64,000 nucleotides of DNA from Cubamyces lactineus (Eukaryota > Basidiomycota > Agaricomycetes > Polyporales > Polyporaceae): positions 186,001-250,000 of the forward strand of contig JACDTU010000014.1 of the NCBI GenBank assembly GCA_022376465.1. The letters run 5' to 3'. Positions 1 through 64,000 of the stretch are shown one piece after another. Position 1 is the first letter of the stretch. The number at the start of each line of letters is the position of its first letter. The notes under the pieces were generated by a model that searched no databases, was not told where the DNA came from, and worked only from the letters and a program-made list of their open reading frames with translations. Position numbers and translations under genes: made by a program.

Positions 1-253
1 ATGGCAGTTGCGATGCACGAGAGCTCATGATTGTGGTTGGATGAGAGCACGCATGTGTCCGGCTGACGAGTTCGTGCGTAAATGTCCATGGGATGTCGTA
101 TCCTCGACTGAAGCCGTGTGGCCGATCGCAGAGCGAGCGTGTGCTATGAGTATCCTGCTCTAGTGTTCAGGTACCGTACGATCATCTCATATCTGCACAG
201 AGAGCCATCGGTTTCAGTTCGTTTCAACTAAGTTCAAGCGCAAGATCAAAAGC

Positions 254-1509
254 TCACGTCAACATCGTCACTGCGCTGTTCGGTACCGTTCTGACGAGAT
301 TGACCGACAGCCCTCGGTACAGCGCGCGCCAGCCCTCGTCTCGGATCATATGCTTGGTGGTGCGGACGATGCCTCCGTACGTGCGTGATGGCGCATCGCT
401 GCCCGAGGCCGCGAGCGGGCGCTTTTGCGTCTGCAGTCGTGTCCGCACGACCTCGTGTGGATACGTCGCGATTGACGCAGTCATTTTCGCGACAGCGGAG
501 CATGCCAGGATCTGTCCTGGCGTCAGAGGTTCCGTCCGTCCACGGGCTATTATTGTGATGGGGAATGGTGAGGAATCGGTCAGAAGGTGAGGGCGTCGGA
601 GCGCTCACCGGCTACTCGTTTCAGGTGTTCATAGAGAGGGAACTGCACGGCGACGTGCGTGATCCCGAGCAGGCTGGGGAGGAGGCCTCGGAAGAATGCG
701 CGCACTCCCTCCGTCCGATAAATAGTCAAGGCCGCATCTAGTGTATGCTTGTATCGCACTTCGTTACGTGGTTGTGTCTTCGAACGCAAGAGGGCGGGGG
801 AAGTGATGAGTCAGGCGAGAAGGCCGGGCAGACACGGAGCCCAGAAGAACGCACCATAAACCGAGTCTTGATCACCCATAGCGGATTAGTACAGATAGTG
901 CTTGTCGCCCCTGCCGTCATCGCGGACATAATGTGGAGCGTCCATGGGTGTTCTCGCGCGAGTGGCTGGTATCCCTTGACCTGGGCGGCAGGATAGACAT
1001 GGCGGATCGCATCGACTTCTCCAGGGGGACGTTCACCGAAATGGCGCTTGATGCCGTCGTACACCGCAAAGTAGATGGCCCAGGTCGGGAGGTATCCGAG
1101 GATGGTCGGCCCGAGACCGCGGTACAGGCCGCGGATGCCGTCGTGCTTGAGGATGTCTTTGACGGTCGCTGGAGCACACGAGGGTGAAGAGGACGTACGT
1201 TGAGCGGGACGAGTCTACTACATGGAGGCGCGCCGCGGAGGGCGAGTGGTAAACACCTCACCGACCACACCGAGGTAGCCTTGCTGTGGGTTGACGGCGC
1301 GTTGGGCCTGGAGCTTGGTCTTGATGACGTCGAGAGGACAGGTGGCAACGCTGGCGACGAGGCCGCCTCCTGCGCCAGCTGGAGGGGATTGGTAGTACGA
1401 GAGGCGAGGGAGGCCAGAGCGGGCGGAGTGAGAAGGGAGGGTGCACAAGACCGGTCTGGATGGGTGGAAGAGACTTACCGATCATGCTGTTTGCGCTTTT
1501 TGAAGGCAT
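254..1509 (-). CDS. Mitochondrial carrier (SLC25), NAD+/nucleotide-carrier type
   Basis: Inner mitochondrial membrane carrier, probably of the NAD+/pyrimidine-nucleotide branch (yeast Yia6/Ndt1 relatives). I read complement(join(254..546,609..777,855..1168,1262..1378,1479..1509)). Introns are 62-100 bases with GT-AG ends, and the sum is 308 codons including stop (307 aa), a normal length for the family. The three carrier signatures are visible: TCPLDVIKTK (about residue 23), TNPLWVIKTR (about 143) and TYPHEVVRTR (about 238). The Trp in the second signature and the preceding STIC are typical of NAD+/nucleotide carriers, which is why I prefer this branch; substrate is inference. The start at 1509 gives a very short N-terminus before helix 1, so an upstream start cannot be excluded. 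Next gene is the DUF427 gene, transcribed divergently. Confidence 0.88.
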
Positions 1510-2040
1510 CCCTCGTGGACGGGGCCGCAGACGACGCGGCGGATAGAGAAGAAAGCTCCTCGCTGTGTCTGGCGGTCTGGGAGGGGATGAAGAAAGGCGT
1601 TGAGTGTGGAGATGCCCCGTCGCGAAATGTGTAAGGGTTATCTGCGCTTGATGGATCTCAGTGGGGTACGGCTATAGACCTTAGCAAAATATCCTCCATT
1701 ATTTCCCCGTGCCGGTCCCTCCCGGCGGCTGCTATCTCTCACTCTCGTTCTCACGCATGGTATGGCAGAATTATGGCAACATACCCTCCGAAACGGCGTG
1801 CACATATGACCATCGTAGAAACAGGCGTGATGTGCACACTGGCGACATATAAAGGGTGAGCTTACTCAGGACAACATGGCTTCATGATCGAATGGAGCAG
1901 TATCCCCATGCATAGTAACTCTGAGCTTCTGCAGCGATCAGCACCCTATATAATGGTCACGAACGTTTGAACCATGTATACGAGAGCTTCCTCGCCGTCC
2001 CCTTTCCCCACCTCTCCAGTGTCGCACATCTCTGTACAGT
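1510..2040. promoter_or_regulatory. Divergent intergenic region with TATA boxes
   Basis: Gene-free region between the carrier (-) and the DUF427 gene (+). A TATA-like TATATAAT lies at 1947-1954, about 90 bases before the DUF427 ATG, and another ATATAAAG lies near 1846. I see no coding exon here, although a 5' exon of the carrier could lie near 1510-1630. Confidence 0.4.
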
Positions 2041-2592
2041 ATGGTCCGGGTCACGCTTAACGGCACCGTCCTCGCTGAGTCGGACAAGACGGTCGTAGTC
2101 GAGGGCAACCACTATTTCCCTCCGGAGTCGGTGAACACCGCGGCCCTAACGCCGTCCTCGACCCAGTGAGTACGGTCTATAGCTACGTACGCTTGTGACG
2201 GCAGCTGAGCATCATGATTTAGCACAACCTGCCCTTGGAAGGGGTAAGCTTGACCGCCTGAACGCTGAGCGTTACATGGGGGATTTGGTTATGCATATGT
2301 TTATTCTGACGACGCCCTCGTACCTCTCATCAGAGTCGCCTCCTATTACGATGGTACAATCGGTGGCAAGACCGTCGTGAACGATGTTGCTTGGTGAGCG
2401 GCCGTATATTGCAGCCCCGCGGGACGGTGGAGTCTTATCGAAGGCAGGTACTACCCTGAGACGAAGGAAGCAGCGAACAATATCAAGGGATATGTTGCGT
2501 TTTACAAGGTGACGTGCTCGTCAATTTCGGGAGGGGCTGATAGTCTAACAAACATGATGCGTCTTATCCAGAACAAGGTCAACTTCGAGTGA
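2041..2592 (+). CDS. DUF427-domain protein, five exons
   Basis: Small soluble protein of the DUF427 family, function unknown. Exons join(2041..2165,2223..2243,2334..2393,2448..2508,2572..2592) keep phase throughout and give 95 aa. The family pattern is complete: N-terminal beta strand MVRVTLNGTVLAES, then TTCPWKG, VASYYDG, DVAWYYPE and C-terminal GYVAFYKNKV. The CPWKG segment comes from a 21-base exon and the AW/YYPE junction is split by an intron, so ORF-based prediction misses the gene. DUF427 proteins are usually about 90-130 aa, so this is a full copy. The 3' exon and its downstream flank are repeated at about 31648, see the findings. Confidence 0.85.
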
Positions 2593-3552
2593 GCCCATGG
2601 TGGTAGACGGAAGGGAAGACGTACTCAAGATCTCAAGGAGCATTGCCATACGGATTTCATCATGTACTATAATGTGAGATTGCACCGTGACGAGCGTCCC
2701 CAACGCCCGCGCCTGTGCCAACGGTCGTGCCCACATCTGAGCCTATGTCGCCATTCTTTCCTGCTCCCACATTCAAGCCAAAGTTTGCACTTGCATATGG
2801 CCGTGTGCCTACGCCCTCAGACCAGTGCCGATATCCGACCCAACATCCGCGTGTGCCGCTGTGTCCTGGCACTGAAGCTGACTACCTCAGAAAGGGAAGG
2901 TGGATATGGACGGATACGCCCAAGTACGCGCAGATATGCGTCGCTGCAGATGTTGTTATGGGCATGTTTGTGATACTACGGCTGCTGTGCTCATAGGTTT
3001 GGGTACGGGCGAATACATAGATATACGGTGGTGAGTTGCAATGATGTCTGCAGGTGTCATACGGGCGTCTCCGTGGACTCATAGAGTGTCCTGGACGCGA
3101 GCAGAGGGCCCCTACCTCTTTTTGAATCTTAACTGGGAATATTCCCCCGCCGGGATACTACCTCACGTTGATCCTCCTCCTCTGCGGACTCGACGCAGGG
3201 GACAACCACCACCTTGTCCGAGGATTATCAGCCCTCGGATTAAGCGCGTAAGATTCATGGCCTTGGAAGACCTAGGTAAGTCAAACAATCTACTTGAAGT
3301 TTAAGTCCCTGTGGGTGTAGGTCGTTCACATTACATTCTAATATACCCCACAGGCGCGAATCGGCCTTCGAGCCGTGCAGTATAGCCGCCTAATGACAAC
3401 AGCTCCCGCAACTGTAACTCTATCGTAGCCCTGAACCCCAACAACACGGCACTGGGACAGGTGTTTGCAAGGGGCCTACTACCCTGCAAGCCATACTGAC
3501 CCCCCAGCCTGGACACCCCCCATTTCCTACCACCTCGACTATCGTTACTCAG
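2593..3552. other. Region without a supported gene
   Basis: Open frames of up to about 100 codons exist on both strands, including a Pro-rich one around 2715-2990, but none shows a recognisable domain, consistent splice sites or an obvious start. The first 60 bases are the downstream flank of the DUF427 gene that is duplicated near 31.65 kb. Confidence 0.4.
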
Positions 3553-4974
3553 ATGGTTGTTCCTACATTCTCCCCTAGCGACAAATATGTGCTCGCCAAT
3601 CGGGAGAGTGGCACCGCTCTCACACTCGCAGACATGGATGGCATGCCTGCCTTAACGGTCAAGGATCTACAATACGGGGACAACCAGATGGTGCATGACT
3701 CTCATTCTCGTTGAAGTGGTCTCGTCTACTCACCGATCATTCTCTCCCTTCTGTTTAGTGGCAGTTTGTGAAGACCGCACAAGGATACGCGATCCAATGC
3801 TTCCAACGGCCTCGAGATGGGAGACCTATCTACGTGGGGGTTTCAGGTCGGATAAGCCTTCACGCTCCCATCATGGCGTGCGCTGCCCCGCTGAGCTGGA
3901 CCGTCATCTTGTACCAAGATCGTGGGCTATAGTGAGTAGCAGAACAGCTGCCAGCAGCCGTTCCGTTATAGAGGTCTCATTCGCACCAGCATTTCATGGC
4001 CAGAGTCTGAGTTCGATATGGAACTTGCTTGGACGAACGGCCAATGCACCGACAAAGTGAGTATGCCCCACGATTTTTCACGTTTGGTCCCTTCCAAGTT
4101 GGCACTAATTGAAGTGGATGTGGCTGCTGCTAGATTGCGCTCGGATTCAGAAGGAACGAGAAAGGTATACCATTCGACACTGCGCTCTGGTGCTATTCTT
4201 GCATTGGTTCGTCCGGGGAAGTCCTCCCGGTGCCTGGGAAACAGGCGAACAATAGTCACGCTGCGCAGAGAGGAGGCGACGGCTTTCCGAATGCCGCTAT
4301 ACATACTCTAACCAACGCCGGGGGCAAAATGGCCTTGGAAGTCGATTGGGCAAACAGCCTCGTGAGGCGTCGCCCCGGTCAACAAGGACCGAATCAGCAG
4401 GTGAGATCTGGCTAGTGCACTGTGTCTAGATTTGCGCGTCAATACGCACATCGTCACGTTCTTCTTCCTCAGTGGCGGTTCCTCCCGCTCGGAGCGGGAA
4501 TCATCATCGAATCATGTCGCAAATCCCCAGATGGTAAACCTTTATATCTCGCTGTGGATGGCCATGCGAAACCTGGAGCATCGGTCATTGTGAGTTGATA
4601 CCCGGCAAGCTGGCGCGTCGAGTATGGCGTGTCTTCGGTCCGGTAGGTTACTACAACGACAAGTTTCACTTGCGTGTTGAACCTATGGTTGGCTGACGAG
4701 CGCATCCGAACGTGTCGTCTGACAGCCTATTCTGGCCGACAACGAATCTGGCCGTGAGCGCACGGATTTTGGACACGGGCGATAGCGTACGTCCTCGGTT
4801 GCACGATCGGCCTGACTTAGCTATAACATGCCCAATCTGATTTCCCGCACCGTTTTCCAGGTGGTGCTGACCGAGTACAATATCAAAATGCAGCTCCTCT
4901 CAAAATGGGACGACGCTGTCGTCGAGGACACAGCTGCCGCACACACATCGGATGCAACACGAATGGCACCATGA
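3553..4974 (+). CDS. Ricin-B-lectin-like (beta-trefoil) protein, splicing uncertain, possibly decaying
   Basis: Probable carbohydrate-binding protein built from beta-trefoil (ricin-B/CBM13-like) segments; no catalytic domain is visible. Evidence for the fold: exon 1 (3553-3690) encodes KYVLANRESGTALTLADMDG followed by GDNQM, joined to W in the next exon (from 3759), the usual SGTxLxL...NQxW pattern. A second unit repeats it at 4300-4590 (NAGGKMALEV, GPNQQ/W, then a PDGKPLYLAVDG strand matching RDGRPIYVGVSG of unit 1). The C-terminal exon 4861-4974 ends at TGA. Between 3931 and 3960 and again near 4593-4730 I could not find splice sites that keep one frame; the first needs a 16-base intron. 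The gene may therefore be damaged, or real splice sites escape me. It lies 310 bases from the transposon nest. Confidence 0.55.
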
Positions 4975-5284
4975 AGATAGAAGGCAAACGTAGCAGTAAT
5001 CTCAAATCGTTGTGCATTGTCGAGATACCATTTTGTGAGCGCTGCGCGTTGGTAGCCTCGAACCCATTTGACGCTGTATACCACAAGTCTTCTCCAGCAT
5101 CACACATCGCTCGCGTCCAAGTTCTCCATGTTATGAATTGCTCCCAATCTCGATTTCATTTCTGATTGTTTGAGGGGGCATACTCAGACAATCCTGTGTT
5201 CATCATCATCGGCTTCTCTCTCGGTTTGTAAGCAGCCCGTATCTCTCTCTCGCCTTCTGCAGACATTGTGCTAGATTGGTTGTC
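4975..5284. other. Short region without a gene
   Basis: Flank between the lectin-like gene and LINE-A. I see no feature beyond the left target-site duplicate that starts at 5285. Confidence 0.35.
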
Positions 5285-5298
5285 AATTGTATTGCTCA
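5285..5298. repeat. Left target-site duplication of LINE-A
   Basis: AATTGTATTGCTCA here is repeated at 27858-27871 directly after the (AAT)n tail. Because the tail also ends in AAT, the true duplication is 11 to 14 bp. Confidence 0.85.
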
Positions 5299-5559
5299 AT
5301 AGTAGCACACAAGAACAAGCGAAAGGCGAGCAGTAGGTCCAGCCGCACGCCCTCCTTCCAGCCCCCGTCGTCCGACGCAGGTTGGGGAGGCAGGGCATCA
5401 CGCTCACGCACAGCATCGTCACAAGACACACGACCCGCGATTACCCTCGAATCCATGGGCTGGCTCCAGAAGTCAGCTACGCTGCCACGACTAGCAGAGG
5501 AGGGCGAAGTCACGGGCGACCCAGAGCTTGAGAGACCCCAGCCTACCTCCTTATCATGA
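5299..5559 (+). pseudogene. LINE-A ORF1 remnant (C-terminal end)
   Basis: About 86 codons in frame with the stop TGA at 5557-5559; low-complexity Ser/Arg/Pro tail with no zinc knuckle left. The stop overlaps the ORF2 start as ATGA (5556-5559), the same arrangement as in LINE-B. This supports calling it the end of ORF1 rather than a chance frame. Confidence 0.7.
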
Positions 5560-6966
5560 ATAGCTCACTTACCTTCCCAGCAATTACGTTCCGCGACCCT
5601 TCGCGGCTGCGTATATGGCAGCAAAACGCTAACAAATCCCTCATTGCACAGCTCGACCTCATCAACAATGTGCACCCAGATTACTTCGACATCATCGCGC
5701 TGCAAGAGCCCTACTTCGACTTCCTTCGTAACAGCCGAGGCTCCCCTCGTTGGATCTCCGTCTACCCCCCAGGCCATCAAGACCCTAAACAGCCCACTCC
5801 TCGCTCATTCATGCTTGTGAACACCCGCATCTCGTCTAACTCCTGGGAGCCGCTGGAGGTCCCCAGCCCTGACATCACAGCCATCCGCCTCACCGTCGGC
5901 GACCGCACTTTACTAATCTACAACATCTATAATTCACAGGACGATAATGACACCTTGCAGGTACTCAGCCGGGACGTGCGCATGCGCATCCAAGCCGACC
6001 AACATGCTCGTAACACGGGTGTCCTTTGGCTCGGGGACTTCAACCGCCACTCACCAGTCTGGGATGCTCCTCATAACCGCCATCTCTTCACAGCGCATAA
6101 CCTCATTGAAGCCGACCTCCTCCTCTCTCTGCTAGCACGACATGACCTCGTCATGGCGCTTCCGGCTGGTATACCCACCCTGGAGGCGTCCAACACAAAG
6201 AACGAGACACGCCCCGACAACGTCTTTATCTCCGGCGAGTATGAGGGGTGCATCGCACACTGCCAATCATACCCCACTCTTCGCCCATCCCACACCGACC
6301 ACTACCCCATCCTCACTGCGCTCGATTTGGCACCGACGCCCTCACAGCAGAACTCAGGGTACAACTACGCACGTGCAGACTGGGACCTCATAGAACGCAC
6401 CATATCTGAAGCACTCACAGCCCTCCCTGCACCTCGCGAGATTCGCTCCATTGAGGAGTTTGATACAAAGCTGGCTGGCTTGACTGACATCATAGAGCGT
6501 ACCATCGAGCAACAGGTCCCACGTCGCCGCCCCTCCCCGCACCAGAAGCGCTGGTGGACCGACGAGTTGTCAGAACTCCGGCGCCAGGTGAATCGTGCAA
6601 ACCGGCTAGCCTCCCGGCACAGAGGATGGCCAGAACACCCATCCCACATGGAAGCCCGCATGGCACGGACGAGATACTCATCAGCAATTGAGTGACAAAA
6701 GCAAGAGCACTGGGTGAAATGGCTTGCTAACGTCTCTCAGCAGGACGTCTGGACGGCAAACCGATACATCACAAGCGGCGGCTCAGATGCCTGTCGTGCA
6801 CGGGTCCCCACTCTGACAGTGGACAATGAGGGTGAACGGGTTCAGGTTGCAGACAACGAGCACAAGAGTGCAATCTTCTTCAAGCAATTTTACCTCCCAG
6901 CGCTGCCCGAACAAGCTGTTACTAACCTCTGTCCTCCTGACATGACATACCCTCCCCCCGCATACA
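5556..6966 (+). pseudogene. LINE-A ORF2, endonuclease domain and linker (broken)
   Basis: Apurinic-type endonuclease domain of the LINE, which in intact elements nicks the target. Motifs visible: WQQNANKS, LQEPYF, LGDFNRHSPVWD, NVFISGEYEG and SHTDHYPI, in the order expected of the exonuclease-endonuclease-phosphatase fold. The frame is open from 5556 to a TGA at 6693-6695, then continues in the same frame (KWLANVSQQDVW...) to about 6966. LINE-B has Arg at the matching position (RRQQRAHW), so CGA-to-TGA is the simplest origin of the stop. The frame is then cut by the insert at 6967-8086. Confidence 0.85.
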
Positions 6967-8086
6967 CATCACGAAAAAGGCGTCCAAATTGTGGCCCGCG
7001 CGAGAAGTTGTGTCCTTGTAATTGGTTATAATAGAGTTCTAATCAATTATCGTACTTTGCCTCGTTACAAACCAACCGAATAGATCTTATTATAACGTAT
7101 CTTGCAATCGGATTACAGCGATATCGCAATAGCTTACAAAAGCCTTCCAAGCCCTCGCAATCATCGCGATGACTTGCAATCTAATACGAGGACGCGCGCT
7201 TGATTGTGCCAATAGCCTATGTCAATAGATAGGTGCTATACAGGACCACGTCGGGGTTTGAATGTACAATTTGTAGGCACCGTCGCGACGTGGACTCGTC
7301 CTCAATGCCTAAGTCCCTTTCTTCCATGTAGCTACACTACCTAAGTGCCACCTCTCTGAGGTGTACTAACTTTGTATTCTCTTAGCCGTGGTCTCGTATC
7401 AAGACAGCTATCTTCCGGCACTCCTGGCTCTGGTCCCTCCGTGCTGCGACGTCTGTGCTGGCTCTTCGATCTTGTCTGCGGATATATGCCAGTCTCGCTA
7501 CCGTCTGGGTGCTACGTCTACGGCTATCGCTTGGTTGGGCTGATCTGCGGAGTCTCCGGGCTTAAGTCAACTCTTTAACTTGTGCACTGGAAGGCGTCAC
7601 CTTGCTTGAGTCTTATTGCTACATGCTGACTAACAAATACTGCTCACGTTCAGCTGGCACCATAGTGGACAATTATACGATTGGCATCCGGGCCTTATGC
7701 CCATGTCCTTGTATATGTGTATTGTAATACCCATGTCATATGTATTTCCGTCATCAGAAATATATTGCCCTTTTAACTGCCATGTTTTCTCGATCTGTTT
7801 GAATGTCCAGTGTTTCCCGAGTGTTTCCCGAGAGTTGTATGTGTAAAAGGATCGTACTCAATCCTATGAGTCCAAATATTTTCTTTGTCAGGTCCTAGAC
7901 CAGGATTACGTGCCTCGAAAGGCCCTTGCAAGGCCCTTGCAAGACGCTCACAAGGAGCTCAACGCCCGTTTAGTCACATTACTATTGATCAGGAACATAT
8001 AATAATTAGATCGATTGTAACCCCTTGGAACCCCATTATAACTGGTTACAACCCAGCCTCAAATCGGCGACAAAAGTGTGATGCAG
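6967..8086. mobile_element. 1.1-kb insertion in LINE-A, probable non-autonomous or decayed DNA element
   Basis: The LINE-A reading frame stops making sense after ...YPPPAYTS (about 6966) and resumes with FEPPTDCQID (about 8088), so roughly 1.1 kb was inserted. The insert is AT-richer than the LINE, has no long ORF, and holds TACTAAC...TTAG and CTGAC...TTCAG splice-like signals near 7360-7390 and 7627-7655. This hints at remains of an intron-containing gene. Near its ends TTGTAATTGGTTATAATAG (about 7015) and CCATTATAACTGGTTACAA (about 8032) are imperfect inverted copies (about 15 of 19). Short GGCCCTTGCAA direct repeats lie near 7920-7940. No clean target-site duplication was found, so the class is open. 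Confidence 0.5.
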
Positions 8087-8927
8087 GTTTGAGCCACCTA
8101 CGGACTGCCAGATCGACCGTGTCATACGGAACCTCCCGCCAGACAAGGCTCCCGGCCCAGATGGGATCATCAATCGGATTTATAAGGTAGCGCGCCCGGC
8201 TCTGGTGCCGCACTTGGGCCCTCTCTTCCGGGCGACGTTCAGCCTGGGCCACTACCCGGAGAAATGGAAGGTCTTCAAGACAGTAGTCCTGCGTAAGCCG
8301 GGTAAACCAGATTACTGCATCCCCAAAGCCCACCGACCCATCGCTCTCATGAACGGCCTCAGCAAGATCCTATCTTCATGCGTCGCCGAAGAGCTCTCCT
8401 TCCAGGCAGAGCGGCTCCAGATGCTGCCTCCGACACAATTTGGCGGACGCCCAGGACGCTGTACGACGGATAACCTACATCTCCTGGTCAACACCGCTAA
8501 GTCTGCTTGGCGGAGAGGTAACGTGGCGGTTGCCTGTTTCCTTGACATCAAATCTGCTTTTCCAAGCGTTTCACCGACCATCCTAGCGCACGACATGCGC
8601 ATGCGAGGTGTCCCCAGGGAACTGACCGATTGGTTCTTACAGAAGACTGACAACCGCCGCACAGTGCTATGCTTCAACGACTACACATCAGCCGAGCACC
8701 GAATAGAGCGTGGACTTGACCAAGGATGTCCCCTATCGGTCGTTCTCCACCACTTTCACAATGCCCCTTCGCTGGAAACTGCGCAGGCGTCACGAGGTGA
8801 ACTGGCTGTGGGCTTTGTTGACGACACGACCCTCCTCGTGGAAGCACCCACAGTTCCAGAGTGCTACGAAAAGATCGACTCCATAATGACACGCACTGAC
8901 GGAATTCTAGTGGGCATGGCCCCGTGA
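8087..8927 (+). pseudogene. LINE-A ORF2, reverse transcriptase domain (broken)
   Basis: Continuation of the LINE-A ORF2 with RT motifs in order: LPPDKAPGPDG, VLRKPGKPDY, HRPIALMNGLSKIL, FGGRPGRCTTDN, CFLDIKSAFPSVSP, RGLDQGCPLS and the catalytic box FVDDTTLL. The reading frame closes at 8927 (TGA) and the next part continues from 8941 in another frame (VEFELTKTAVLV), so there is a frameshift in or near 8915-8940. The usual GLPQGSPLSP box has become GLDQGCPLSV, a further sign of decay. Confidence 0.85.
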
Positions 8928-8940
8928 GGTCGAATTTGAA

Positions 8941-9806
8941 TTGACCAAGACTGCAGTACTGGTCCTCACACGACGCCGGGAGCCGGCAGAATCAGGCTCA
9001 CGGGCACGCCGCACCCAACCCATTCATCGCCCCAACGCCAACATCGCCGGCCAGATAGTCTCCCCGTCAACCTCCGTCAAACACATCGGAGTCATTCTAG
9101 ACCAAGAACTTCGTTTCAAGGAGCACGCGCAATACGCCCTCGGTAAAGGGCAGTTCTGGGCATCACAATTCCGACGCCTGGCCCAGCCATCCAGAGGCAT
9201 GCCCGCACGCTTCGCACGCCAACTCTATCTTTCTGTTGCCATCCCTCGCATGCTGTATGCAGTAGACGTCTGGGGCACCCCGGCGGTACTCCCTTCGAAC
9301 CCCCCTGACACATCCTTCCCACGCAGACACTCCAGAGCTGTTCTCAAGCTCGCGCGCGTGCAGCGTCAAATCGCCATCCAGACACTCGGTGCCATGCGCA
9401 CAACGGCAGCGGATACACTTGACGCACACGCTGACCTTCTCCCATTCCCACAACTCCTTGATCGTCTCCACTCCAGAGCAGCGCTACGCCTCGCCACCCT
9501 CCCTCCTACCCACCCTCTACATCCCATAGTACGACACACATCCCGCCAACTCGTCAAAAACCACCGTAGCCCCCTCCACTCCCTTTTACATACATACCAC
9601 ATAGATCCCTCCTCCACTGAGACCGTTTCACCAGGGCGGCGCAGCCCTCGCCTCACATCGGGCATCGACATACACATACACGCGTCAGCAGAAGAGGCAC
9701 GGCGAGCAGCAGAAAGCGACACTGCAGACATCCGCGTCTTCAGCGATGGCTCCCTCCTACCGGACAAGGGGGTGGGCGGGGCAGCAGTGCTGGAACATGG
9801 CGACCA
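8941..9806 (+). pseudogene. LINE-A ORF2, RT thumb/connection and first part of RNase H
   Basis: Open frame through the post-RT region (VKHIGVILDQ, PRMLYAVDVW, LARVQRQIAIQTLGAMRTT) into the start of RNase H (VFSDGSLLPDKGVGGAAV). It is cut at 9806 by LINE-B. The second half of RNase H resumes in the same frame at 26416. Confidence 0.85.
9795..9806. repeat. Left target-site duplication of LINE-B
   Basis: ACATGGCGACCA, repeated at 26404-26415. Reading LINE-A from one copy into the other restores the RNase H frame without a missing codon, which confirms the duplication. Confidence 0.92.
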
Positions 9807-10277
9807 TAGATAGATAGATAGATAGATATGTTCCATTGCTTATAGTGGCGCTCAGGCCGTGTACGGCCTATGTGGCCACTGCCCGGTGCTACTCGAAGGC
9901 TATCCTACCGTCTTCCGCCCATTGAAGGGAGGGTCGTGGGGTACAACCTGGCCTCTGGTGCATCATAGGTAACTATGTCCGCCCTGCCTGTCGGTCTTGG
10001 GAGGCTCCAGGGATGCACGACGACGGTTTCCCCGCCGTCGGCCAAAACTCCCCCCGGGCCTCGGGATCGGCCGAGACCCACCAACGCCCAAAGACGAGCT
10101 ACACTACGTACTATGTAGACTGAATCCGGACTAAAAACGAATAGAAATGCATCTCCGTGACCGGGCGGTGTTGTCAAGACTTGAAGGGTGGGTGTTGCGG
10201 GTGCTGGGGGTGGTCTTGTATGCGTATGGTGGTGGCGTGTCCCCAAAGAAAACACGAACCTGTCGGGTGTAGTAAGC

Positions 10278-10279
<2 letters not shown>

Positions 10280-10351
<72 letters not shown>
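10280..10351. repeat. (GA)n microsatellite, about 36 units
   Basis: An uninterrupted GA tract followed by purine-rich AGAAAC/GGGAGAAAC repeats up to about 10410, inside the LINE-B 3' untranslated region ((TC)n on the element's own strand). It makes Glu/Arg or Ser/Leu repeats in shadow frames that are not genes. Confidence 0.95.
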
Positions 10352-10354
<3 letters not shown>

Positions 10355-10478
10355 AGAAACAGAGAGAAGCAGAGGGAGAAACAGAGAGAAACAGAGGGAG
10401 AAACAGAGGAGCGTAGGAGAGGAGGGGAACTGGAATAGTGCAGTGGCGTTGGCTACAAGGTAGCAAGGACAGGACGAC

Positions 10479-13400
10479 TCAGCTTGTTTTCGATGTGTCT
10501 CGGGCTAGCCGGCCAGTCGCGTCGACGAATTGAAGGAGAGCTCCCCGGCATTTGACGTTACCTAGTGCATTCTTAACGGTGAAGGGGAAGCGGCCCATTG
10601 CGCGTCGAAACTCGTGTCGCTGGACGTTGAAGCGGCGGCAACTCCTGAGGAAGTGGTCGACGGTTTCTGGAGTGTGGCAAGTGGGGCACATGGGCGATGA
10701 CACAGCGCGTATGCGGTGGAGAAAAGCGTTCAGGCCAATGTGGCCTGAGCGGAGCTGGGTGATCGCGCTGCAGTGTGTGCGTGGGAGCTTCTGGTAGACC
10801 TTGAGCACTTGGCGTCCCGGTGGGATATCGCCTGTGAGGCGCTTGAGGCGCTTCCCTTGTGGGGAGGCGTCCCAGCGCTGCTTCCACTCTGCCATTGCGC
10901 GTTCCCTGTAGTGTGCTTTGAGGGCAGATTGGCTGCAAGGGAGATCCTGCAGGCCCGTCAGCGACTCTGGAAGGTCAGTGGAGTCACCTTCTGCCGCTGC
11001 CTTTGCCTCAGCGTCGGCCCATTCGTTGCCTTTGATTCCCTTGTGGCCGGGAACCCAGATAACCCTTAGGCGTAGCGATCGACGCTTTCGTTTGAGGCGT
11101 TCGTAGTGAGTGTTGAATAGCTCCGCCAGTTGCTGTCCAGGGCACGGCCGACGCGCTTTCGCTGCCCGGATGGCGGGCCGACTGTCAAGCAGGATATTGG
11201 CCTTCGTGATGCGCGGTTCGGACTTGATGATGTCGAGGGCCATGGCCATACCCGCCAGCTCTCCTTCAAACACTAGGTGAAGCCGGTCGGACCCGAGATG
11301 GGCCCACCGGACATGGCGCTGACCGCTCGGCCCCATCGCCACAGCAGATGCGCCGATGCCGCCCTTGTAACCCGAGCCGTCAGTAAAAACGCAGAGTTCA
11401 CCACTACTCACGATGTCGTCTACGATCGCTGCTGCTCTCGTCTTATCTTCGCCCTCCAACACCTCGAAACCTGCCCGCTTTGAAGGATCCCATAGGCCTG
11501 GGTCAATCGTTTCGACGTGTTGGAGCTCCGGGAAAGCTTGCAGTAGTTCATGAATCGGTGATCGATGGAAGCGGGGGTAGTTGCGGCGACAGTGCTTGAC
11601 CACTTTGTGGAGTGGGTGAGACTCTGGCAGAGACGCTAAACGAGCGGTGGCATTGAATGCGGCCACGTTGAGCCGAAGGTCGATGGGTAACAGGCCGGCG
11701 TGGTAGTCGAGAACAATGGTGGAGGTGGATTTGAAGGCGCCTGTGATCATAAGTGCCGCCACTCGCTGAACCTTACCTAGGCGCCGAGCAAGTCCCACGG
11801 AGCCTTTCGCACGCAGCGTGCCCTCGGGATGTCGCACCGGGGTGTACCACACTGGTAGACCATATTCCATCTTAGGAATGACGACGGCTTGGAAGAGCTG
11901 GCGGACATGTGAGTGTGGTAGGCCGAAACGAGGGCGGGTGAGGCGCCCTATCGCCATAAGAGCGGAGGTGCCCTTCGCTATGGCCATGTCAGCGTGCTCG
12001 CGCCAGCGAAGGCGGCGATCCATGACGACACCGAGGTACTTAGCTGAGTCTGCTGCTGGAATCTCGTAGCCGTTAAGTGTCAGCGGGAGTGGTGAGTACT
12101 TCTTCTCATTGCGAGTGAAGTGGATTAGCTGAAACTTGCCGAGGTCGAAGCAGCATGCATGCTGCTCTGACCATTCTGACATCTTCGGGCCAAGGCTCGA
12201 CAACTTGCGGATGTTCTCCTCGATGGTCTTTGATGCGACTAGCATGGCAGTGTCATCGATGAACCCGCCAGATGCTCGCTTGGTATCCCTGAGGTCTATA
12301 AGTTCGAGCAGGTCAGCTGAATAGAAAAGGTACAAGATGGGGGACAGTGGAGAGCCCTGGGGCAGGCCAGTGCTCGCGCGCAGAGGTTCCGAGGTGTAGT
12401 CGTCGAACTTGAGTTGGGTGCAGCGGTCCGTGAGGAAGTCCGCGATCCACTGGACCAAGTCTTCTGGAACCCGGCGCTTTCGTAGGTTATGCAGTAGCCG
12501 CGTATGGTTGACGAAGGGGAAAGCCGAAGTGATATCCAGGTAGAGAACTGAGGCTACTTCGCCTCTGCGCCATGCGTCCTTGATCCGTTGGGTGATGTAC
12601 AGCACCGCGTCCGTAGTCGTCCGGCCCGCGCGTCCTCCGAAATGAGTGGCGGGAAGAAGGCCATGTTGCTCTGCCAGTGCCGCGAGCCTCTGTGCCATGA
12701 CCGCTTCGATGACCTTGCTGGAAGTGTCCTCCAGCGCGATCGGCCGGTATGCCTTGGGCACTAAGTAGCTTGGCTTCCCGGGCTTGCGGAGAGTGATAGT
12801 CGTGAAGGTCTTCCACTGCTTCGGGTGATGCCCCAGCGTGATGCACTTGTTCGCCAAGGTAGTCAGTGTGTGCTTGACCACATAGGAGCACTCCTTGAGA
12901 GCTGCGTTCGGGACACCCGAGGGCCCGGCCGCCTTGAATGGGCTGAGGTTGTCGATGGCTGCTTCCACTTCTTCCAGGGAGATGGGGCTGTGGTCGAGCT
13001 GGGGTGGGTAGGTAGCATCAGTGATATCTTCGAGCTTCGCGGGTGGAGGAGTGGGGAAGAACTGCGCCATTAATGCATCACGCTTCTCGTGGCATGTCCG
13101 AGCCACTGAACCGTTGGGGAGTTGAAGAGCTGGGAGTCGAGCTGCGATTGTGTCCTCAGGAGCCTGCGTGACGTACTTGCATGCCTGCCAAATGGTCTTC
13201 TCGTTGGCTTCCTCTACCCACTGGCGCCAGTGCGCGCGTTGCTGGCGGCGGATTGCGGCGTGATAGTTGTTGCGAGCTATGCGGGCTGCGGCTCTGTCCA
13301 CGTCGGTAGCATTACGCTTGGCCGCTCGGTTTTGAAGATGCTTGAGGGCACGTTGCTGCTCTGTGAGTTCCGCCGTCCACCAGCGTTTGGAGTAGGGGCT

Positions 13401-14333
13401 CGGCTTGCTAAACGGGACCGCCTCCTCTGCTGCCTGTGTGAGGATGTTAGTCATGTCTCGGACAATGGCATCAAGCTCATCTCTGGTGGTGGCCCCGCTA
13501 GCCCGCTTGTCCAGCTCGAGGGCATCCCAACCCTTTTCCACTAGACACGTGTAGACGATCCAGTCCGCATTGTGCCATTGACGGCGGGCCTCGCGTTCCA
13601 GAGTGGGTACCTCCAGGTGGAGGACCGTGTTGACCGCCCGGTGATCTGACCCGTGGCCATCCGCCGTTTCGCATACCGTTACGAGGTCTTCGATGGTGTC
13701 TGAGACGAAGACCAGGTCGATGGTTGACCAGGAGTGATGCGCGTCTGAAAAGCATGTTGGGGACTCAGGCGGTAGCGAGAGAGAGAGAGCGTTGTCTGCA
13801 AGTAGCCGTATGAGCGACTCGGAGTTTGACCTGCGGGTCCGCTTGGGGACGTTGGGTCCCGACCAGAGCGGGTGATGCATGTTGAAGTCGCCGACAAGCA
13901 GAATAGGGACGTGCGAGAGGGTGGGCTGTTGGAAGGCTGACGCTAGGAGGGCAATAGTGCTGTCAGTATTAGGAGGGTTATATACAGAGAAGACGGCAAG
14001 AGAAGTTGTTGGGAAGGTAAGCTTAACGGCAGTGAGGTCAAGTGTCTTGAGGTGTATCTGGGTGTACGAGTCGGATGGGAGCCGGTTGCTGACATAGATT
14101 GCGCTATGGACTAAGTCCTGTTCCGACCGATTCGCAGCCGTACTCGGGAGAATCAGGTTCCAGTGTGGGGACCTGAAAGAGAGCTGTGAGTCAATGCGGT
14201 ACGGAAGCTCCTGAAGGCAAATGATATCCCAGTCTTTAGGGTTAGTGAGGTTAAGCAGTGACTTGAGGACCTCCGGCTGTTTTCGACAATTGAGGTTCTT
14301 GACTCGTAGACCCTTCATTGTGGCTTCGTTCAT
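10479..14333 (-). CDS. LINE-B ORF2: endonuclease - reverse transcriptase - RNase H, 1284 aa
   Basis: Replication polyprotein of LINE-B, uninterrupted. In order: AP-type endonuclease (KNLNCRKQPE, CLQELPYR, VGDFNMHHPLW, TIDLVFVSD, GSDHRAV) in the first 240 residues; RT with AAGPSGVPNAA, LRKPGKPSYLVPKAYRPIAL, HFGGRAGRTTTDAV, LDITSAFPFV, GLPQGSPLSPIL and catalytic FIDDTAML near residue 690; RNase H from about residue 980 (VFTDGSGYKGGIGA ... WVPGHKGIKGNEWADAEAK); and a terminal zinc-binding stretch CPTCHTPETVDHFLRSC near residue 1212. All metal-binding acidic residues I can locate are present. Translation probably couples to ORF1, whose stop overlaps this start as ATGA (14333-14330). Likely still enzymatically competent; activity is inference. 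Confidence 0.93.
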   Translation of the reverse strand: MNEATMKGLRVKNLNCRKQPEVLKSLLNLTNPKDWDIICLQELPYRIDSQLSFRSPHWNLILPSTAANRSEQDLVHSAIYVSNRLPSDSYTQIHLKTLDLTAVKLTFPTTSLAVFSVYNPPNTDSTIALLASAFQQPTLSHVPILLVGDFNMHHPLWSGPNVPKRTRRSNSESLIRLLADNALSLSLPPESPTCFSDAHHSWSTIDLVFVSDTIEDLVTVCETADGHGSDHRAVNTVLHLEVPTLEREARRQWHNADWIVYTCLVEKGWDALELDKRASGATTRDELDAIVRDMTNILTQAAEEAVPFSKPSPYSKRWWTAELTEQQRALKHLQNRAAKRNATDVDRAAARIARNNYHAAIRRQQRAHWRQWVEEANEKTIWQACKYVTQAPEDTIAARLPALQLPNGSVARTCHEKRDALMAQFFPTPPPAKLEDITDATYPPQLDHSPISLEEVEAAIDNLSPFKAAGPSGVPNAALKECSYVVKHTLTTLANKCITLGHHPKQWKTFTTITLRKPGKPSYLVPKAYRPIALEDTSSKVIEAVMAQRLAALAEQHGLLPATHFGGRAGRTTTDAVLYITQRIKDAWRRGEVASVLYLDITSAFPFVNHTRLLHNLRKRRVPEDLVQWIADFLTDRCTQLKFDDYTSEPLRASTGLPQGSPLSPILYLFYSADLLELIDLRDTKRASGGFIDDTAMLVASKTIEENIRKLSSLGPKMSEWSEQHACCFDLGKFQLIHFTRNEKKYSPLPLTLNGYEIPAADSAKYLGVVMDRRLRWREHADMAIAKGTSALMAIGRLTRPRFGLPHSHVRQLFQAVVIPKMEYGLPVWYTPVRHPEGTLRAKGSVGLARRLGKVQRVAALMITGAFKSTSTIVLDYHAGLLPIDLRLNVAAFNATARLASLPESHPLHKVVKHCRRNYPRFHRSPIHELLQAFPELQHVETIDPGLWDPSKRAGFEVLEGEDKTRAAAIVDDIVSSGELCVFTDGSGYKGGIGASAVAMGPSGQRHVRWAHLGSDRLHLVFEGELAGMAMALDIIKSEPRITKANILLDSRPAIRAAKARRPCPGQQLAELFNTHYERLKRKRRSLRLRVIWVPGHKGIKGNEWADAEAKAAAEGDSTDLPESLTGLQDLPCSQSALKAHYRERAMAEWKQRWDASPQGKRLKRLTGDIPPGRQVLKVYQKLPRTHCSAITQLRSGHIGLNAFLHRIRAVSSPMCPTCHTPETVDHFLRSCRRFNVQRHEFRRAMGRFPFTVKNALGNVKCRGALLQFVDATGRLARDTSKTS

Positions 14334-14734
14334 GCAGCCATGCCCGCCCTACTCAGGCGAGCTGGTGCCAACTTGGGGTTGAAGCTAGGATTGTAGTACG
14401 CCGAACCGTTAGAGAACCGCTCGAACGACCTGGCCTGCGCGGCCGCCTTGACAGGACAACAGCCTGCTACCGACTTGTGGGGCCCGCCGCAGTTCGCGCA
14501 GTGGGCTTTGATGTGTGGACAATGTCGGACGTTGCTGCATTTTGTCTTCGCCGGGCACGCGCATTCCCGTGTCGAGTGGTTCCCCGCACAGCGGGCGCAC
14601 TTGAGGGACGCGGGTTCGGATAAATGGGGACACGCCTTGGCGACGTGGCCAAACTCTTGACAACGGAAACATTGGACAGGTGGGGGACTGAACTTCCGGA
14701 CCGGGCAGATCGCGCCGCAAATGGACAGAGACCT
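14330..14734 (-). pseudogene. LINE-B ORF1, 3' part with CCHC zinc knuckles (split by Gypsy element)
   Basis: C-terminal third of the LINE nucleic-acid-binding protein. Zinc-knuckle pattern: CFRCQEFGHVAKACP, then CARCAGNHSTRECAC and CPHIKAHCANCGGPHKSVAGC, three successive Cys/His groups. The stop TGA (14332-14330) overlaps the ORF2 ATG. The 5' part lies at 25299-26339 beyond the Gypsy insertion. Taking one copy of the GTAGA repeat, the two parts are in frame and total 482 codons including stop. The gene was therefore intact until the Gypsy element landed. Confidence 0.88.
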
Positions 14735-14739
14735 GTAGA
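14735..14739. repeat. Left 5-bp target-site duplication of the Gypsy element
   Basis: GTAGA directly before the 5' LTR; the same five bases follow the 3' LTR at 25299-25303. Five bases is the usual Ty3/Gypsy duplication length. Confidence 0.93.
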
Positions 14740-15018
14740 TGTAAGGATTCCGTGCAACTAGCACGGGATCCACACTGGAATGTGCCACGAGCACATTCCG
14801 ACATTCCGAAGGGGATGGCGCTAATCGCGCCATCCGCGTAGATTACAAACACTTGTACTAGATCTATGCGAGCGTACGGCGCCCTAGACGTTCGGGGTCT
14901 GGGCGCCTGGTGGGAAAGTCTTTCTTACCCACCATCCTCACGAGTACGCCGAGCCCAATACGAGCCCGGTCCAGAGTACTTGAGGATAGGGTGTGGAAGA
15001 CACCCGTGAGTTTTAACA
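14740..15018 (+). repeat. 5' LTR, 279 bp
   Basis: Starts TGTAAGGATTCC, ends GTTTTAACA. It contains perfect hairpins such as GGAATGTGC-cacga-GCACATTCC (14777-14799) and GGATGGCGC-taatc-GCGCCATCC (14813-14835). Confidence 0.95.
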
Positions 15019-15121
15019 CTTTTTTACTCTCCCGAGTAGCGAACAACAAGCCCGAATTGGGCCCGACGTCACACGTCATCAAGAATCCCCCATTCCACCA
15101 ACTCAACTTCTATCTCTAGAC

Positions 15122-18100
15122 ATGGCGTCTAGAGATTCTCCCACAGGAGAGGGGCAACCATCACGGTTGTCCCCGAAGACAACTCGTCCTCCTCTCGCAC
15201 CTCTTGCCACGTCGGCATCAGGTCCGAGCAGGTCCACCCCCTCGCAATTAGCGGGGGGTTCTTCACCTTTCGAATTGCTGCAAGCTGGCAGCGCGACGAC
15301 CTCCAAGAAACCTTCACCTCTCGCTAGCAGAGCAGCTAGCAAGAGCCGGCCAAGCAGCAGATCATCAAACCGTTCAAACGCGAACAGTGACCGAGGTAAG
15401 CGAAGGGCTACCTCGCCCCGAGCATACAGAACTCCACCCGAGACAGAAGAGCCCGCCGAGCAATTAGTTCGCGCGGGTAACAAGCAATCACCTAGGTCGG
15501 ATCACGAAGGACGATTGCAACAAGCAATCGAGTCGGGACAAGTGTCTAGACGTCAGTCAGAGCAAGGCAGCCAAGCGCTGCAGAAAGCCGCGATAGCCGG
15601 CTTACTTCGAGATGCGCGAGCACGATATAGCCAGCTCGCACAACAAGTGCAGCAGGCTGAAGAGCAATTCACAGCTCAAATAGAAGCTGTAATGGCTGCT
15701 ACTGGGTTGTCCTTGGACTGGGAAGACGAGCGAGAAAACGACAAGTCGTCATTTCATGAGGATGACGCCATGTCCTCCAGAGACGAACAGCAGGTGGACG
15801 ATCTAGTCCAACCTGAAGAAAACGACCAGTCAGGCCCCGAAGAAGAAGGACCTCAACGATTCGTGAGTGGAGTGCAAGAAGCTCTCCACCGTCTTGATGC
15901 AGGACGAATGCATCGTCTGCGAAGTGCCGGATTGGCGGAAGAGGAGCACTTCATTAGTACTCCTCAAACAAGCCCGTCGTATCATTCGGCCAGTGCCCAA
16001 TTTGGACGCACCGAGGAGCAACGAGCCCCTCGGCGTAGTGTCGCGTTCGATGGGCTTGGTCCAAGTTCGATGCCGTCCGTTGAGGATTCGCTGGTTGCGG
16101 ATCCCCAGCCTTCAGCATCGAGAGGTCCGGCATATAGGCAGACGGCGTGGACTTTGCCATTATCGGGACCGAGTGCCTGGGGTCCTCGTAGGACCTCGAT
16201 GGCACCTACTATCACAGCGCCTATCTCGGGTTCACGCGAACCACGAGAAGACTTAGCCTACGTTGGCCCCATAGCCAACGTACGCGATGGTATAGGAGTT
16301 CAAAGGCTCCTTACCATGATAGATGAACAAGTGGGAAGTGATCCCACCGACGAGCCGCCTGCGTATTTGAAGCTGGCTAAATTGCCAGCTCCACCGCAAT
16401 ACGAAGGCAAGGACGACGCCGACAAGTTCGAGGTCTGGCTTCAAAGCCTACTCGAATATTTCAGTACCCTGCGCCTAACTGGCAAAGGGTTCGATAAGGA
16501 TCGTCTGCGACTAGCAGGCAATAGCCTAGGTGGCAACGCAGCCACCTGGTTCTACAACACCATCAAGTCCCCGACGCGCGAGAAGACGCACTGGACGTTC
16601 GAAGAAGCCATAGTAGGCTTATATCGACGGTTCATTCACCGCGATATGCATTTGGTAGCAGAGCAGCAATTCGCTGCTCTGAAATACGACTCCACTAAGG
16701 GTGGAGTCGCAGCTCTTTACGAACAGATGCGCTTCCACGCCGACAAGATGTGGGAGAAGCCTACCGACTTCCAGATGCGCAAGAAACTGCTCGAAACATT
16801 ACCCTACCAATTCGAGCAAACCCTCACTATATACAAAGGGCTATCTGCCCAGTATAACACATTCTGGGAGATTTACCAGGCCGCGCTCGAATATGAGCAA
16901 AGCCTCCGAATTCTGCAAAGCCGCCGAAACTCGCGTGAAACATCGGGTACACAGGCTAGTACCTCTAGTTCAGGCAAAGCATCACGAGACGCTAAGTCTG
17001 GACGATCGCATGGAACATCACATCGTCAGCAACAACGAACCACTGCAAATAGCAGTGGCAAACCGGGATGGTCCTATCATAGACCATCCGACAATCGAAA
17101 TTACCGTGCACCTCAAGCGAGTGCTTCAGGTACACGGCCCACTTCATCCACTAATGTACCCCGCAATGAGCGCGGTACGGGTCCGGTGAAGTGCTTCGCA
17201 TGTGGCCAAATAGGCCATTACGCAAGTGATCCAACCTGTCCGAAGTATGGGAAGCAAAATACTTCCCATAACGCGAGGATGTTCGCGCAGCAAGTAGTGC
17301 CCGAACCTCCAGCGGACGAAGAAGAGCCGGTTCCACTAGAACCTGCTGAAGTCCCTTCTAAGGAGGAAGCGGAAGAGGAACATCCCTTTTCCGAAACAAT
17401 CCCTGAACCCGAAGCGGATTACCCCGAATCCGAATTCGGAGGTAATGGATCTCAATACGAATCGGATCGAGAAGACTTACCCTCGCCGATATTCGAAGAA
17501 GAGATCGAATTCAATGGCATGCGCGTAGCAGCAATAAAAGAGATCGAAACTGATCTCTTGCGAGCCCATGCGATGGCCGTTCAACCAGAACGGAACATCC
17601 GGCATGGGTGGCTATACGATGCTAAGGTCCGAAGGTTGACAAGGCCTGAAGACCAACCGAAGCGTAATGAGTACGCACAGCGCACACTATGTGCTGAGAT
17701 ACCCATCAATGGTATCAAAGCTCTGGCGTTATTCGATTCGGGTTGCACAACCGACTCGATGACACACGAGATGGCGTATCTGTGCAGAGCAGATCGCATC
17801 GACCTGAACGAACCCGTTGGGCTCCAACTAGGAACCAAGGGAAGTAGAACGCGCATCAATTTCGGTGCGCGTGCTACGGTACAGGTCGGCCCAGTCAAGG
17901 CTGACCACTACTTCGATGTAGTAGACATCGACAAATACGATGTCATCTTGGGTACCATGTTCTGTCGAGAGCACAAAGTAGTGCTCAACTTTGGCAACGA
18001 CACGGTAACGGTAAAGGGACAATCGATTAGATTGTTCGACCCGGCCGAGTACGAAACGCGAAGACGACGTCAGGAAAATGACGTCGCAAAAGGAATTGCA

Positions 18101-18196
18101 CAAAGCAATATCCCGCCACCTAAGGCTAATCGGCCTATGGTGGACAAGGGAAAGAATACAACCCAGTATTCTACGCCCACAGCATCCGCAAAGTAG
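15122..18196 (+). CDS. Gypsy gag-protease ORF, 1024 aa
   Basis: Capsid precursor plus aspartic protease of the element. The first 400 residues are Ser/Pro/Gln-rich and probably disordered; a capsid-like helical region follows (residues about 420-610, with WLQSLLEYFSTLRL, WFYNTIKSP and ALYRRFIHRDM-type segments). A zinc knuckle CFACGQIGHYASDPTCP lies near residue 690 (CX2CX4HX6C spacing) and a retroviral-type protease with LFDSGCTTDSM near residue 870 and VILGTMFC downstream. The ATG at 15122 is the first in the frame after the LTR. The ORF ends with UAG at 18194-18196 and the pol frame continues directly after it in the same phase. Protease therefore belongs to this ORF rather than to pol. 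Confidence 0.93.
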   Translation: MASRDSPTGEGQPSRLSPKTTRPPLAPLATSASGPSRSTPSQLAGGSSPFELLQAGSATTSKKPSPLASRAASKSRPSSRSSNRSNANSDRGKRRATSPRAYRTPPETEEPAEQLVRAGNKQSPRSDHEGRLQQAIESGQVSRRQSEQGSQALQKAAIAGLLRDARARYSQLAQQVQQAEEQFTAQIEAVMAATGLSLDWEDERENDKSSFHEDDAMSSRDEQQVDDLVQPEENDQSGPEEEGPQRFVSGVQEALHRLDAGRMHRLRSAGLAEEEHFISTPQTSPSYHSASAQFGRTEEQRAPRRSVAFDGLGPSSMPSVEDSLVADPQPSASRGPAYRQTAWTLPLSGPSAWGPRRTSMAPTITAPISGSREPREDLAYVGPIANVRDGIGVQRLLTMIDEQVGSDPTDEPPAYLKLAKLPAPPQYEGKDDADKFEVWLQSLLEYFSTLRLTGKGFDKDRLRLAGNSLGGNAATWFYNTIKSPTREKTHWTFEEAIVGLYRRFIHRDMHLVAEQQFAALKYDSTKGGVAALYEQMRFHADKMWEKPTDFQMRKKLLETLPYQFEQTLTIYKGLSAQYNTFWEIYQAALEYEQSLRILQSRRNSRETSGTQASTSSSGKASRDAKSGRSHGTSHRQQQRTTANSSGKPGWSYHRPSDNRNYRAPQASASGTRPTSSTNVPRNERGTGPVKCFACGQIGHYASDPTCPKYGKQNTSHNARMFAQQVVPEPPADEEEPVPLEPAEVPSKEEAEEEHPFSETIPEPEADYPESEFGGNGSQYESDREDLPSPIFEEEIEFNGMRVAAIKEIETDLLRAHAMAVQPERNIRHGWLYDAKVRRLTRPEDQPKRNEYAQRTLCAEIPINGIKALALFDSGCTTDSMTHEMAYLCRADRIDLNEPVGLQLGTKGSRTRINFGARATVQVGPVKADHYFDVVDIDKYDVILGTMFCREHKVVLNFGNDTVTVKGQSIRLFDPAEYETRRRRQENDVAKGIAQSNIPPPKANRPMVDKGKNTTQYSTPTASAK

Positions 18197-21100
18197 AGGA
18201 GCGTGGTGCATTCCACGAAAGTGGAACCCTCCCGAACGCACCGCGCGACAAGCGACTTAATGTCGTCAGGAGGGGGAGGGGACGGCAACTCAGCCGTTAA
18301 GATTCCTGTACGACATCAAGGTCGGGCCAAAACAGACTCAGCCCCAAATATCAATGAAAGATTTGTGCCAACTAGGCACTCATCTACGGAACCCAGAAGA
18401 GACCGATGGGGTCAAGAAGATCCCTACGGAATGAACGAGATGCTTGATCGGATTGCAAAAGAGCAATGGGAAGATGAGATAATACGACGAAGCCACGTTG
18501 GCTTCGTCATAGACGAAAAAGAGGAGGAGCTAATCAAGCTCCGCGAAAAGTGGTATGCGAAGACGGAGGACATCATGCGTCCTCCGCCAGATGAATTACC
18601 TCCTTATAGGGAGATAAATCATCGCATTCCACTCATCGACGAACAGAAGAAGTACCGCTATCACCTACCTCGGTGTGCGGAAGTAGTCAAGCCCGCACTG
18701 ATCGAGAAGATCAGGCGGTACGTTAAGGCAGGATGGTGGCGACATGCCACTGTGGAGCAAGCAGCTCCCCTGCTATGCGTAGCCAAGAAAGACGGCAAAT
18801 TACGGACAGTTGTTGACGCACGTCAGCGTAACAACAATACGGTCCACGACCTCACGCCATTTCCGGACCAGGATCTGATCCGGATGGATGTCGCTCGAGC
18901 TAAGTATCGCTCGAAGATCGACTTATCCGATGCGTATGAACAAATACGCATAATAGCTGAGGACGTGTGGAAGACAGCGTTTGCCACTCCTTGTGGCACG
19001 TTTGTGAGCGAGGTCATGCAACAGGGTGACACGAACGCTCCATCAACGTTCCAACGCCTGATGACTTCCTTGTTCTGGGATTGCATTGGACGATTTGTCC
19101 ATGTATATCTCGACGATATCTTTGTGTATTCGGACTCCATCGAGGAACACGAAAAGCACCTGGAGATCGTCTTCGAGAAGCTACGCAAAGCGCAGCTGTA
19201 TTTAAGCCGCAAAAAATGCGACTTATTCTCGAAGGACATGGACTGTCTCGGTCATCGAATAGATGATCGGGGACTTCACGCCGATATGGACAAGATGAGC
19301 AGAATCCGCAATTGGAGGACTCCTCGTTCGTACCAGGAAGTGCAACGCTTCCTGGGTCTAGTCAACTACCTCGCACACTTCATGCCTGATGTAACGGCGT
19401 ACACCACGCCATTATCGGGTATGATTAGGAACGACAGACCTTTCGTCTGGCGCGCATTGCACGACAAGTGCTTTGAGTCGATCAAAGCCTTGGCTTGCAA
19501 AGTTCCCATTCTCAAGCCGATCGACCCCAACAGGAATGAGCCTATTTGGCTCATTTGCGACGCTTCCGTATATGGGCTCGGTGCCCTATACGGCCAAGGA
19601 CCTAACTGGCAAACCTGTCGTCCTGCTGGACTTCTATCTAAGAAGTTCACGAGTGCGCAACGAGCGTACCCCACTTATGAGCAGGAAGCTCTAGCAATTC
19701 TCGAAGGATTGATGAAGTGGGAGGACAAACTACTAGGACGACATGTCCACGTAGTAACAGACCACAAGGCCTTGGAATTCTTGCAAGGGATACCTCGGCC
19801 CAACAGCCGACAAATCTGGTGGTACGAGTTTTTAGCTCGTTTCCAGTACGACATCACGTACATCCCGGGCAAGTTGAACAAAGTAGCTGACTGCTTGTCA
19901 CGCTACTATGAGAACGACAACTTCGATGAACCCGTCAACGAGTGGGACTACGTCAACGCAGACGTACGTCTTGATCCGAATGGGGATTTTCTTCCCTTTT
20001 CGCGAATGATCGAGTTGAAGGCTAGTCGTATTTTGCGACGATCTGCAAGGCTAGCGGAGAAGCAAGAAGCTTCTCTTGCTGCAAAAGCCAAACTTCCAGA
20101 AGTTGTCGAAGATCGCGTTCAGGAAGCCCAACAGCTTTCTGTAGCCCGTCCACAAACAGTGAACGAGGCTCCGAAGAAGGACGAAGATCCTACAGTAGGA
20201 GAACTCCTATCATCAGGACCTCCACTCAAGATTCGAGTGGAATCACAAGATGGATTCCATAACGCTATCCGAAAGGGATACGTTATGGACACGATGTTCA
20301 AGAAAATCGTCGAGGATCCGTCTCAGCACAAGGCCTTCACCATGCGTGAAGGTCTTCTCTACACTCAGAACCATAGCGGTAGCGAGGTACTATGTGTACC
20401 TCGCGTACTACTCAAGGCTAGGATGCTGCCCGAGCTAGTTATCGACCGTGCTCACGGCACGCTTGGTCATCTCGGGCCTCAACGCACGTCTGACTACGTT
20501 AGGCGATGGTTCTGGTGGCCTAGCCTACGCAAGGACGTAGATAAATTCTGCACATCTTGCGGCACTTGTCAGACCATTAAGGCGAGCAATCAGCTCCCTA
20601 TGGGTCTCTTACATAGTTTACCAATTCCACGAATGCCGTGGAATTCGATTTCGATGGATTTTGTGGGTCCTTTCCCGCCGTCGCACGGACACGATTATGT
20701 GTGGGTGATCGTCTGTCGATTAACTTCACTGGTACACTTAGTACCTATCAATACTACTACTACCGCGGCCGAGTTGGCCATGGTCTATCTACGAGAAGTA
20801 GTGCGACTGCATGGACTGCCCGAGACTATTGTGTCTGACAGGGACAGCAAGTTCACGTCCAAATTTTGGCGCGAACTGCACCGGTTGATGGGGGCTAAAT
20901 TGCTCATGTCGACCGCTTTTCACCCACAGACAGATGGACTTAGCGAGCGAACTATTCGTTCGGTCACGCAAATTCTGAGAGCCATGGTAGCTCCGGACCA
21001 GAAAGACTGGTACGAGAAGCTACCCCTAGCCGAATTCGCCTTGAATTCAGCTACAAACGCATCTACTGGGTTTGCTCCATTCGAGTTGACCTACGGCTAC

Positions 21101-21736
21101 TTGCCGAAGTCAATGAGTGGTATCTCCACAGATACGCACTATCCCGGAGTGAAGGAGTACGCGCAACGAGCGCGTACTTATCTCGAGCAAGCACACGATG
21201 CATTGATCGATGCGCGAGTGTCGCAAACGTTCCACGCGAACAAACGAAGACGGCACGAGCCCGACTTCGAGGTGGGGGACAAGGTATACTTGTCCACCAA
21301 GAATTTAGCAATGCCGAAAGGACGAGCAAGAAAGCTCGTTCCCAAGTATATAGGCCCCTACACGATAATAGGAGCCTTCCCGGAGTCGTCCAACTACTTG
21401 TTGGACTTACCCGCTGAATTGAAGGAACGTCGGATACATCCGAAATTCCATGTGTCGCTACTAAGGCGACACGAGCCGAACGATGATGACTTGTTTCCTG
21501 GTCGAGAAGCACAGGCCTACTATGATGTAGGTCTAGACGACGAGCAAGAGTGGCTCGTCGACGAGATTATTGGACACGAGTGGGACGGCAAACGATGCCG
21601 TTTCCACGTACGATGGACGCTTGGTGACCATACATGGGAGCCATACGAGCATTGCAAAGAGCTCGTTGCTCTTGACAATTACTGTAACTTGATGGGGGTG
21701 AAGTCATGGCGGCAATTGCCTAGGCACAAGAGCTAG
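18197..21736 (+). CDS. Gypsy pol ORF: RT - RNase H - integrase - chromodomain
   Basis: Frame open from immediately after the gag UAG to TAG at 21736, about 1179 codons. RT: LLCVAKKDGKLRTVVDARQR, KIDLSDAYEQI, catalytic VYLDDIFVYS (about residue 300 of pol), FLGLVNYLAHF. RNase H: ICDASVYGLGA, YEQEALAI, VVTDHKALEFL. Integrase: HHCC zinc finger (HGTLGH ... CTSCGTC), MDFVGPF, VSDRDSKFTSKFW, HPQTDGLSERTI, giving the D,D-35-E triad. C-terminal chromodomain: EWLVDEIIGHEW ... FHVRWTLGDHTWEPYEH, which in chromoviruses directs insertion to marked chromatin. There is no ATG at the start; the first ATG codons come about 20 codons into the frame. Expression is therefore either by UAG readthrough or by reinitiation. 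Confidence 0.93.
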   Translation, partial: RSVVHSTKVEPSRTHRATSDLMSSGGGGDGNSAVKIPVRHQGRAKTDSAPNINERFVPTRHSSTEPRRDRWGQEDPYGMNEMLDRIAKEQWEDEIIRRSHVGFVIDEKEEELIKLREKWYAKTEDIMRPPPDELPPYREINHRIPLIDEQKKYRYHLPRCAEVVKPALIEKIRRYVKAGWWRHATVEQAAPLLCVAKKDGKLRTVVDARQRNNNTVHDLTPFPDQDLIRMDVARAKYRSKIDLSDAYEQIRIIAEDVWKTAFATPCGTFVSEVMQQGDTNAPSTFQRLMTSLFWDCIGRFVHVYLDDIFVYSDSIEEHEKHLEIVFEKLRKAQLYLSRKKCDLFSKDMDCLGHRIDDRGLHADMDKMSRIRNWRTPRSYQEVQRFLGLVNYLAHFMPDVTAYTTPLSGMIRNDRPFVWRALHDKCFESIKALACKVPILKPIDPNRNEPIWLICDASVYGLGALYGQGPNWQTCRPAGLLSKKFTSAQRAYPTYEQEALAILEGLMKWEDKLLGRHVHVVTDHKALEFLQGIPRPNSRQIWWYEFLARFQYDITYIPGKLNKVADCLSRYYENDNFDEPVNEWDYVNADVRLDPNGDFLPFSRMIELKASRILRRSARLAEKQEASLAAKAKLPEVVEDRVQEAQQLSVARPQTVNEAPKKDEDPTVGELLSSGPPLKIRVESQDGFHNAIRKGYVMDTMFKKIVEDPSQHKAFTMREGLLYTQNHSGSEVLCVPRVLLKARMLPELVIDRAHGTLGHLGPQRTSDYVRRWFWWPSLRKDVDKFCTSCGTCQTIKASNQLPMGLLHSLPIPRMPWNSISMDFVGPFPPSHGHDYVWVIVCRLTSLVHLVPINTTTTAAELAMVYLREVVRLHGLPETIVSDRDSKFTSKFWRELHRLMGAKLLMSTAFHPQTDGLSERTIRSVTQILRAMVAPDQKDWYEKLPLAEFALNSATNASTGFAPFELTYGYLPKSMSGISTDTHYPGVKEYAQRARTYLEQAHDALIDARVSQTFHANKRRRHEPDFEVGDKVYLSTKNLAMPKGRARKLVPKYIGPYTIIGAFPESSNYLLDLPAELKERRIHPKFHVSLLRRHEPNDDDLFPGREAQAYYDVGLDDEQEWLVDEIIGHEWDGKRCRFHVRWTLGDHTWEPYEHCKELVALDNYCNLMGVKSWRQLPRHKS

Positions 21737-21984
21737 TTGCTCTTGTGCCCTACCACTACTAGTCGTAGTGGGAGGCAAAGCCGAAGAAGCCAAGTCTTCG
21801 AAATGGTGATGTCCACCATTTCAATAAGCGCCGGATACGATCACGAGACGAGAGGACGCGACGCGTTACGCGTTAGCGCCGAATCTGGAGATTCAAACTC
21901 CACCAGCGCCAAACAGCGAGGACACGCGTTTTCGCTAAGTCTCCGTCTCTCGTGCCAGCCCTTCGCCAGCACTACACCACCACC

Positions 21985-24483
21985 ATGTCCAGCAACCAGC
22001 AACACCGTTCACCTCGCGGGCGACGACACTCGTCGCCGCCACTACCACCACCACTACCGTATGGGACTCCAGGGGGCGAAGACGTCATGGAACAAGACCC
22101 GGGGCATTCGCTAGTTGCGGATGCCCCCCAGCTGCCGCCCAGCTACTTTGCTGGGCCACAGCCTTTGCCGATGTCGGAACGACCGACACGATACGATCAG
22201 CCACCTCCCCCAGGATACAACTCGTATCCTGGACAAGGAGTCCACCCTCAACGTCAAGCTGCGCTGCCACACGCAGCGTACTTTGGTCAAGGGTCGTCCA
22301 CTCAGACGGCCCACTTCCCTCAACTACCAACCGTGCCTGCGGGATCAAGTATGCCCCTGGGTATGCCTCCGCTAATGCCAATCCCGGGCATTCCCAACCT
22401 CATGTGGGAGGAGATCCCCGACTACCCTTTGCTAGTCGCGCACCGGGAAGGCTGTGCTTGTTGCATGGACTTCCTGCGGCACTATGCCGCCGCGACGAAC
22501 GAAATGTCGTTCAGAGACGCACTCACGCGAGTCCAAACAGACTTGCAGAGGCGTTTCTGGGCGCATTTTGAGCAACACGCTCGGTCCTCAGGGGGAGGGG
22601 AGCGGGAACGAGAGCTCGAACGAGAACACGAGCGCGACGTCGGAAGGATCTGCGAGCTGCAACGAGCAGTTCGTGAATATGAAGAATTAGAACGAGCGAA
22701 CGCCAGGCTGCGTGAAGAGCGGGATTGGCTCCAAGACGAGCTACGCGACGTCCGTTCAGACAATGAACAGCTTCGCGGTGAGCGCAATCGCATCCGCGAG
22801 ACATTACAAAATTTATACCGCGAGCGCAATCAGCCTCGCGGCCCATATCAGACTCCAAGTTCCAATCCCGACCATCGTCATCGAGACCCACGCGAGGTCA
22901 GTCCACGACGACCAGCTCAGTCTCGAACCACCACAACGAGTGGTGTGCCTACGAGTCAAGCCACGACTGAGGCGGGGCCGTCGAGAAGAAGGTCGCCACC
23001 TCCGCAACGAGCGGAGGCGCAGCATACAGGACGAACAGCCTCGGCTGCTGGGTCTCACCGATCCAGTCAGCCGGAGGCCGCGATATCCCAGTCCAAAGGC
23101 AAGCAGCCTGTGGGCCGTGACGACTTCGACAATTTGTCGGAATTGTCGTCAGACAGCGACGGCAATCCTGTTGACCGCGACAAGATCCAGAAGGCCATCA
23201 TACGATCTCGTATGAGACGGGCGCGCACTGGTCGACCACCACCTGAGGTGGGACCAATGCCGTCCGAAGACCGACCAGCGATCCCTGGTTGGCCTTACGA
23301 CCTTATGGCGCCCCCAGTCGACACGGATCCGCGGTTAGCCAGCAATTGGACGTCATACGTTCCAATAACCGCGTTGGAGGGCAATACGCTCATGCAGGCG
23401 GCCCGTGAGGGAAGTGGAGAGGCTCGTCATCGGTTGACGGATCTCCTACGCCAACTCACGGAGCGTCCAGAGATGAACGGAGTAGAAGGTCTGCATGTTT
23501 GCCAGATGAGCTGGCGCAATCACAACAAGGATCGCGTCGCTGCCACCTCTACTGCCGTCAGCACCCGCGATCAGCGAGGCAACACGCCTCCTGATCTGGA
23601 GCATGCCTCCATCGACCATCTACCGCGCCCATTGGGACGTGGACACCACCCCGGCAAGACGTCAAAGTCGAAAGGCAAGCCGAAAGGGCCGAGCATGCCT
23701 AACCACTCGGACGCCCCCGAGATTTGGAGGCAATGGTATGTTGCCAATCCGGCACATACTCCTCGGTGGATGCTGGTGGATCGGGCAAATAGCCCGTCCG
23801 ACACCAGCGTGGAATACCACCTCCTTGTTCGGCGCACACTTGGCCAAGGGGTGAGCATCCAGGACCGAGCAGTATGGATTCGCTTATTGCACGTCCTATT
23901 CTCGGTACCTGGCATGTATAACTATATAGTCGCTAATGGCGGCTATCCTGTGCGCAATCACGTCGAGACCGTGCGTTACCCCGGCCCCGTAGCCGAGGTC
24001 AACATCTTCCGCCTTGCTTGGTGGTATGCCTACTGTGGCATTACCGTCCAGCAAGCCAACGCACTACAGCCCTTAGCTGTACGTGCACGCAACGAGCGCA
24101 TTGGACGAATGTTGGACGAGCCCGCGCCGTTCAACGACGACGAGTACAACTCCATGGATGAGTTACCACTCATTCCTACGTCGCAGGACCTTGGCATGGA
24201 GCACCTCATCACGGGTGCTCCTCCTGTTCCCGTCATCGCTCCTACCACGGCTAACGCCGAACCCGTTGCGGTACGAGCTCCTGACGCTCCCGGCATGCCC
24301 GCCGCGCCTGTGCCTCACAACACTAGTGACGGCAACGTACCTGCGCCCACGGTCACCATCGACAACCCGGTGGTCGACGAAGACCATGAGATGGCCGACC
24401 AAAGTGCGGTCGTACCACAGGAGGACGAAGGCATCCAATCGACGCCGCACCCGTCGCCGCTCAATACCCCGCCATCGGCGTAG
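21985..24483 (+). CDS. Gypsy ORF3, 832-aa protein of unknown function
   Basis: Additional ORF between pol and the 3' LTR, on the element's sense strand, starting at an ATG in good context (CCACCATGTCC), 248 bases after pol. I recognise no known domain. Visible features: Pro-rich N-terminus; GCACCMDF near residue 155; a strongly charged coiled coil (about 202-282, many ERE and LREER heptads); Arg/Ser/Pro-rich linker; IPGWPYDLM near 432; a Lys/Gly-rich basic patch (KTSKSKGKPKG) near 555-568; a hydrophobic, globular-looking segment near 618-690 (IRLLHVLFSVPGMYNYIV ... FRLAWWYAYCGI); and an acidic tail. No signal peptide or membrane helix, so it is not a classical envelope. Its integrity in a recently inserted copy suggests it is maintained; role unknown. 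Confidence 0.85.
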   Translation: MSSNQQHRSPRGRRHSSPPLPPPLPYGTPGGEDVMEQDPGHSLVADAPQLPPSYFAGPQPLPMSERPTRYDQPPPPGYNSYPGQGVHPQRQAALPHAAYFGQGSSTQTAHFPQLPTVPAGSSMPLGMPPLMPIPGIPNLMWEEIPDYPLLVAHREGCACCMDFLRHYAAATNEMSFRDALTRVQTDLQRRFWAHFEQHARSSGGGERERELEREHERDVGRICELQRAVREYEELERANARLREERDWLQDELRDVRSDNEQLRGERNRIRETLQNLYRERNQPRGPYQTPSSNPDHRHRDPREVSPRRPAQSRTTTTSGVPTSQATTEAGPSRRRSPPPQRAEAQHTGRTASAAGSHRSSQPEAAISQSKGKQPVGRDDFDNLSELSSDSDGNPVDRDKIQKAIIRSRMRRARTGRPPPEVGPMPSEDRPAIPGWPYDLMAPPVDTDPRLASNWTSYVPITALEGNTLMQAAREGSGEARHRLTDLLRQLTERPEMNGVEGLHVCQMSWRNHNKDRVAATSTAVSTRDQRGNTPPDLEHASIDHLPRPLGRGHHPGKTSKSKGKPKGPSMPNHSDAPEIWRQWYVANPAHTPRWMLVDRANSPSDTSVEYHLLVRRTLGQGVSIQDRAVWIRLLHVLFSVPGMYNYIVANGGYPVRNHVETVRYPGPVAEVNIFRLAWWYAYCGITVQQANALQPLAVRARNERIGRMLDEPAPFNDDEYNSMDELPLIPTSQDLGMEHLITGAPPVPVIAPTTANAEPVAVRAPDAPGMPAAPVPHNTSDGNVPAPTVTIDNPVVDEDHEMADQSAVVPQEDEGIQSTPHPSPLNTPPSA

Positions 24484-25006
24484 ACGTACTCGAGCACCGT
24501 GCGCTACTTCATACTTGTATCATATTGCATCCCCGCGCGCGAGCTCCCCACTCGCGCGCGTCGAGAACTACGGGGAAAGCTCGTCGCTTCGATTCGCGAC
24601 GAGCACAAGGGCACTCAGTGATCGTCACACTGAGTGTCATCGCCTCATGACGATATAGCTGCTTCGATTCGCAGCCTTTCAATTATACACCCTCCGAGTT
24701 GCAACTAGCAACTCTATGGGATAGTAAGACTCACCATCCTACTATTCCTTCTCTACTACAAGGTGAAAAGGGACGCTTCGTTTCGCGTCCCCAATGGATA
24801 CTATTCCACGCTCACTTGGCGTGTAAACTCAAGTGACAAGCAGCTTCGATTCGCTGCATATTGTATATAATCGCGCTATCGCGCGTTTGACTCATATTAC
24901 CACCGTTCCTGGCCTCGCCTAGCCATGAACGCAGTCAACAGGCGTATTGCCGCTTTGATTCGCGGCTGTAAATATTCACTTTATATTCGAGACCCGTACA
25001 CGAGTC
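24484..25006 (+). other. Gypsy 3' noncoding region packed with hairpins
   Basis: About 520 bases without ORF, in which one perfect stem-loop follows another. Several share a loop TTCGATTC or a one-base variant: GCTCGTCGC-ttcgattc-GCGACGAGC (24579-24604), GCTGC-ttcgattc-GCAGC (about 24660), GGGACGC-ttcgtttc-GCGTCCC (24770-24791), GCAGC-ttcgattc-GCTGC (about 24841) and GCCGC-tttgattc-GCGGC (about 24950). Others, such as CACTCAGTG-atcgtca-CACTGAGTG and GAGTTGC-aacta-GCAACTC, have different loops. Confidence 0.85.
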
Positions 25007-25008
25007 TG

Positions 25009-25019
25009 AAGGGGGAGAG
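25009..25019 (+). promoter_or_regulatory. Polypurine tract of the Gypsy element
   Basis: AAGGGGGAGAG immediately before the TG of the 3' LTR, the expected plus-strand primer position. Confidence 0.85.
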
Positions 25020-25298
25020 TGTAAGGATTCCGTGCAACTAGCACGGGATCCACACTGGAATGTGCCACGAGCACATTCCGACATTCCGAAGGGGATGGCG
25101 CTAATCGCGCCATCCGCGTAGATTACAAACACTTGTACTAGATCTATGCGAGCGTACGGCGCCCTAGACGTTCGGGGTCTGGGTGCCTGGTGGGAAAGTC
25201 TTTCTTACCCACCATCCTCACGAGTACGCCGAGCCCAATACGAGCCCGGTCCAGAGTACTTGAGGATAGGGTGTGGAAGACACCCGTGAGTTTTAACA
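25020..25298 (+). repeat. 3' LTR, 279 bp
   Basis: Identical to the 5' LTR except T at 25184 for C at 14904. Followed by the target repeat GTAGA. Confidence 0.95.
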
Positions 25299-26339
25299 GT
25301 AGATGAGCGCATCGGCGACCGACGCGTCGGATAGGGTGATGACGAGCGTTGCGTCGGTCTTCGTTGTGGTGTGCATGTGGTGCTCATGTAGCCATCGCGC
25401 GCTCAGGATAGCGTCAGGGGAAGGGATCGTCCCTTGATTGGACAGGAAGATAGCTTCCCGCGCCGACGGCGCACGCGGGTCGAACGTTGTAGGTACAGCA
25501 GCGGCCGAGACTACATATGATTTGCGCTCGATGGCGGCATTGGACGCGAAGTGGTGGACCCAGAGGTCCGCATGGCGTAACAAGAGCTGCGCCTGCAGCT
25601 CTGAGTCGGCCTGCACCATAACGCTACCATTGGAACGCCTGCGGACACCATGGACGGAGGTGCCCGCAAGGCCTTCCACACCGGAGGCCGTGAGTGCCGC
25701 CTCGACGCGAGCTTTAAGCTCTGCCGCCGAGAGGGCGCGAGTGGTCCTCGCGGTGTTCGCGTCCGGGAGGGAGATGACGACTTCCAACTCCTTTGCCCGC
25801 GGGGGAGTGACGTGATGGGGGGCGGTGGGGAGAGTAGCCGTTGCCGGCGGGTGAGAGGCAGAGCGTGTGGGCAAAGGACTCGCCTTGAACGCAGCTTCAA
25901 TCGAGGCCTTGACTGCGATGGTAGCCTGTTCCGTGAAAGACTTCACCGCGCTTTGCGTCAAAGACTTCATTGTGGCCTCCAGCTCAGCGCGCGACGCGCG
26001 GTCGAGCACGGGTGGCGGAGGCGAAGTCGCGCCACTTGGTTCGGTCGGCGGGTTTGCCACTCCCCTGGTGGCCTCGTCGATTAGCGCAGTAGCTCGCGCT
26101 GCTGCCAGAAGTTTGTCGAGTCGTTCTTTACGACAGCGAGCCAGGCCCGGGATAAAAGTCAGTTCCAACAGAATCTGGTCGAGTAGCCCCAGTAGCGTGT
26201 CGGCAGGGGTGAGTGGCCCCTTATCGTCCACTCCTGTCGACCGGTTCCAGTCTAGCACCAGTGACGCAGCCTGAGAGCCAGATGGGGGTGGTGAGGTAGG
26301 AGCAGGTTTGCGAGAAGGTCGCGCAACACTGGGGGCCAT
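25299..26339 (-). pseudogene. LINE-B ORF1, 5' part (split by Gypsy element)
   Basis: N-terminal two thirds of the LINE ORF1 protein, starting MAPSVARPSRK at 26339. Ala/Pro/Ser-rich, with a helical stretch (ALIDEATRGV, LEATMKSLTQSAVKSF) and a compact domain near residues 200-330 (VVISLPDANTART, LKARVEAALTASGVEG, RRRSNGSVMVQADSE) that resembles an RNA-binding fold seen in LINE ORF1 proteins; this comparison is tentative. The frame runs into the Gypsy LTR at 25298 and continues in phase at 14734. Confidence 0.85.
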
Positions 26340-26403
26340 AGCGGCGGGAAGTACGTGAGCCACTCGGCCAGGTGATGGAGGTCGGAGATCAAGATGTGTC
26401 CAC

Positions 26404-26415
26404 ACATGGCGACCA
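26404..26415. repeat. Right target-site duplication of LINE-B
   Basis: ACATGGCGACCA, the partner of 9795-9806. Confidence 0.92.
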
Positions 26416-27265
26416 AATCACAGACAGCCTGCGCTGCCACCTCGGCCCGGCACAAGAGCACACAATTTTCGATGGCGAGAACGTCGGGCTCATCCTAGCC
26501 CTGGAGCTCGCGCGGCGAGCGAGCGGCCGTGGCATACGGCGAATCTCCTTCTTCGTGGATAGTCAGTCAGTCCTCACCGCCCTAGACGCACCCAACGCAC
26601 GCCCGGGACACCACCTCACCGACATCGTCCTCCAGCAGTACCAACGCCTACAACGTCGCCACCCCCGGGCCCGCATCACACTACGATGGGTGCCAAGCCA
26701 CACCGGAATCCCAGGGAACGAGGCTGTGGACGTGGAGGCCAAACGCGCCGCTCGGGGAAGATCCTCCCCGCGCGACCTGCTCCCTGCGCGGCTTCGCAAG
26801 CCTATACCTCAGAGCCTGGCCGCGCTCCGGCAGCGAATAGCGACGTCAATCAAGCAGGATGCCAAACGCGCATGGTCGCAATCCCCGCGATATGGGCGCA
26901 CAGCAGCGATCGGCCCCCCTCTCCCATCGCGACGATACCTGCACATGACAGCCAACCTTCCGCGCCGCAGCGTCGCACTACTCACTCAGCTACGCACTGG
27001 ACACGCCCCTCTCAACCGCCACCTCTCCCGCATAGGCATATCCGACTCTGCGACCTGCCCGGCTTGCCTAGGGGCACCCGAAACCGTCATCCACTTCCTC
27101 CTACAATGCCCCAGTCATCTGCGTCACCGCGCGCCCCTCGCGCGAGCCCTCCCGGGCGCAGCACTCTCACTGAAAAACCTACTCGCGACCACGAAAGCCC
27201 ATGATCAACTGCTCGACTACATGCGTGCCACAGGACGTCTTCCGCAGTACTTCGGCCCCCCGTGA
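26416..27265 (+). pseudogene. LINE-A ORF2, second half of RNase H and C-terminal zinc region
   Basis: Continues LINE-A ORF2 beyond LINE-B: RNase H (ALELARRASG, FFVDSQSVLTAL, ITLRWVPSHTGIPGNEAVD), then the C-terminal Cys/His stretch CPACLGAPETVIHFLLQC and the stop at 27263-27265. This part has no internal stop, so most of LINE-A's damage lies upstream. Confidence 0.87.
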
Positions 27266-27822
27266 GCCACGCAGCCGTTCTTCACACCCACGCCGCCCCC
27301 ACAGACCCCACCCTGCTCTGTGCATCCCAGCCCCCCACGTCCTGCATCCGCTGCCCCGCGCCTCCCACTACCCCCGTCCCGCCTCCCCCCATCGCCTCAC
27401 TAGCCTCACTCGCCCGCCCTCCCGCCCTCTCCCGTGGCGCGCGCCGCCTACCCCCCCCCCCCCCTCCGCGCCGCCCACTACACCCACAGTATATACACAC
27501 ACTCACACCCATACACATACACTCCCATTTAACCCAGCCCTATCGTACCCGTACCCCGCTATTCCCCCACTCCTTCTCCTTCTCACTCCCTCCCCCGGTC
27601 GCGTCGGCTTCACCCTCCCGCCCTTCAGTGGGCGACCACTCTGCCTGTCCGCATCTCCCCCCCGCTCGCCTCGCCCGCTCGCCTCCCACGTACGCGCCTC
27701 CCCACGCACCGTAAACCTTTTCCTGACCATGCACCGTCCCTCTCTCCGCGATCACACCGACATTGCTACCGCGCATGTATTATCTGACATAGGGCGCCGC
27801 CCTGCAGCGGATACAAAACTGG

Positions 27823-27860
<38 letters not shown>
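27823..27860 (+). repeat. (AAT)n tail of LINE-A
   Basis: Twelve or so AAT units that form the 3' terminus of LINE-A, directly followed by the target repeat (27858-27871). The preceding 27266-27822 is its C-rich 3' untranslated region with a poly-C run near 27450-27465. Confidence 0.9.
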
Positions 27861-27871
27861 TGTATTGCTCA
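27858..27871. repeat. Right target-site duplication of LINE-A
   Basis: AATTGTATTGCTCA, the partner of 5285-5298. Host sequence resumes at 27872; the next 295 bases hold no gene that I can see. Confidence 0.85.
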
Positions 27872-28166
27872 CGCTCCTTGGAATACCACCTAGAACGCGC
27901 CGGCACAACTAAGGCCCCAGGCAGTAGGCTGTCCTGCTGCAGGACGCGTCCATTGAAATCGGAGTGAATCTATAGATTGTATGCGCGCGGGGTCGGCAGA
28001 GCACAATAGCAATAGCAGCAGCACGTACACAGTGTCCATGGAACAATACGGATACAGTCATTAGCATTAATATCGGAACAGAGTTAACATAGCCCTAGTC
28101 GCGTCGGAGCCACACTACCCCACGGCCTGTCATTGTACGGAATGAAGTACGCCCCTCTGACTCCGC

Positions 28167-30437
28167 CTAGAACACCTTGCCCGACGTCGGGAAGCCGGTA
28201 TCGGGCACCACACGGTAGCCCTTATTCGCCCTATTGGCCTTCATCACGAGCGCGATGACGATGATCAGCATGATGAGGACACCTACGAGCAGCCCCAGGA
28301 TGATGTACGAGTTGCGTGTCAAGGCCGAGAGGTTGACAGGACTCGCAGATGAGTCACCGTCCTGGGAGAGCGCGCCAGCGATGCGCGCGTCGGCCTCGGA
28401 GATGGCGCTGCGCGAGGGCGAGGCCGCAGCGCTAGCCCCGGGCGTCGAGATTGGGTCGTCGACGCTCGTCAAGCTCACGGGCGCTGCGTTACCCGTGAAG
28501 TACGGTATGCCTGTCACCGCTGCAGTCGCGGTCGCGCTAAGACTCGACCTATGATCGTTCTCAGACGCGAGGACGTGGGCGAGATTGAGCGCGTCAGCTT
28601 CCGCCCAAGCCTTGTCAGGATCGGTGATCTACGGAGAGTGGGTAAGAAGGCGGGAATCTGACGGCCTCAGGCCTGGGAAGGCTTACACTGAGGAGACGGG
28701 TAGCAGGCTTCGAATGGAGAGCATCCATAGTCCCATAGTCATACAACTGGTACGTGTTGCGCAGGAAAGAGGCGCCGAGTAGGAAGTCTGTGGAAGACGG
28801 GGAGCGTGAGTTAGCCCACACAGCGGGACGGACGCGTTAGACGAACGCACCCTCATTCGGGTTCGTGCCACCGAATATGGTGCCAATGCAGAAGAAGGTG
28901 CCGGTTGTCGAGTTGAATGAGATATCGATGGCATCCACAGGGTGCATGGGGTAGAGGTTCCCGCTATGTCAGAAGTGTTCAGTTAATGTCATCAGACACG
29001 GTCATCGTGAGACTCACCTGAAGGACAAGGTGATGTTGAGCTTGGTGTTGCACGGCACTGAGTAGAATAACATGTTAGGACTACCGAGACCGCTATCCGG
29101 CGGCAGAAGCTTCGCGCCGGGCACCCTAGAGTAGATCGCCTTGGTGTACTCCGGTGGACCCTGGACTGCATCAAGTCGTCAGGACGTGGCCCGTAAGGAG
29201 GGGATACCGCCCATCACGCACTATAAGACGTTCCCGTATCAAATGTGGCTATTGTGGATCCGTCAGGGACGGTCAAGTTCGCCTTCTCGCGATAGAGGGT
29301 CGAGAAGTTGGAGAAGCCATTGAGGAACTCTCCATTCACGTACAAACCATCCATGACCGTCGTCCACTGACTCGTAGCCGGGCTCTGATACAAAGGCGCG
29401 TTCAGAATGTCAGTCATGTTGGACAAGACCTCAGCTGTGAACATATGAGCTGCTGTCAACAGACAGGTCACCGGTATATCACTTACAAACAGTGAGGACG
29501 CCGCCATCGCTGATACCCATTTGTGAGCGGGACATCAGGAAAGTGGTGTAGTTAGGCAGGTCTGGCTCATGGTCGAACAACTATTGAATAGTCTTGTCAG
29601 CGATTGCAATAGCACAAGCGGAGCAGTCCCTCGACGCACGTTATATATGATGGGATTGCCATTCTCAGCGAAGGAGGAGTTGGCTAAGAAGCTGGCAATG
29701 TTCGACTTGAGGCCTCTAGACTTACAAGGTGAGTACGTAAAATTGAAACATAATCTTCAAACGAATCTCACCCTCCTAGACCAATCAGGCCATTGTACAG
29801 GGCGCGGTTCGGGGAGGCATTGTAGGAGATTGCTTCACATCAATTAGCACAGAGGCCGTACACTCCCAAACGAGAACCCAGACGCACTAATAGCTTGATT
29901 CTTGATGGTATAAGAGCCAAATGTCACGTCTGCAAGCACAATGGGACCAGAAGAGACGGAGTTATCGCTGATGGAAGAAAGTAAGTCTGATGAGGCTCTA
30001 CCATGTACTACAACGATGAATGTGCTTACACGTATGTCGACGTAGAGTTAAACCCCGTATGGAAGAGGTCAGGCGGCTCTGACACGCCCTGTGATAGAGG
30101 GTCGATCCATGTGTCTGCGCTTCCCGTATCGAGTATGACCTTGGAGGGAGGTAACACGGTCGCATATGTGAATCCGCGTTCACAGTGTGGCGGAATAATT
30201 ACGTACCTGGTAGGGCACTCCGTTGACATAAATGGTCGCAGTGTACTCATCGTTTTTAGCATGCGAGTAGTGGAAACCAGTCGAGCCCTGGGCTCGCACG
30301 ACCGAAACCGGATGATCGTTACTCGTTGAGGAGGAAGTGCCAGAAGCCAGAGACCCGAAGGGAACTTTACCAGCGGAGGAGAAGGAGAAAAAAGAGAAAA
30401 GGGAAAGGAGCGGCGTAAAACCGGCCGCTCTCACCAT
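28167..30437 (-). CDS. Pepsin-like aspartic protease (A1) with C-terminal membrane anchor
   Basis: Secreted or surface-bound aspartyl endopeptidase, multi-exon. ATG at 30437 opens a hydrophobic signal peptide (MVRAAGFTPLLSLFSFFSF). The first catalytic motif VILDTGSADTW begins the second exon after a 67-base intron (donor GTACGT). The flap/core region gives YNGLIGLG, and the second catalytic motif is ATFDTGTSYS (about 29225). C-terminal exon (about 28167-28560) has a Ser/Ala/Pro-rich stalk, a single strongly hydrophobic helix of about 22 residues and a short basic cytoplasmic tail (KANRANKGYR), ending at the TAG complementary to 28167-28169. That layout fits the membrane-anchored branch of fungal A1 proteases rather than soluble vacuolar ones. 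I did not fix every exon boundary; there are at least eight exons. Substrate unknown. Confidence 0.87.
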
Positions 30438-32037
30438 GGTAAAATAAGAAGACACCACAAGGGACAGGAACAATTACGGGTAGAAGGCACCTGCTGGAGA
30501 TGTGAAGCGAAGACAGTTTGCGTAGGGGGGCGAACAGGCCGGCTTTATACGAATCATTCGTCTGGACGGGGTGAGATCGGCAAGGCGAATTAGATACACA
30601 GGCTCACCGGGTCTGGCAGGTCAACCGGCAGCTGCGTTACGACACCACCGTTTCTCGCTAAGTGGCGGTGATCACCGGTCAGTGCTCTGGACATGCCCGT
30701 CATAGGCCGATAGTAGGTGTGGCGGCGATGCACGGTGTATGCATTCGCATATGGGGAATGTCAGCCAGTTGCTCGCGGCCCCGGGTGACCCGACGGGACC
30801 GGTTGCGCGAGTAACAGAGCCCTGGCTGTGAGCGTTCACCGTTCAGTCCGTGTGCCTACTCCCTGCCGCAGCCGCATTTCGAATGAAGATGTACATACCT
30901 GTACAACAATATGTGATAAAGGAACCGGTAGTTTGCACTAAGCGAAAGAGAGTTTGTCCGCATTACGACGGCTTGAACAATATGCGAGAACTCACCTGGC
31001 GAACTTCAATTAGACAAGGCCTGAGGTCCGCGGGAGCGGTGAAACGGTAAGCGTGCTGCACTTGCGTTAGTTGGGCTATATATGCTATGCATGACCTGAC
31101 CTTTTGCATCACGTCTTGCGCGGTGGGCCCATACAACTTCGCGAACCCTTTTGCGCTTCGGCGTTGAGACTGAGTGCATGACTGAGCAGAGGGTTAGCGC
31201 AAGTTGTTGCTTCTACGTCAAGTAGGGCGAGCGCACATCGAGGGTTACGTAGGGTGTCAGAGTGTCAGAGTCAAGGAGGTTAGTTTCTCGCTCATTCGAC
31301 TATCTGACCAGCCGTCGCACGGGACAACTTGAGCGGTAGACAAGTTGCACTCCAGGATACGGAATATGTTTTTGGTATACACTTGCGCACACGCAGGCTG
31401 CAGACAATGCATTGCTTACTATAGATACTATAGAATTTGGCGTGCTTCTGGCAAATGTCGCGTCGCGTTGTACAGTTGCGTCATAGCGCTTTTCGGGAGC
31501 AGTCAAGAAGGTAGAGGCATACTTGAAGGGGCGTTGTTGATCATAGCTTACATACGTCCAGAAGGTGCCGTATATCGAGTAGCTATTGCCACAGGTGGTT
31601 GTTTTTGTTCACCTAACCTCGTAGCAGTGATGGTGGTAGAGAGACACTCCAGAACAAGGTCAACTTCGAGTGAGCCCATGGTGGTAGACGGAAGGGAAGA
31701 CGTACCCCGGAGTTGAAGGAGCATTGCCATATGTACTTCATAGTGTACTTCATTGCGGGATTGCGAGAGCGTTCTCAACGGACACGGGAGACAAGCATTG
31801 GACACCGTGTCGTTGATCAGTCCACTGTCGTCCGCACAGGCCCGCGTCGCAAGGTAAGATGGCACACAGCTCATGCATCATGAGACTGTTCTCGTGCATT
31901 TATCCGACATGAACATTCAAAGATGAAGCAAAGAGCATTATCCGCACTGGTGCTATATGGGTATATCTGTAAAACCAAAAAGGGAGACCGCATAATGTAT
32001 CATGGTTTTGGCATGACCGCTTGCGAGTCGCGCCTTT
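30438..32037. other. 1.6-kb region without a supported gene
   Basis: Upstream of the protease gene and downstream of ERG26. Only short frames without domains. The single clear feature is the duplicated DUF427 gene end near 31648-31735. Confidence 0.5.
31648..31735 (+). pseudogene. Duplicated 3' end of the DUF427 gene
   Basis: CCAGAACAAGGTCAACTTCG and what follows (last exon NKVNFE-stop plus flank) matches 2569 onward. About 57 bases are identical, then a diverged stretch that still shares GGAGCATTGCCAT. None of the upstream exons is here, so it is a fragment and not a gene. Confidence 0.85.
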
Positions 32038-33470
32038 TTACGCCTTCCCGGCCTTCTGCCGCTCAGCCACCCACCACTACAATCTCGAGTCAGCATCGTA
32101 GAGAGATGGATGGAGCATATTATCACTGACCTCGAGTGTCCTCTGGATGCCCTCCTCCAGGCCAACCTGAGGCTCGTATCCCAACACTCTCCTCGCCTTC
32201 TCGATGTTAAAGCAACGCCATGCGCAACTGAAGGTCACCCGGTACCGCGTGAAGCCCGGCTCCTTGCCAACAAGCCACGCCCACCACTCCGCACCACTAG
32301 CCAGGACGAGCCCAAGCTGCTGAGGGAGGATCCAACGCCTCTTCGTGTTCGGCTTCTGGAAGTGCTCGTCGAAGAAGCGATACACGACTCGTGGCATGTC
32401 CCAGAACCCAGTCGGCTCCCCGTTCGTGATGAAGAACACCTGGCCGGCGACCTGCAGCGGCGAATCCTCGGGCGGCACCCGCGCGAGCGCTGCGTCGCTG
32501 AACTGGTCAAATTTGGATCGCACTGCGGGCCGCGGTACGGGCGGCTTGTAGTCCGGGTCGTTCCAGTTCGCGAGGATCTCGTCCGCGTTTGGCGGCGGCG
32601 TGACACACGGCCCGAGAGGGCGCCGCTTGGAGGTAGGAACCCGGGAGGCCTTGGTCGTGCACTCGATGGAGGGGAGCGCGACCTTGAGATCTTCCCGAAC
32701 TCGGGCGAGGTCTTCGGGCGAGGCGGGCCCGAGCCTGTCTGCGGCAAGGAGGTGTGCGTATGCGCAGTTGCCGACGTACGTCCAGTCGAAGAGGTTCGTG
32801 TTGTCGCCGACCTGGATGTGGCTCTGGCCACGCTGCCACGCCTGGAAGAGACCAGCAAGGAATTGCCTGTCGCCAGGGCCGAAGATGCCTGCGGGCCTGA
32901 GCGCAACGGTGTAGAGGCCACCCTTGCCGTTGGCCGCGAGGACAATCTCCTCCGCCTTTGCCTTAGACTCGTTATATGGATCCATCGCCTTTTCAGGCTG
33001 CGGTATCCGCTCGTCCACGTCGATCAGGTCGCGGCCATCGAAAACGACTCCCGCAGAGCTCGTATATACCAGTTTCGGCACACCGTTCGCAACGGCGGCG
33101 TTGATGACGGCTTGCGTCCCATCGACATTGACCTTCCAGTACAGCGCAGGGTCGTCCATACCATGTAGGGGAGACGCAGTGTGGATGATGCACGTCGCGC
33201 CGCTCTACATGTACAATTTCAGTGGTCTGCCAGGGGGAGGGGCTCGTTTGGAGGCAGGGTAAGAGGTAGCAGACGCACCTTGCGCAGCGCGTCAGAGACC
33301 TGCTCCTCCTCGCTGATGTCTCCTGAGTAGAACGGCACGTCGTGGTGCCTCTGGACGATGTCGAAGACGGAGACAGAATCCCCCCGCGCGAGGAGAGCCT
33401 CGACGACGTGTCGCCCCAGGAAGCCGCTGCCACCGATGACCAAGTAGACGTCTTTTGAGCGTGTAGTCAT
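32038..33470 (-). CDS. ERG26: Sterol-4-alpha-carboxylate 3-dehydrogenase (C-3 sterol dehydrogenase)
   Basis: Ergosterol pathway enzyme that oxidises and decarboxylates C4-carboxysterols with NAD(P)+, at the ER in the Erg25-Erg26-Erg27 complex. Exons complement(join(32038..32076,32131..33204,33279..33470)) give 434 aa in one frame. The Rossmann motif is VIGGSGFLGRHVV near residue 11, then D37-type acidic residue in VFDIVQ, KLVYTSSAGVVF with the catalytic Ser, and YNESKAKAE with the catalytic Tyr and Lys. C-terminal LGYEPQVGLEEGIQRTLEWW is typical of the 3-beta-HSD/ERG26 family. A 39-base last exon finishes the protein after the second intron. A Pro-rich insertion around residues 240-270 (CVTPPPNADEIL ... 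YKPPVPRP) is longer than in yeast. Family assignment is firm; the ERG26 orthology is likely. Confidence 0.88.
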
Positions 33471-33936
33471 GATGAAGTCGGGATCTGCTAGACGGGTCGA
33501 GTCGAAGAAAGGATAGCCGAAACCAAGGAAGACCAGTGGGTACCAGAGAGGGGAGTGTCCGGGGAAGGGGCGGGCGGCAGTCAACAGCTGAGCTCGGGCT
33601 GCTGCTTGACAAAATACGCGACTCCAGAGTCGCACCACCACGCGTATTTGTTGGAGGTTTACCCCATTTTGGGCATATCTGCACCATATTCGGCCTGGTA
33701 CAAGGCACGAGAAGTTAAGGGTACCAAATTCAATTCCTGATCTATACTGCAGCACAAATGTACATCGAGAGGTCCAAGGACAGCCAACGATACCAAGGTC
33801 TGGAGGGTATTGCTTTGTACGCGCATGATGAGGGGGGATCTACAACCGGGGCTATTGTACAACACGTAGGACTGCTTCTGTATCTGTCAACGTTATAACG
33901 CATCGTCGTCTTTTCCAACGCTCTACTAGTAGAGCC
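33471..33936. other. Intergenic region
   Basis: Promoter side of ERG26 and 3' side of the F-box gene. No gene seen. Confidence 0.35.
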
Positions 33937-35531
33937 TCAGTACTGAGGACGCGAATGTCCATATCGCGTGCAATAAAACCCAACCCCACTGCTGTCCTTG
34001 CGTTTGAGCCCGTCTTCCCTCGGCGGTTTCGTCAACTTCGGATACGTCTCCTCACATACGCCCGGCCCAAAGTCCAGCACGAATGGCCGCGATTGTGTCG
34101 CTCCAAACAGCCGCGAGTTCTCGAGGATGACGGAGTATACGGGGGACGAATCGTTGCCCGGTCCGTGGACGCTCCATCCTTTATTCGCGGCGCGAACATC
34201 CCAGAATGCGACAACGCTGTGACGCGCAGTGCCTGCTGCAATATGACACGAACCTCCGCCTCCAGACGAGACAGAGTACACGGGCTCGAACAGCCACGGA
34301 TCGCACATACTCATCACCGGGTATAATGCCCCGCCAGCGGGGTAGGAGGTCACACCGGGGATGCGGTGTGCACGGCGTGAAGAGCGCAGGTCATGGACGT
34401 TCACAACCCCGTCGTACCAGCCCGAGATGATGACCTGTTCGGAACCGCCCCATGGTGCGGAAGGCGGGGTGCCGCATATACCGTACACCGCCGAGGCACG
34501 CGGATGGTCGTCATGGGTGGAATTGGTGAGAATGTGCGAAGGGGCCGACGAGATGTGTGACTCGTGGATGGCGTGCACCGTGAGCGGTGTGAGCGAGGAT
34601 GCACCCAGGACCGCGTGTCGGTGGGAGAGGTGGGTAGCCCAGCTGCGGGAGCGCAGCTCGATGAACTGCGGGGAGGGATTGGCAGAGTTGCTGAAGAATA
34701 CGGCGGTGCCGTTCGACGATAGGGAGAGAAGCTGGTCTCCGCAGGAAGATATGCTTTCGACGGCCTCGGCGCCGTGGTAGGGTCGCTTCTCTCTGAAGCT
34801 CGGTTCGATGTGGATGGGGCCCTCTGTTCCAAGTTTGCACGCGGGCAGAACAACACGCTCCAGCGAGCCATCCGCGTATCCGACGTACACAGTGCGATCG
34901 TATCCCCCATCGGGGACGCATCGTATACTCGTGATATCACGAGTGGCTTGCAGGACCTTGTTGGTCGTGTACGCGCACTCAAACTGGATGCTGGGCGCTG
35001 CACCGGGCTCAGCCGAGCGTCCAAAAATGTATGAGTATATGTGGTTCGCGGCGGCTACGAAAAGGCGCGAGTGGTTAATGGCGAGGACTGGCTGTAGCTT
35101 CCCTGCCCATTTAGAAGCAAGGGGTCGGCCAACGAAGCTGGGAAGCGACCAGTTGTGGTCGGTAATAGTGTGGTAGCTGAGAGCGCACAGGTCAAAGAGA
35201 GCTCAAAACCAAGATGCTTGTTGATATAAGTTGCTCACCGTATTTGGTCGTGCGGACTCCATTGCTGTAATGCTTTGGAGGTACTCCAGGAATGGCGAGG
35301 ATTTGCCCGAAGATAGGCTTTCCATCCGTATTCGTTCACCTAGACGACGAAGTGAGTACGGGGATGATGCGATGAGAATGACACGGTGCTGATGCAAAAA
35401 GCAATGACACATACGAGGGAATGAAAATAGCGCGAGGTCTGGCAAAGATGCGCGAGGTCCTCGACGGAGAGGTACTGCAAGATTGCGATCCAGATGTCGC
35501 TGGGAAGCGTATCGGCAACCATGTAGAGCAT
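33937..35531 (-). CDS. F-box protein with beta-propeller-like repeats
   Basis: Probable substrate receptor of an SCF ubiquitin ligase. Exon 1 encodes an F-box, ADTLPSDIWIAILQYLSVED ... LCQTSRYFHSL; donor GTATGT at about 35426 and acceptor GTCTAG at about 35340 lead to VNEYGWKAYLRANP. Later exons give HNWSLPSFVGRPLASKW, LAINHSRLFVAAANHIYSY, then a long exon with repeated WD40-like blades (VYVGYADGSLERV, QLLSLSSNGTAVFFS, VIISGWYDGVVNVHDLRSS, HSVVAFWDVRA). The ATG at 35531 (or 35522) is chosen because it sits directly before the F-box. The frame is open further upstream to about 35933, but that would leave only 65 bases to the divergent GEM1 start. Target protein unknown. Confidence 0.8.
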
Positions 35532-35997
35532 AAGCGCGTCGTCTGCGAGGCCGAGATGTGGAGTCCTGGGGTTCTCGCGGGTCGTTCTCAAGCTCTCGCT
35601 TGTAGGAGATGCTGGTGTAGTTGGCGCGACTGGGTGGGTCTGGTTTATACTAGAGCGTCGTGCGTGCTGTGTTTCGAGCTTGGTGTCTCGGGGGTAAAGA
35701 TTGCTGACCGCAGAGAGATGGCGGCGGACAGAAGTGATGAAACGACGTATGGGTCGAGGACGCCGAGCTGGATGGCAGAATGACGAGAGTGGGACCGGGG
35801 GGTTTGAGGGTGAAAGGGAAGTGAGCTTGCCTCCGCGGGCGCTTACACCTAACAGACGCGGTGGCGCCAGGCCAGGGCTGCAGCGCGTCTTCGCACTCAG
35901 CTCGGCACGAATCAGAATCGCACCTCTCCTCACTCTTTCTCCTGCTTACCCCATTCTATACTTCTCCTAATCTTCTCCAGCGTCCACCGCGTAGGTC
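35532..35997. promoter_or_regulatory. Divergent promoter region, F-box gene / GEM1
   Basis: 466 bases between the two ATGs. CT-rich stretches lie just upstream of GEM1 (CTCTCCTCACTCTTTCTCC, 35925-35943), a common feature of fungal promoters. No TATA box is evident. Confidence 0.45.
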
Positions 35998-38782
<2,785 letters not shown>

Positions 38783-39282
38783 TTGCCTGCACCGTGCGCA
38801 GGCGATATGGACTTGGTGGTTAGCTTTCCTTTGAGTTTTAGGACGATCAGTGCGCGATGTGGCTAGGGTAGTACTGCATGGCCCCAGAGAGAGGTAGCTT
38901 CTGAGTTAAGGACGACTGCGTGCAGGATGCAGAGGGCTCGAAGCAACAACACTGACAAAGATTAGATGGCGATCATGAGCAGAGGTATTACAATGGGCGT
39001 CTAGATCGGATAATCGACGCGCACGGCGGGGGCGTGGCGTCAGAGGGCAACATTAGTGACATAGCCCCAATTACTTATGCGAACAGGCCCACAATAGTCC
39101 CCTCGCCGTTTCTGCCTCCTGCATCTTGTCTTCAACCACCATCTCCTGTCTCTCGACCTTGTTTCTCTTCTTGTCTATCGCCTTACGACTGTCGCGCATT
39201 CCACACAAACAGTGTTATACACGCGAAGAGGATACCGGATTAACTGACTAACCGTTGTACTACGCCATAAACCATACCCATC
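38783..39282. other. Intergenic region
   Basis: 3' flank of GEM1 and promoter of the vWA gene, with a pyrimidine-rich stretch at about 39105-39185. No other gene seen. Confidence 0.35.
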
Positions 39283-41053
39283 ATGGATACCGACATGGAC
39301 TTTGACTCTGGCGCACCGGCGCTGCAACCGGCGTTCGAACCTCAACTACAGCCTCCTCAGCAGGTCTTCGACGATGGCCGAAAGATGCTGTACGTATAGC
39401 CCAACTGACCCTGTGCATTGACCTCGCCGCTTCTCCGGCGGGACGTAGCTTCTGCCGCACACCGCACCGGCAGCAACAATCCATCGCTGACCTCGCTCTC
39501 TAGCGATCTTGTCTTCATCCAGGACTGCACTGGGTCGCAAGGCAGCTACATCGCCTCTGCAACTAAGAACATCGAGGAGATCTGCAACCACATTTACGAG
39601 TCGGGCAAACTTCAGGCCCGCGAAGACCTCCGCATCGGGCTCATCGCATATCGGGACCACCCCCCGCAAGACCACACGTATGTGACTAAGAACTTTGGGT
39701 TCTCCTCCGACGTCTCGGAGGTGCACAAGAACCTATCAAGCCTGTACGCGTCCGGGGGCGGCGACGGACCCGAGGCCGTCACTGCGGCACTCGCGGAGGC
39801 GCTTCAGATGCAATGGCGGCCGAATGCGAGCAAAATGATTGTTCTTATTGCGGACGCCCCACCGCATGGCATCGGCGAATATGGCGATGGTACATCAAGC
39901 TTCTTATACCCTTCAGTGCTGGCGAATGGCTTGTAACTAACCGGTGTTAGGCTTCGATGAGGGTTCGCCCGACGGGAACGACCCTCTGCAGATCGCCAGG
40001 ACAATGGCCCAACAGGGAATCACTCTTGTGAGTCTTAGTCATTCTATGTCGCCCCTCATCCGTGCTGACCGATTGTAGTTCTTCGTTGCTTGCGAGCCTG
40101 CTCTCAGTGGCTACTCAGTAGGTGAACGTTCTTGCTCCGTCCGAACGTCATCTGACGTCTTGCGCAGTATGCGACCGATTTCTACCAGGCCCTGACGAAC
40201 ATTACGTCTGGGCTCATGCTCCCGCTGACAACTGCAGACCTGCTTACACATGCGATCGTTGGCAGCGTGCTCGAGAACCTCGACATGGAGCGTCTCGTAC
40301 GGGAGGTCGGTCAGGCAGTCTCTCAGCGGATATTGGGCAACAACGAGAGCGTGGACGACGTCGCGCGCGAGCTCCACGAGCGGCTGTTGCTCCGAAATGA
40401 GAGCACGAAGAAAGTCGTAATTGAGAGTATCTATCGCGATTCCGAAGAAGCGAAGCACAATGTCAGCGTTTACATGCAATCCACCACACTTGCAGACGCG
40501 AGGCCGCACTTGAAGAGGGTACGTGACTTGCCAATGAGCTAATGTCGGCGAAATCTTGACATCTGCCTAGGTGCCCGGAACACGGTTCACGGACAAGTAT
40601 CTTCACGCACGCATGGCCTCCTCGCGCTCGTCGTACTATGGTTCGCCATATCTTCCTGCGCGCCCCGCCGAGCGGACGTCTCCTACAAAGCCGGTAGCTC
40701 CCGCTTCACCCCCACGGAAGGTTGTATCGGACTTCAAGGCGTTCGGCGCAGCCCCCACAGCGAGCGTATTCGGCACCGCAGTGCAGTCGACGCCGTTCTC
40801 GCTCGCGGGCGGCAAGGCTGCATTCGGTGCTCTGCGCAGCAACGGGCGCTCCACCGCGTTCGACGACGACGATGACGACGATGACGATGGCGGTCGGCAG
40901 CGGGTCGAACTCAGGGAGGACTCGATCACCCTCGATCAAGTGTGTAACCCTTTCCACGAACTCACGAACAGTTGGAGAGCTAATATTCACCATAAACTAA
41001 CTTAGGCACGACGGATCGCAATGCAGAGCGCGTGGAGAAGCACCCGTGTATGA
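39283..41053 (+). CDS. von Willebrand factor A-domain protein
   Basis: Cytosolic protein with an N-terminal vWA domain of the VwkA type (the Dictyostelium alpha-kinase family), but no kinase domain. Starts MDTDMDFDSGAPAL at 39283; after intron 1 the vWA core reads LVFIQDCTGSQGSYI, a MIDAS-like motif with D-x-T-G-S, then IGLIAYRDHPPQDHT, SLYASGGGDGPEAVTAAL and MIVLIADAPPHGIGEYGDG. Middle part is helical (ELHERLLLRNESTKKVVIES). C-terminal third is Pro/Ser-rich with an Asp run (FDDDDDDDDD). A last small exon encodes ARRIAMQSAWRSTRV before TGA at 41051-41053. Metal-ion-dependent ligand binding is expected from the family; partners unknown. Confidence 0.85.
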
Positions 41054-41554
41054 GCTCGGCCAGTGTAGTGCGCCAGTCGAGTTCTTGGTGACATGTAGGG
41101 GATCTTCGTGCATCCCCCTGGTCCGTATGTCACATTTGTACATGTGTACTTTTACCGCAGTATCCGTGCGTAGGCTCTTCCACGATTCCCTGCTTGCGCG
41201 CCGCCTCTCGTCCCGAGCCGAAGCGTATGCGTTGGTGCTGATCGTGCTATGTTCGCAGGGCATGACCGGCGACCGCGCGTTGTCTCCGATTTCGCTGTTG
41301 CTCTTTCCGTCCCGCGTTGACTCGCTTTTGCGTTTTGCATTGAATTGACTCTGCGTTCGTTATGTGTACGATGTTGTTGCGATCGCGGTACCGGTTACTA
41401 GTCAATACCATCACCCTACTCCATTGATGTACAAGTAGAATCAAATCCTGGAGTAATATATGTCGTTGTGCACCAACTACAGCGTTGACCGCTAAGCAAG
41501 GATATACATCGAAATGTAATGAGGAAAAGGGAGGGTCCGGCCGCGACACCGGGG
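41054..41554. other. Convergent intergenic region
   Basis: Shared 3' flank of the vWA gene (+) and G-patch gene (-). No gene seen. Confidence 0.4.
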
Positions 41555-42802
41555 TCATGACTTCGCCTCCTTCCTTCCGCTGCTCTTCTCTGAAGGTGAC
41601 ACATCCGAACTTGTGGACTTGACCTTCTCCTTTTTCGCCTTCTTCTCTTTCGTGGGCCTCGATGTATTCTGGGTATCTGCTCCACCGTCGACGGCCATGG
41701 GTATCTCTTCGGCCGAGCCTGCTTCAGCTGACTGTGTAGGAACTGGTGAGTCTGTAGAGGGCGTGTCGCGTTCGGCCTTCCTCCTTCTCCTCTCCTCGCG
41801 TCGTGCCTCTTTCTCCGCTTTTCGTGCACGCTTCTCTGCCTTCCGTGCGCGCTTCTCCGCCCGCAGGCGTTTGCGCTCCGCCTTCGCCGCCTTCCGTGCT
41901 GCCTTGGATTCCTTCGTCTGCTCTTCATCGTTGTCTGAGTCGGTAGTCGCCGCGGTGGGCGCAGCGGTGGCTTTCTCCTTTCCCTTGCCCTTCAACTTGG
42001 ATTTCTGCTCGGCATCTCCTTCGCGTCTGCTCCGTTTCCGCTCTCGCGTCTCTCCATCGTCTGCCCCCTTCCGCTTCTTGGCTTTCTGACCCTCCTTATC
42101 TTTCCTCTCTGACGTTGACGCGGTTCCAGACGAGGAGGCTAGATTCGAGGGACCGGCCTGGTTGGTCAAAGCCTCTTCCGACGAGGGCTGCTTTTCATCG
42201 CTGTCCTCATCTGCTGCGATGACAGGGCCGCGATAGAACATCGAGTAGAGCATGCGGCGGGCAGCTTGCTGTTTCGCAGCAGCCATCAGGCTGAGCTGGG
42301 GTGTGACGCTTCCACTTGAGCTCGCCTGGGTATCGGAGGGCGTGGTGGCCCCAGAGAGCGCGGGAGTGCCAGTGACTGGACGGCGGTTTGAGATGATGCC
42401 TGTCGCCGTACGTCTGATCTCAACTGCAGGTGTCTGGCTATCTCCACTATCCTGTAGGGACCCGTAAGCATCGATGTCAGGGAGTATAGGTCAAGATGCA
42501 GCGTACAGAGCTATCGCTCGATTCGTCGTCCGAGTCCTTGTGTAGCTTGACCTGGATGCTCACTGCAGCTGCCTGAAAGACACTGGTGGTATAGCAGTAT
42601 GAGTTAGGAGATGTACAAGGGGTATGAACACTAGCACTTACTGGTCCCAGAAGGGGAACGCTTCGTCGCGATCCTTGCCAATGCCGGCAAGTGTTTTCTT
42701 CTGGGTTACTGTGATCGGCTTTGCTATCGCACCATTCCTGAGACCAGTGCCTTTCCCAGACCAGCCTTGCTTTACCAGATGTGTGTGGCCGTCGAGAGGC
42801 AT
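41555..42802 (-). CDS. G-patch domain protein (GPATCH4-like)
   Basis: Probable nucleolar RNA-processing factor. G-patch proteins activate DEAH-box helicases. Exon 1 (42642-42802) gives MPLDGHTHLVKQGWSGKGTG then LRNGAIAKPITV and FPFWD; a 5' splice site GTAAGT leads to exon 2 starting HVFQAAAVSIQVKL (acceptor CCACCAG|T near 42570). The third exon carries a low-complexity middle, MAAAKQQAARRMLYSMFYRG, and a very Lys/Arg/Glu-rich C-terminus with repeated KAEKRARKAEK blocks, typical of nucleolar proteins. The order short G-patch at the N-terminus, WD/NHVF-like segment, charged tail matches GPATCH4 relatives. Divergent from the Borealin gene with 209 bases between starts. Confidence 0.82.
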
Positions 42803-43011
42803 TTTCGAGGGAGCGCAGCTACGATAGCAAAAGCCACACTCAAAGCAGACAGATGGAGGTCAGAAAAGAAGTATACGGGCCCACGTGATCCGAGACACGC
42901 GCGCAAATGGTGGCTGGGCGCTAGCGTGCTTCACGCGTTCTCCGTCTCCCAACCACCTCAGTCGCTCTGTGACCCCTCCTCAACGCTCTTTGCACTCTCT
43001 ACTTTGTCAAG

Positions 43012-44439
43012 ATGTCAGGGTCGCGGACGCGTAAATATAGTGCAGAGGAGAAGGAGCAGCTTCTGGCCAACCTTGACCTAGAAGGTCCGTCTGCATCGCA
43101 TCAGGCTGGCGTGCTAACACCAACATGCCTGCACGCCTAGTGGCACATAAGACCCGTCAGTTCGAGGAATTGCTAGCGGACGCGCTTGAGAACTTCAGAA
43201 GGCACCAAGAAGGTCTGATTCTACGAATACCGCGCATTGTGCGCAATGTCACCTTGAAGGAATTCGCAAAGTACAACGGGGATATCCAGGAGTGTGTCAA
43301 GGGTCTGAAACGCGAACTGCTTGGTGCGGAGGACAACACCATTGATCCCAGTACGCGCAAGAGGAAGTGGATTGAGTCTCAGGAAACCGATGGAGATAAG
43401 CTGGACGCGAAGCTTGCTACCCAGGAGTCATCAAGAGCAATCAAAACTGGTATGGCACAATATATGGTTCTAGGGCCGTGTGTTAACGGCATCAGTAGCT
43501 CGTACAGTGGCAGCTACCCCTAAGAAGAAGCCAATGTCGTTCGCCGCGCCGACCACTGCGTCGAAGACACGTCTACCTGTTACCAAGACACCCGCCAAGG
43601 TCTGCGCTATCCCTCTTGCACAGAATTCTCATGCTCACAAAATTCAGTCCCAGGCACGCCCGCTACAACGCATTCCTTCAGGCGCTGTATCTCCAAGCCC
43701 ACAGAAGGGAAGCTCTAGACCACTGCAGTTCCCTCGTACGCCCTCGCGATTTACATCCCCCAACAAACCGTCTCAATCCGCTCACCCTACCCGTCCTGCT
43801 TCCCGAGTTCCCTCCGCATCCACGTTTAATCCGGTCTTACCGTCCGAATCTTCGCATCCTCGATGGCCGCGGAAGAATGAGAACATGCTCAGCGTCAATG
43901 GTTCACCATTAGCGAATCCTTACCAGCTCGACCTAAAGAACTGGTTCAAAGCAGTCGCTGAGGGTGACGGAGGTGATGGAGATGATAACGCGGGCTCGTC
44001 CACGGACAACAATGGTGGTCGCGGCCAGAGCAGGCTTGGAGTTCCCGGAGGCGGGCAGTTGAAGAAACAACGAAGCATCATCGTCCGCTCCGCGTCGTCT
44101 TCTTCGGCTGTGTCATATGGCGGCCATTCGCGATCTGCCTCACAGGCGAGCACGCTCGTTGCTTCACAAAGCGGGCTCGACAAGCGAGCCAGTGGGGCAT
44201 CTGTCAACGATGGGTCTACCCCTGCGGGTGCCCCAGGGCAGCTCTCCGCGGCTTCGTCCGTTTCCGCCTTGGTATCGGTACAGACGAAGGATGGGCATGT
44301 CCTCGAATTCAATCCTTTGCAGACGTCACCGGAGGAGCTCGATGCGCTCGAGGGTATCACAGACAGCGCAAAGAAGCAGGCAAAGGAGGATATGGCACGA
44401 TTGATCCAAATCACGGTCCAGCGGTGGAAGCTTGGTTAG
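43012..44439 (+). CDS. Borealin N-terminal-domain protein (chromosomal passenger complex)
   Basis: Likely Nbl1/Borealin subunit of the Aurora-INCENP-Survivin complex that controls chromosome segregation. MSGSRTRKYSAEEKEQLLAN begins at 43012; introns at about 43085 (GTCCGT...CCTAG) and 43451 (GTATGG...ATCAG) keep phase, and a third is likely near 43600. The Borealin N domain is seen as LEVAHKTRQFEELLADALEN, RIPRIVRNVTLKEFAKYNGD and IQECVKGLKREL. The remainder is a Ser/Pro/Thr-rich disordered part with several TP sites (KTPAK, RTPSRF), possible cyclin-dependent-kinase targets, then a C-terminal helix (LDALEGITDSAKKQAKEDMA) ending in WKLG. Larger than yeast Nbl1, closer to animal Borealin in having an extended tail. 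Confidence 0.8.
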
Positions 44440-44954
44440 ACTTTGAGACCAGTTTGCCTTTCTTCCGGACCTCTTTCTCTTTCATCATTTGGGCTGATTG
44501 TACTACTGAGTCAGTTTGTGTACCATCGAGTGTGGGCTTGTACACATTATGGGCCGCCTGGTGTCTGAATCAATCTAGACAAGGTACTGCACTGCTCAAC
44601 TTGCTCACGAGCATCCACATCTGACTATAATCCCTATTGCGACTTGCGCAAAAGCCACACTCTGTCGCAGCATGTCAGATTAGGTTTCTGAGGCAGACGA
44701 CTATTCGGCGTGCGGTAGTTTAGACATTCCGTATAGCGGTACCAGTTCCTGCGCCTTAACGTCGACTGCCCCGCTCATCTCAGCAAAAATAGCTAGGAAT
44801 GAGGTCATAGGCGTGATTCATTTGGCCCAACTCTATACTCCCGCACATATAAACTGATAGGCCCGGGGTTCATTGGGGGCAGAGTTCTTGACGAGCCCAG
44901 CTGATATTATCACCGCTGAATTGGGATCTTCTAGTCAACGCGAGTCCTTCGCCA
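44440..44954 (+). promoter_or_regulatory. Promoter region of terpene synthase 1
   Basis: No gene in these 515 bases. CATATAAAC at 44846-44854, about 100 bases before the ATG, is a good TATA box. The second synthase has the same CATATAAAC about 80 bases before its ATG. Confidence 0.55.
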
Positions 44955-46290
44955 ATGGCCGAAATCGACCGGTACGTGTTCCTTCATATGCTCTAGACGT
45001 CGCGCTGCTGAGGACTTCGCCAACTCAGAACACATCAGCTTGGTCTAACCGAGAACAGCGACGAGCTGCCTTGCGCTCAGGCGACCCGCCCCTCGGATAT
45101 GGAGGCAACAGCTGTAATGAATATCCGCGTGGATCCCAACTCGATTGCACAAATCATGCATATTCTACGCGACTTCCTGTTTCGCTTGGGTTATAACCCG
45201 CCTCACACCCCCGTCAACACCGAACTACGATCTGACCTTGCGAAGATGGTTGACTCCTGGAACCTGGGCATAAGCAAGGCTTGCCGTGGCGTTGCCGCTA
45301 CGATAGAGTCGGCCTGTCTCATCACGGAATGTGCCTATGGACACATTCCGTACCGGGAACAGCTACTCGTTGCCTCTTACACTGCGCTAGTCATCTTTGT
45401 CGACGATCTTAAGCCCCTGGACGCCCTTCAACAGGTTGGGCGGTGGGTCGCTACTGGGGAGAAGGTCACTAATATCGCCCTGGAACAACTGCTACTACAG
45501 ATCCGGAAAATCTACGACCATTCCTCCCACCTCGTCGCGGATTGCATCAACGTCGCCACCTTAGACGGCCTCCTCGGCCACGCGATAGAGTTCATCTCAG
45601 AGGAGACGAATGGCACTGTCCCACAGAGCGCGCTATATGCCGAGTTTATCCGGCGCAAGACCGGGTATGGGATACCGTATGCGCTATTCAACTTTATCAA
45701 GGCATGGCAAGACGCTTCAGATCTTCGCTACCTTCTGATAGCACCGTGAGTGACTGTATATTATGGCCAGGGACCCTGCTCCTCACTTCTGATGCTACTA
45801 GTGCTATGGAACGGTACATCAATGGCATCAAGTGAGTCTTGTTGTGCATCGCTATCAGCTTCGGCTCATTCCACACTTCAATATTTCTTATGGGATCAAG
45901 TGACCTGTGAGTTTCTGCCATTATATGCGCACCATGGTTCTTGATTGACTCGCTTCCTAGATTTTCTTTCTATAAGGAAACCTTGAAGGGAGAAACGAGC
46001 AACTACGTTTATCTCAGTGCCGCTGCTCAACATAAGAGCCCCTATGCCGGTCTCCAGTCACTCGCCGACGACATCGTAGCCACTGTTCGTAACATGAGAT
46101 CCATAACTTCTGCCGACCCTCAGTTGGCGGAGATTTGCGAGAAACATCTCATGGTGAGTAGTCTGAGATGTCTATTCAGCCCCATCAGTTGCATTGCGCC
46201 GGCTGATTGCAAAAATAGGGGTTCCTTGAGTTTCACATCAAAGATAGAAGATATCGCCTCGATGAGTTACAATTGTTGCAGGGTCTCTAG
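44955..46290 (+). CDS. Trichodiene-synthase-like sesquiterpene synthase 1 (TS1), 334 aa
   Basis: Class I terpene cyclase (TRI5-like family) expected to convert farnesyl diphosphate to a sesquiterpene in the cytosol; product unknown. Exons join(44955..44971,45059..45745,45802..45831,45901..45906,45961..46153,46219..46290) sum to 335 codons with no frame break. First metal motif VDDLKPLD (residues about 120-127) has the DD pair but no acidic residue at position five. The NSE triad NDLFSFYKE (about residue 245) is only formed when the 6-base exon 45901..45906 is included: N is split over exons 3/4, D is entirely in the micro-exon. C-terminal DRRYRL carries the RY pair that binds diphosphate. The 17-base first exon was chosen because it joins in frame and puts an ATG about 100 bases after the TATA box. 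If unsupported, the ATG at 45099 is the alternative. Confidence 0.88.
45901..45906 (+). other. Six-base micro-exon of TS1
   Basis: TGACCT between ...ATCAAG and GTGAGT. Completes AAT (Asn), encodes GAC (Asp) and begins CTA (Leu) of the NSE motif. The same-sized exon occurs at the same place in the other two synthases (61235-61240 and 63759-63764). Confidence 0.8.
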
Positions 46291-47512
46291 TGGAGGGAGA
46301 ATAGTCGGTGAGGAGGGAGCGCTGTGACTACGCGTTGTAGTGCACGACAATTACAAACTCGAATCACTTCCTGTCTAGTCGGACGGTCCTGGAGATATCC
46401 GTACTTCGATTCCACCTTTCCCATTCGCTTTATGACGGAATTTGAAACGTCCGAACCGTTGAAGCTGCTGGACAGACGTGTTTCTCAGTTTTGATGGTGA
46501 TGGTGCTAGTGTGCGTACAAGTGCGCCTCTGCGCGAAAACTCAATTTCTATGTGGATTCTGACGCGTGGCACTAGGTTGGGCAATTCGCTGCCTCTTTTG
46601 CTGACCATCACAAATAGATTTGTCAATAGATCTTCCTGAGCGAGAATGGTCATCGTCGGTAGGGCCAAGCGCAGGTGACATTCGTCGTTTCGACTCTTCG
46701 GCGCTTGCAGGCTTGCTGTATTTTGGCATATTTGGCATAATGTGGCGAAGCAAGTTCGCCAAGCGACTTTGACAGAGTAACGTCGAGGCACTCGGAAAGG
46801 TGGTGCGGTAGTGCGTCACTCGCCAGGAACTGCAGGATCCGGTCTTGGAGACCATGCCCTTCCAGTCCCGCGACATGAACCACCACTACCCTCGTTTCGG
46901 CGCCGGCGAGCCGTGTCAATGATTCGCTCATCAATTCTTCGTCAACTTGCAGGGCTGCGTTGAGTTCCATTTCCGGGCGAAGAAGTATCGTCTACATAAC
47001 CTGCAGCTGGGGAGCCACAATCCGGACACTGCTGTTGACGTCCATTAATAGAGGGGGTCTAGTCATTGTTTGTAACAACGACTCGGATCGATTTTAGGAC
47101 GCGCCAGGTTCCCTTGCCGACGCACCTACGCGAAACGCAAGCATCTAACTAACGGCCAGCACAACACTTCACTATTGTAGGTCATGACATACGGAGTAAC
47201 TCTGCGCAAAGATCGACGGCAGTCACACAGTCGCAGCCCTACCTGGGTGTTCAACGTTCAGTACTCGTTCAGCATAGCCTTAGGCGTTACTCGTTTAACG
47301 GTAACGCTCTCACGCGGACTCCGTGCTCCGACCGCCAGTGCCTTCCGAATACCGCCCCGCAAAGACCGTCTCCGGTGGTTAGAACATTCATACCGGAGTC
47401 TAAGGCAGTGCCTGCGGTTCTTTGGCATGCGTTCAATGACTGCCGAGAGGATAATAAGAGCACCTCGGCCTGACCCTCGCGTTTTCACCCAGGTGTATCT
47501 CGATCCCTTGCC
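46291..47512. other. Region without a confident gene
   Basis: Between TS1 and the DUF6593 gene. Holds only the uncertain minus-strand frames described separately (46375-46970). Confidence 0.4.
46375..46970 (-). CDS. Hypothetical protein fragment
   Basis: Two overlapping minus-strand frames: one up to 46970 (ELMSESLTRLAGAETRVVVV, helical and charged) and one down to a stop at 46375 (DLLTNLFVMVSKRGSELP ... RFGRFKFRHKANGKGGIEVR). They could be two exons of a small gene or remains of an F-box/LRR-type gene, but I recognise no domain and could not prove a splice. Low confidence. Confidence 0.22.
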
Positions 47513-48210
47513 ATGAGGAAGCTACATTTCTTCTCCCAACAGCCCACGAACTCGGCGGTCATCGATAGCGCAACAGGGAACGTGCTCTACGAATTCTTCA
47601 CGACCGACGCCACAACCCACACGACCAACCAGCTCGGGCGCGACGAGCGCGTCAAAGTTACGACGATGTGGAACGCACAGAGACAGGTTGTCGCGCTGTA
47701 CACTCATGGAGCGTCGAAGGATGAGGTCACGTATTCGGGGCAAACTCGAAGTGTGGATGACTGGCTGGTGTGGAGTAGCAAACCTGGTCCCTCTGGGAGG
47801 TGAGCTAGGGAAACTCTATCGAGCTCAGGGTCTAGGCTCACTCCACTCGCCAGTGCCTGTAACACCATTCAAAAATGTCAATTCGGCTTCCCTGATGGAA
47901 AGAAGTACAAGTGGACGTACCACAGTGATGATACCCGGAACAGAAGATTCTCAGTGAGTCCGCTATCTCAGTAACACTGTCGTTTGTCCAGACTGAACTC
48001 AGCCCGAAGATCTTCCCTTCCGACCAAACAACCACCTATGAGCTATTCGAGTGTGAGACAAGCCAGTTCCTGGCGAACGGCTACCGCCCTCAGCGCAGCG
48101 GGATATTCCCTTGCACGAGGAAACTGAAGCTTGCAGTCATGGCGGACGGGGAGGCGATGCTCGACACGATCGTCCTCACATTCGTGCTGTGTGTATGCAG
48201 ACCTCTGTAG
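47513..48210 (+). CDS. DUF6593-like protein
   Basis: Member of a protein family expanded in mushroom-forming fungi, function unknown. Starts MRKLHFFSQQPTNSAVIDSA at 47513 and shows the family layout: VIDSATGNVLYEFFT, a Thr-rich strand TTDATTHTTNQ (usually the xRTTTI strand), VKVTTMWNAQRQVVALY, DWLV; after introns comes CQFGFPDGKKYKWTY, then LFECETSQFLANGY, and the C-terminal hydrophobic strand KLKLAVMADGEAMLDTIVLTFVL with the conserved ILD-IVVTF-like ending. Stop at 48208-48210. At least two introns (from about 47801, and around 47952). Next to RasGEF, convergent. Confidence 0.72.
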
Positions 48211-48814
48211 AATCTGGAGTATCACATCTTGCCGAGTGCAGAATCAGTCGGATACGAGACTGATTGACAACTCACCTTACGTTCCCTTGAGACGTCTTAT
48301 GACATTTCTGTGTGATCGGTAGACAATGTACGAGATGCGCCAGCGTTGTTCTGCATTGACATGGATATGATGTAGGGATGAGTACGATGGAGGGGACCAA
48401 TAATAATATGTAGGCTTTAGACGTGCACAGTACACTAGGCGCTAGGCTTTCGGTGAGCCGCAACGCAACCCATGCGTTCGGAGACGGAGGGGACATGTCG
48501 CGGTCGTTGATGGTCCGTACAAACAAAGGGAGGTAGGGAGAGCAAGCGATATTTAGACAGCGAAGGATAGTTTGAGAGGAACATGGAAGACGACGGTGGC
48601 GGCTTTCGACACCGACACAGATGGGACGCCTAACAAACCCCAAACGCCGCCATCCATGTGGGCGGTCGTTGAGGGAGAATGATGGGGTAGACAGTAGTGC
48701 AAGGAAATGCAAAAAATACAAGCGTGACGAAGACGAACTGCAGCTTACAAAACGACGACTTGCACATCCGACGAAGAACAACGAGACGAAGATGGTCCGG
48801 TGAAAAACGGCATA
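48211..48814. other. Convergent intergenic region
   Basis: 3' flanks of the DUF6593 gene and RasGEF. A 169-codon minus-strand frame here has Cys/Ser/Leu-rich, non-protein-like composition and was not accepted. Confidence 0.45.
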
Positions 48815-51800
48815 CTATGATGCGGAGGTTGGAGTAAGCGAATTTTGTGTTCGGCTTGCCCATGCGAATAGCTGACGGACGTCACTTGTAGGGGGCGTCT
48901 CCGCAGATTGCTTAGGTTCGACAAGAAGACTACGATAGGTCCATCCTATCAATGCACAGGACCTCGACCAGCGTACGAGTAGGACGTACCTTCTCCGATA
49001 GAGGTCTTGCAAGTCACCTTGTCTTTGAGATTTCTCGAACGCGTCCCGCAAGTATGCTTGCACCTCAGGAATTTCCTTGAGGTTATAGGGCACCTGGAAG
49101 CGTTGCATATCTACAGATTCGTTGAGTCGTCAATGATTGCACTGCGGTTGAGGCACAGGAAACACGTACCTTGTACGATACGCGCAAGTTTGTGGTATTT
49201 ATTGAAATTAATGAGCTTCTTCTCAGGTGACTTGGGGGACGTCCTATGCGAGGGGTTTCCCTCTCGACAGAACGTTAGGTCCGTGAGGTAAAGTCCTGTA
49301 TTAACGTATGAGCAGGCGCATCGAGATAGGCCGTAAAGCAACATACCGAGGAAGGGAACGGCGGGCGGAGCTGTGTTCCGCAGACGTGACCGGTACTCGT
49401 GGTAATTCCGGGCATGGTCCGCAAGTTTGCGAAGCGCCTCCAGCTGAATCTTGTTCTTCTGTGGTAGACCCTACAACTTGTGTTCAGTACGAGTAACGCG
49501 AATAATATGAGGTGCTTTACTTACAACCCAGGTCTGATGCAGACGCGCAATCGTCGACGAGTCCAGCGCGGCCAATATAGAGCGCGGCGTGCTGTAGTTG
49601 CGCAGCGACACACACCGATCCGCCAGCTTGATGAAGAACTTCACGAGCGCCGTGCGCTTCTTCGTGTCCGGCTCGTTCAAGATGCTCTCCGCCACCCAAC
49701 CCGTGATTGCCGTACTGAGCGACGTGACGGCCTTGACGTGCGCGGGGGACACGCCGCTGCCCGAGTCAAGCAAGAGCTCCTCCGGCTGGATCGCGCAGTA
49801 GAGCGTACACTCCATCACGGTCAGCTGCCGTGCGAGTTCCAGTGCGTCAAAGTCGGTCACGGCGACCGAGCCGAAGTTCGCGCTGCGCAACGCCGAAAGC
49901 ACAGTCTTCGTCATGATCGGTCGTGGAATCTCAGAGATGGGCCCAGGCAGGACGACGGGCGGGTTTAACGGAATGCCTGCGTCGCGCAGGCGGTCGCGGT
50001 CGCCCGATGCAAGAGCGATGTTCTCGCGCGAGCTGATACGCTGCTGGACTAGAGCGAGGATACGTTGGGACTGCTGGGGGAACATGATTGACAGCGCTTC
50101 GTTCGTGAACGAGACAAGCGTCGGGAGCACTGCGCTGTCGGACGAATGCCGCCAGTAGCTCTCAACCCATGTCTTGATGAAGTTGGAGACGCGAAGGCGG
50201 ACAGGGAGCCCCTTGCGCTGTTGCCACAATCTCAGATCCGCGTCGCCTAGGCCTGGAGGAGGAAGGATGTTGTAACGCGTGATGACCGCGTCGAGGAGTG
50301 CAGCGGGAGTCGTGAACAGGCGGAAGGTCATGAAGAACACTGCCGCGAAGGGAGGCTCCACGAGCGAGTCGTGCGGCGTCATACGTTCCACAAGAGCCTC
50401 GAGCGTCGCGCCCACGAGCTGGCCGTCGCTGTTGTACGCCACGTCCTCGGGCGCGTGGTCGTGGGGGTAGGTCCACGGGAGTACCGCCGTCGCGAGGCGA
50501 GAAGAGGGAACAGGGGGTATCTCGCCGCCCATGAGCCTCTCCTCGAACGTAGATATGCTTGGCGTGGGCCCATGACGTTGGCTACCTTCCCATGTGGTCC
50601 GGTCGTCCTCCGTCGGTGCATACGAGCGTACGGACAGGATATCCGACCTGACAGTATCGAGCGAAGGCCTGCCGTCGATGGGCGACAGCGGATTCTCGTC
50701 TGCCACATTGGGAGACACGGGAGCCGATGCTGGTCTTTCCTCCGTCTTACTGGGCACGTCCGGCGCGGGTAACGGTAATTGTGACGCGGACGGCGACGGA
50801 GGCTCCTCTGAAATCGCAATCTCCTCCATCGAGGCGTTCTTCGCCGTCATCGTATTTTCCGCCTCCTCCACGCTCTGCGCCTGGATAGTCAAGTCCTCTT
50901 CATCTCCTGCAGCTACGCCCGACACATCCTCGCCCGCATCGCCAACATACGGGCCGTGCATCGCAGCGAGGCTGCTCGCCTTGCGAATCCGCGGGCCACC
51001 ACCGCTTGCTGATGACGCGCGGTGTGCATGCGAGAATTTTCGCGGAGTATATGCCCCAGCCTCGGGATCCCCGGGGACGGGCAGCTGGAAAACAAATGGA
51101 CGCTCTCCAGATGCGCGTTGCACGCAGCGCTTAACGGCGGCTACACAATCCGAACCTGCTTTGAGCGAGTCCGTCGCGCACCTCAACAGACGAGCTTTTT
51201 CCTCCTCCTCGGATACATCCTCTGGGGGTGGGCCGGTAAGCACGCGCACCGAATCTGCGAGCGTGCTCGTGACATTATACACGTTCTCCTTGGCTACCCG
51301 CAGCGCAGAAGCCTTGGGAAGCGGGACGTCGGGATGCCGTAGGACGGCTTCGACGAGCGTCAGCAGCCGGCAGACGACGTCGACGACCTCGCGCACGAGG
51401 TCGTACATATGGCCCGTGCTCGACGCATGCGACGTGCGCGAATGTGAGTGTGCGTGCCCGATGAACGCGGCGATCGTCGAGAGGAACGCGTCGTGCGTCG
51501 CGCGCAGGGCTTCGGTCAGCTCCGCGCTCGTCGCAGGCCCGGACGGGAAGACGGGTGTCGCGGGCGCGCCCACGCTGGAGTCGCTGGACGAGAATGACGA
51601 GGAAGACGAGGATGAGATGCTGCTGATTGAGTCCTGTGCAGCCTTGTGCCCGAGCACGCCGCTGCTGCTGACGAATCTGCGCGCGGGGGTGGAGAGCTGT
51701 TGTTCCGACAGCTTTCGTTGCGGGACTCTGAGTGGACCACTTGGTACTGGAGGGTAGTCGGCGCCCATGGCTGCTCGTTTAGACATCTTCAGGTCTCCCA

Positions 51801-53584
51801 GGCTCTTGGGGCGCGTCGGAGTCATGGTGTTGGTCATCCGCCTAGGCCGCGCTGCTATACCGTTTGTAGATCGACCCGGGGTTTCGAAGCAGTTGTCGCT
51901 CGCGTTGCCGTCATCTTGTACCAGAGTCTCGGATTCAGTACGCGCAATACGTGAAGCATTCGAGGGCAGGTTAACGCCGCACTGAACCGCCACGGCGAGG
52001 AACCCACGGACATGCGCGAACAGTTGTCCTGCAAGACGTACCATGGCCTGCACCTCCATTTCGCGGGCGTCCTCGGCCGTGCCCTCGTCCGAAGCCCGCT
52101 TTGCTTGCGAGACGAGTGAGGCGAGGTCCGACAGAATGCGCTTGCGCTCCTGAGCGAGCACCCCATGTTGTCTGAGAACCGGCGCGTCGCGTGAAAGACA
52201 CCCGATTTCGGACAGCAGCGCGCGCACGCAGGAGATGATGCAGGCCGTTGCGGGCTGAAAGTGATGGATGCGGCTCATTCGTACGGCATTTTGGAGGAGA
52301 GAAAGACCACGGAGAAGCGGGAGCATGAGCGGGGGACAGTACATATTGATGCTCGGATCGAACGAGTCTGCTGCTGTTGGGCGGTGGTCGTTGCGGGGAT
52401 AAGGCGCCTTGCCTTTCCGTGAGATGGTACTTGTCCACGAGGTTGTAGAGGATGTGGACATGTTCTGACTGTGCCCGGGGCGGGGATTCTGACACGCCAA
52501 GGAGTGAAAGTCAGCATCTTAAGTCTCGAGGGCGCTGGGCAGAGGAGGAGAGCAGTCCTGCTAGGATCGTATCCTAGCTGCGAGCCACAATTCGGGCGAG
52601 ATGGCTGCTCAGAACTGACTGGAACGGATGGTGAACCGATGATCACAGAAGCACTGCGGTGGCCATGGCACGATCCAGAGATTCCGAGAGACGGCAGATC
52701 TCTGCGCAACTCAGATGTGCAGAGAAGACGCGCAACGCCAGGACGCCACCTCTCTGCGCTCGTAGTAGTAACCATGACTGTGGGGTGTATCCACCGTGCA
52801 ACAGAATACGCGTGCAGAATGCGAGACTCGTTACTTGGTAGCCGATGCGCGAGCGCCCGTGCCTAGACTGTATGCGGCATATGTAGACCATCTGCAGCCA
52901 CGCCGTTGACTAGAGGTAGTGCTCATCGACGTTTCTGAAGAAGCCTCCAAAGCCTCTATCTGGATGGCTCCGCATACACCTCATGGAAGTTGTGATGAAG
53001 GCGGATCAGGGACGAATATAACTCACCTTCCCACCAGGTAACTCTTCCTCCGTCAGCAGGCCAACCTCCGAAGTGACATAGTTGCTCGGAAACCAGCCTC
53101 GGCGTCCGTCCAACTCCCCATCCCACCAGCCACTCGGGTCACGGTTGAGGACATGGATGACCTGACCGGCGCGAAAGCTAAGGCAAGTGACATTCTGCTG
53201 CTGCGGAGCAAAGTCGTGCATAGCGAGGACGTATTCTTGCATGTCTCTGCTCTCGTCCTCCGAGCCAGAGTCAATTGCGCTCCACGAAGAGCTGACAGCA
53301 GATCTAGAGGCAGCGGAGATGGACGTAGGTGCGCTCGAAGGGTGTGCAGAGTTGGCAGACAGATGTGTAGATGCACTAGAGGGTGCGTGTGAGATGTAGG
53401 ACACTGCGGACGAAGCAGAGGCGGTAGAAGGGCTACGGAGACGATGGGACGAGCTCGCAGTGCTTCTGGAAGTAGAGGGAGTGCGTGGGCCATTGCGAGA
53501 CGGCGCTCTGCTAGAGGATGATTCTGGGAGGGCGACAGAGGTGTCGATGCGAAGGTGAGAGACAGGCATGATTCCTGATCTCAT
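48815..53584 (-). CDS. Ras guanine-nucleotide exchange factor (Cdc25 type) with SH3 domain
   Basis: Activator of Ras that promotes GDP release, acting at the membrane upstream of cAMP/MAPK signalling. Start at 53584 (MRSGIMPVSHLRID). SH3 domain in the first large exon: EYVLAMHDFAPQQQNVTCLS ... PSGWWDGELDGRRGWFPSNYV. After a long intron region (about 53035-52493) a 1000-codon exon gives a helical region, Ser-rich linkers with an acidic stretch, the RasGEF-N domain (AYNSDGQLVGATLEALVERM ... MTFRLFTTPAALLDAVI) and the start of the catalytic domain (DFDALELARQLTVMECTLYC, LNEPDTKKRTALVKFFIKLA, CVSLRNYSTPRSILAALDSS). The last exons give YLTDLTFCREGNPSH, KLINFNKYHKLARIVQ and RFQVPYNL, ending at 48815. 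The N-terminal SH3 plus C-terminal GEF order is that of yeast Cdc25. The intron between SH3 and body is unusually long, so further small exons may hide there. Confidence 0.86.
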
Positions 53585-54721
53585 GAGCGAGTACTAAGGG
53601 GTGCTGGTGTTGAGTAGATATGATTATGAGTGTGCGCAGATATGTCGTGCGTCGCGTGAAGGTCTTGAGGTCGATAGCAAGCGGATAGCAAGTAGACAAA
53701 TCTAGAAGCAGAGGCTGAGAGCAGGAGCGATGTGGAGGGTATGTCGGGCAAGGATATAGACGTTGTAGATGGAGTCGTAAAATAAAGGGTGGGGATAGGC
53801 GGGCAGTCTGGAGAGGAGGGAAGCAAGGCGAGCAGCAACCCGGGCGAACCGCGAGAACGGGGAAGGAGAACTCGTTCCGTTCATCGGCCTCGCCCAAAAA
53901 CACGCCAACTACGTTCGTATTCCGTCACAATCGCGTGACGTTCTCCGTGACGGTTCGTGACTCTCGCGCTCGCGTCAATATGTTCCGTTGCGCACTTGTC
54001 CCGCCACCACTGCGATCCCCTTGTGAACTGGCTCATCCTGTCTCTCCTGTTGCTTGCTCACGGTACTCTAGGCTTCACTTAAGAACGCCTTGCACAACTG
54101 ACTACTTTTTGGACGCCGGAGACTGCTTGGAAATGGAGAGACTTCCGACACGCTACCATGCCCCCATACCACCAGACACCACCGGAGCCTAAGCTTGGCT
54201 TACGCATTTACCTCTTCCTTTCACTCTCTCTTCCTCTCTCTTCCATGTGTGCCGGAAGAGGACTGCTTCGTGGTCTAGAAACGCCTACCTATACTGCCTT
54301 GTGGAGGCTATCTTGGACCTCTTGCTCTCTATCCTCGTCGAGGCTCGCATCTACCAAGGATACCGTCTCGCTATATGAGCACTCTGCCGACTGGGGACCG
54401 CTGCAGATACAGCACCCGCATCCTCAAAGGAGCCATATTGCCATCATCGTATGGCCATCGATCCGCCTTATCGCTGCATTTCAACTTTCCATGCACGACG
54501 GAGCTCCTAGGCGCCAGTCGGCTTATCTGCGCAATTCATAACGATCTCGCGGGTACTGAAGCTCCCCCTACCGATGCCCCTTGGACCTTTTGAAGATCAG
54601 GAGTCATTTGGCTGCAATACTCTGGTCTTCCTCGTACCGCCATCTTCGCGGTTTCTCACTCGGCTGTTGAGTCTTGCAGTTGTGCAGCATTTCCTTGCGG
54701 GGCGTCTGCTTCAGGGGTACT
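53585..54721. promoter_or_regulatory. Divergent promoter region, RasGEF / NiCoT
   Basis: 1.1 kb between two start codons. Contains CT-rich stretches (for example about 54205-54245) but no recognisable gene. Confidence 0.4.
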
Positions 54722-57490
54722 ATGTCTCGGCGTTTACGGGGATTGCTCGCGATGCCGCGACTAACGATTCTTGGCCGCTCTGTCCTCCTACTCACTGCTG
54801 AACTCCTCGCAAACGCCGTCTGCTGGGTCGTCTGTGCTATTCTATTCGGTCGTCACGCGGAGACACGTCCCATCCTCTCACTTGCGCTTCTTGCTTGGGT
54901 CAGTATTGTATTAGCGTCCCTGTCAGCATGTCAATGGTGGACTTATGTGCCGTCGGTTCCTCCCTCATCAATGTCGTGCCTGTCACTCCCCGGACTTAGA
55001 CCATCGGCCTTCGACATGGTACGTCTTCTATTTCACTGAGCTTTCGACGACTTCGATACGTATTGCGAGTACATCCAACCCATCAGAGTCATCTCTATCT
55101 GCTCTACCTCTGCTCTACCTCTGCGCAACGTTGTTCAGACTAGATGCACCGCGCGATATGTTTGCTATCTTTCTTACAATGCAGATCTTTTCGGCTTAAG
55201 CAATACTATGTGTATGACCGCAACCAGCATCAGGCTCCTAGCGGTCGATGCTGAAGCGTATCATCTAGACAGACAATCTGTAGCACTACATTCCTCACAA
55301 TTTGCAGAATTGGGAACATATAGTCCTGACATGTGTTCTTCCCAGCTCTGGATGCAGATCATATCAGGTAACGTCCCCTCATACCTCGTACGTCTCCCTT
55401 TTCCTTCCCATGTGCTCTTCGCCGCCACATGCATGCTGATTGGCGTACTGCCGTCAATAGGTTCCGAAATCGCTGCCTTCTGTCGACCACGATGACTGAT
55501 GCTCTACGCACGGAAGCGCAATTGACAACGCCACACGAAGCCTCATCAATATGGGACAGCTCCCGGTGACGTGCGGCCTGTTCTTCTCGCTGGGACACAG
55601 CACCATCGTGATTGTGGTGGTAAGTCTCTCACCAGATGCACTCACCTTCCCGTTGCGGACTCGGTACGGCATGGTTGATTATCGATCTGTGGTTAGAATG
55701 TGGCCATCGCCATCAGCACAGATGTGTACAACCACATCGACGGGGTGGGCGCAGTCGGCGGGATCGTCGGTGAGCATTCCTATGTTCCCCATTCGCCCCT
55801 ATTCCTCTCTGATGAAACTGGAACTCATGATATTGCGTTGTCCGTGCTGTCGGGGCATCTCGCGCTGACGTCTTCCCCGTATGGATCATTACCACCGACT
55901 TCTCTACCCCTGTCAAACGCACGAACTATCTAAAGGCGCCGCTGTCAGCGCGAGCTTCCTGTTCGTCGTCGGCCTCGCCAATTCCATCATCCTCTTCCGT
56001 ATCTTGCGCAAGCGTCACCGGGTGAGTACGACATTCTCCAAGCGTCCTGCGCATCCTCCTCCATTTGCGTAGATGCATGGATGTCAGCATGATGTCGGGC
56101 GCGCAGGACATCTTCTGGGCAGGACATGCTGACCGTAGTGAATACTCTGTGGTACGCGTAGAATAAGAAGCAACGCGCAGCACGCAACCGTGCGGGCGAA
56201 GAAGCCAGCTTCCCCGATAGCACGCAGAATGAGCTTCGAGGCAGGCCCGACGAAGAACCCGAACTCGAGGACGAGGACGAGGACGAGGACAAGGACGAGT
56301 CGCACGGGAACACGCTTATGATGAAAGTGATTGGGCCCGTCGTAACCTTCGTCAACCGGCCGTGGAAGATGTACCCCGTCGGGGTGCTCTTTGGCTTCGG
56401 TACGTCTCCTCCTTCTGCTACCACTACGCACCCCGAGTGGTGTAGAATGGCACGTTGTCAAGCATGGCTAATCGATCTCGACACGCGTCGCTCGCTCTGC
56501 AGGCTTCGACACCGCGTCGTCCATCGCGCTCCTCGCCGTCTCCGCAATCGCAAAGCGTGGCCCGGACGGGCGGCAGATCGCGCCTGGCAATATCGTGATC
56601 CTTCCCGTGAGTCTCCCCCCTCCCTCCTTTCCTAGATCGATGCATATGGCTGAAATGACTCTGCGCGATTGTGATAGTTGCTATTCACTGTGGGCATGAC
56701 ACTCATCGACTCGCTCGATTCTATCATCATGTTGTACTCGTACACCGGCTTCCCGGACCACTCGTTCGCACTGTTCGAGAGGCGCGCCCCGCCGCGAGAC
56801 AGCCTTGAAGATGCTGGCGCGACATGTCCATCAAGTGGGCTGGCGTCGGGCTCAAGAGTCGAGGCGGACATCGCAGGTGTTGAAGAGCTGCCACGAACGC
56901 CAGCCAGTATATCAAACGAAGATCAGCAGGAATTGGCCAAGGACAGAAAGAAAGGAGATATAATTACCGTACAGGACGCGCAGGCAAGCACGGACGACCC
57001 CATCCGACAACGCGTGCTCCGCGTGAAGCAGAACGCGATGTCAGATCTGAGCATTCTGCTGACTGTGATGAGCATTCTCGTCGCGTTCAGGTGAGCGGTG
57101 CTTTGCATATCGCTAGTGACTAGCATGTGTTGCAAGGATTCTGACCGTCAGTCCCTTCTTGCGATTGTGCAGTATATCGCTGATCACCATCATGGGCCTC
57201 ATCGGGGACAACTGCACGCCCTGCCAGAATGCGGCGAATGCACCGGATGGCGGGGGTCTCGCCGGTAGGTGGTGGAGAGGCTGGGCGAGAGTAAGTTGCT
57301 GTATATGTTAAGCTGAGCGGAAGCACTGAGATGTGGAGCACAGGCCAACGACAACAGCGGGTACATCGGGGCGGCTATCGTCGGCTCGTTCATCGCTGTG
57401 GTCTCGAGTTGGTACGGGGTACGATTCTTGCACAGGAAGTGGAAAGCGCGAAGGTCAACGATCACAGATGAAAGTCTCATTCAGTCGTGA
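54722..57490 (+). CDS. Nickel/cobalt transporter (NiCoT family), 499 aa
   Basis: Plasma-membrane Ni2+/Co2+ importer of the HoxN/NixA family, supplying metal mainly to urease. Eleven exons assembled by phase: join(54722..54898,55000..55018,55346..55367,55517..55619,55697..55769,55936..56021,56162..56399,56503..56606,56678..57090,57173..57290,57344..57490), exactly 500 codons. Signatures: TIGLRHALDADHISAIDNAT (the metal-binding His/Asp motif), FFSLGHSTIVIVV, and WKMYPVGVLFGFGFDTASS. About eight hydrophobic helices. The first signature is spread over exons of 19 and 22 bases, so ORF scans miss it. A cytoplasmic loop of roughly 130 residues carries an Asp/Glu run (ELEDEDEDEDKDE, about 56260-56300), and a second variable loop follows ALFERRAPP. 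The intron 55019-55345 (327 bases) is long for this genome. Confidence 0.9.
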
Positions 57491-57557
57491 AGGTAGGGTC
57501 AATCACAGCAAGGGGAGAAAGCAGTTACACAAACGAATCACACAGGTGCAGAGCGAT

Positions 57558-58992
57558 TTACGACGGATCGTCCACAAGCGCAGCAGGGGCGAACATGTAC
57601 CTTACAGTCTTCTCGTCCCTATAGAATGGAGATGAGCTCGCGTCGTACGATGGTTCCTCCGTCGCGACGCTCTCGCGATGTCTTGGTGGATGCTCCGTCT
57701 CGCGCATCACGATCTTCAGCCGAATGAGCTGGTCTGCCTTGTAGGGCACATAAACCGGCGCAGGAGTCCCGTGTCCATGTCCGTGCTGATGCTGCCCATG
57801 CCCTCCACGGGAGAACTGGTGCGGATGCGGAGAAGAGGGTGTGTGTGGGGACGTGTTCGCCGCTGGGTTCTGGGCGTATGAGATGAGGAGGTCGATGATG
57901 GCGTGTGCGATTTCTTCGATGTCCGCGATGTGGGTCTGGAATTGTTGGCCCCAGTCGCCGGACTTGCTGAGGGTGGCGGCGATTTGGTGGCTCGTGTGCT
58001 GCCCTGGGCGTTCGGGGGAGGTACCGCGCTCGAACGATTGTAGGAGGGCGGCTAGGTAGAGACATCCGAGGGCGACGACGTGAGGAGGATATGAGAGGTT
58101 CACGAGCGTCCGGAAGCTATGTATGGGACGGTAAGATCGTGATACACGCTATAGGGCGGACGTCTTGTTACCTGTCGATAGCCAAACGATATGCCAGTTT
58201 CGACAGCTTCTTGGATGCTACAGTGACATCAGTGCAGAGCGACTCAAACCGCAAGGAGCTTCGTACCTCCAAACGCGCGACTGATCTTGATGACATATGG
58301 GAACGGTAACCTCACAGTGAAGTTGAAACATATACTCTCCAGCATCAACCTCTCTACCGCAAGCAGCCGCTGGCGGTCCTGCTCAACAGTCTATAGGGGC
58401 AGACGTTCGGAATTCAAAGCACAAGTATACCACGAAAGGCGGACTCACCGCAGGGTCCATGTCGATTTCTCCACCCATAGACTTCGCCTTCGCGGCGAGG
58501 TCGGGGAACCGAACGGCATATGCAACCATCAGGATGTCTCTCGGCTTCTTCAAGGTGTCGTGCATCTTCGACGAGACAAAGATTGCAGCAAGGCATACGT
58601 CCTGAACCGAAAGCTCAGTCTCTATACGGCAGGACTAAGTCGAGGAGCATTTCGCACATGGTAGCCAAAGTCTTTCCGAGGGAAGAAGAGGTGGAACCTA
58701 TGGTAGAGATTTTGCGCGGTCGCAATAGTTTTCCTAGGACTACACCCCGGCTTGACTCAGCCTATTTCGTGGGGGTGAGAGGGATACGGACTCACAAGCC
58801 AATGCCTAGCCCGACTGCTTCAATGAAGCCACATGCCTGCTGCCGGGCTTTCTCCTCCTGTGTGATCGAGAGCTTCCCGCGCTGCTTGTCTGATAGTTTC
58901 TCGACCTCCTTTGGGGTGAAATACGGCAGATGAAACTTGAGGTGGTTCGCGGGGATGAGCTGCGGAGGATTGTTGTAGTAGTTCGCGTTCAT
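57558..58992 (-). CDS. Cyclin of the CTD kinase type (Ctk2/cyclin K-like)
   Basis: Regulatory cyclin that probably pairs with a Ctk1/CDK12-type kinase phosphorylating the RNA polymerase II tail. Starts MNANYYNNPPQLIPANHLKF at 58992, then YFTPKEVEKLSDKQRGKLS and KARQQACGFIEAVG. Cyclin box continues with YHRFHLFFPRKDFGYH, the helix DVCLAAIFVSSKMHDTLKKP and RDILMVAYAVRFPDLAAKAK. The C-terminal cyclin repeat has YPPHVVALGCLYLAALL and a His/Gly/Pro-rich insertion (GGHGQHQHGHGHG) before VYVPYKADQLIRLKIVM. Stop TAA complementary to 57558-57560. The KPRDILMVAY motif is typical of cyclins of the C/K/L group; assignment to Ctk2 rather than another of these is likely but not certain. Confidence 0.78.
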
Positions 58993-59048
58993 GGTGCGAT
59001 GATGGGCGCCTACACGACTTGGCTCTGGTCTACACTGTACGCTGCTTG
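58993..59048. promoter_or_regulatory. 56-base bidirectional start region, CTK2-like / PIG-U
   Basis: Only 56 bases separate the two divergent start codons, so both genes must share promoter elements or have transcription starts that overlap each other's leaders. No TATA box in the gap. Confidence 0.6.
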
Positions 59049-60712
59049 ATGGACAGCAACGCCGACTTGGCTATCCCCGTTCTCGTCGCGGCCAGACTCC
59101 TGCTTGCTTTCGCGCCGCTGCCTGAGGCCCTCAAACATGATCAGCAACTCTCATCACCTCTGACGTCCTACTCTCGGTGTGCGGCGATGTCTTGCTTCGG
59201 GCCGCGGACCCAGTCACTGACGCGATTGGTGCAGTACTCGAGGGTATATACCTCTTCAAGCATGGGATTGATCCATACTCGGGAGGGGCTTTTCGACATG
59301 TGAGTACACATTCGCAGCACACGCATAACAGGATTCTCACTGTTACGCTATGTCTGCAGTCACCTCTGCTTTTGTCTCTGTTCTCGACAGTACTTCCATT
59401 GACGCCTTACACGTCGCCAATACTATGGACTGCCGTAGACACCGTTGCCGCATGGGCACTCGTTCGAATATGGAGGTTACGGACGGGAACGAAGAAAACG
59501 TCAAGAGACAAGCAGATAGCTGCGCTGTACGTCCGTTCTCAACGGTCGTATGTGCATGAGCTTACCCGCGTCGCCGCAGCTACCTCCTCAACCCATATAT
59601 CCTCCTTCCGAGTCTCGCATTGTCAACATCTTCTATTGAGAACATGTGTTGCCTACTTGCGCTGATGTTTGCGTGTAGAGGTCAGCACGTCTGTGGCATT
59701 ACGCGGAGTTAGCTCTCACATCTCTACTCACCAGGACGGACGTCGGCTTCCTTGCTCGCACTGGCATGCCTTGTCCAATCATCGCTTTCCTCGCTGCTAT
59801 TGCTGGCCCCGATTGCGTTCTTAAACATCACCCGACCTGTGTCTCGCCTCGCACTCCCGAGGCCGTTCGAAGGCAGCGTCAAACAAACGATCCCCTTGAT
59901 ACTTGAGTTCTTCGGATACTCGACGCTCTTGACTATCGCATCGACATTGGTGTGCGGGAATTGGCTATGGGCCGAAAAGACTTGGGGCGCATCGTGAGTT
60001 ATCCGGAATCATAGAGTGACCATTGACTGATCTTTGTGTAGGCTTACACTCCCGGATTTGACGCCCAATCCTGGCCTTTGGTGGTACTTCTTTACCGAGA
60101 TGTTCGACCACTTTAGGCCGTTCTTCTTGATGGTGTTCTCCGTAAGATTATGTCTGTAACTATGTTCTGTATTCCATCTCACCAGATCTCCAGGTGCACC
60201 TCTTGATCTACGTTGCTCCCCTTTGCATCAAGTTTCAGTAAGATATATCCAAGCTGTGACAGGTGCCGCCATTACTTACACAGAAGGCATTTAGACATGA
60301 CTTCCTGTATGCTGCATTCTTGCTCATAGGCGTACTGGCGACGTTCAAGCCGTACCCAACACTGTCCGATCCTGGGCTCTTCTTCTCACTGTTCTCCATA
60401 TTTCCGGAAGTATACCCTTGTAAGCCGTCGCCAGTCCGCGATTCGCTAAACCGGCTATCTGACCATTTTCTCCTGTCCGTAGACCTTCGCCATCCAATTG
60501 TGACCGCTCTTATCCATCTCCATGCTTCGCTTCTTCTCCCTCTCTTCAACAGCCTCTGGCTGCAGCAGGGAACTGGCAATGCGAACTTCTTCTATGCGTC
60601 TACCCTCGTCTTTGGGATGGGCAACGGTGCAGCATTGCTAGATGCAATATGGGCGGGCCTAAGGGCTGCCATTGGAGAGCTAAAGGAGGGCTACGAAGTG
60701 GTGCAGGAGTAA
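59049..60712 (+). CDS. GAB1: GPI transamidase subunit PIG-U
   Basis: Multi-span ER membrane subunit of the complex that attaches GPI anchors to proteins. Starts [20 protein letters not shown] at 59049. The intron after ...LTSYSR joins to [20 protein letters not shown], the family's most conserved luminal motif. Further exons give [14 protein letters not shown], a hydrophobic pair, [40 protein letters not shown] (another PIG-U hallmark), [19 protein letters not shown] and a last exon [20 protein letters not shown] ... [17 protein letters not shown], stop at 60710-60712. About eight membrane helices. Length and motif order match fungal Gab1/Cdc91. Convergent with TS2. Confidence 0.9.
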
Positions 60713-60860
60713 TGTATGATCGTACAAGGTGTGTTGTAGAGCGACCATATATATTTGCGGATATAACCTTTCGCAGTCGTTTATGAGGACGGACCGTACA
60801 AAAGCTTTTAACGTTCTACAAATGTGATACTTGATTCCATCGCAGCCAAGCCAGCCGGCG

Positions 60861-62190
60861 TCAGGCTAGTATATCCTCCAGACGATATCTTCCTGCCCTG
60901 ATATGGTACTCGACATATCCCTGACATCGCCCATGAGCCATGCACGCATAACGAGCAGGTAAAGCAATTGGTGCGCTTACCATGAGATGACCCTTGCAGA
61001 TCGCCGACAACTCTGGGTCACTAGCTGTCAGATCCTCGACCATTCTGATCGATTTGAGTGTCTCGTCAACGAGATCCTGTAGCACCGCGTGAGGGTCTTT
61101 CCTTGCAGCGGTAGCTTGCAGGCAGATGTAGGTATCTGTCTCTCCTCCGACAGTCTCCTTGTAAAACGACAGGCTAATAAAATCCGAGGGAATTAGCCGA
61201 TATCGCAACTCCCGACCATTCTGAGTGGACTGACATGTCGCTGTGTGCAATAAGGCGTGCGTGAGCAACAGGAGACAACAGCAAGCGACGCAACATATCG
61301 TACTTTATTGACAAACTCAGATACTCCAACATCCTGCAATATTTGTCGGGTCAGTATGAGTTCAATCAACAACACTAGAGAAGTCTCACGGTAAAACCTG
61401 CAGATAAGACGTGTCTGAGGGGTCCCGCACGCCTTTGGCGAAGTTGAACAGCGCATACGCCAACCCATCTCCCGTCTTCCGTCGGATAAACGGGGCGTAC
61501 ATCGTCCCCCCAGGAACCGCCGGCATGTCCCTAGTGGAAAACTCGATATACATCCCTACCAGCGTCTCAAGGCTGCTCGCGATGATAGCGTCCGCGTTGA
61601 TGCGCGGGTACAGCCTATATATGTCCCGGAACTGCCGCACGATGCGCTCCAGGACGGGGTCGGGCATGTCCTCGCGGGTCGCGTACCTGCGGTTGAACTC
61701 GCCGAGCAGCTCGAGGTTGCGGTTCCCAAGGTCGTCGACGTAGACGAAGTAGGTGGTGTAGAGCGCGACGAAGAGCTGGTGCTCGTACGACAGGTGGGGG
61801 TACGCCGACTCGACGATGCTGCAGCCCGTGTCCACGAGGCCCTCGGCGATCTGCGTGGTCAACCCTACATCCCATGACATGACGTCCTCTGCGACTTCTT
61901 TTCTGAGGCGGGGGTTGATGGGCGTATGAGGATCTTCGTACCCCAACCTTTCTAGAAAGTCTCGTAGGATGCGTGTGATTTCGTCGATACTGTCCTCAGG
62001 GACGGAGCCATCGCGGGTGTCACAGACGACGAGCTCGCTCGATGACTCTGAGTATCTGTTCTCCCGTCTAGCGGAGGCTTCAAGTTGCACAGAACTACAC
62101 GGAGGTAAGTCCCTAGATCCCCAAATTCAGGTCGAATACTCGCCTTGTTGATTTGGCAAGAGCTACTTGCAGGGTTGTTTGACTCCTCAT
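60861..62190 (-). CDS. Trichodiene-synthase-like sesquiterpene synthase 2 (TS2), 346 aa
   Basis: Second TRI5-like cyclase. Exons complement(join(60861..60920,60981..61173,61235..61240,61304..61333,61390..62094,62144..62190)) give 347 codons in phase, with 30, 6 and 193-base exons of exactly the same size as in TS1. Motifs: VDDLGNRNLE, with the DD pair at the expected depth after the helix LFVALYTTYFVY; NSE motif NDILSFYKE formed through the micro-exon CGACAT; RY pair in RAGRYRL. The first intron as drawn has a GC-AG donor (AAG|GCGAGT); this is the weakest part of the model, but it places an ATG (62190) about 80 bases behind a CATATAAAC box (62269-62277). Otherwise the start lies in exon 2. 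Product unknown. TS3 follows 1.2 kb upstream on the same strand. Confidence 0.86.
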
Positions 62191-63386
62191 CTAGGCGGCC
62201 TGGGTCGATACCGAGGAAGTCTTGGATATGCTGGGATCTGCGATGTTGAGGACCGCTGCACGACGTACGTTTATATGGAGCCTGCAGCGTTTGTGCTGAC
62301 GTGGTAGGTTTTCAGGTAATGTCGGAAAATATCAGTTGACTCGGGAGGTCTGCGCCCTCGGAGAGTTCCAGCCGTTTTCGACACGGCAGGCCCTTTTTTC
62401 AAATCCTTACACAGCGAGTTGTATCGGCGAGGGCCCCCTCCTGATGCCACACACGGCGTGAGCACCGGGTGCCGTGTATACTGGTTATTGATTGACTGTC
62501 ATCAATACCTTATACAGTCAGCTACGGAGACTACGGGTGCCGCTATCCTAGCGTCACAGCGCCCATTTCGGACTCCATCTGAGGGTTAAACGGCTCTGTA
62601 GGATTGTTCTGAAAAGGGGCCCCATCGTTGTGAAGACGGCTGTTGCAGCCACCCTCGACTAGCCTCGAGTACATTCCTAATGATCTCAGCAGGTAGCCGA
62701 TGGGTCCGAGAATGAGTCGATACTCGCGAAATCAGGCTGGCCTTCGAGACCGTAGGTAATTTCCGACATACAGACATCCTGAAACACCAGTATTCTGCTC
62801 GGAGCCACGTTGAACGAACACGCGTCCTGGTTGATGGACACTAGCTGCGCTGTTGCGAGCGCACATGGAGCCCTTCGTGAGTCAAAGTCACCACGATAGT
62901 ATCCTCCTCGGGGCCGTGAACCAGAAATGAGATTACCGCACGAAGAAGCCGCTGGAGGCGCACACCAAGCGCGCGCTTTGTGACCCGAGGGCGGCGAAAC
63001 GTTGGAGCCAGGCCGGGTTGTAGGATCGTCCAAACGGGCTTCGCGCGAGCCCGAGTCCTTCACCGCATGACTCATGAGGGCACTGCCCGGCAACCGAAGG
63101 TTAGCTTCCATGTCTCGATCGGACACCGTAGGTCTGTGGCGCTCCAAAACGAGCCCTGGAGGACTTTGCGCGCTGGTGGAGAAGCAACGGCGCTGGAAAG
63201 TGATGCACCGCAAATAGCTGCTCCCTAGTCCGGCGAGCGTCTCCATGATCGAAAGCAAGTTGGTTCAGGACATTGTACATGCTATCATGCCCTCTACATA
63301 CATATGACGTGTGGCCGCGAGGCTTCTGCTGATACAGAGACGTACCGGCATTGATAATGGTACAAGTCTGGGCGATCCCCGCTCCG
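62191..63386. other. Region between TS2 and TS3
   Basis: Holds the TS2 TATA box at 62269-62277 (minus strand) and the uncertain 190-codon frame listed next. Nothing else supported. Confidence 0.4.
62686..63258 (-). CDS. Hypothetical 190-codon ORF between TS2 and TS3
   Basis: Single open frame on the synthase strand starting MLSIMETLAGLGSS. Composition is rich in Arg, Ser, Pro, Cys with no strong hydrophobic core or known motif. It may be a chance frame. If real, it would be a small neighbour of the two synthases. Not recognised. Confidence 0.2.
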   Translation of the reverse strand: MLSIMETLAGLGSSYLRCITFQRRCFSTSAQSPPGLVLERHRPTVSDRDMEANLRLPGSALMSHAVKDSGSREARLDDPTTRPGSNVSPPSGHKARAWCAPPAASSCGNLISGSRPRGGYYRGDFDSRRAPCALATAQLVSINQDACSFNVAPSRILVFQDVCMSEITYGLEGQPDFASIDSFSDPSATC

Positions 63387-64000
63387 TTACATCAGAAGAT
63401 CCCCCAAACGGTATCTCCTAGCGCGGAAGTGGAACTCCAGGTATCCCTACAATAGGCATCCGTCATTCATCCCATCCCCTCTTACATGTGGGGCATGTTG
63501 TACTCACCATCAAGTAGCTACGCAGGATGGAGGATAGCTCGGAGTCTGAAGCGGTAAGTTCTTGCACCTGGCCTATCGTCTCCAGCGTCTCCTCCGTGAG
63601 TTCGCGAAGCACGACCAGGGGAGCCTTCCGTTCAGCCGCGGCGCGAAGGTGGACGTAGTTATCTGTCTCGCCAGCGAGCCACTCTTTGTAGAATGAGAGC
63701 CTGCGGTTAGGTTCAGTATCAACGTTCGCCGCATGACAGCCTGCCGTGATCGACTCACACATCGCTGTATCCCAACACAAGGTGTCCATGACATGGTGAG
63801 AATGCGCGTCAAAGCCGGATGCAAGTCAGTACTCACTTGATTGCGTTTGTATATCGTTCGATCGCTCTGAATGGGAAAGGGAAGCATAAGATGTCGCGCC
63901 ATGCAAACTCTGCGAATGACACTAACGGTATGAGCTGCAAATAGAAGTTGTCCGAAGGATCTCGCCATCCCTTTACGAAGATGAAGAGGGCATATGCAGC
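63387..64000 (-). CDS. Trichodiene-synthase-like sesquiterpene synthase 3 (TS3), 5' end outside the window
   Basis: C-terminal part of a third TRI5-like cyclase. Exons complement(join(63387..63446,63508..63700,63759..63764,63837..63866,63927..>64000)); the 60, 193, 6 and 30-base exons equal those of TS2. Sequence: ALFIFVKGWRDPSD, then AIERYTNAI, NSE motif NDVLSFYKEWLAGETDNYVH made through the micro-exon CGATGT, and the C-terminal RARRYRLGDLLM with the RY pair. The region with the first aspartate motif lies beyond the window edge. Same orientation as TS2. Confidence 0.88.

Follow-up and report, generated by a model that had tools for sequence, protein, structure and literature searches.

Pervasive hairpins and probable selection on RNA structure in a Ty3/Gypsy retrotransposon of Cubamyces lactineus

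The Ty3/Gypsy element at positions 14740 to 25298 of the window (hereafter A) carries perfect hairpins at a density that is far beyond chance, and natural selection very probably acts on the structure of its sense RNA. The window is a 64,000-nt stretch of the Cubamyces lactineus genome (assembly GCA_022376465.1, contig JACDTU010000014.1, positions 186,001–250,000, forward strand), and all positions given here refer to it. Folding of this degree is otherwise reported from certain RNA viruses and now seems to be present in a fungal retrotransposon.

Layout of the element and census of its hairpins

A is a Ty3/Gypsy LTR retrotransposon. It has direct 279-bp LTRs that differ by one base, a 5-bp target-site duplication (GTAGA) and the domain order Gag, protease, reverse transcriptase, RNase H, integrase, which fits this group. 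The reverse transcriptase, RNase H and integrase zinc-binding domains score above the Pfam cut-offs and the integrase core slightly below. ORF2 lies in the frame of ORF1 and is open immediately past the ORF1 stop codon. Judged by reading the bases alone, the sequence 3' of the 5' LTR does not begin with the TGG typical of a tRNA 3' end. ORF3 gives no Pfam match above cut-off, and of 7992 candidates scored against it four are homologues at E ≤ 1e-5; its structure model is weak (mean pLDDT 53.6) and yields no fold match at E ≤ 0.001. Two scans of viral contigs for relatives returned 1 and 13 pattern matches, none of them confirmed. The parts of the element are as follows.

14735–14739, no strand: target-site duplication GTAGA, left copy
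14740–25298, + strand: Ty3/Gypsy LTR retrotransposon (A), dense in hairpins over its full length
14740–15018, + strand: 5' LTR, 279 bp, with several hairpins inside that appear to covary
15122–18196, + strand: ORF1, gag (Ty3 capsid and zinc-knuckle matches) and aspartyl protease, all under Pfam cut-offs
18197–21736, + strand: ORF2, pol (reverse transcriptase, RNase H, integrase)
21952–24483, + strand: ORF3, putative start; coiled coil, and helices in the C-terminal part by a low-confidence model
25020–25298, + strand: 3' LTR, 279 bp
25299–25303, no strand: target-site duplication GTAGA, right copy

Perfect hairpins with stems of at least 6 bp and loops of 3–10 nt occur at 9.66 per kb in A, compared with 1.49 per kb in the left flank and 1.71 per kb in the right. 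For stems of at least 9 bp the density is 1.80 per kb in A and 0 and 0.05 per kb in the flanks, and in 2-kb bins the excess is limited to A. When stems of at least 5 bp are counted, 159 non-overlapping hairpins (loops 3–10 nt) cover 28% of the element with a median spacing of 49 nt, in agreement with an earlier note on this DNA that had described one hairpin every 40–60 bases. All six example hairpins in that note are present letter for letter: the two listed below and those at 16687–16709, 17246–17270, 20623–20645 and 21156–21178.

We compared the number of stems of at least 7 bp (loops 3–10 nt) with 200 codon-preserving and 200 dinucleotide-preserving shuffles. ORF1 contains 17 such stems (codon-shuffle mean 1.80, maximum 6; dinucleotide-shuffle maximum 4), ORF2 contains 18 (mean 1.59, maximum 7; dinucleotide-shuffle maximum 5) and ORF3 contains 8 (mean 1.50, maximum 6; dinucleotide-shuffle maximum 6). 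The LTR plus 5'UTR has 2, where dinucleotide shuffles give a mean of 0.15 and a maximum of 2, and the 3' noncoding region has 5 (mean 0.24, maximum 3). The adjoining LINE and the adjoining RasGEF host gene are at chance, with 2 stems each against codon-shuffle means of 2.23 and 1.53. The hairpins claimed earlier for the LTRs, gag, pol, ORF3 and 3' noncoding region are thus above the shuffle mean in each region, and their reported scarcity in the LINE and host exons holds. The density in ORF1–ORF3 lies outside the range of the codon shuffles, which the earlier note had named as its own refuting test, and the same result upholds its proposal that a constraint shapes which codons are used in gag, pol and ORF3. 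Chance or base composition as the source of the hairpins can be practically dismissed, given that both kinds of shuffle are exceeded in A whereas identical tests on the LINE and the host gene give nothing.

Some hairpins stand out by position or by loop.

14813–14835, + strand: LTR hairpin, 9 bp, 5-nt loop; both arms altered in relative C2
15112–15136, + strand: hairpin of 10 bp whose 5-nt loop contains the gag start codon
16259–16282, + strand: example hairpin, 9 bp, 6-nt loop
20382–20404, + strand: example hairpin, 9 bp, 5-nt loop
21723–21749, + strand: hairpin of 11 bp whose 5-nt loop contains the pol stop codon
24579–24966, + strand: five 3' noncoding hairpins with a similar 8-nt loop and differing stems, read from the printed sequence

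The last five start at 24579, 24658, 24770, 24840 and 24949, and their loops are TTCGATTC in three cases, TTCGTTTC and TTTGATTC. Among the 53 hairpins of A with stems of at least 7 bp and loops of 3–10 nt, 23 have a 5-nt loop and none has a 4-nt loop; of the loop range of 4–8 nt proposed earlier, 5 nt is the main class and 4 nt is not one. Codon structure does not account for this preference (30 hairpins with 5-nt loops in A against 3.1 in shuffles, and 22 against 4.0 in family B, described below). The 5-nt loops of A mostly have a C-G closing pair (28 of 39) and an A at the second position (27 of 39). The latter is found in only 6 of 23 loops of B, so the loop letters of A are not common to both families. 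In the LTR, the loop AACTA is identical in all six LTRs compared, solo LTRs included, and the arms around it vary.

Folding energy in A, in its relatives and in known systems

The sense RNA of A folds more stably than shuffled controls, with a mean MFED of 28.3% over 69 windows, 96% of which exceed 10%; codon shuffles show the excess as well. Family B, which has a 58% identical Pol core, reaches 16.4% (72 windows), and three loci at 39–41% identity have a folding excess of about 2.5%; these three Gypsy-related loci may not be ordinary elements. Antisense folding is also raised, to 22.5% in A and 11.9% in B. Sense exceeds antisense in 10 of the 13 sequences compared, the exceptions being C7 (13.6 versus 16.5%), L045 (2.7 versus 3.8%) and L046 (10.7 versus 10.8%). 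Our first comparison of the strands was set aside as partly an effect of composition, which makes up about half of the sense-over-antisense excess of A, and a composition control was used instead. With this control the sense minus antisense difference is −1.36 ± 0.62 in A and −1.91 ± 0.76 in B; when 4-bp hairpins are also kept, it is −0.88 ± 0.61 and −1.86 ± 0.76.

Hairpin positions turn over between families A and B while density is kept: only 8 of 79 mapped A hairpins lie within 3 nt of a B hairpin, with about 5 expected by chance. A does have many hairpin places in common with the broken copies closer to it.

The highest folding excess given for vertebrate RNA viruses in the available part of one paper is 23.4% (PMC7642675). 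The value for A is above this maximum, in a comparison that shares the 350-nt window but is not identical in shuffling method, steps and regions (PMC7642675). A also resembles viruses with genome-scale ordered RNA structure (GORS), as characterized in the available part of PMC3950689. In both, folding energy exceeds that of order-shuffled controls along the whole genome, many short-range stem-loops follow one another at positions poorly conserved between relatives, and paired sites vary less than unpaired ones (PMC3950689); all three properties are found in A. Unlike GORS genomes, A has perfect stems and a peak of 5-nt loops, and it is an integrated fungal LTR retrotransposon rather than a positive-strand RNA virus genome. 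A works like GORS but falls outside that set as described. The genomic RNAs of the yeast elements Ty3 (Ty3/Gypsy) and Ty1 (LTR) contain well-folded regions making up as much as 30% of the RNA (PMC11381356). These were defined by probing and have cis-acting roles, and the word 'shuffled' is absent from the available text, which offers no shuffle-based excess to set beside that of A (PMC11381356). Elements of Trametes sanguinea and T. pubescens have Pol 79% and 74% identical to that of A, a comparison made by protein only. Among the listed matches from open-licence PMC articles, preprints excluded, there was no retrotransposon paper combining whole-length RNA structure with a shuffle test.

Sequence change in stems and loops

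Changes were counted in five relatives, all of them broken copies in one genome. Counts for the relative named C1 combine two loci on contig C1, L041/L042 and L053; the near-identical copies C17 and C21, as well as B and C8, did not enter the counts, and solo LTRs were used only in the comparison of LTR hairpins. At third codon positions, tip-branch changes affect 77 of 522 stem sites, 48 of 193 loop sites and 535 of 1923 sites elsewhere. The reverse test gives 67 of 283, 25 of 103 and 300 of 842; it is significant for stems of at least 5 bp, and for stems of at least 6 bp p is 0.13 and loops are as slow as stems. Stem third positions thus change at 0.53 to 0.67 times the rate elsewhere. These counts replace a first one, summed over the five relatives (stems 140 of 563, loops 88 of 226, rest 1705 of 4377), which suffers from survivorship bias, since a stem was included only if it is still perfect in A. 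Transversions are also depleted in stems of at least 6 bp (ratio 0.48), and among three near-identical copies 3 of 34 differences fall in stems, which make up 19% of the element.

The type of change tolerated in stems appears to depend on the strand. Tip-branch changes after which the sense RNA has a G-U pair are as frequent as expected (52 versus 51.7), whereas those that leave A-C are depleted (19 versus 49.3); for this asymmetry p is 2e-4, where p values here assume that every site in every relative is independent. For stems of at least 6 bp the direction is equal in all five relatives. Counting every change instead of only those unique to a tip gives no significant difference (p 0.12, stems of at least 6 bp). 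Hairpins with one mismatch show no strand preference inside A alone (15 G-U, 16 A-C); B has 14 and 12. Of 69 double changes, 41 preserve pairing (49% expected). Pairing doubles exceed expectation (41 versus 19.4), but non-pairing doubles do too (28 versus about 20), so the pairing excess lies largely in doubles as such and covariation is only suggestive.

Upkeep and possible benefit of the hairpins

These results are best explained by selection, rather than a copying bias, keeping up the hairpins. The earlier note had offered biased mutation or repair as a cause; as a maintaining force this finds no support, because it predicts neither slower stem third positions nor strand-specific tolerance of G-U. 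One specific form, template switching during reverse transcription (imperfect-palindrome correction), would rewrite one arm to complement its partner and leave the hairpin as a scar without function. Perfect Watson-Crick arms, short loops and the symmetric one-mismatch hairpins of A are what it would produce. Yet stem positions are slow, tip branches tolerate G-U and lose A-C, wholesale replacement of arms was not clearly seen by eye among the hairpins compared, and other Gypsy elements with a similar copying enzyme have little folding, all of which makes this origin very improbable. Selection on DNA hairpins, in single-stranded cDNA or as cruciforms, is slightly less credible still: the raised antisense folding is expected of Watson-Crick hairpins on either strand, but the G-U/A-C asymmetry runs in the sense-RNA direction and sense folding exceeds antisense in A and B even with the composition control.

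On this explanation the sense RNA is a chain of short stem-loops from LTR to LTR, with perfect stems mostly of 5–10 bp and a peak of loop length at 5 nt. Purifying selection very probably maintains its base pairing, in the genes largely through codon choice. The benefit would be global rather than site by site. Shielding from RNA silencing is the most likely benefit, at somewhat under even odds in our judgment: a self-folded RNA may be hard to target and unlikely to set silencing off, since guide RNAs would find few accessible stretches, antisense transcripts would pair little with it and its helices would be too short for Dicer. The host genome has matches to Argonaute, RdRP and Dicer. A similar proposal exists for the structured genomes of persistent RNA viruses. 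In the available part of PMC3950689, vertebrate cells are reported to recognise structured viral transcripts less, and the evidence on siRNA escape is called 'not entirely consistent' by its authors. Pervasive sense-RNA structure under purifying selection together with shielding is a joint explanation that we consider about evenly poised between right and wrong. The preference for 5-nt loops is left unexplained by shielding.

That preference is where the main competing account begins. The hairpins could be many weak sites for Gag nucleocapsid or the ORF3 protein, with bound sites condensing the RNA and marking it for the virus-like particle; the recognised unit would be a hairpin with a 5-nt loop, and selection would still be on sense RNA. 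It would fit the dominance of 5-nt loops in A and B past codon structure, the shared closing pair and second-position A, the constant AACTA loop between variable LTR arms and the similar loops on differing stems in the 3' noncoding region. Against it, gene loops change almost as fast as the rest at third positions, the loop letters of A are not shared by B, and the more weakly structured families L047–L050 lack the 5-nt peak. Some 160 sites also exceeds what packaging is known to require. We regard this packaging or compaction role as possible but doubtful. General folding might instead tune translation, RNA stability or reverse transcription, through nuclease protection or enzyme pausing, with neither silencing nor packaging involved. 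It too predicts selection on sense RNA and turnover of positions; nothing in the data is specific to it, and the three Gypsy-related loci, perhaps not ordinary elements, manage in the same genome without such folding, and we consider it unlikely.

Returning to shielding, a broader and rather speculative scenario is that an arms race with RNA silencing drove whole-length folding in LTR retrotransposons of wood-rot fungi above the cited vertebrate-virus maximum. The repeated unit, a 5-nt loop on a perfect stem shorter than a full helical turn, would block guide RNAs, be shorter than Dicer needs and perhaps also bind Gag, and the families of one genome would stand at different stages (about 28, 16, 11, 5 and 2.5%). 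Pervasive selected RNA folding has been discussed for RNA viruses and linked to persistence. Stronger folding in a permanent genome resident, beside Gypsy families with less or none, provides a natural comparison within one cell, and the purpose of whole-genome RNA folding becomes directly testable in a fungus with silencing genes. Synonymous change would also misdate such elements, because their third codon positions do not evolve neutrally.

Element A, its relatives and its hairpin density

Element A is a Ty3/Gypsy LTR retrotransposon with a GTAGA target duplication and 279-bp LTRs that, by reading, differ from one another at one base. ORF1 encodes gag and protease and ORF2 (pol) encodes reverse transcriptase, RNase H and integrase; the nearest named relatives of its Pol are from Trametes, and the host is accordingly taken as a polypore-like fungus. 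The features referred to here are:

14740..25298, plus strand: element A
14330-26405: reading frame into which A is inserted, upstream of the main ORF of a minus-strand LINE
15019-15040: bases 3' of the 5' LTR of A
18194-18203: ORF1-ORF2 junction, holding one stop codon
21952-24483: ORF3
25158-25187: large hairpin in the 3' LTR

Joining both flanks of A reconstructs an empty site with an uninterrupted 507-codon frame. In the host genome (36.3 Mb, 43 contigs), C17 and C21 carry copies with 99.7-99.9% identity to A over aligned pieces, and broken relatives on C12, C1, C7, C16 and C40 have a DNA identity of about 70-84%. A second Gypsy family, B (contig C15, L037/L038), has a Pol core 58% identical to that of A, 190-bp LTRs identical to each other, and three open frames.

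The earlier note had described A as saturated with short perfect inverted repeats. All six hairpins that it quoted are found exactly where it placed them, and the saturation is borne out, with the excess confined to the element. For loops of 3-10 nt, stems of at least 6 bp occur at 9.66/kb in A and at 1.49 and 1.71/kb in the flanks, and stems of at least 9 bp at 1.80/kb versus 0 and 0.05/kb. The shuffle test that the note had named as a refutation, run on the ORFs, does not refute the excess: stems of at least 7 bp number 17, 18 and 8 in ORF1, ORF2 and ORF3, above the maxima of 200 codon shuffles (6, 7 and 6) and 200 dinucleotide shuffles (4, 5 and 6). At the same threshold, the neighbouring LINE (2 versus a codon-shuffle mean of 2.23) and RasGEF gene (2 versus a shuffle mean of 1.53) show no hairpin excess and lie within the shuffle range. 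Non-overlapping hairpins in A with stems of at least 5 bp number 159, cover 28% of the element and have a median spacing of 49 nt.

Size and distribution of the folding excess

Folding excess, the percentage by which RNA folds more stably than shuffled controls, was calculated in 350-nt windows against dinucleotide shuffles for sense RNA, with antisense in parallel. The sense excess is 28.3% for A (69 windows, 96% of them above 10%) and 16.4% for B (72 windows, 81% above 10%), and the antisense excess is 22.5% and 11.9%, respectively. Against codon shuffles, A gives 27.9, 27.9 and 20.9% for ORF1, ORF2 and ORF3 and B gives 22.1, 19.3 and 8.5%, and there is no excess in the LINE (-0.4%) or RasGEF (-1.4%). 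Broken relatives reach 22.1% (C12), 11.7% (C1), 13.6% (C7) and 10.7% (C8). Among other Gypsy-related loci of this genome, read in their correct orientation, the excess is 11.3% for L047 and L049, which form a third Gypsy family at about 11%, 4.8% for L048, 5.5% for L050 and 2.5-2.7% for L043-L045. Passages of a coronavirus paper (PMC7642675) place HCV at 7.5-10.7%, SARS-CoV-2 at about 15%, unstructured viruses at 1.1% and the highest vertebrate RNA virus at 23.4%, values obtained with a window size identical to ours but with shuffles, steps and regions that are not identical.

Selected folding along the whole length of an RNA is already known from RNA viruses; no case in a retrotransposon was found in the literature among the matches listed. 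Passages of a Ty3/Ty1 probing paper (PMC11381356) describe structured regions rather than an excess over shuffles.

In an unrooted tree built on the reverse transcriptase region, the trait-free L008-L010 (the places of L043-L045) cluster with A and B, and the weakly and moderately structured families lie apart from this group. The folding trait therefore does not track one simple clade. Within 10-kb stretches of L043, L044 and L045 the open frames are very long, reaching 2916, 1354 and 2670 codons, and an LTR pair is absent; these loci are possibly fused gag-pol or host-adopted genes.

Evidence for selection on folding and for its strand

Many hairpins lie at shared places in A and its broken relatives, where changes, judged by eye, are mostly scattered single bases. 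Between A and B, just 8 of the 79 mapped hairpins (2/31, 6/31 and 0/17) lie within 3 nt of each other, about 5 being expected by chance; single hairpins therefore turn over while their density persists. This turnover at a maintained density indicates that it is probably the folding itself that is selected. To avoid counting only stems surviving in A, we used changes unique to one sequence. For stems of at least 5 bp defined in A, relative-unique changes at third codon positions number 77/522 in stems (0.148), 48/193 in loops (0.249) and 535/1923 elsewhere (0.278). The reverse test, with stems defined in the relatives and A-unique changes, gives 67/283 (0.237), 25/103 (0.243) and 300/842 (0.356), and is not significant for stems of at least 6 bp (p 0.13). 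Double changes in stems number 69 versus 39.3 expected. Covariation is only suggestive, because doubles losing pairing (28 versus about 20) are in excess as well as those keeping it (41 versus 19.4). The LTR copies provide clear single cases of change on both arms. The three near-identical copies differ at 34 places, of which 3 (manual count) are in stems; stems make up 19% of the element.

In one arm, C to T or A to G produces G-U in the sense RNA, and G to A or T to C produces A-C. Among changes unique to one relative, with expectations derived from non-stem rates, stems of at least 6 bp carry 52 G-U-making changes (51.7 expected) and 19 A-C-making changes (49.3 expected; p 2e-4), distributed as 9 and 2 in C12, 11 and 3 in C7, 18 and 8 in C1, 4 and 1 in C16, and 10 and 5 in C40. 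The counts are 71 and 43 for stems of at least 5 bp (p 0.019) and 28 and 9 for at least 7 bp (p 0.003). Because G-U is tolerated and A-C depleted, these unique changes point to the sense RNA as the target of selection. Counting against this, one-mismatch hairpins have no G-U preference (15 G-U and 16 A-C in A, 14 and 12 in B), and the difference is not significant when all changes are used instead of unique ones. Sense folding also exceeds antisense folding. In a control where perfect hairpins were kept and the remainder shuffled, composition accounts for about half of this difference in A, leaving -1.36±0.62 in A and -1.91±0.76 in B, or -0.88±0.61 and -1.86±0.76 when 4-bp hairpins are also kept.

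Loop architecture and possible function

Shielding from RNA silencing is our first choice for the benefit of folding, held tentatively, because the host genome has silencing-gene matches (Argonaute at 5 places, RdRP at 7 and Dicer at 3, exon matches grouped by hand), the stems are short for Dicer, and a resident element would face silencing every generation. For loops of 3-8 nt, stems are scarce beyond 10 bp: those of 9, 10 and 11 bp number 13, 3 and 1 in A and 9, 8 and 1 in B, which has one more of 12 bp. Dicer requires longer helices than these. Passages of one paper (PMC3950689) report that structured viral transcripts are less recognised in vertebrate cells and term the evidence for siRNA escape not entirely consistent.

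Shielding leaves unexplained the 5-nt loops that dominate both families (ORFs, stems of at least 6 bp: 30 versus 3.1 in codon shuffles for A, 22 versus 4.0 for B), for which recognition by Gag or the ORF3 protein is the better idea; shielding and recognition may act together. Loops of 4 nt are less raised (6 versus 3.4 in A, 11 versus 3.2 in B). L047-L050 have no 5-nt peak, and loop lengths in L047 and L049 peak instead at 9 nt, with 8 and 10 hairpins, respectively. In A, 28 of 39 loops are closed by C-G and 27 of 39 have A at the second place; the corresponding counts in B are 12 and 6 of 23. The LTR hairpin keeps the loop AACTA in 6/6 sequences on variable arms, and five hairpins of the 3' noncoding region have similar 8-nt loops on stems that differ. 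Both the start codon of gag and the stop codon of pol are located in hairpin loops, a post hoc observation not counted as evidence. By reading, the one-base LTR difference gives the large LTR hairpin a G-U pair in the 3' LTR in place of a Watson-Crick pair.

Relatives of ORF3 occur in Trametes versicolor, in Lentinus tigrinus and in two more sources. ORF3 contains a C-x2-C motif and a long coiled coil; its C-terminal part is predicted to be helical in a low-confidence model. ORF1 and ORF2 of A are in frame with each other and separated by just one stop codon, as are all three ORFs of B, pol and ORF3 of L048 and L049, and ORF1 and pol of L050, an arrangement that suggests stop-codon readthrough or reinitiation. 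The bases 3' of the 5' LTR of A (CTTTTTTACTC...) are, by reading, unlike a usual tRNA primer-binding site, and nearly identical bases directly follow the LTR of B.
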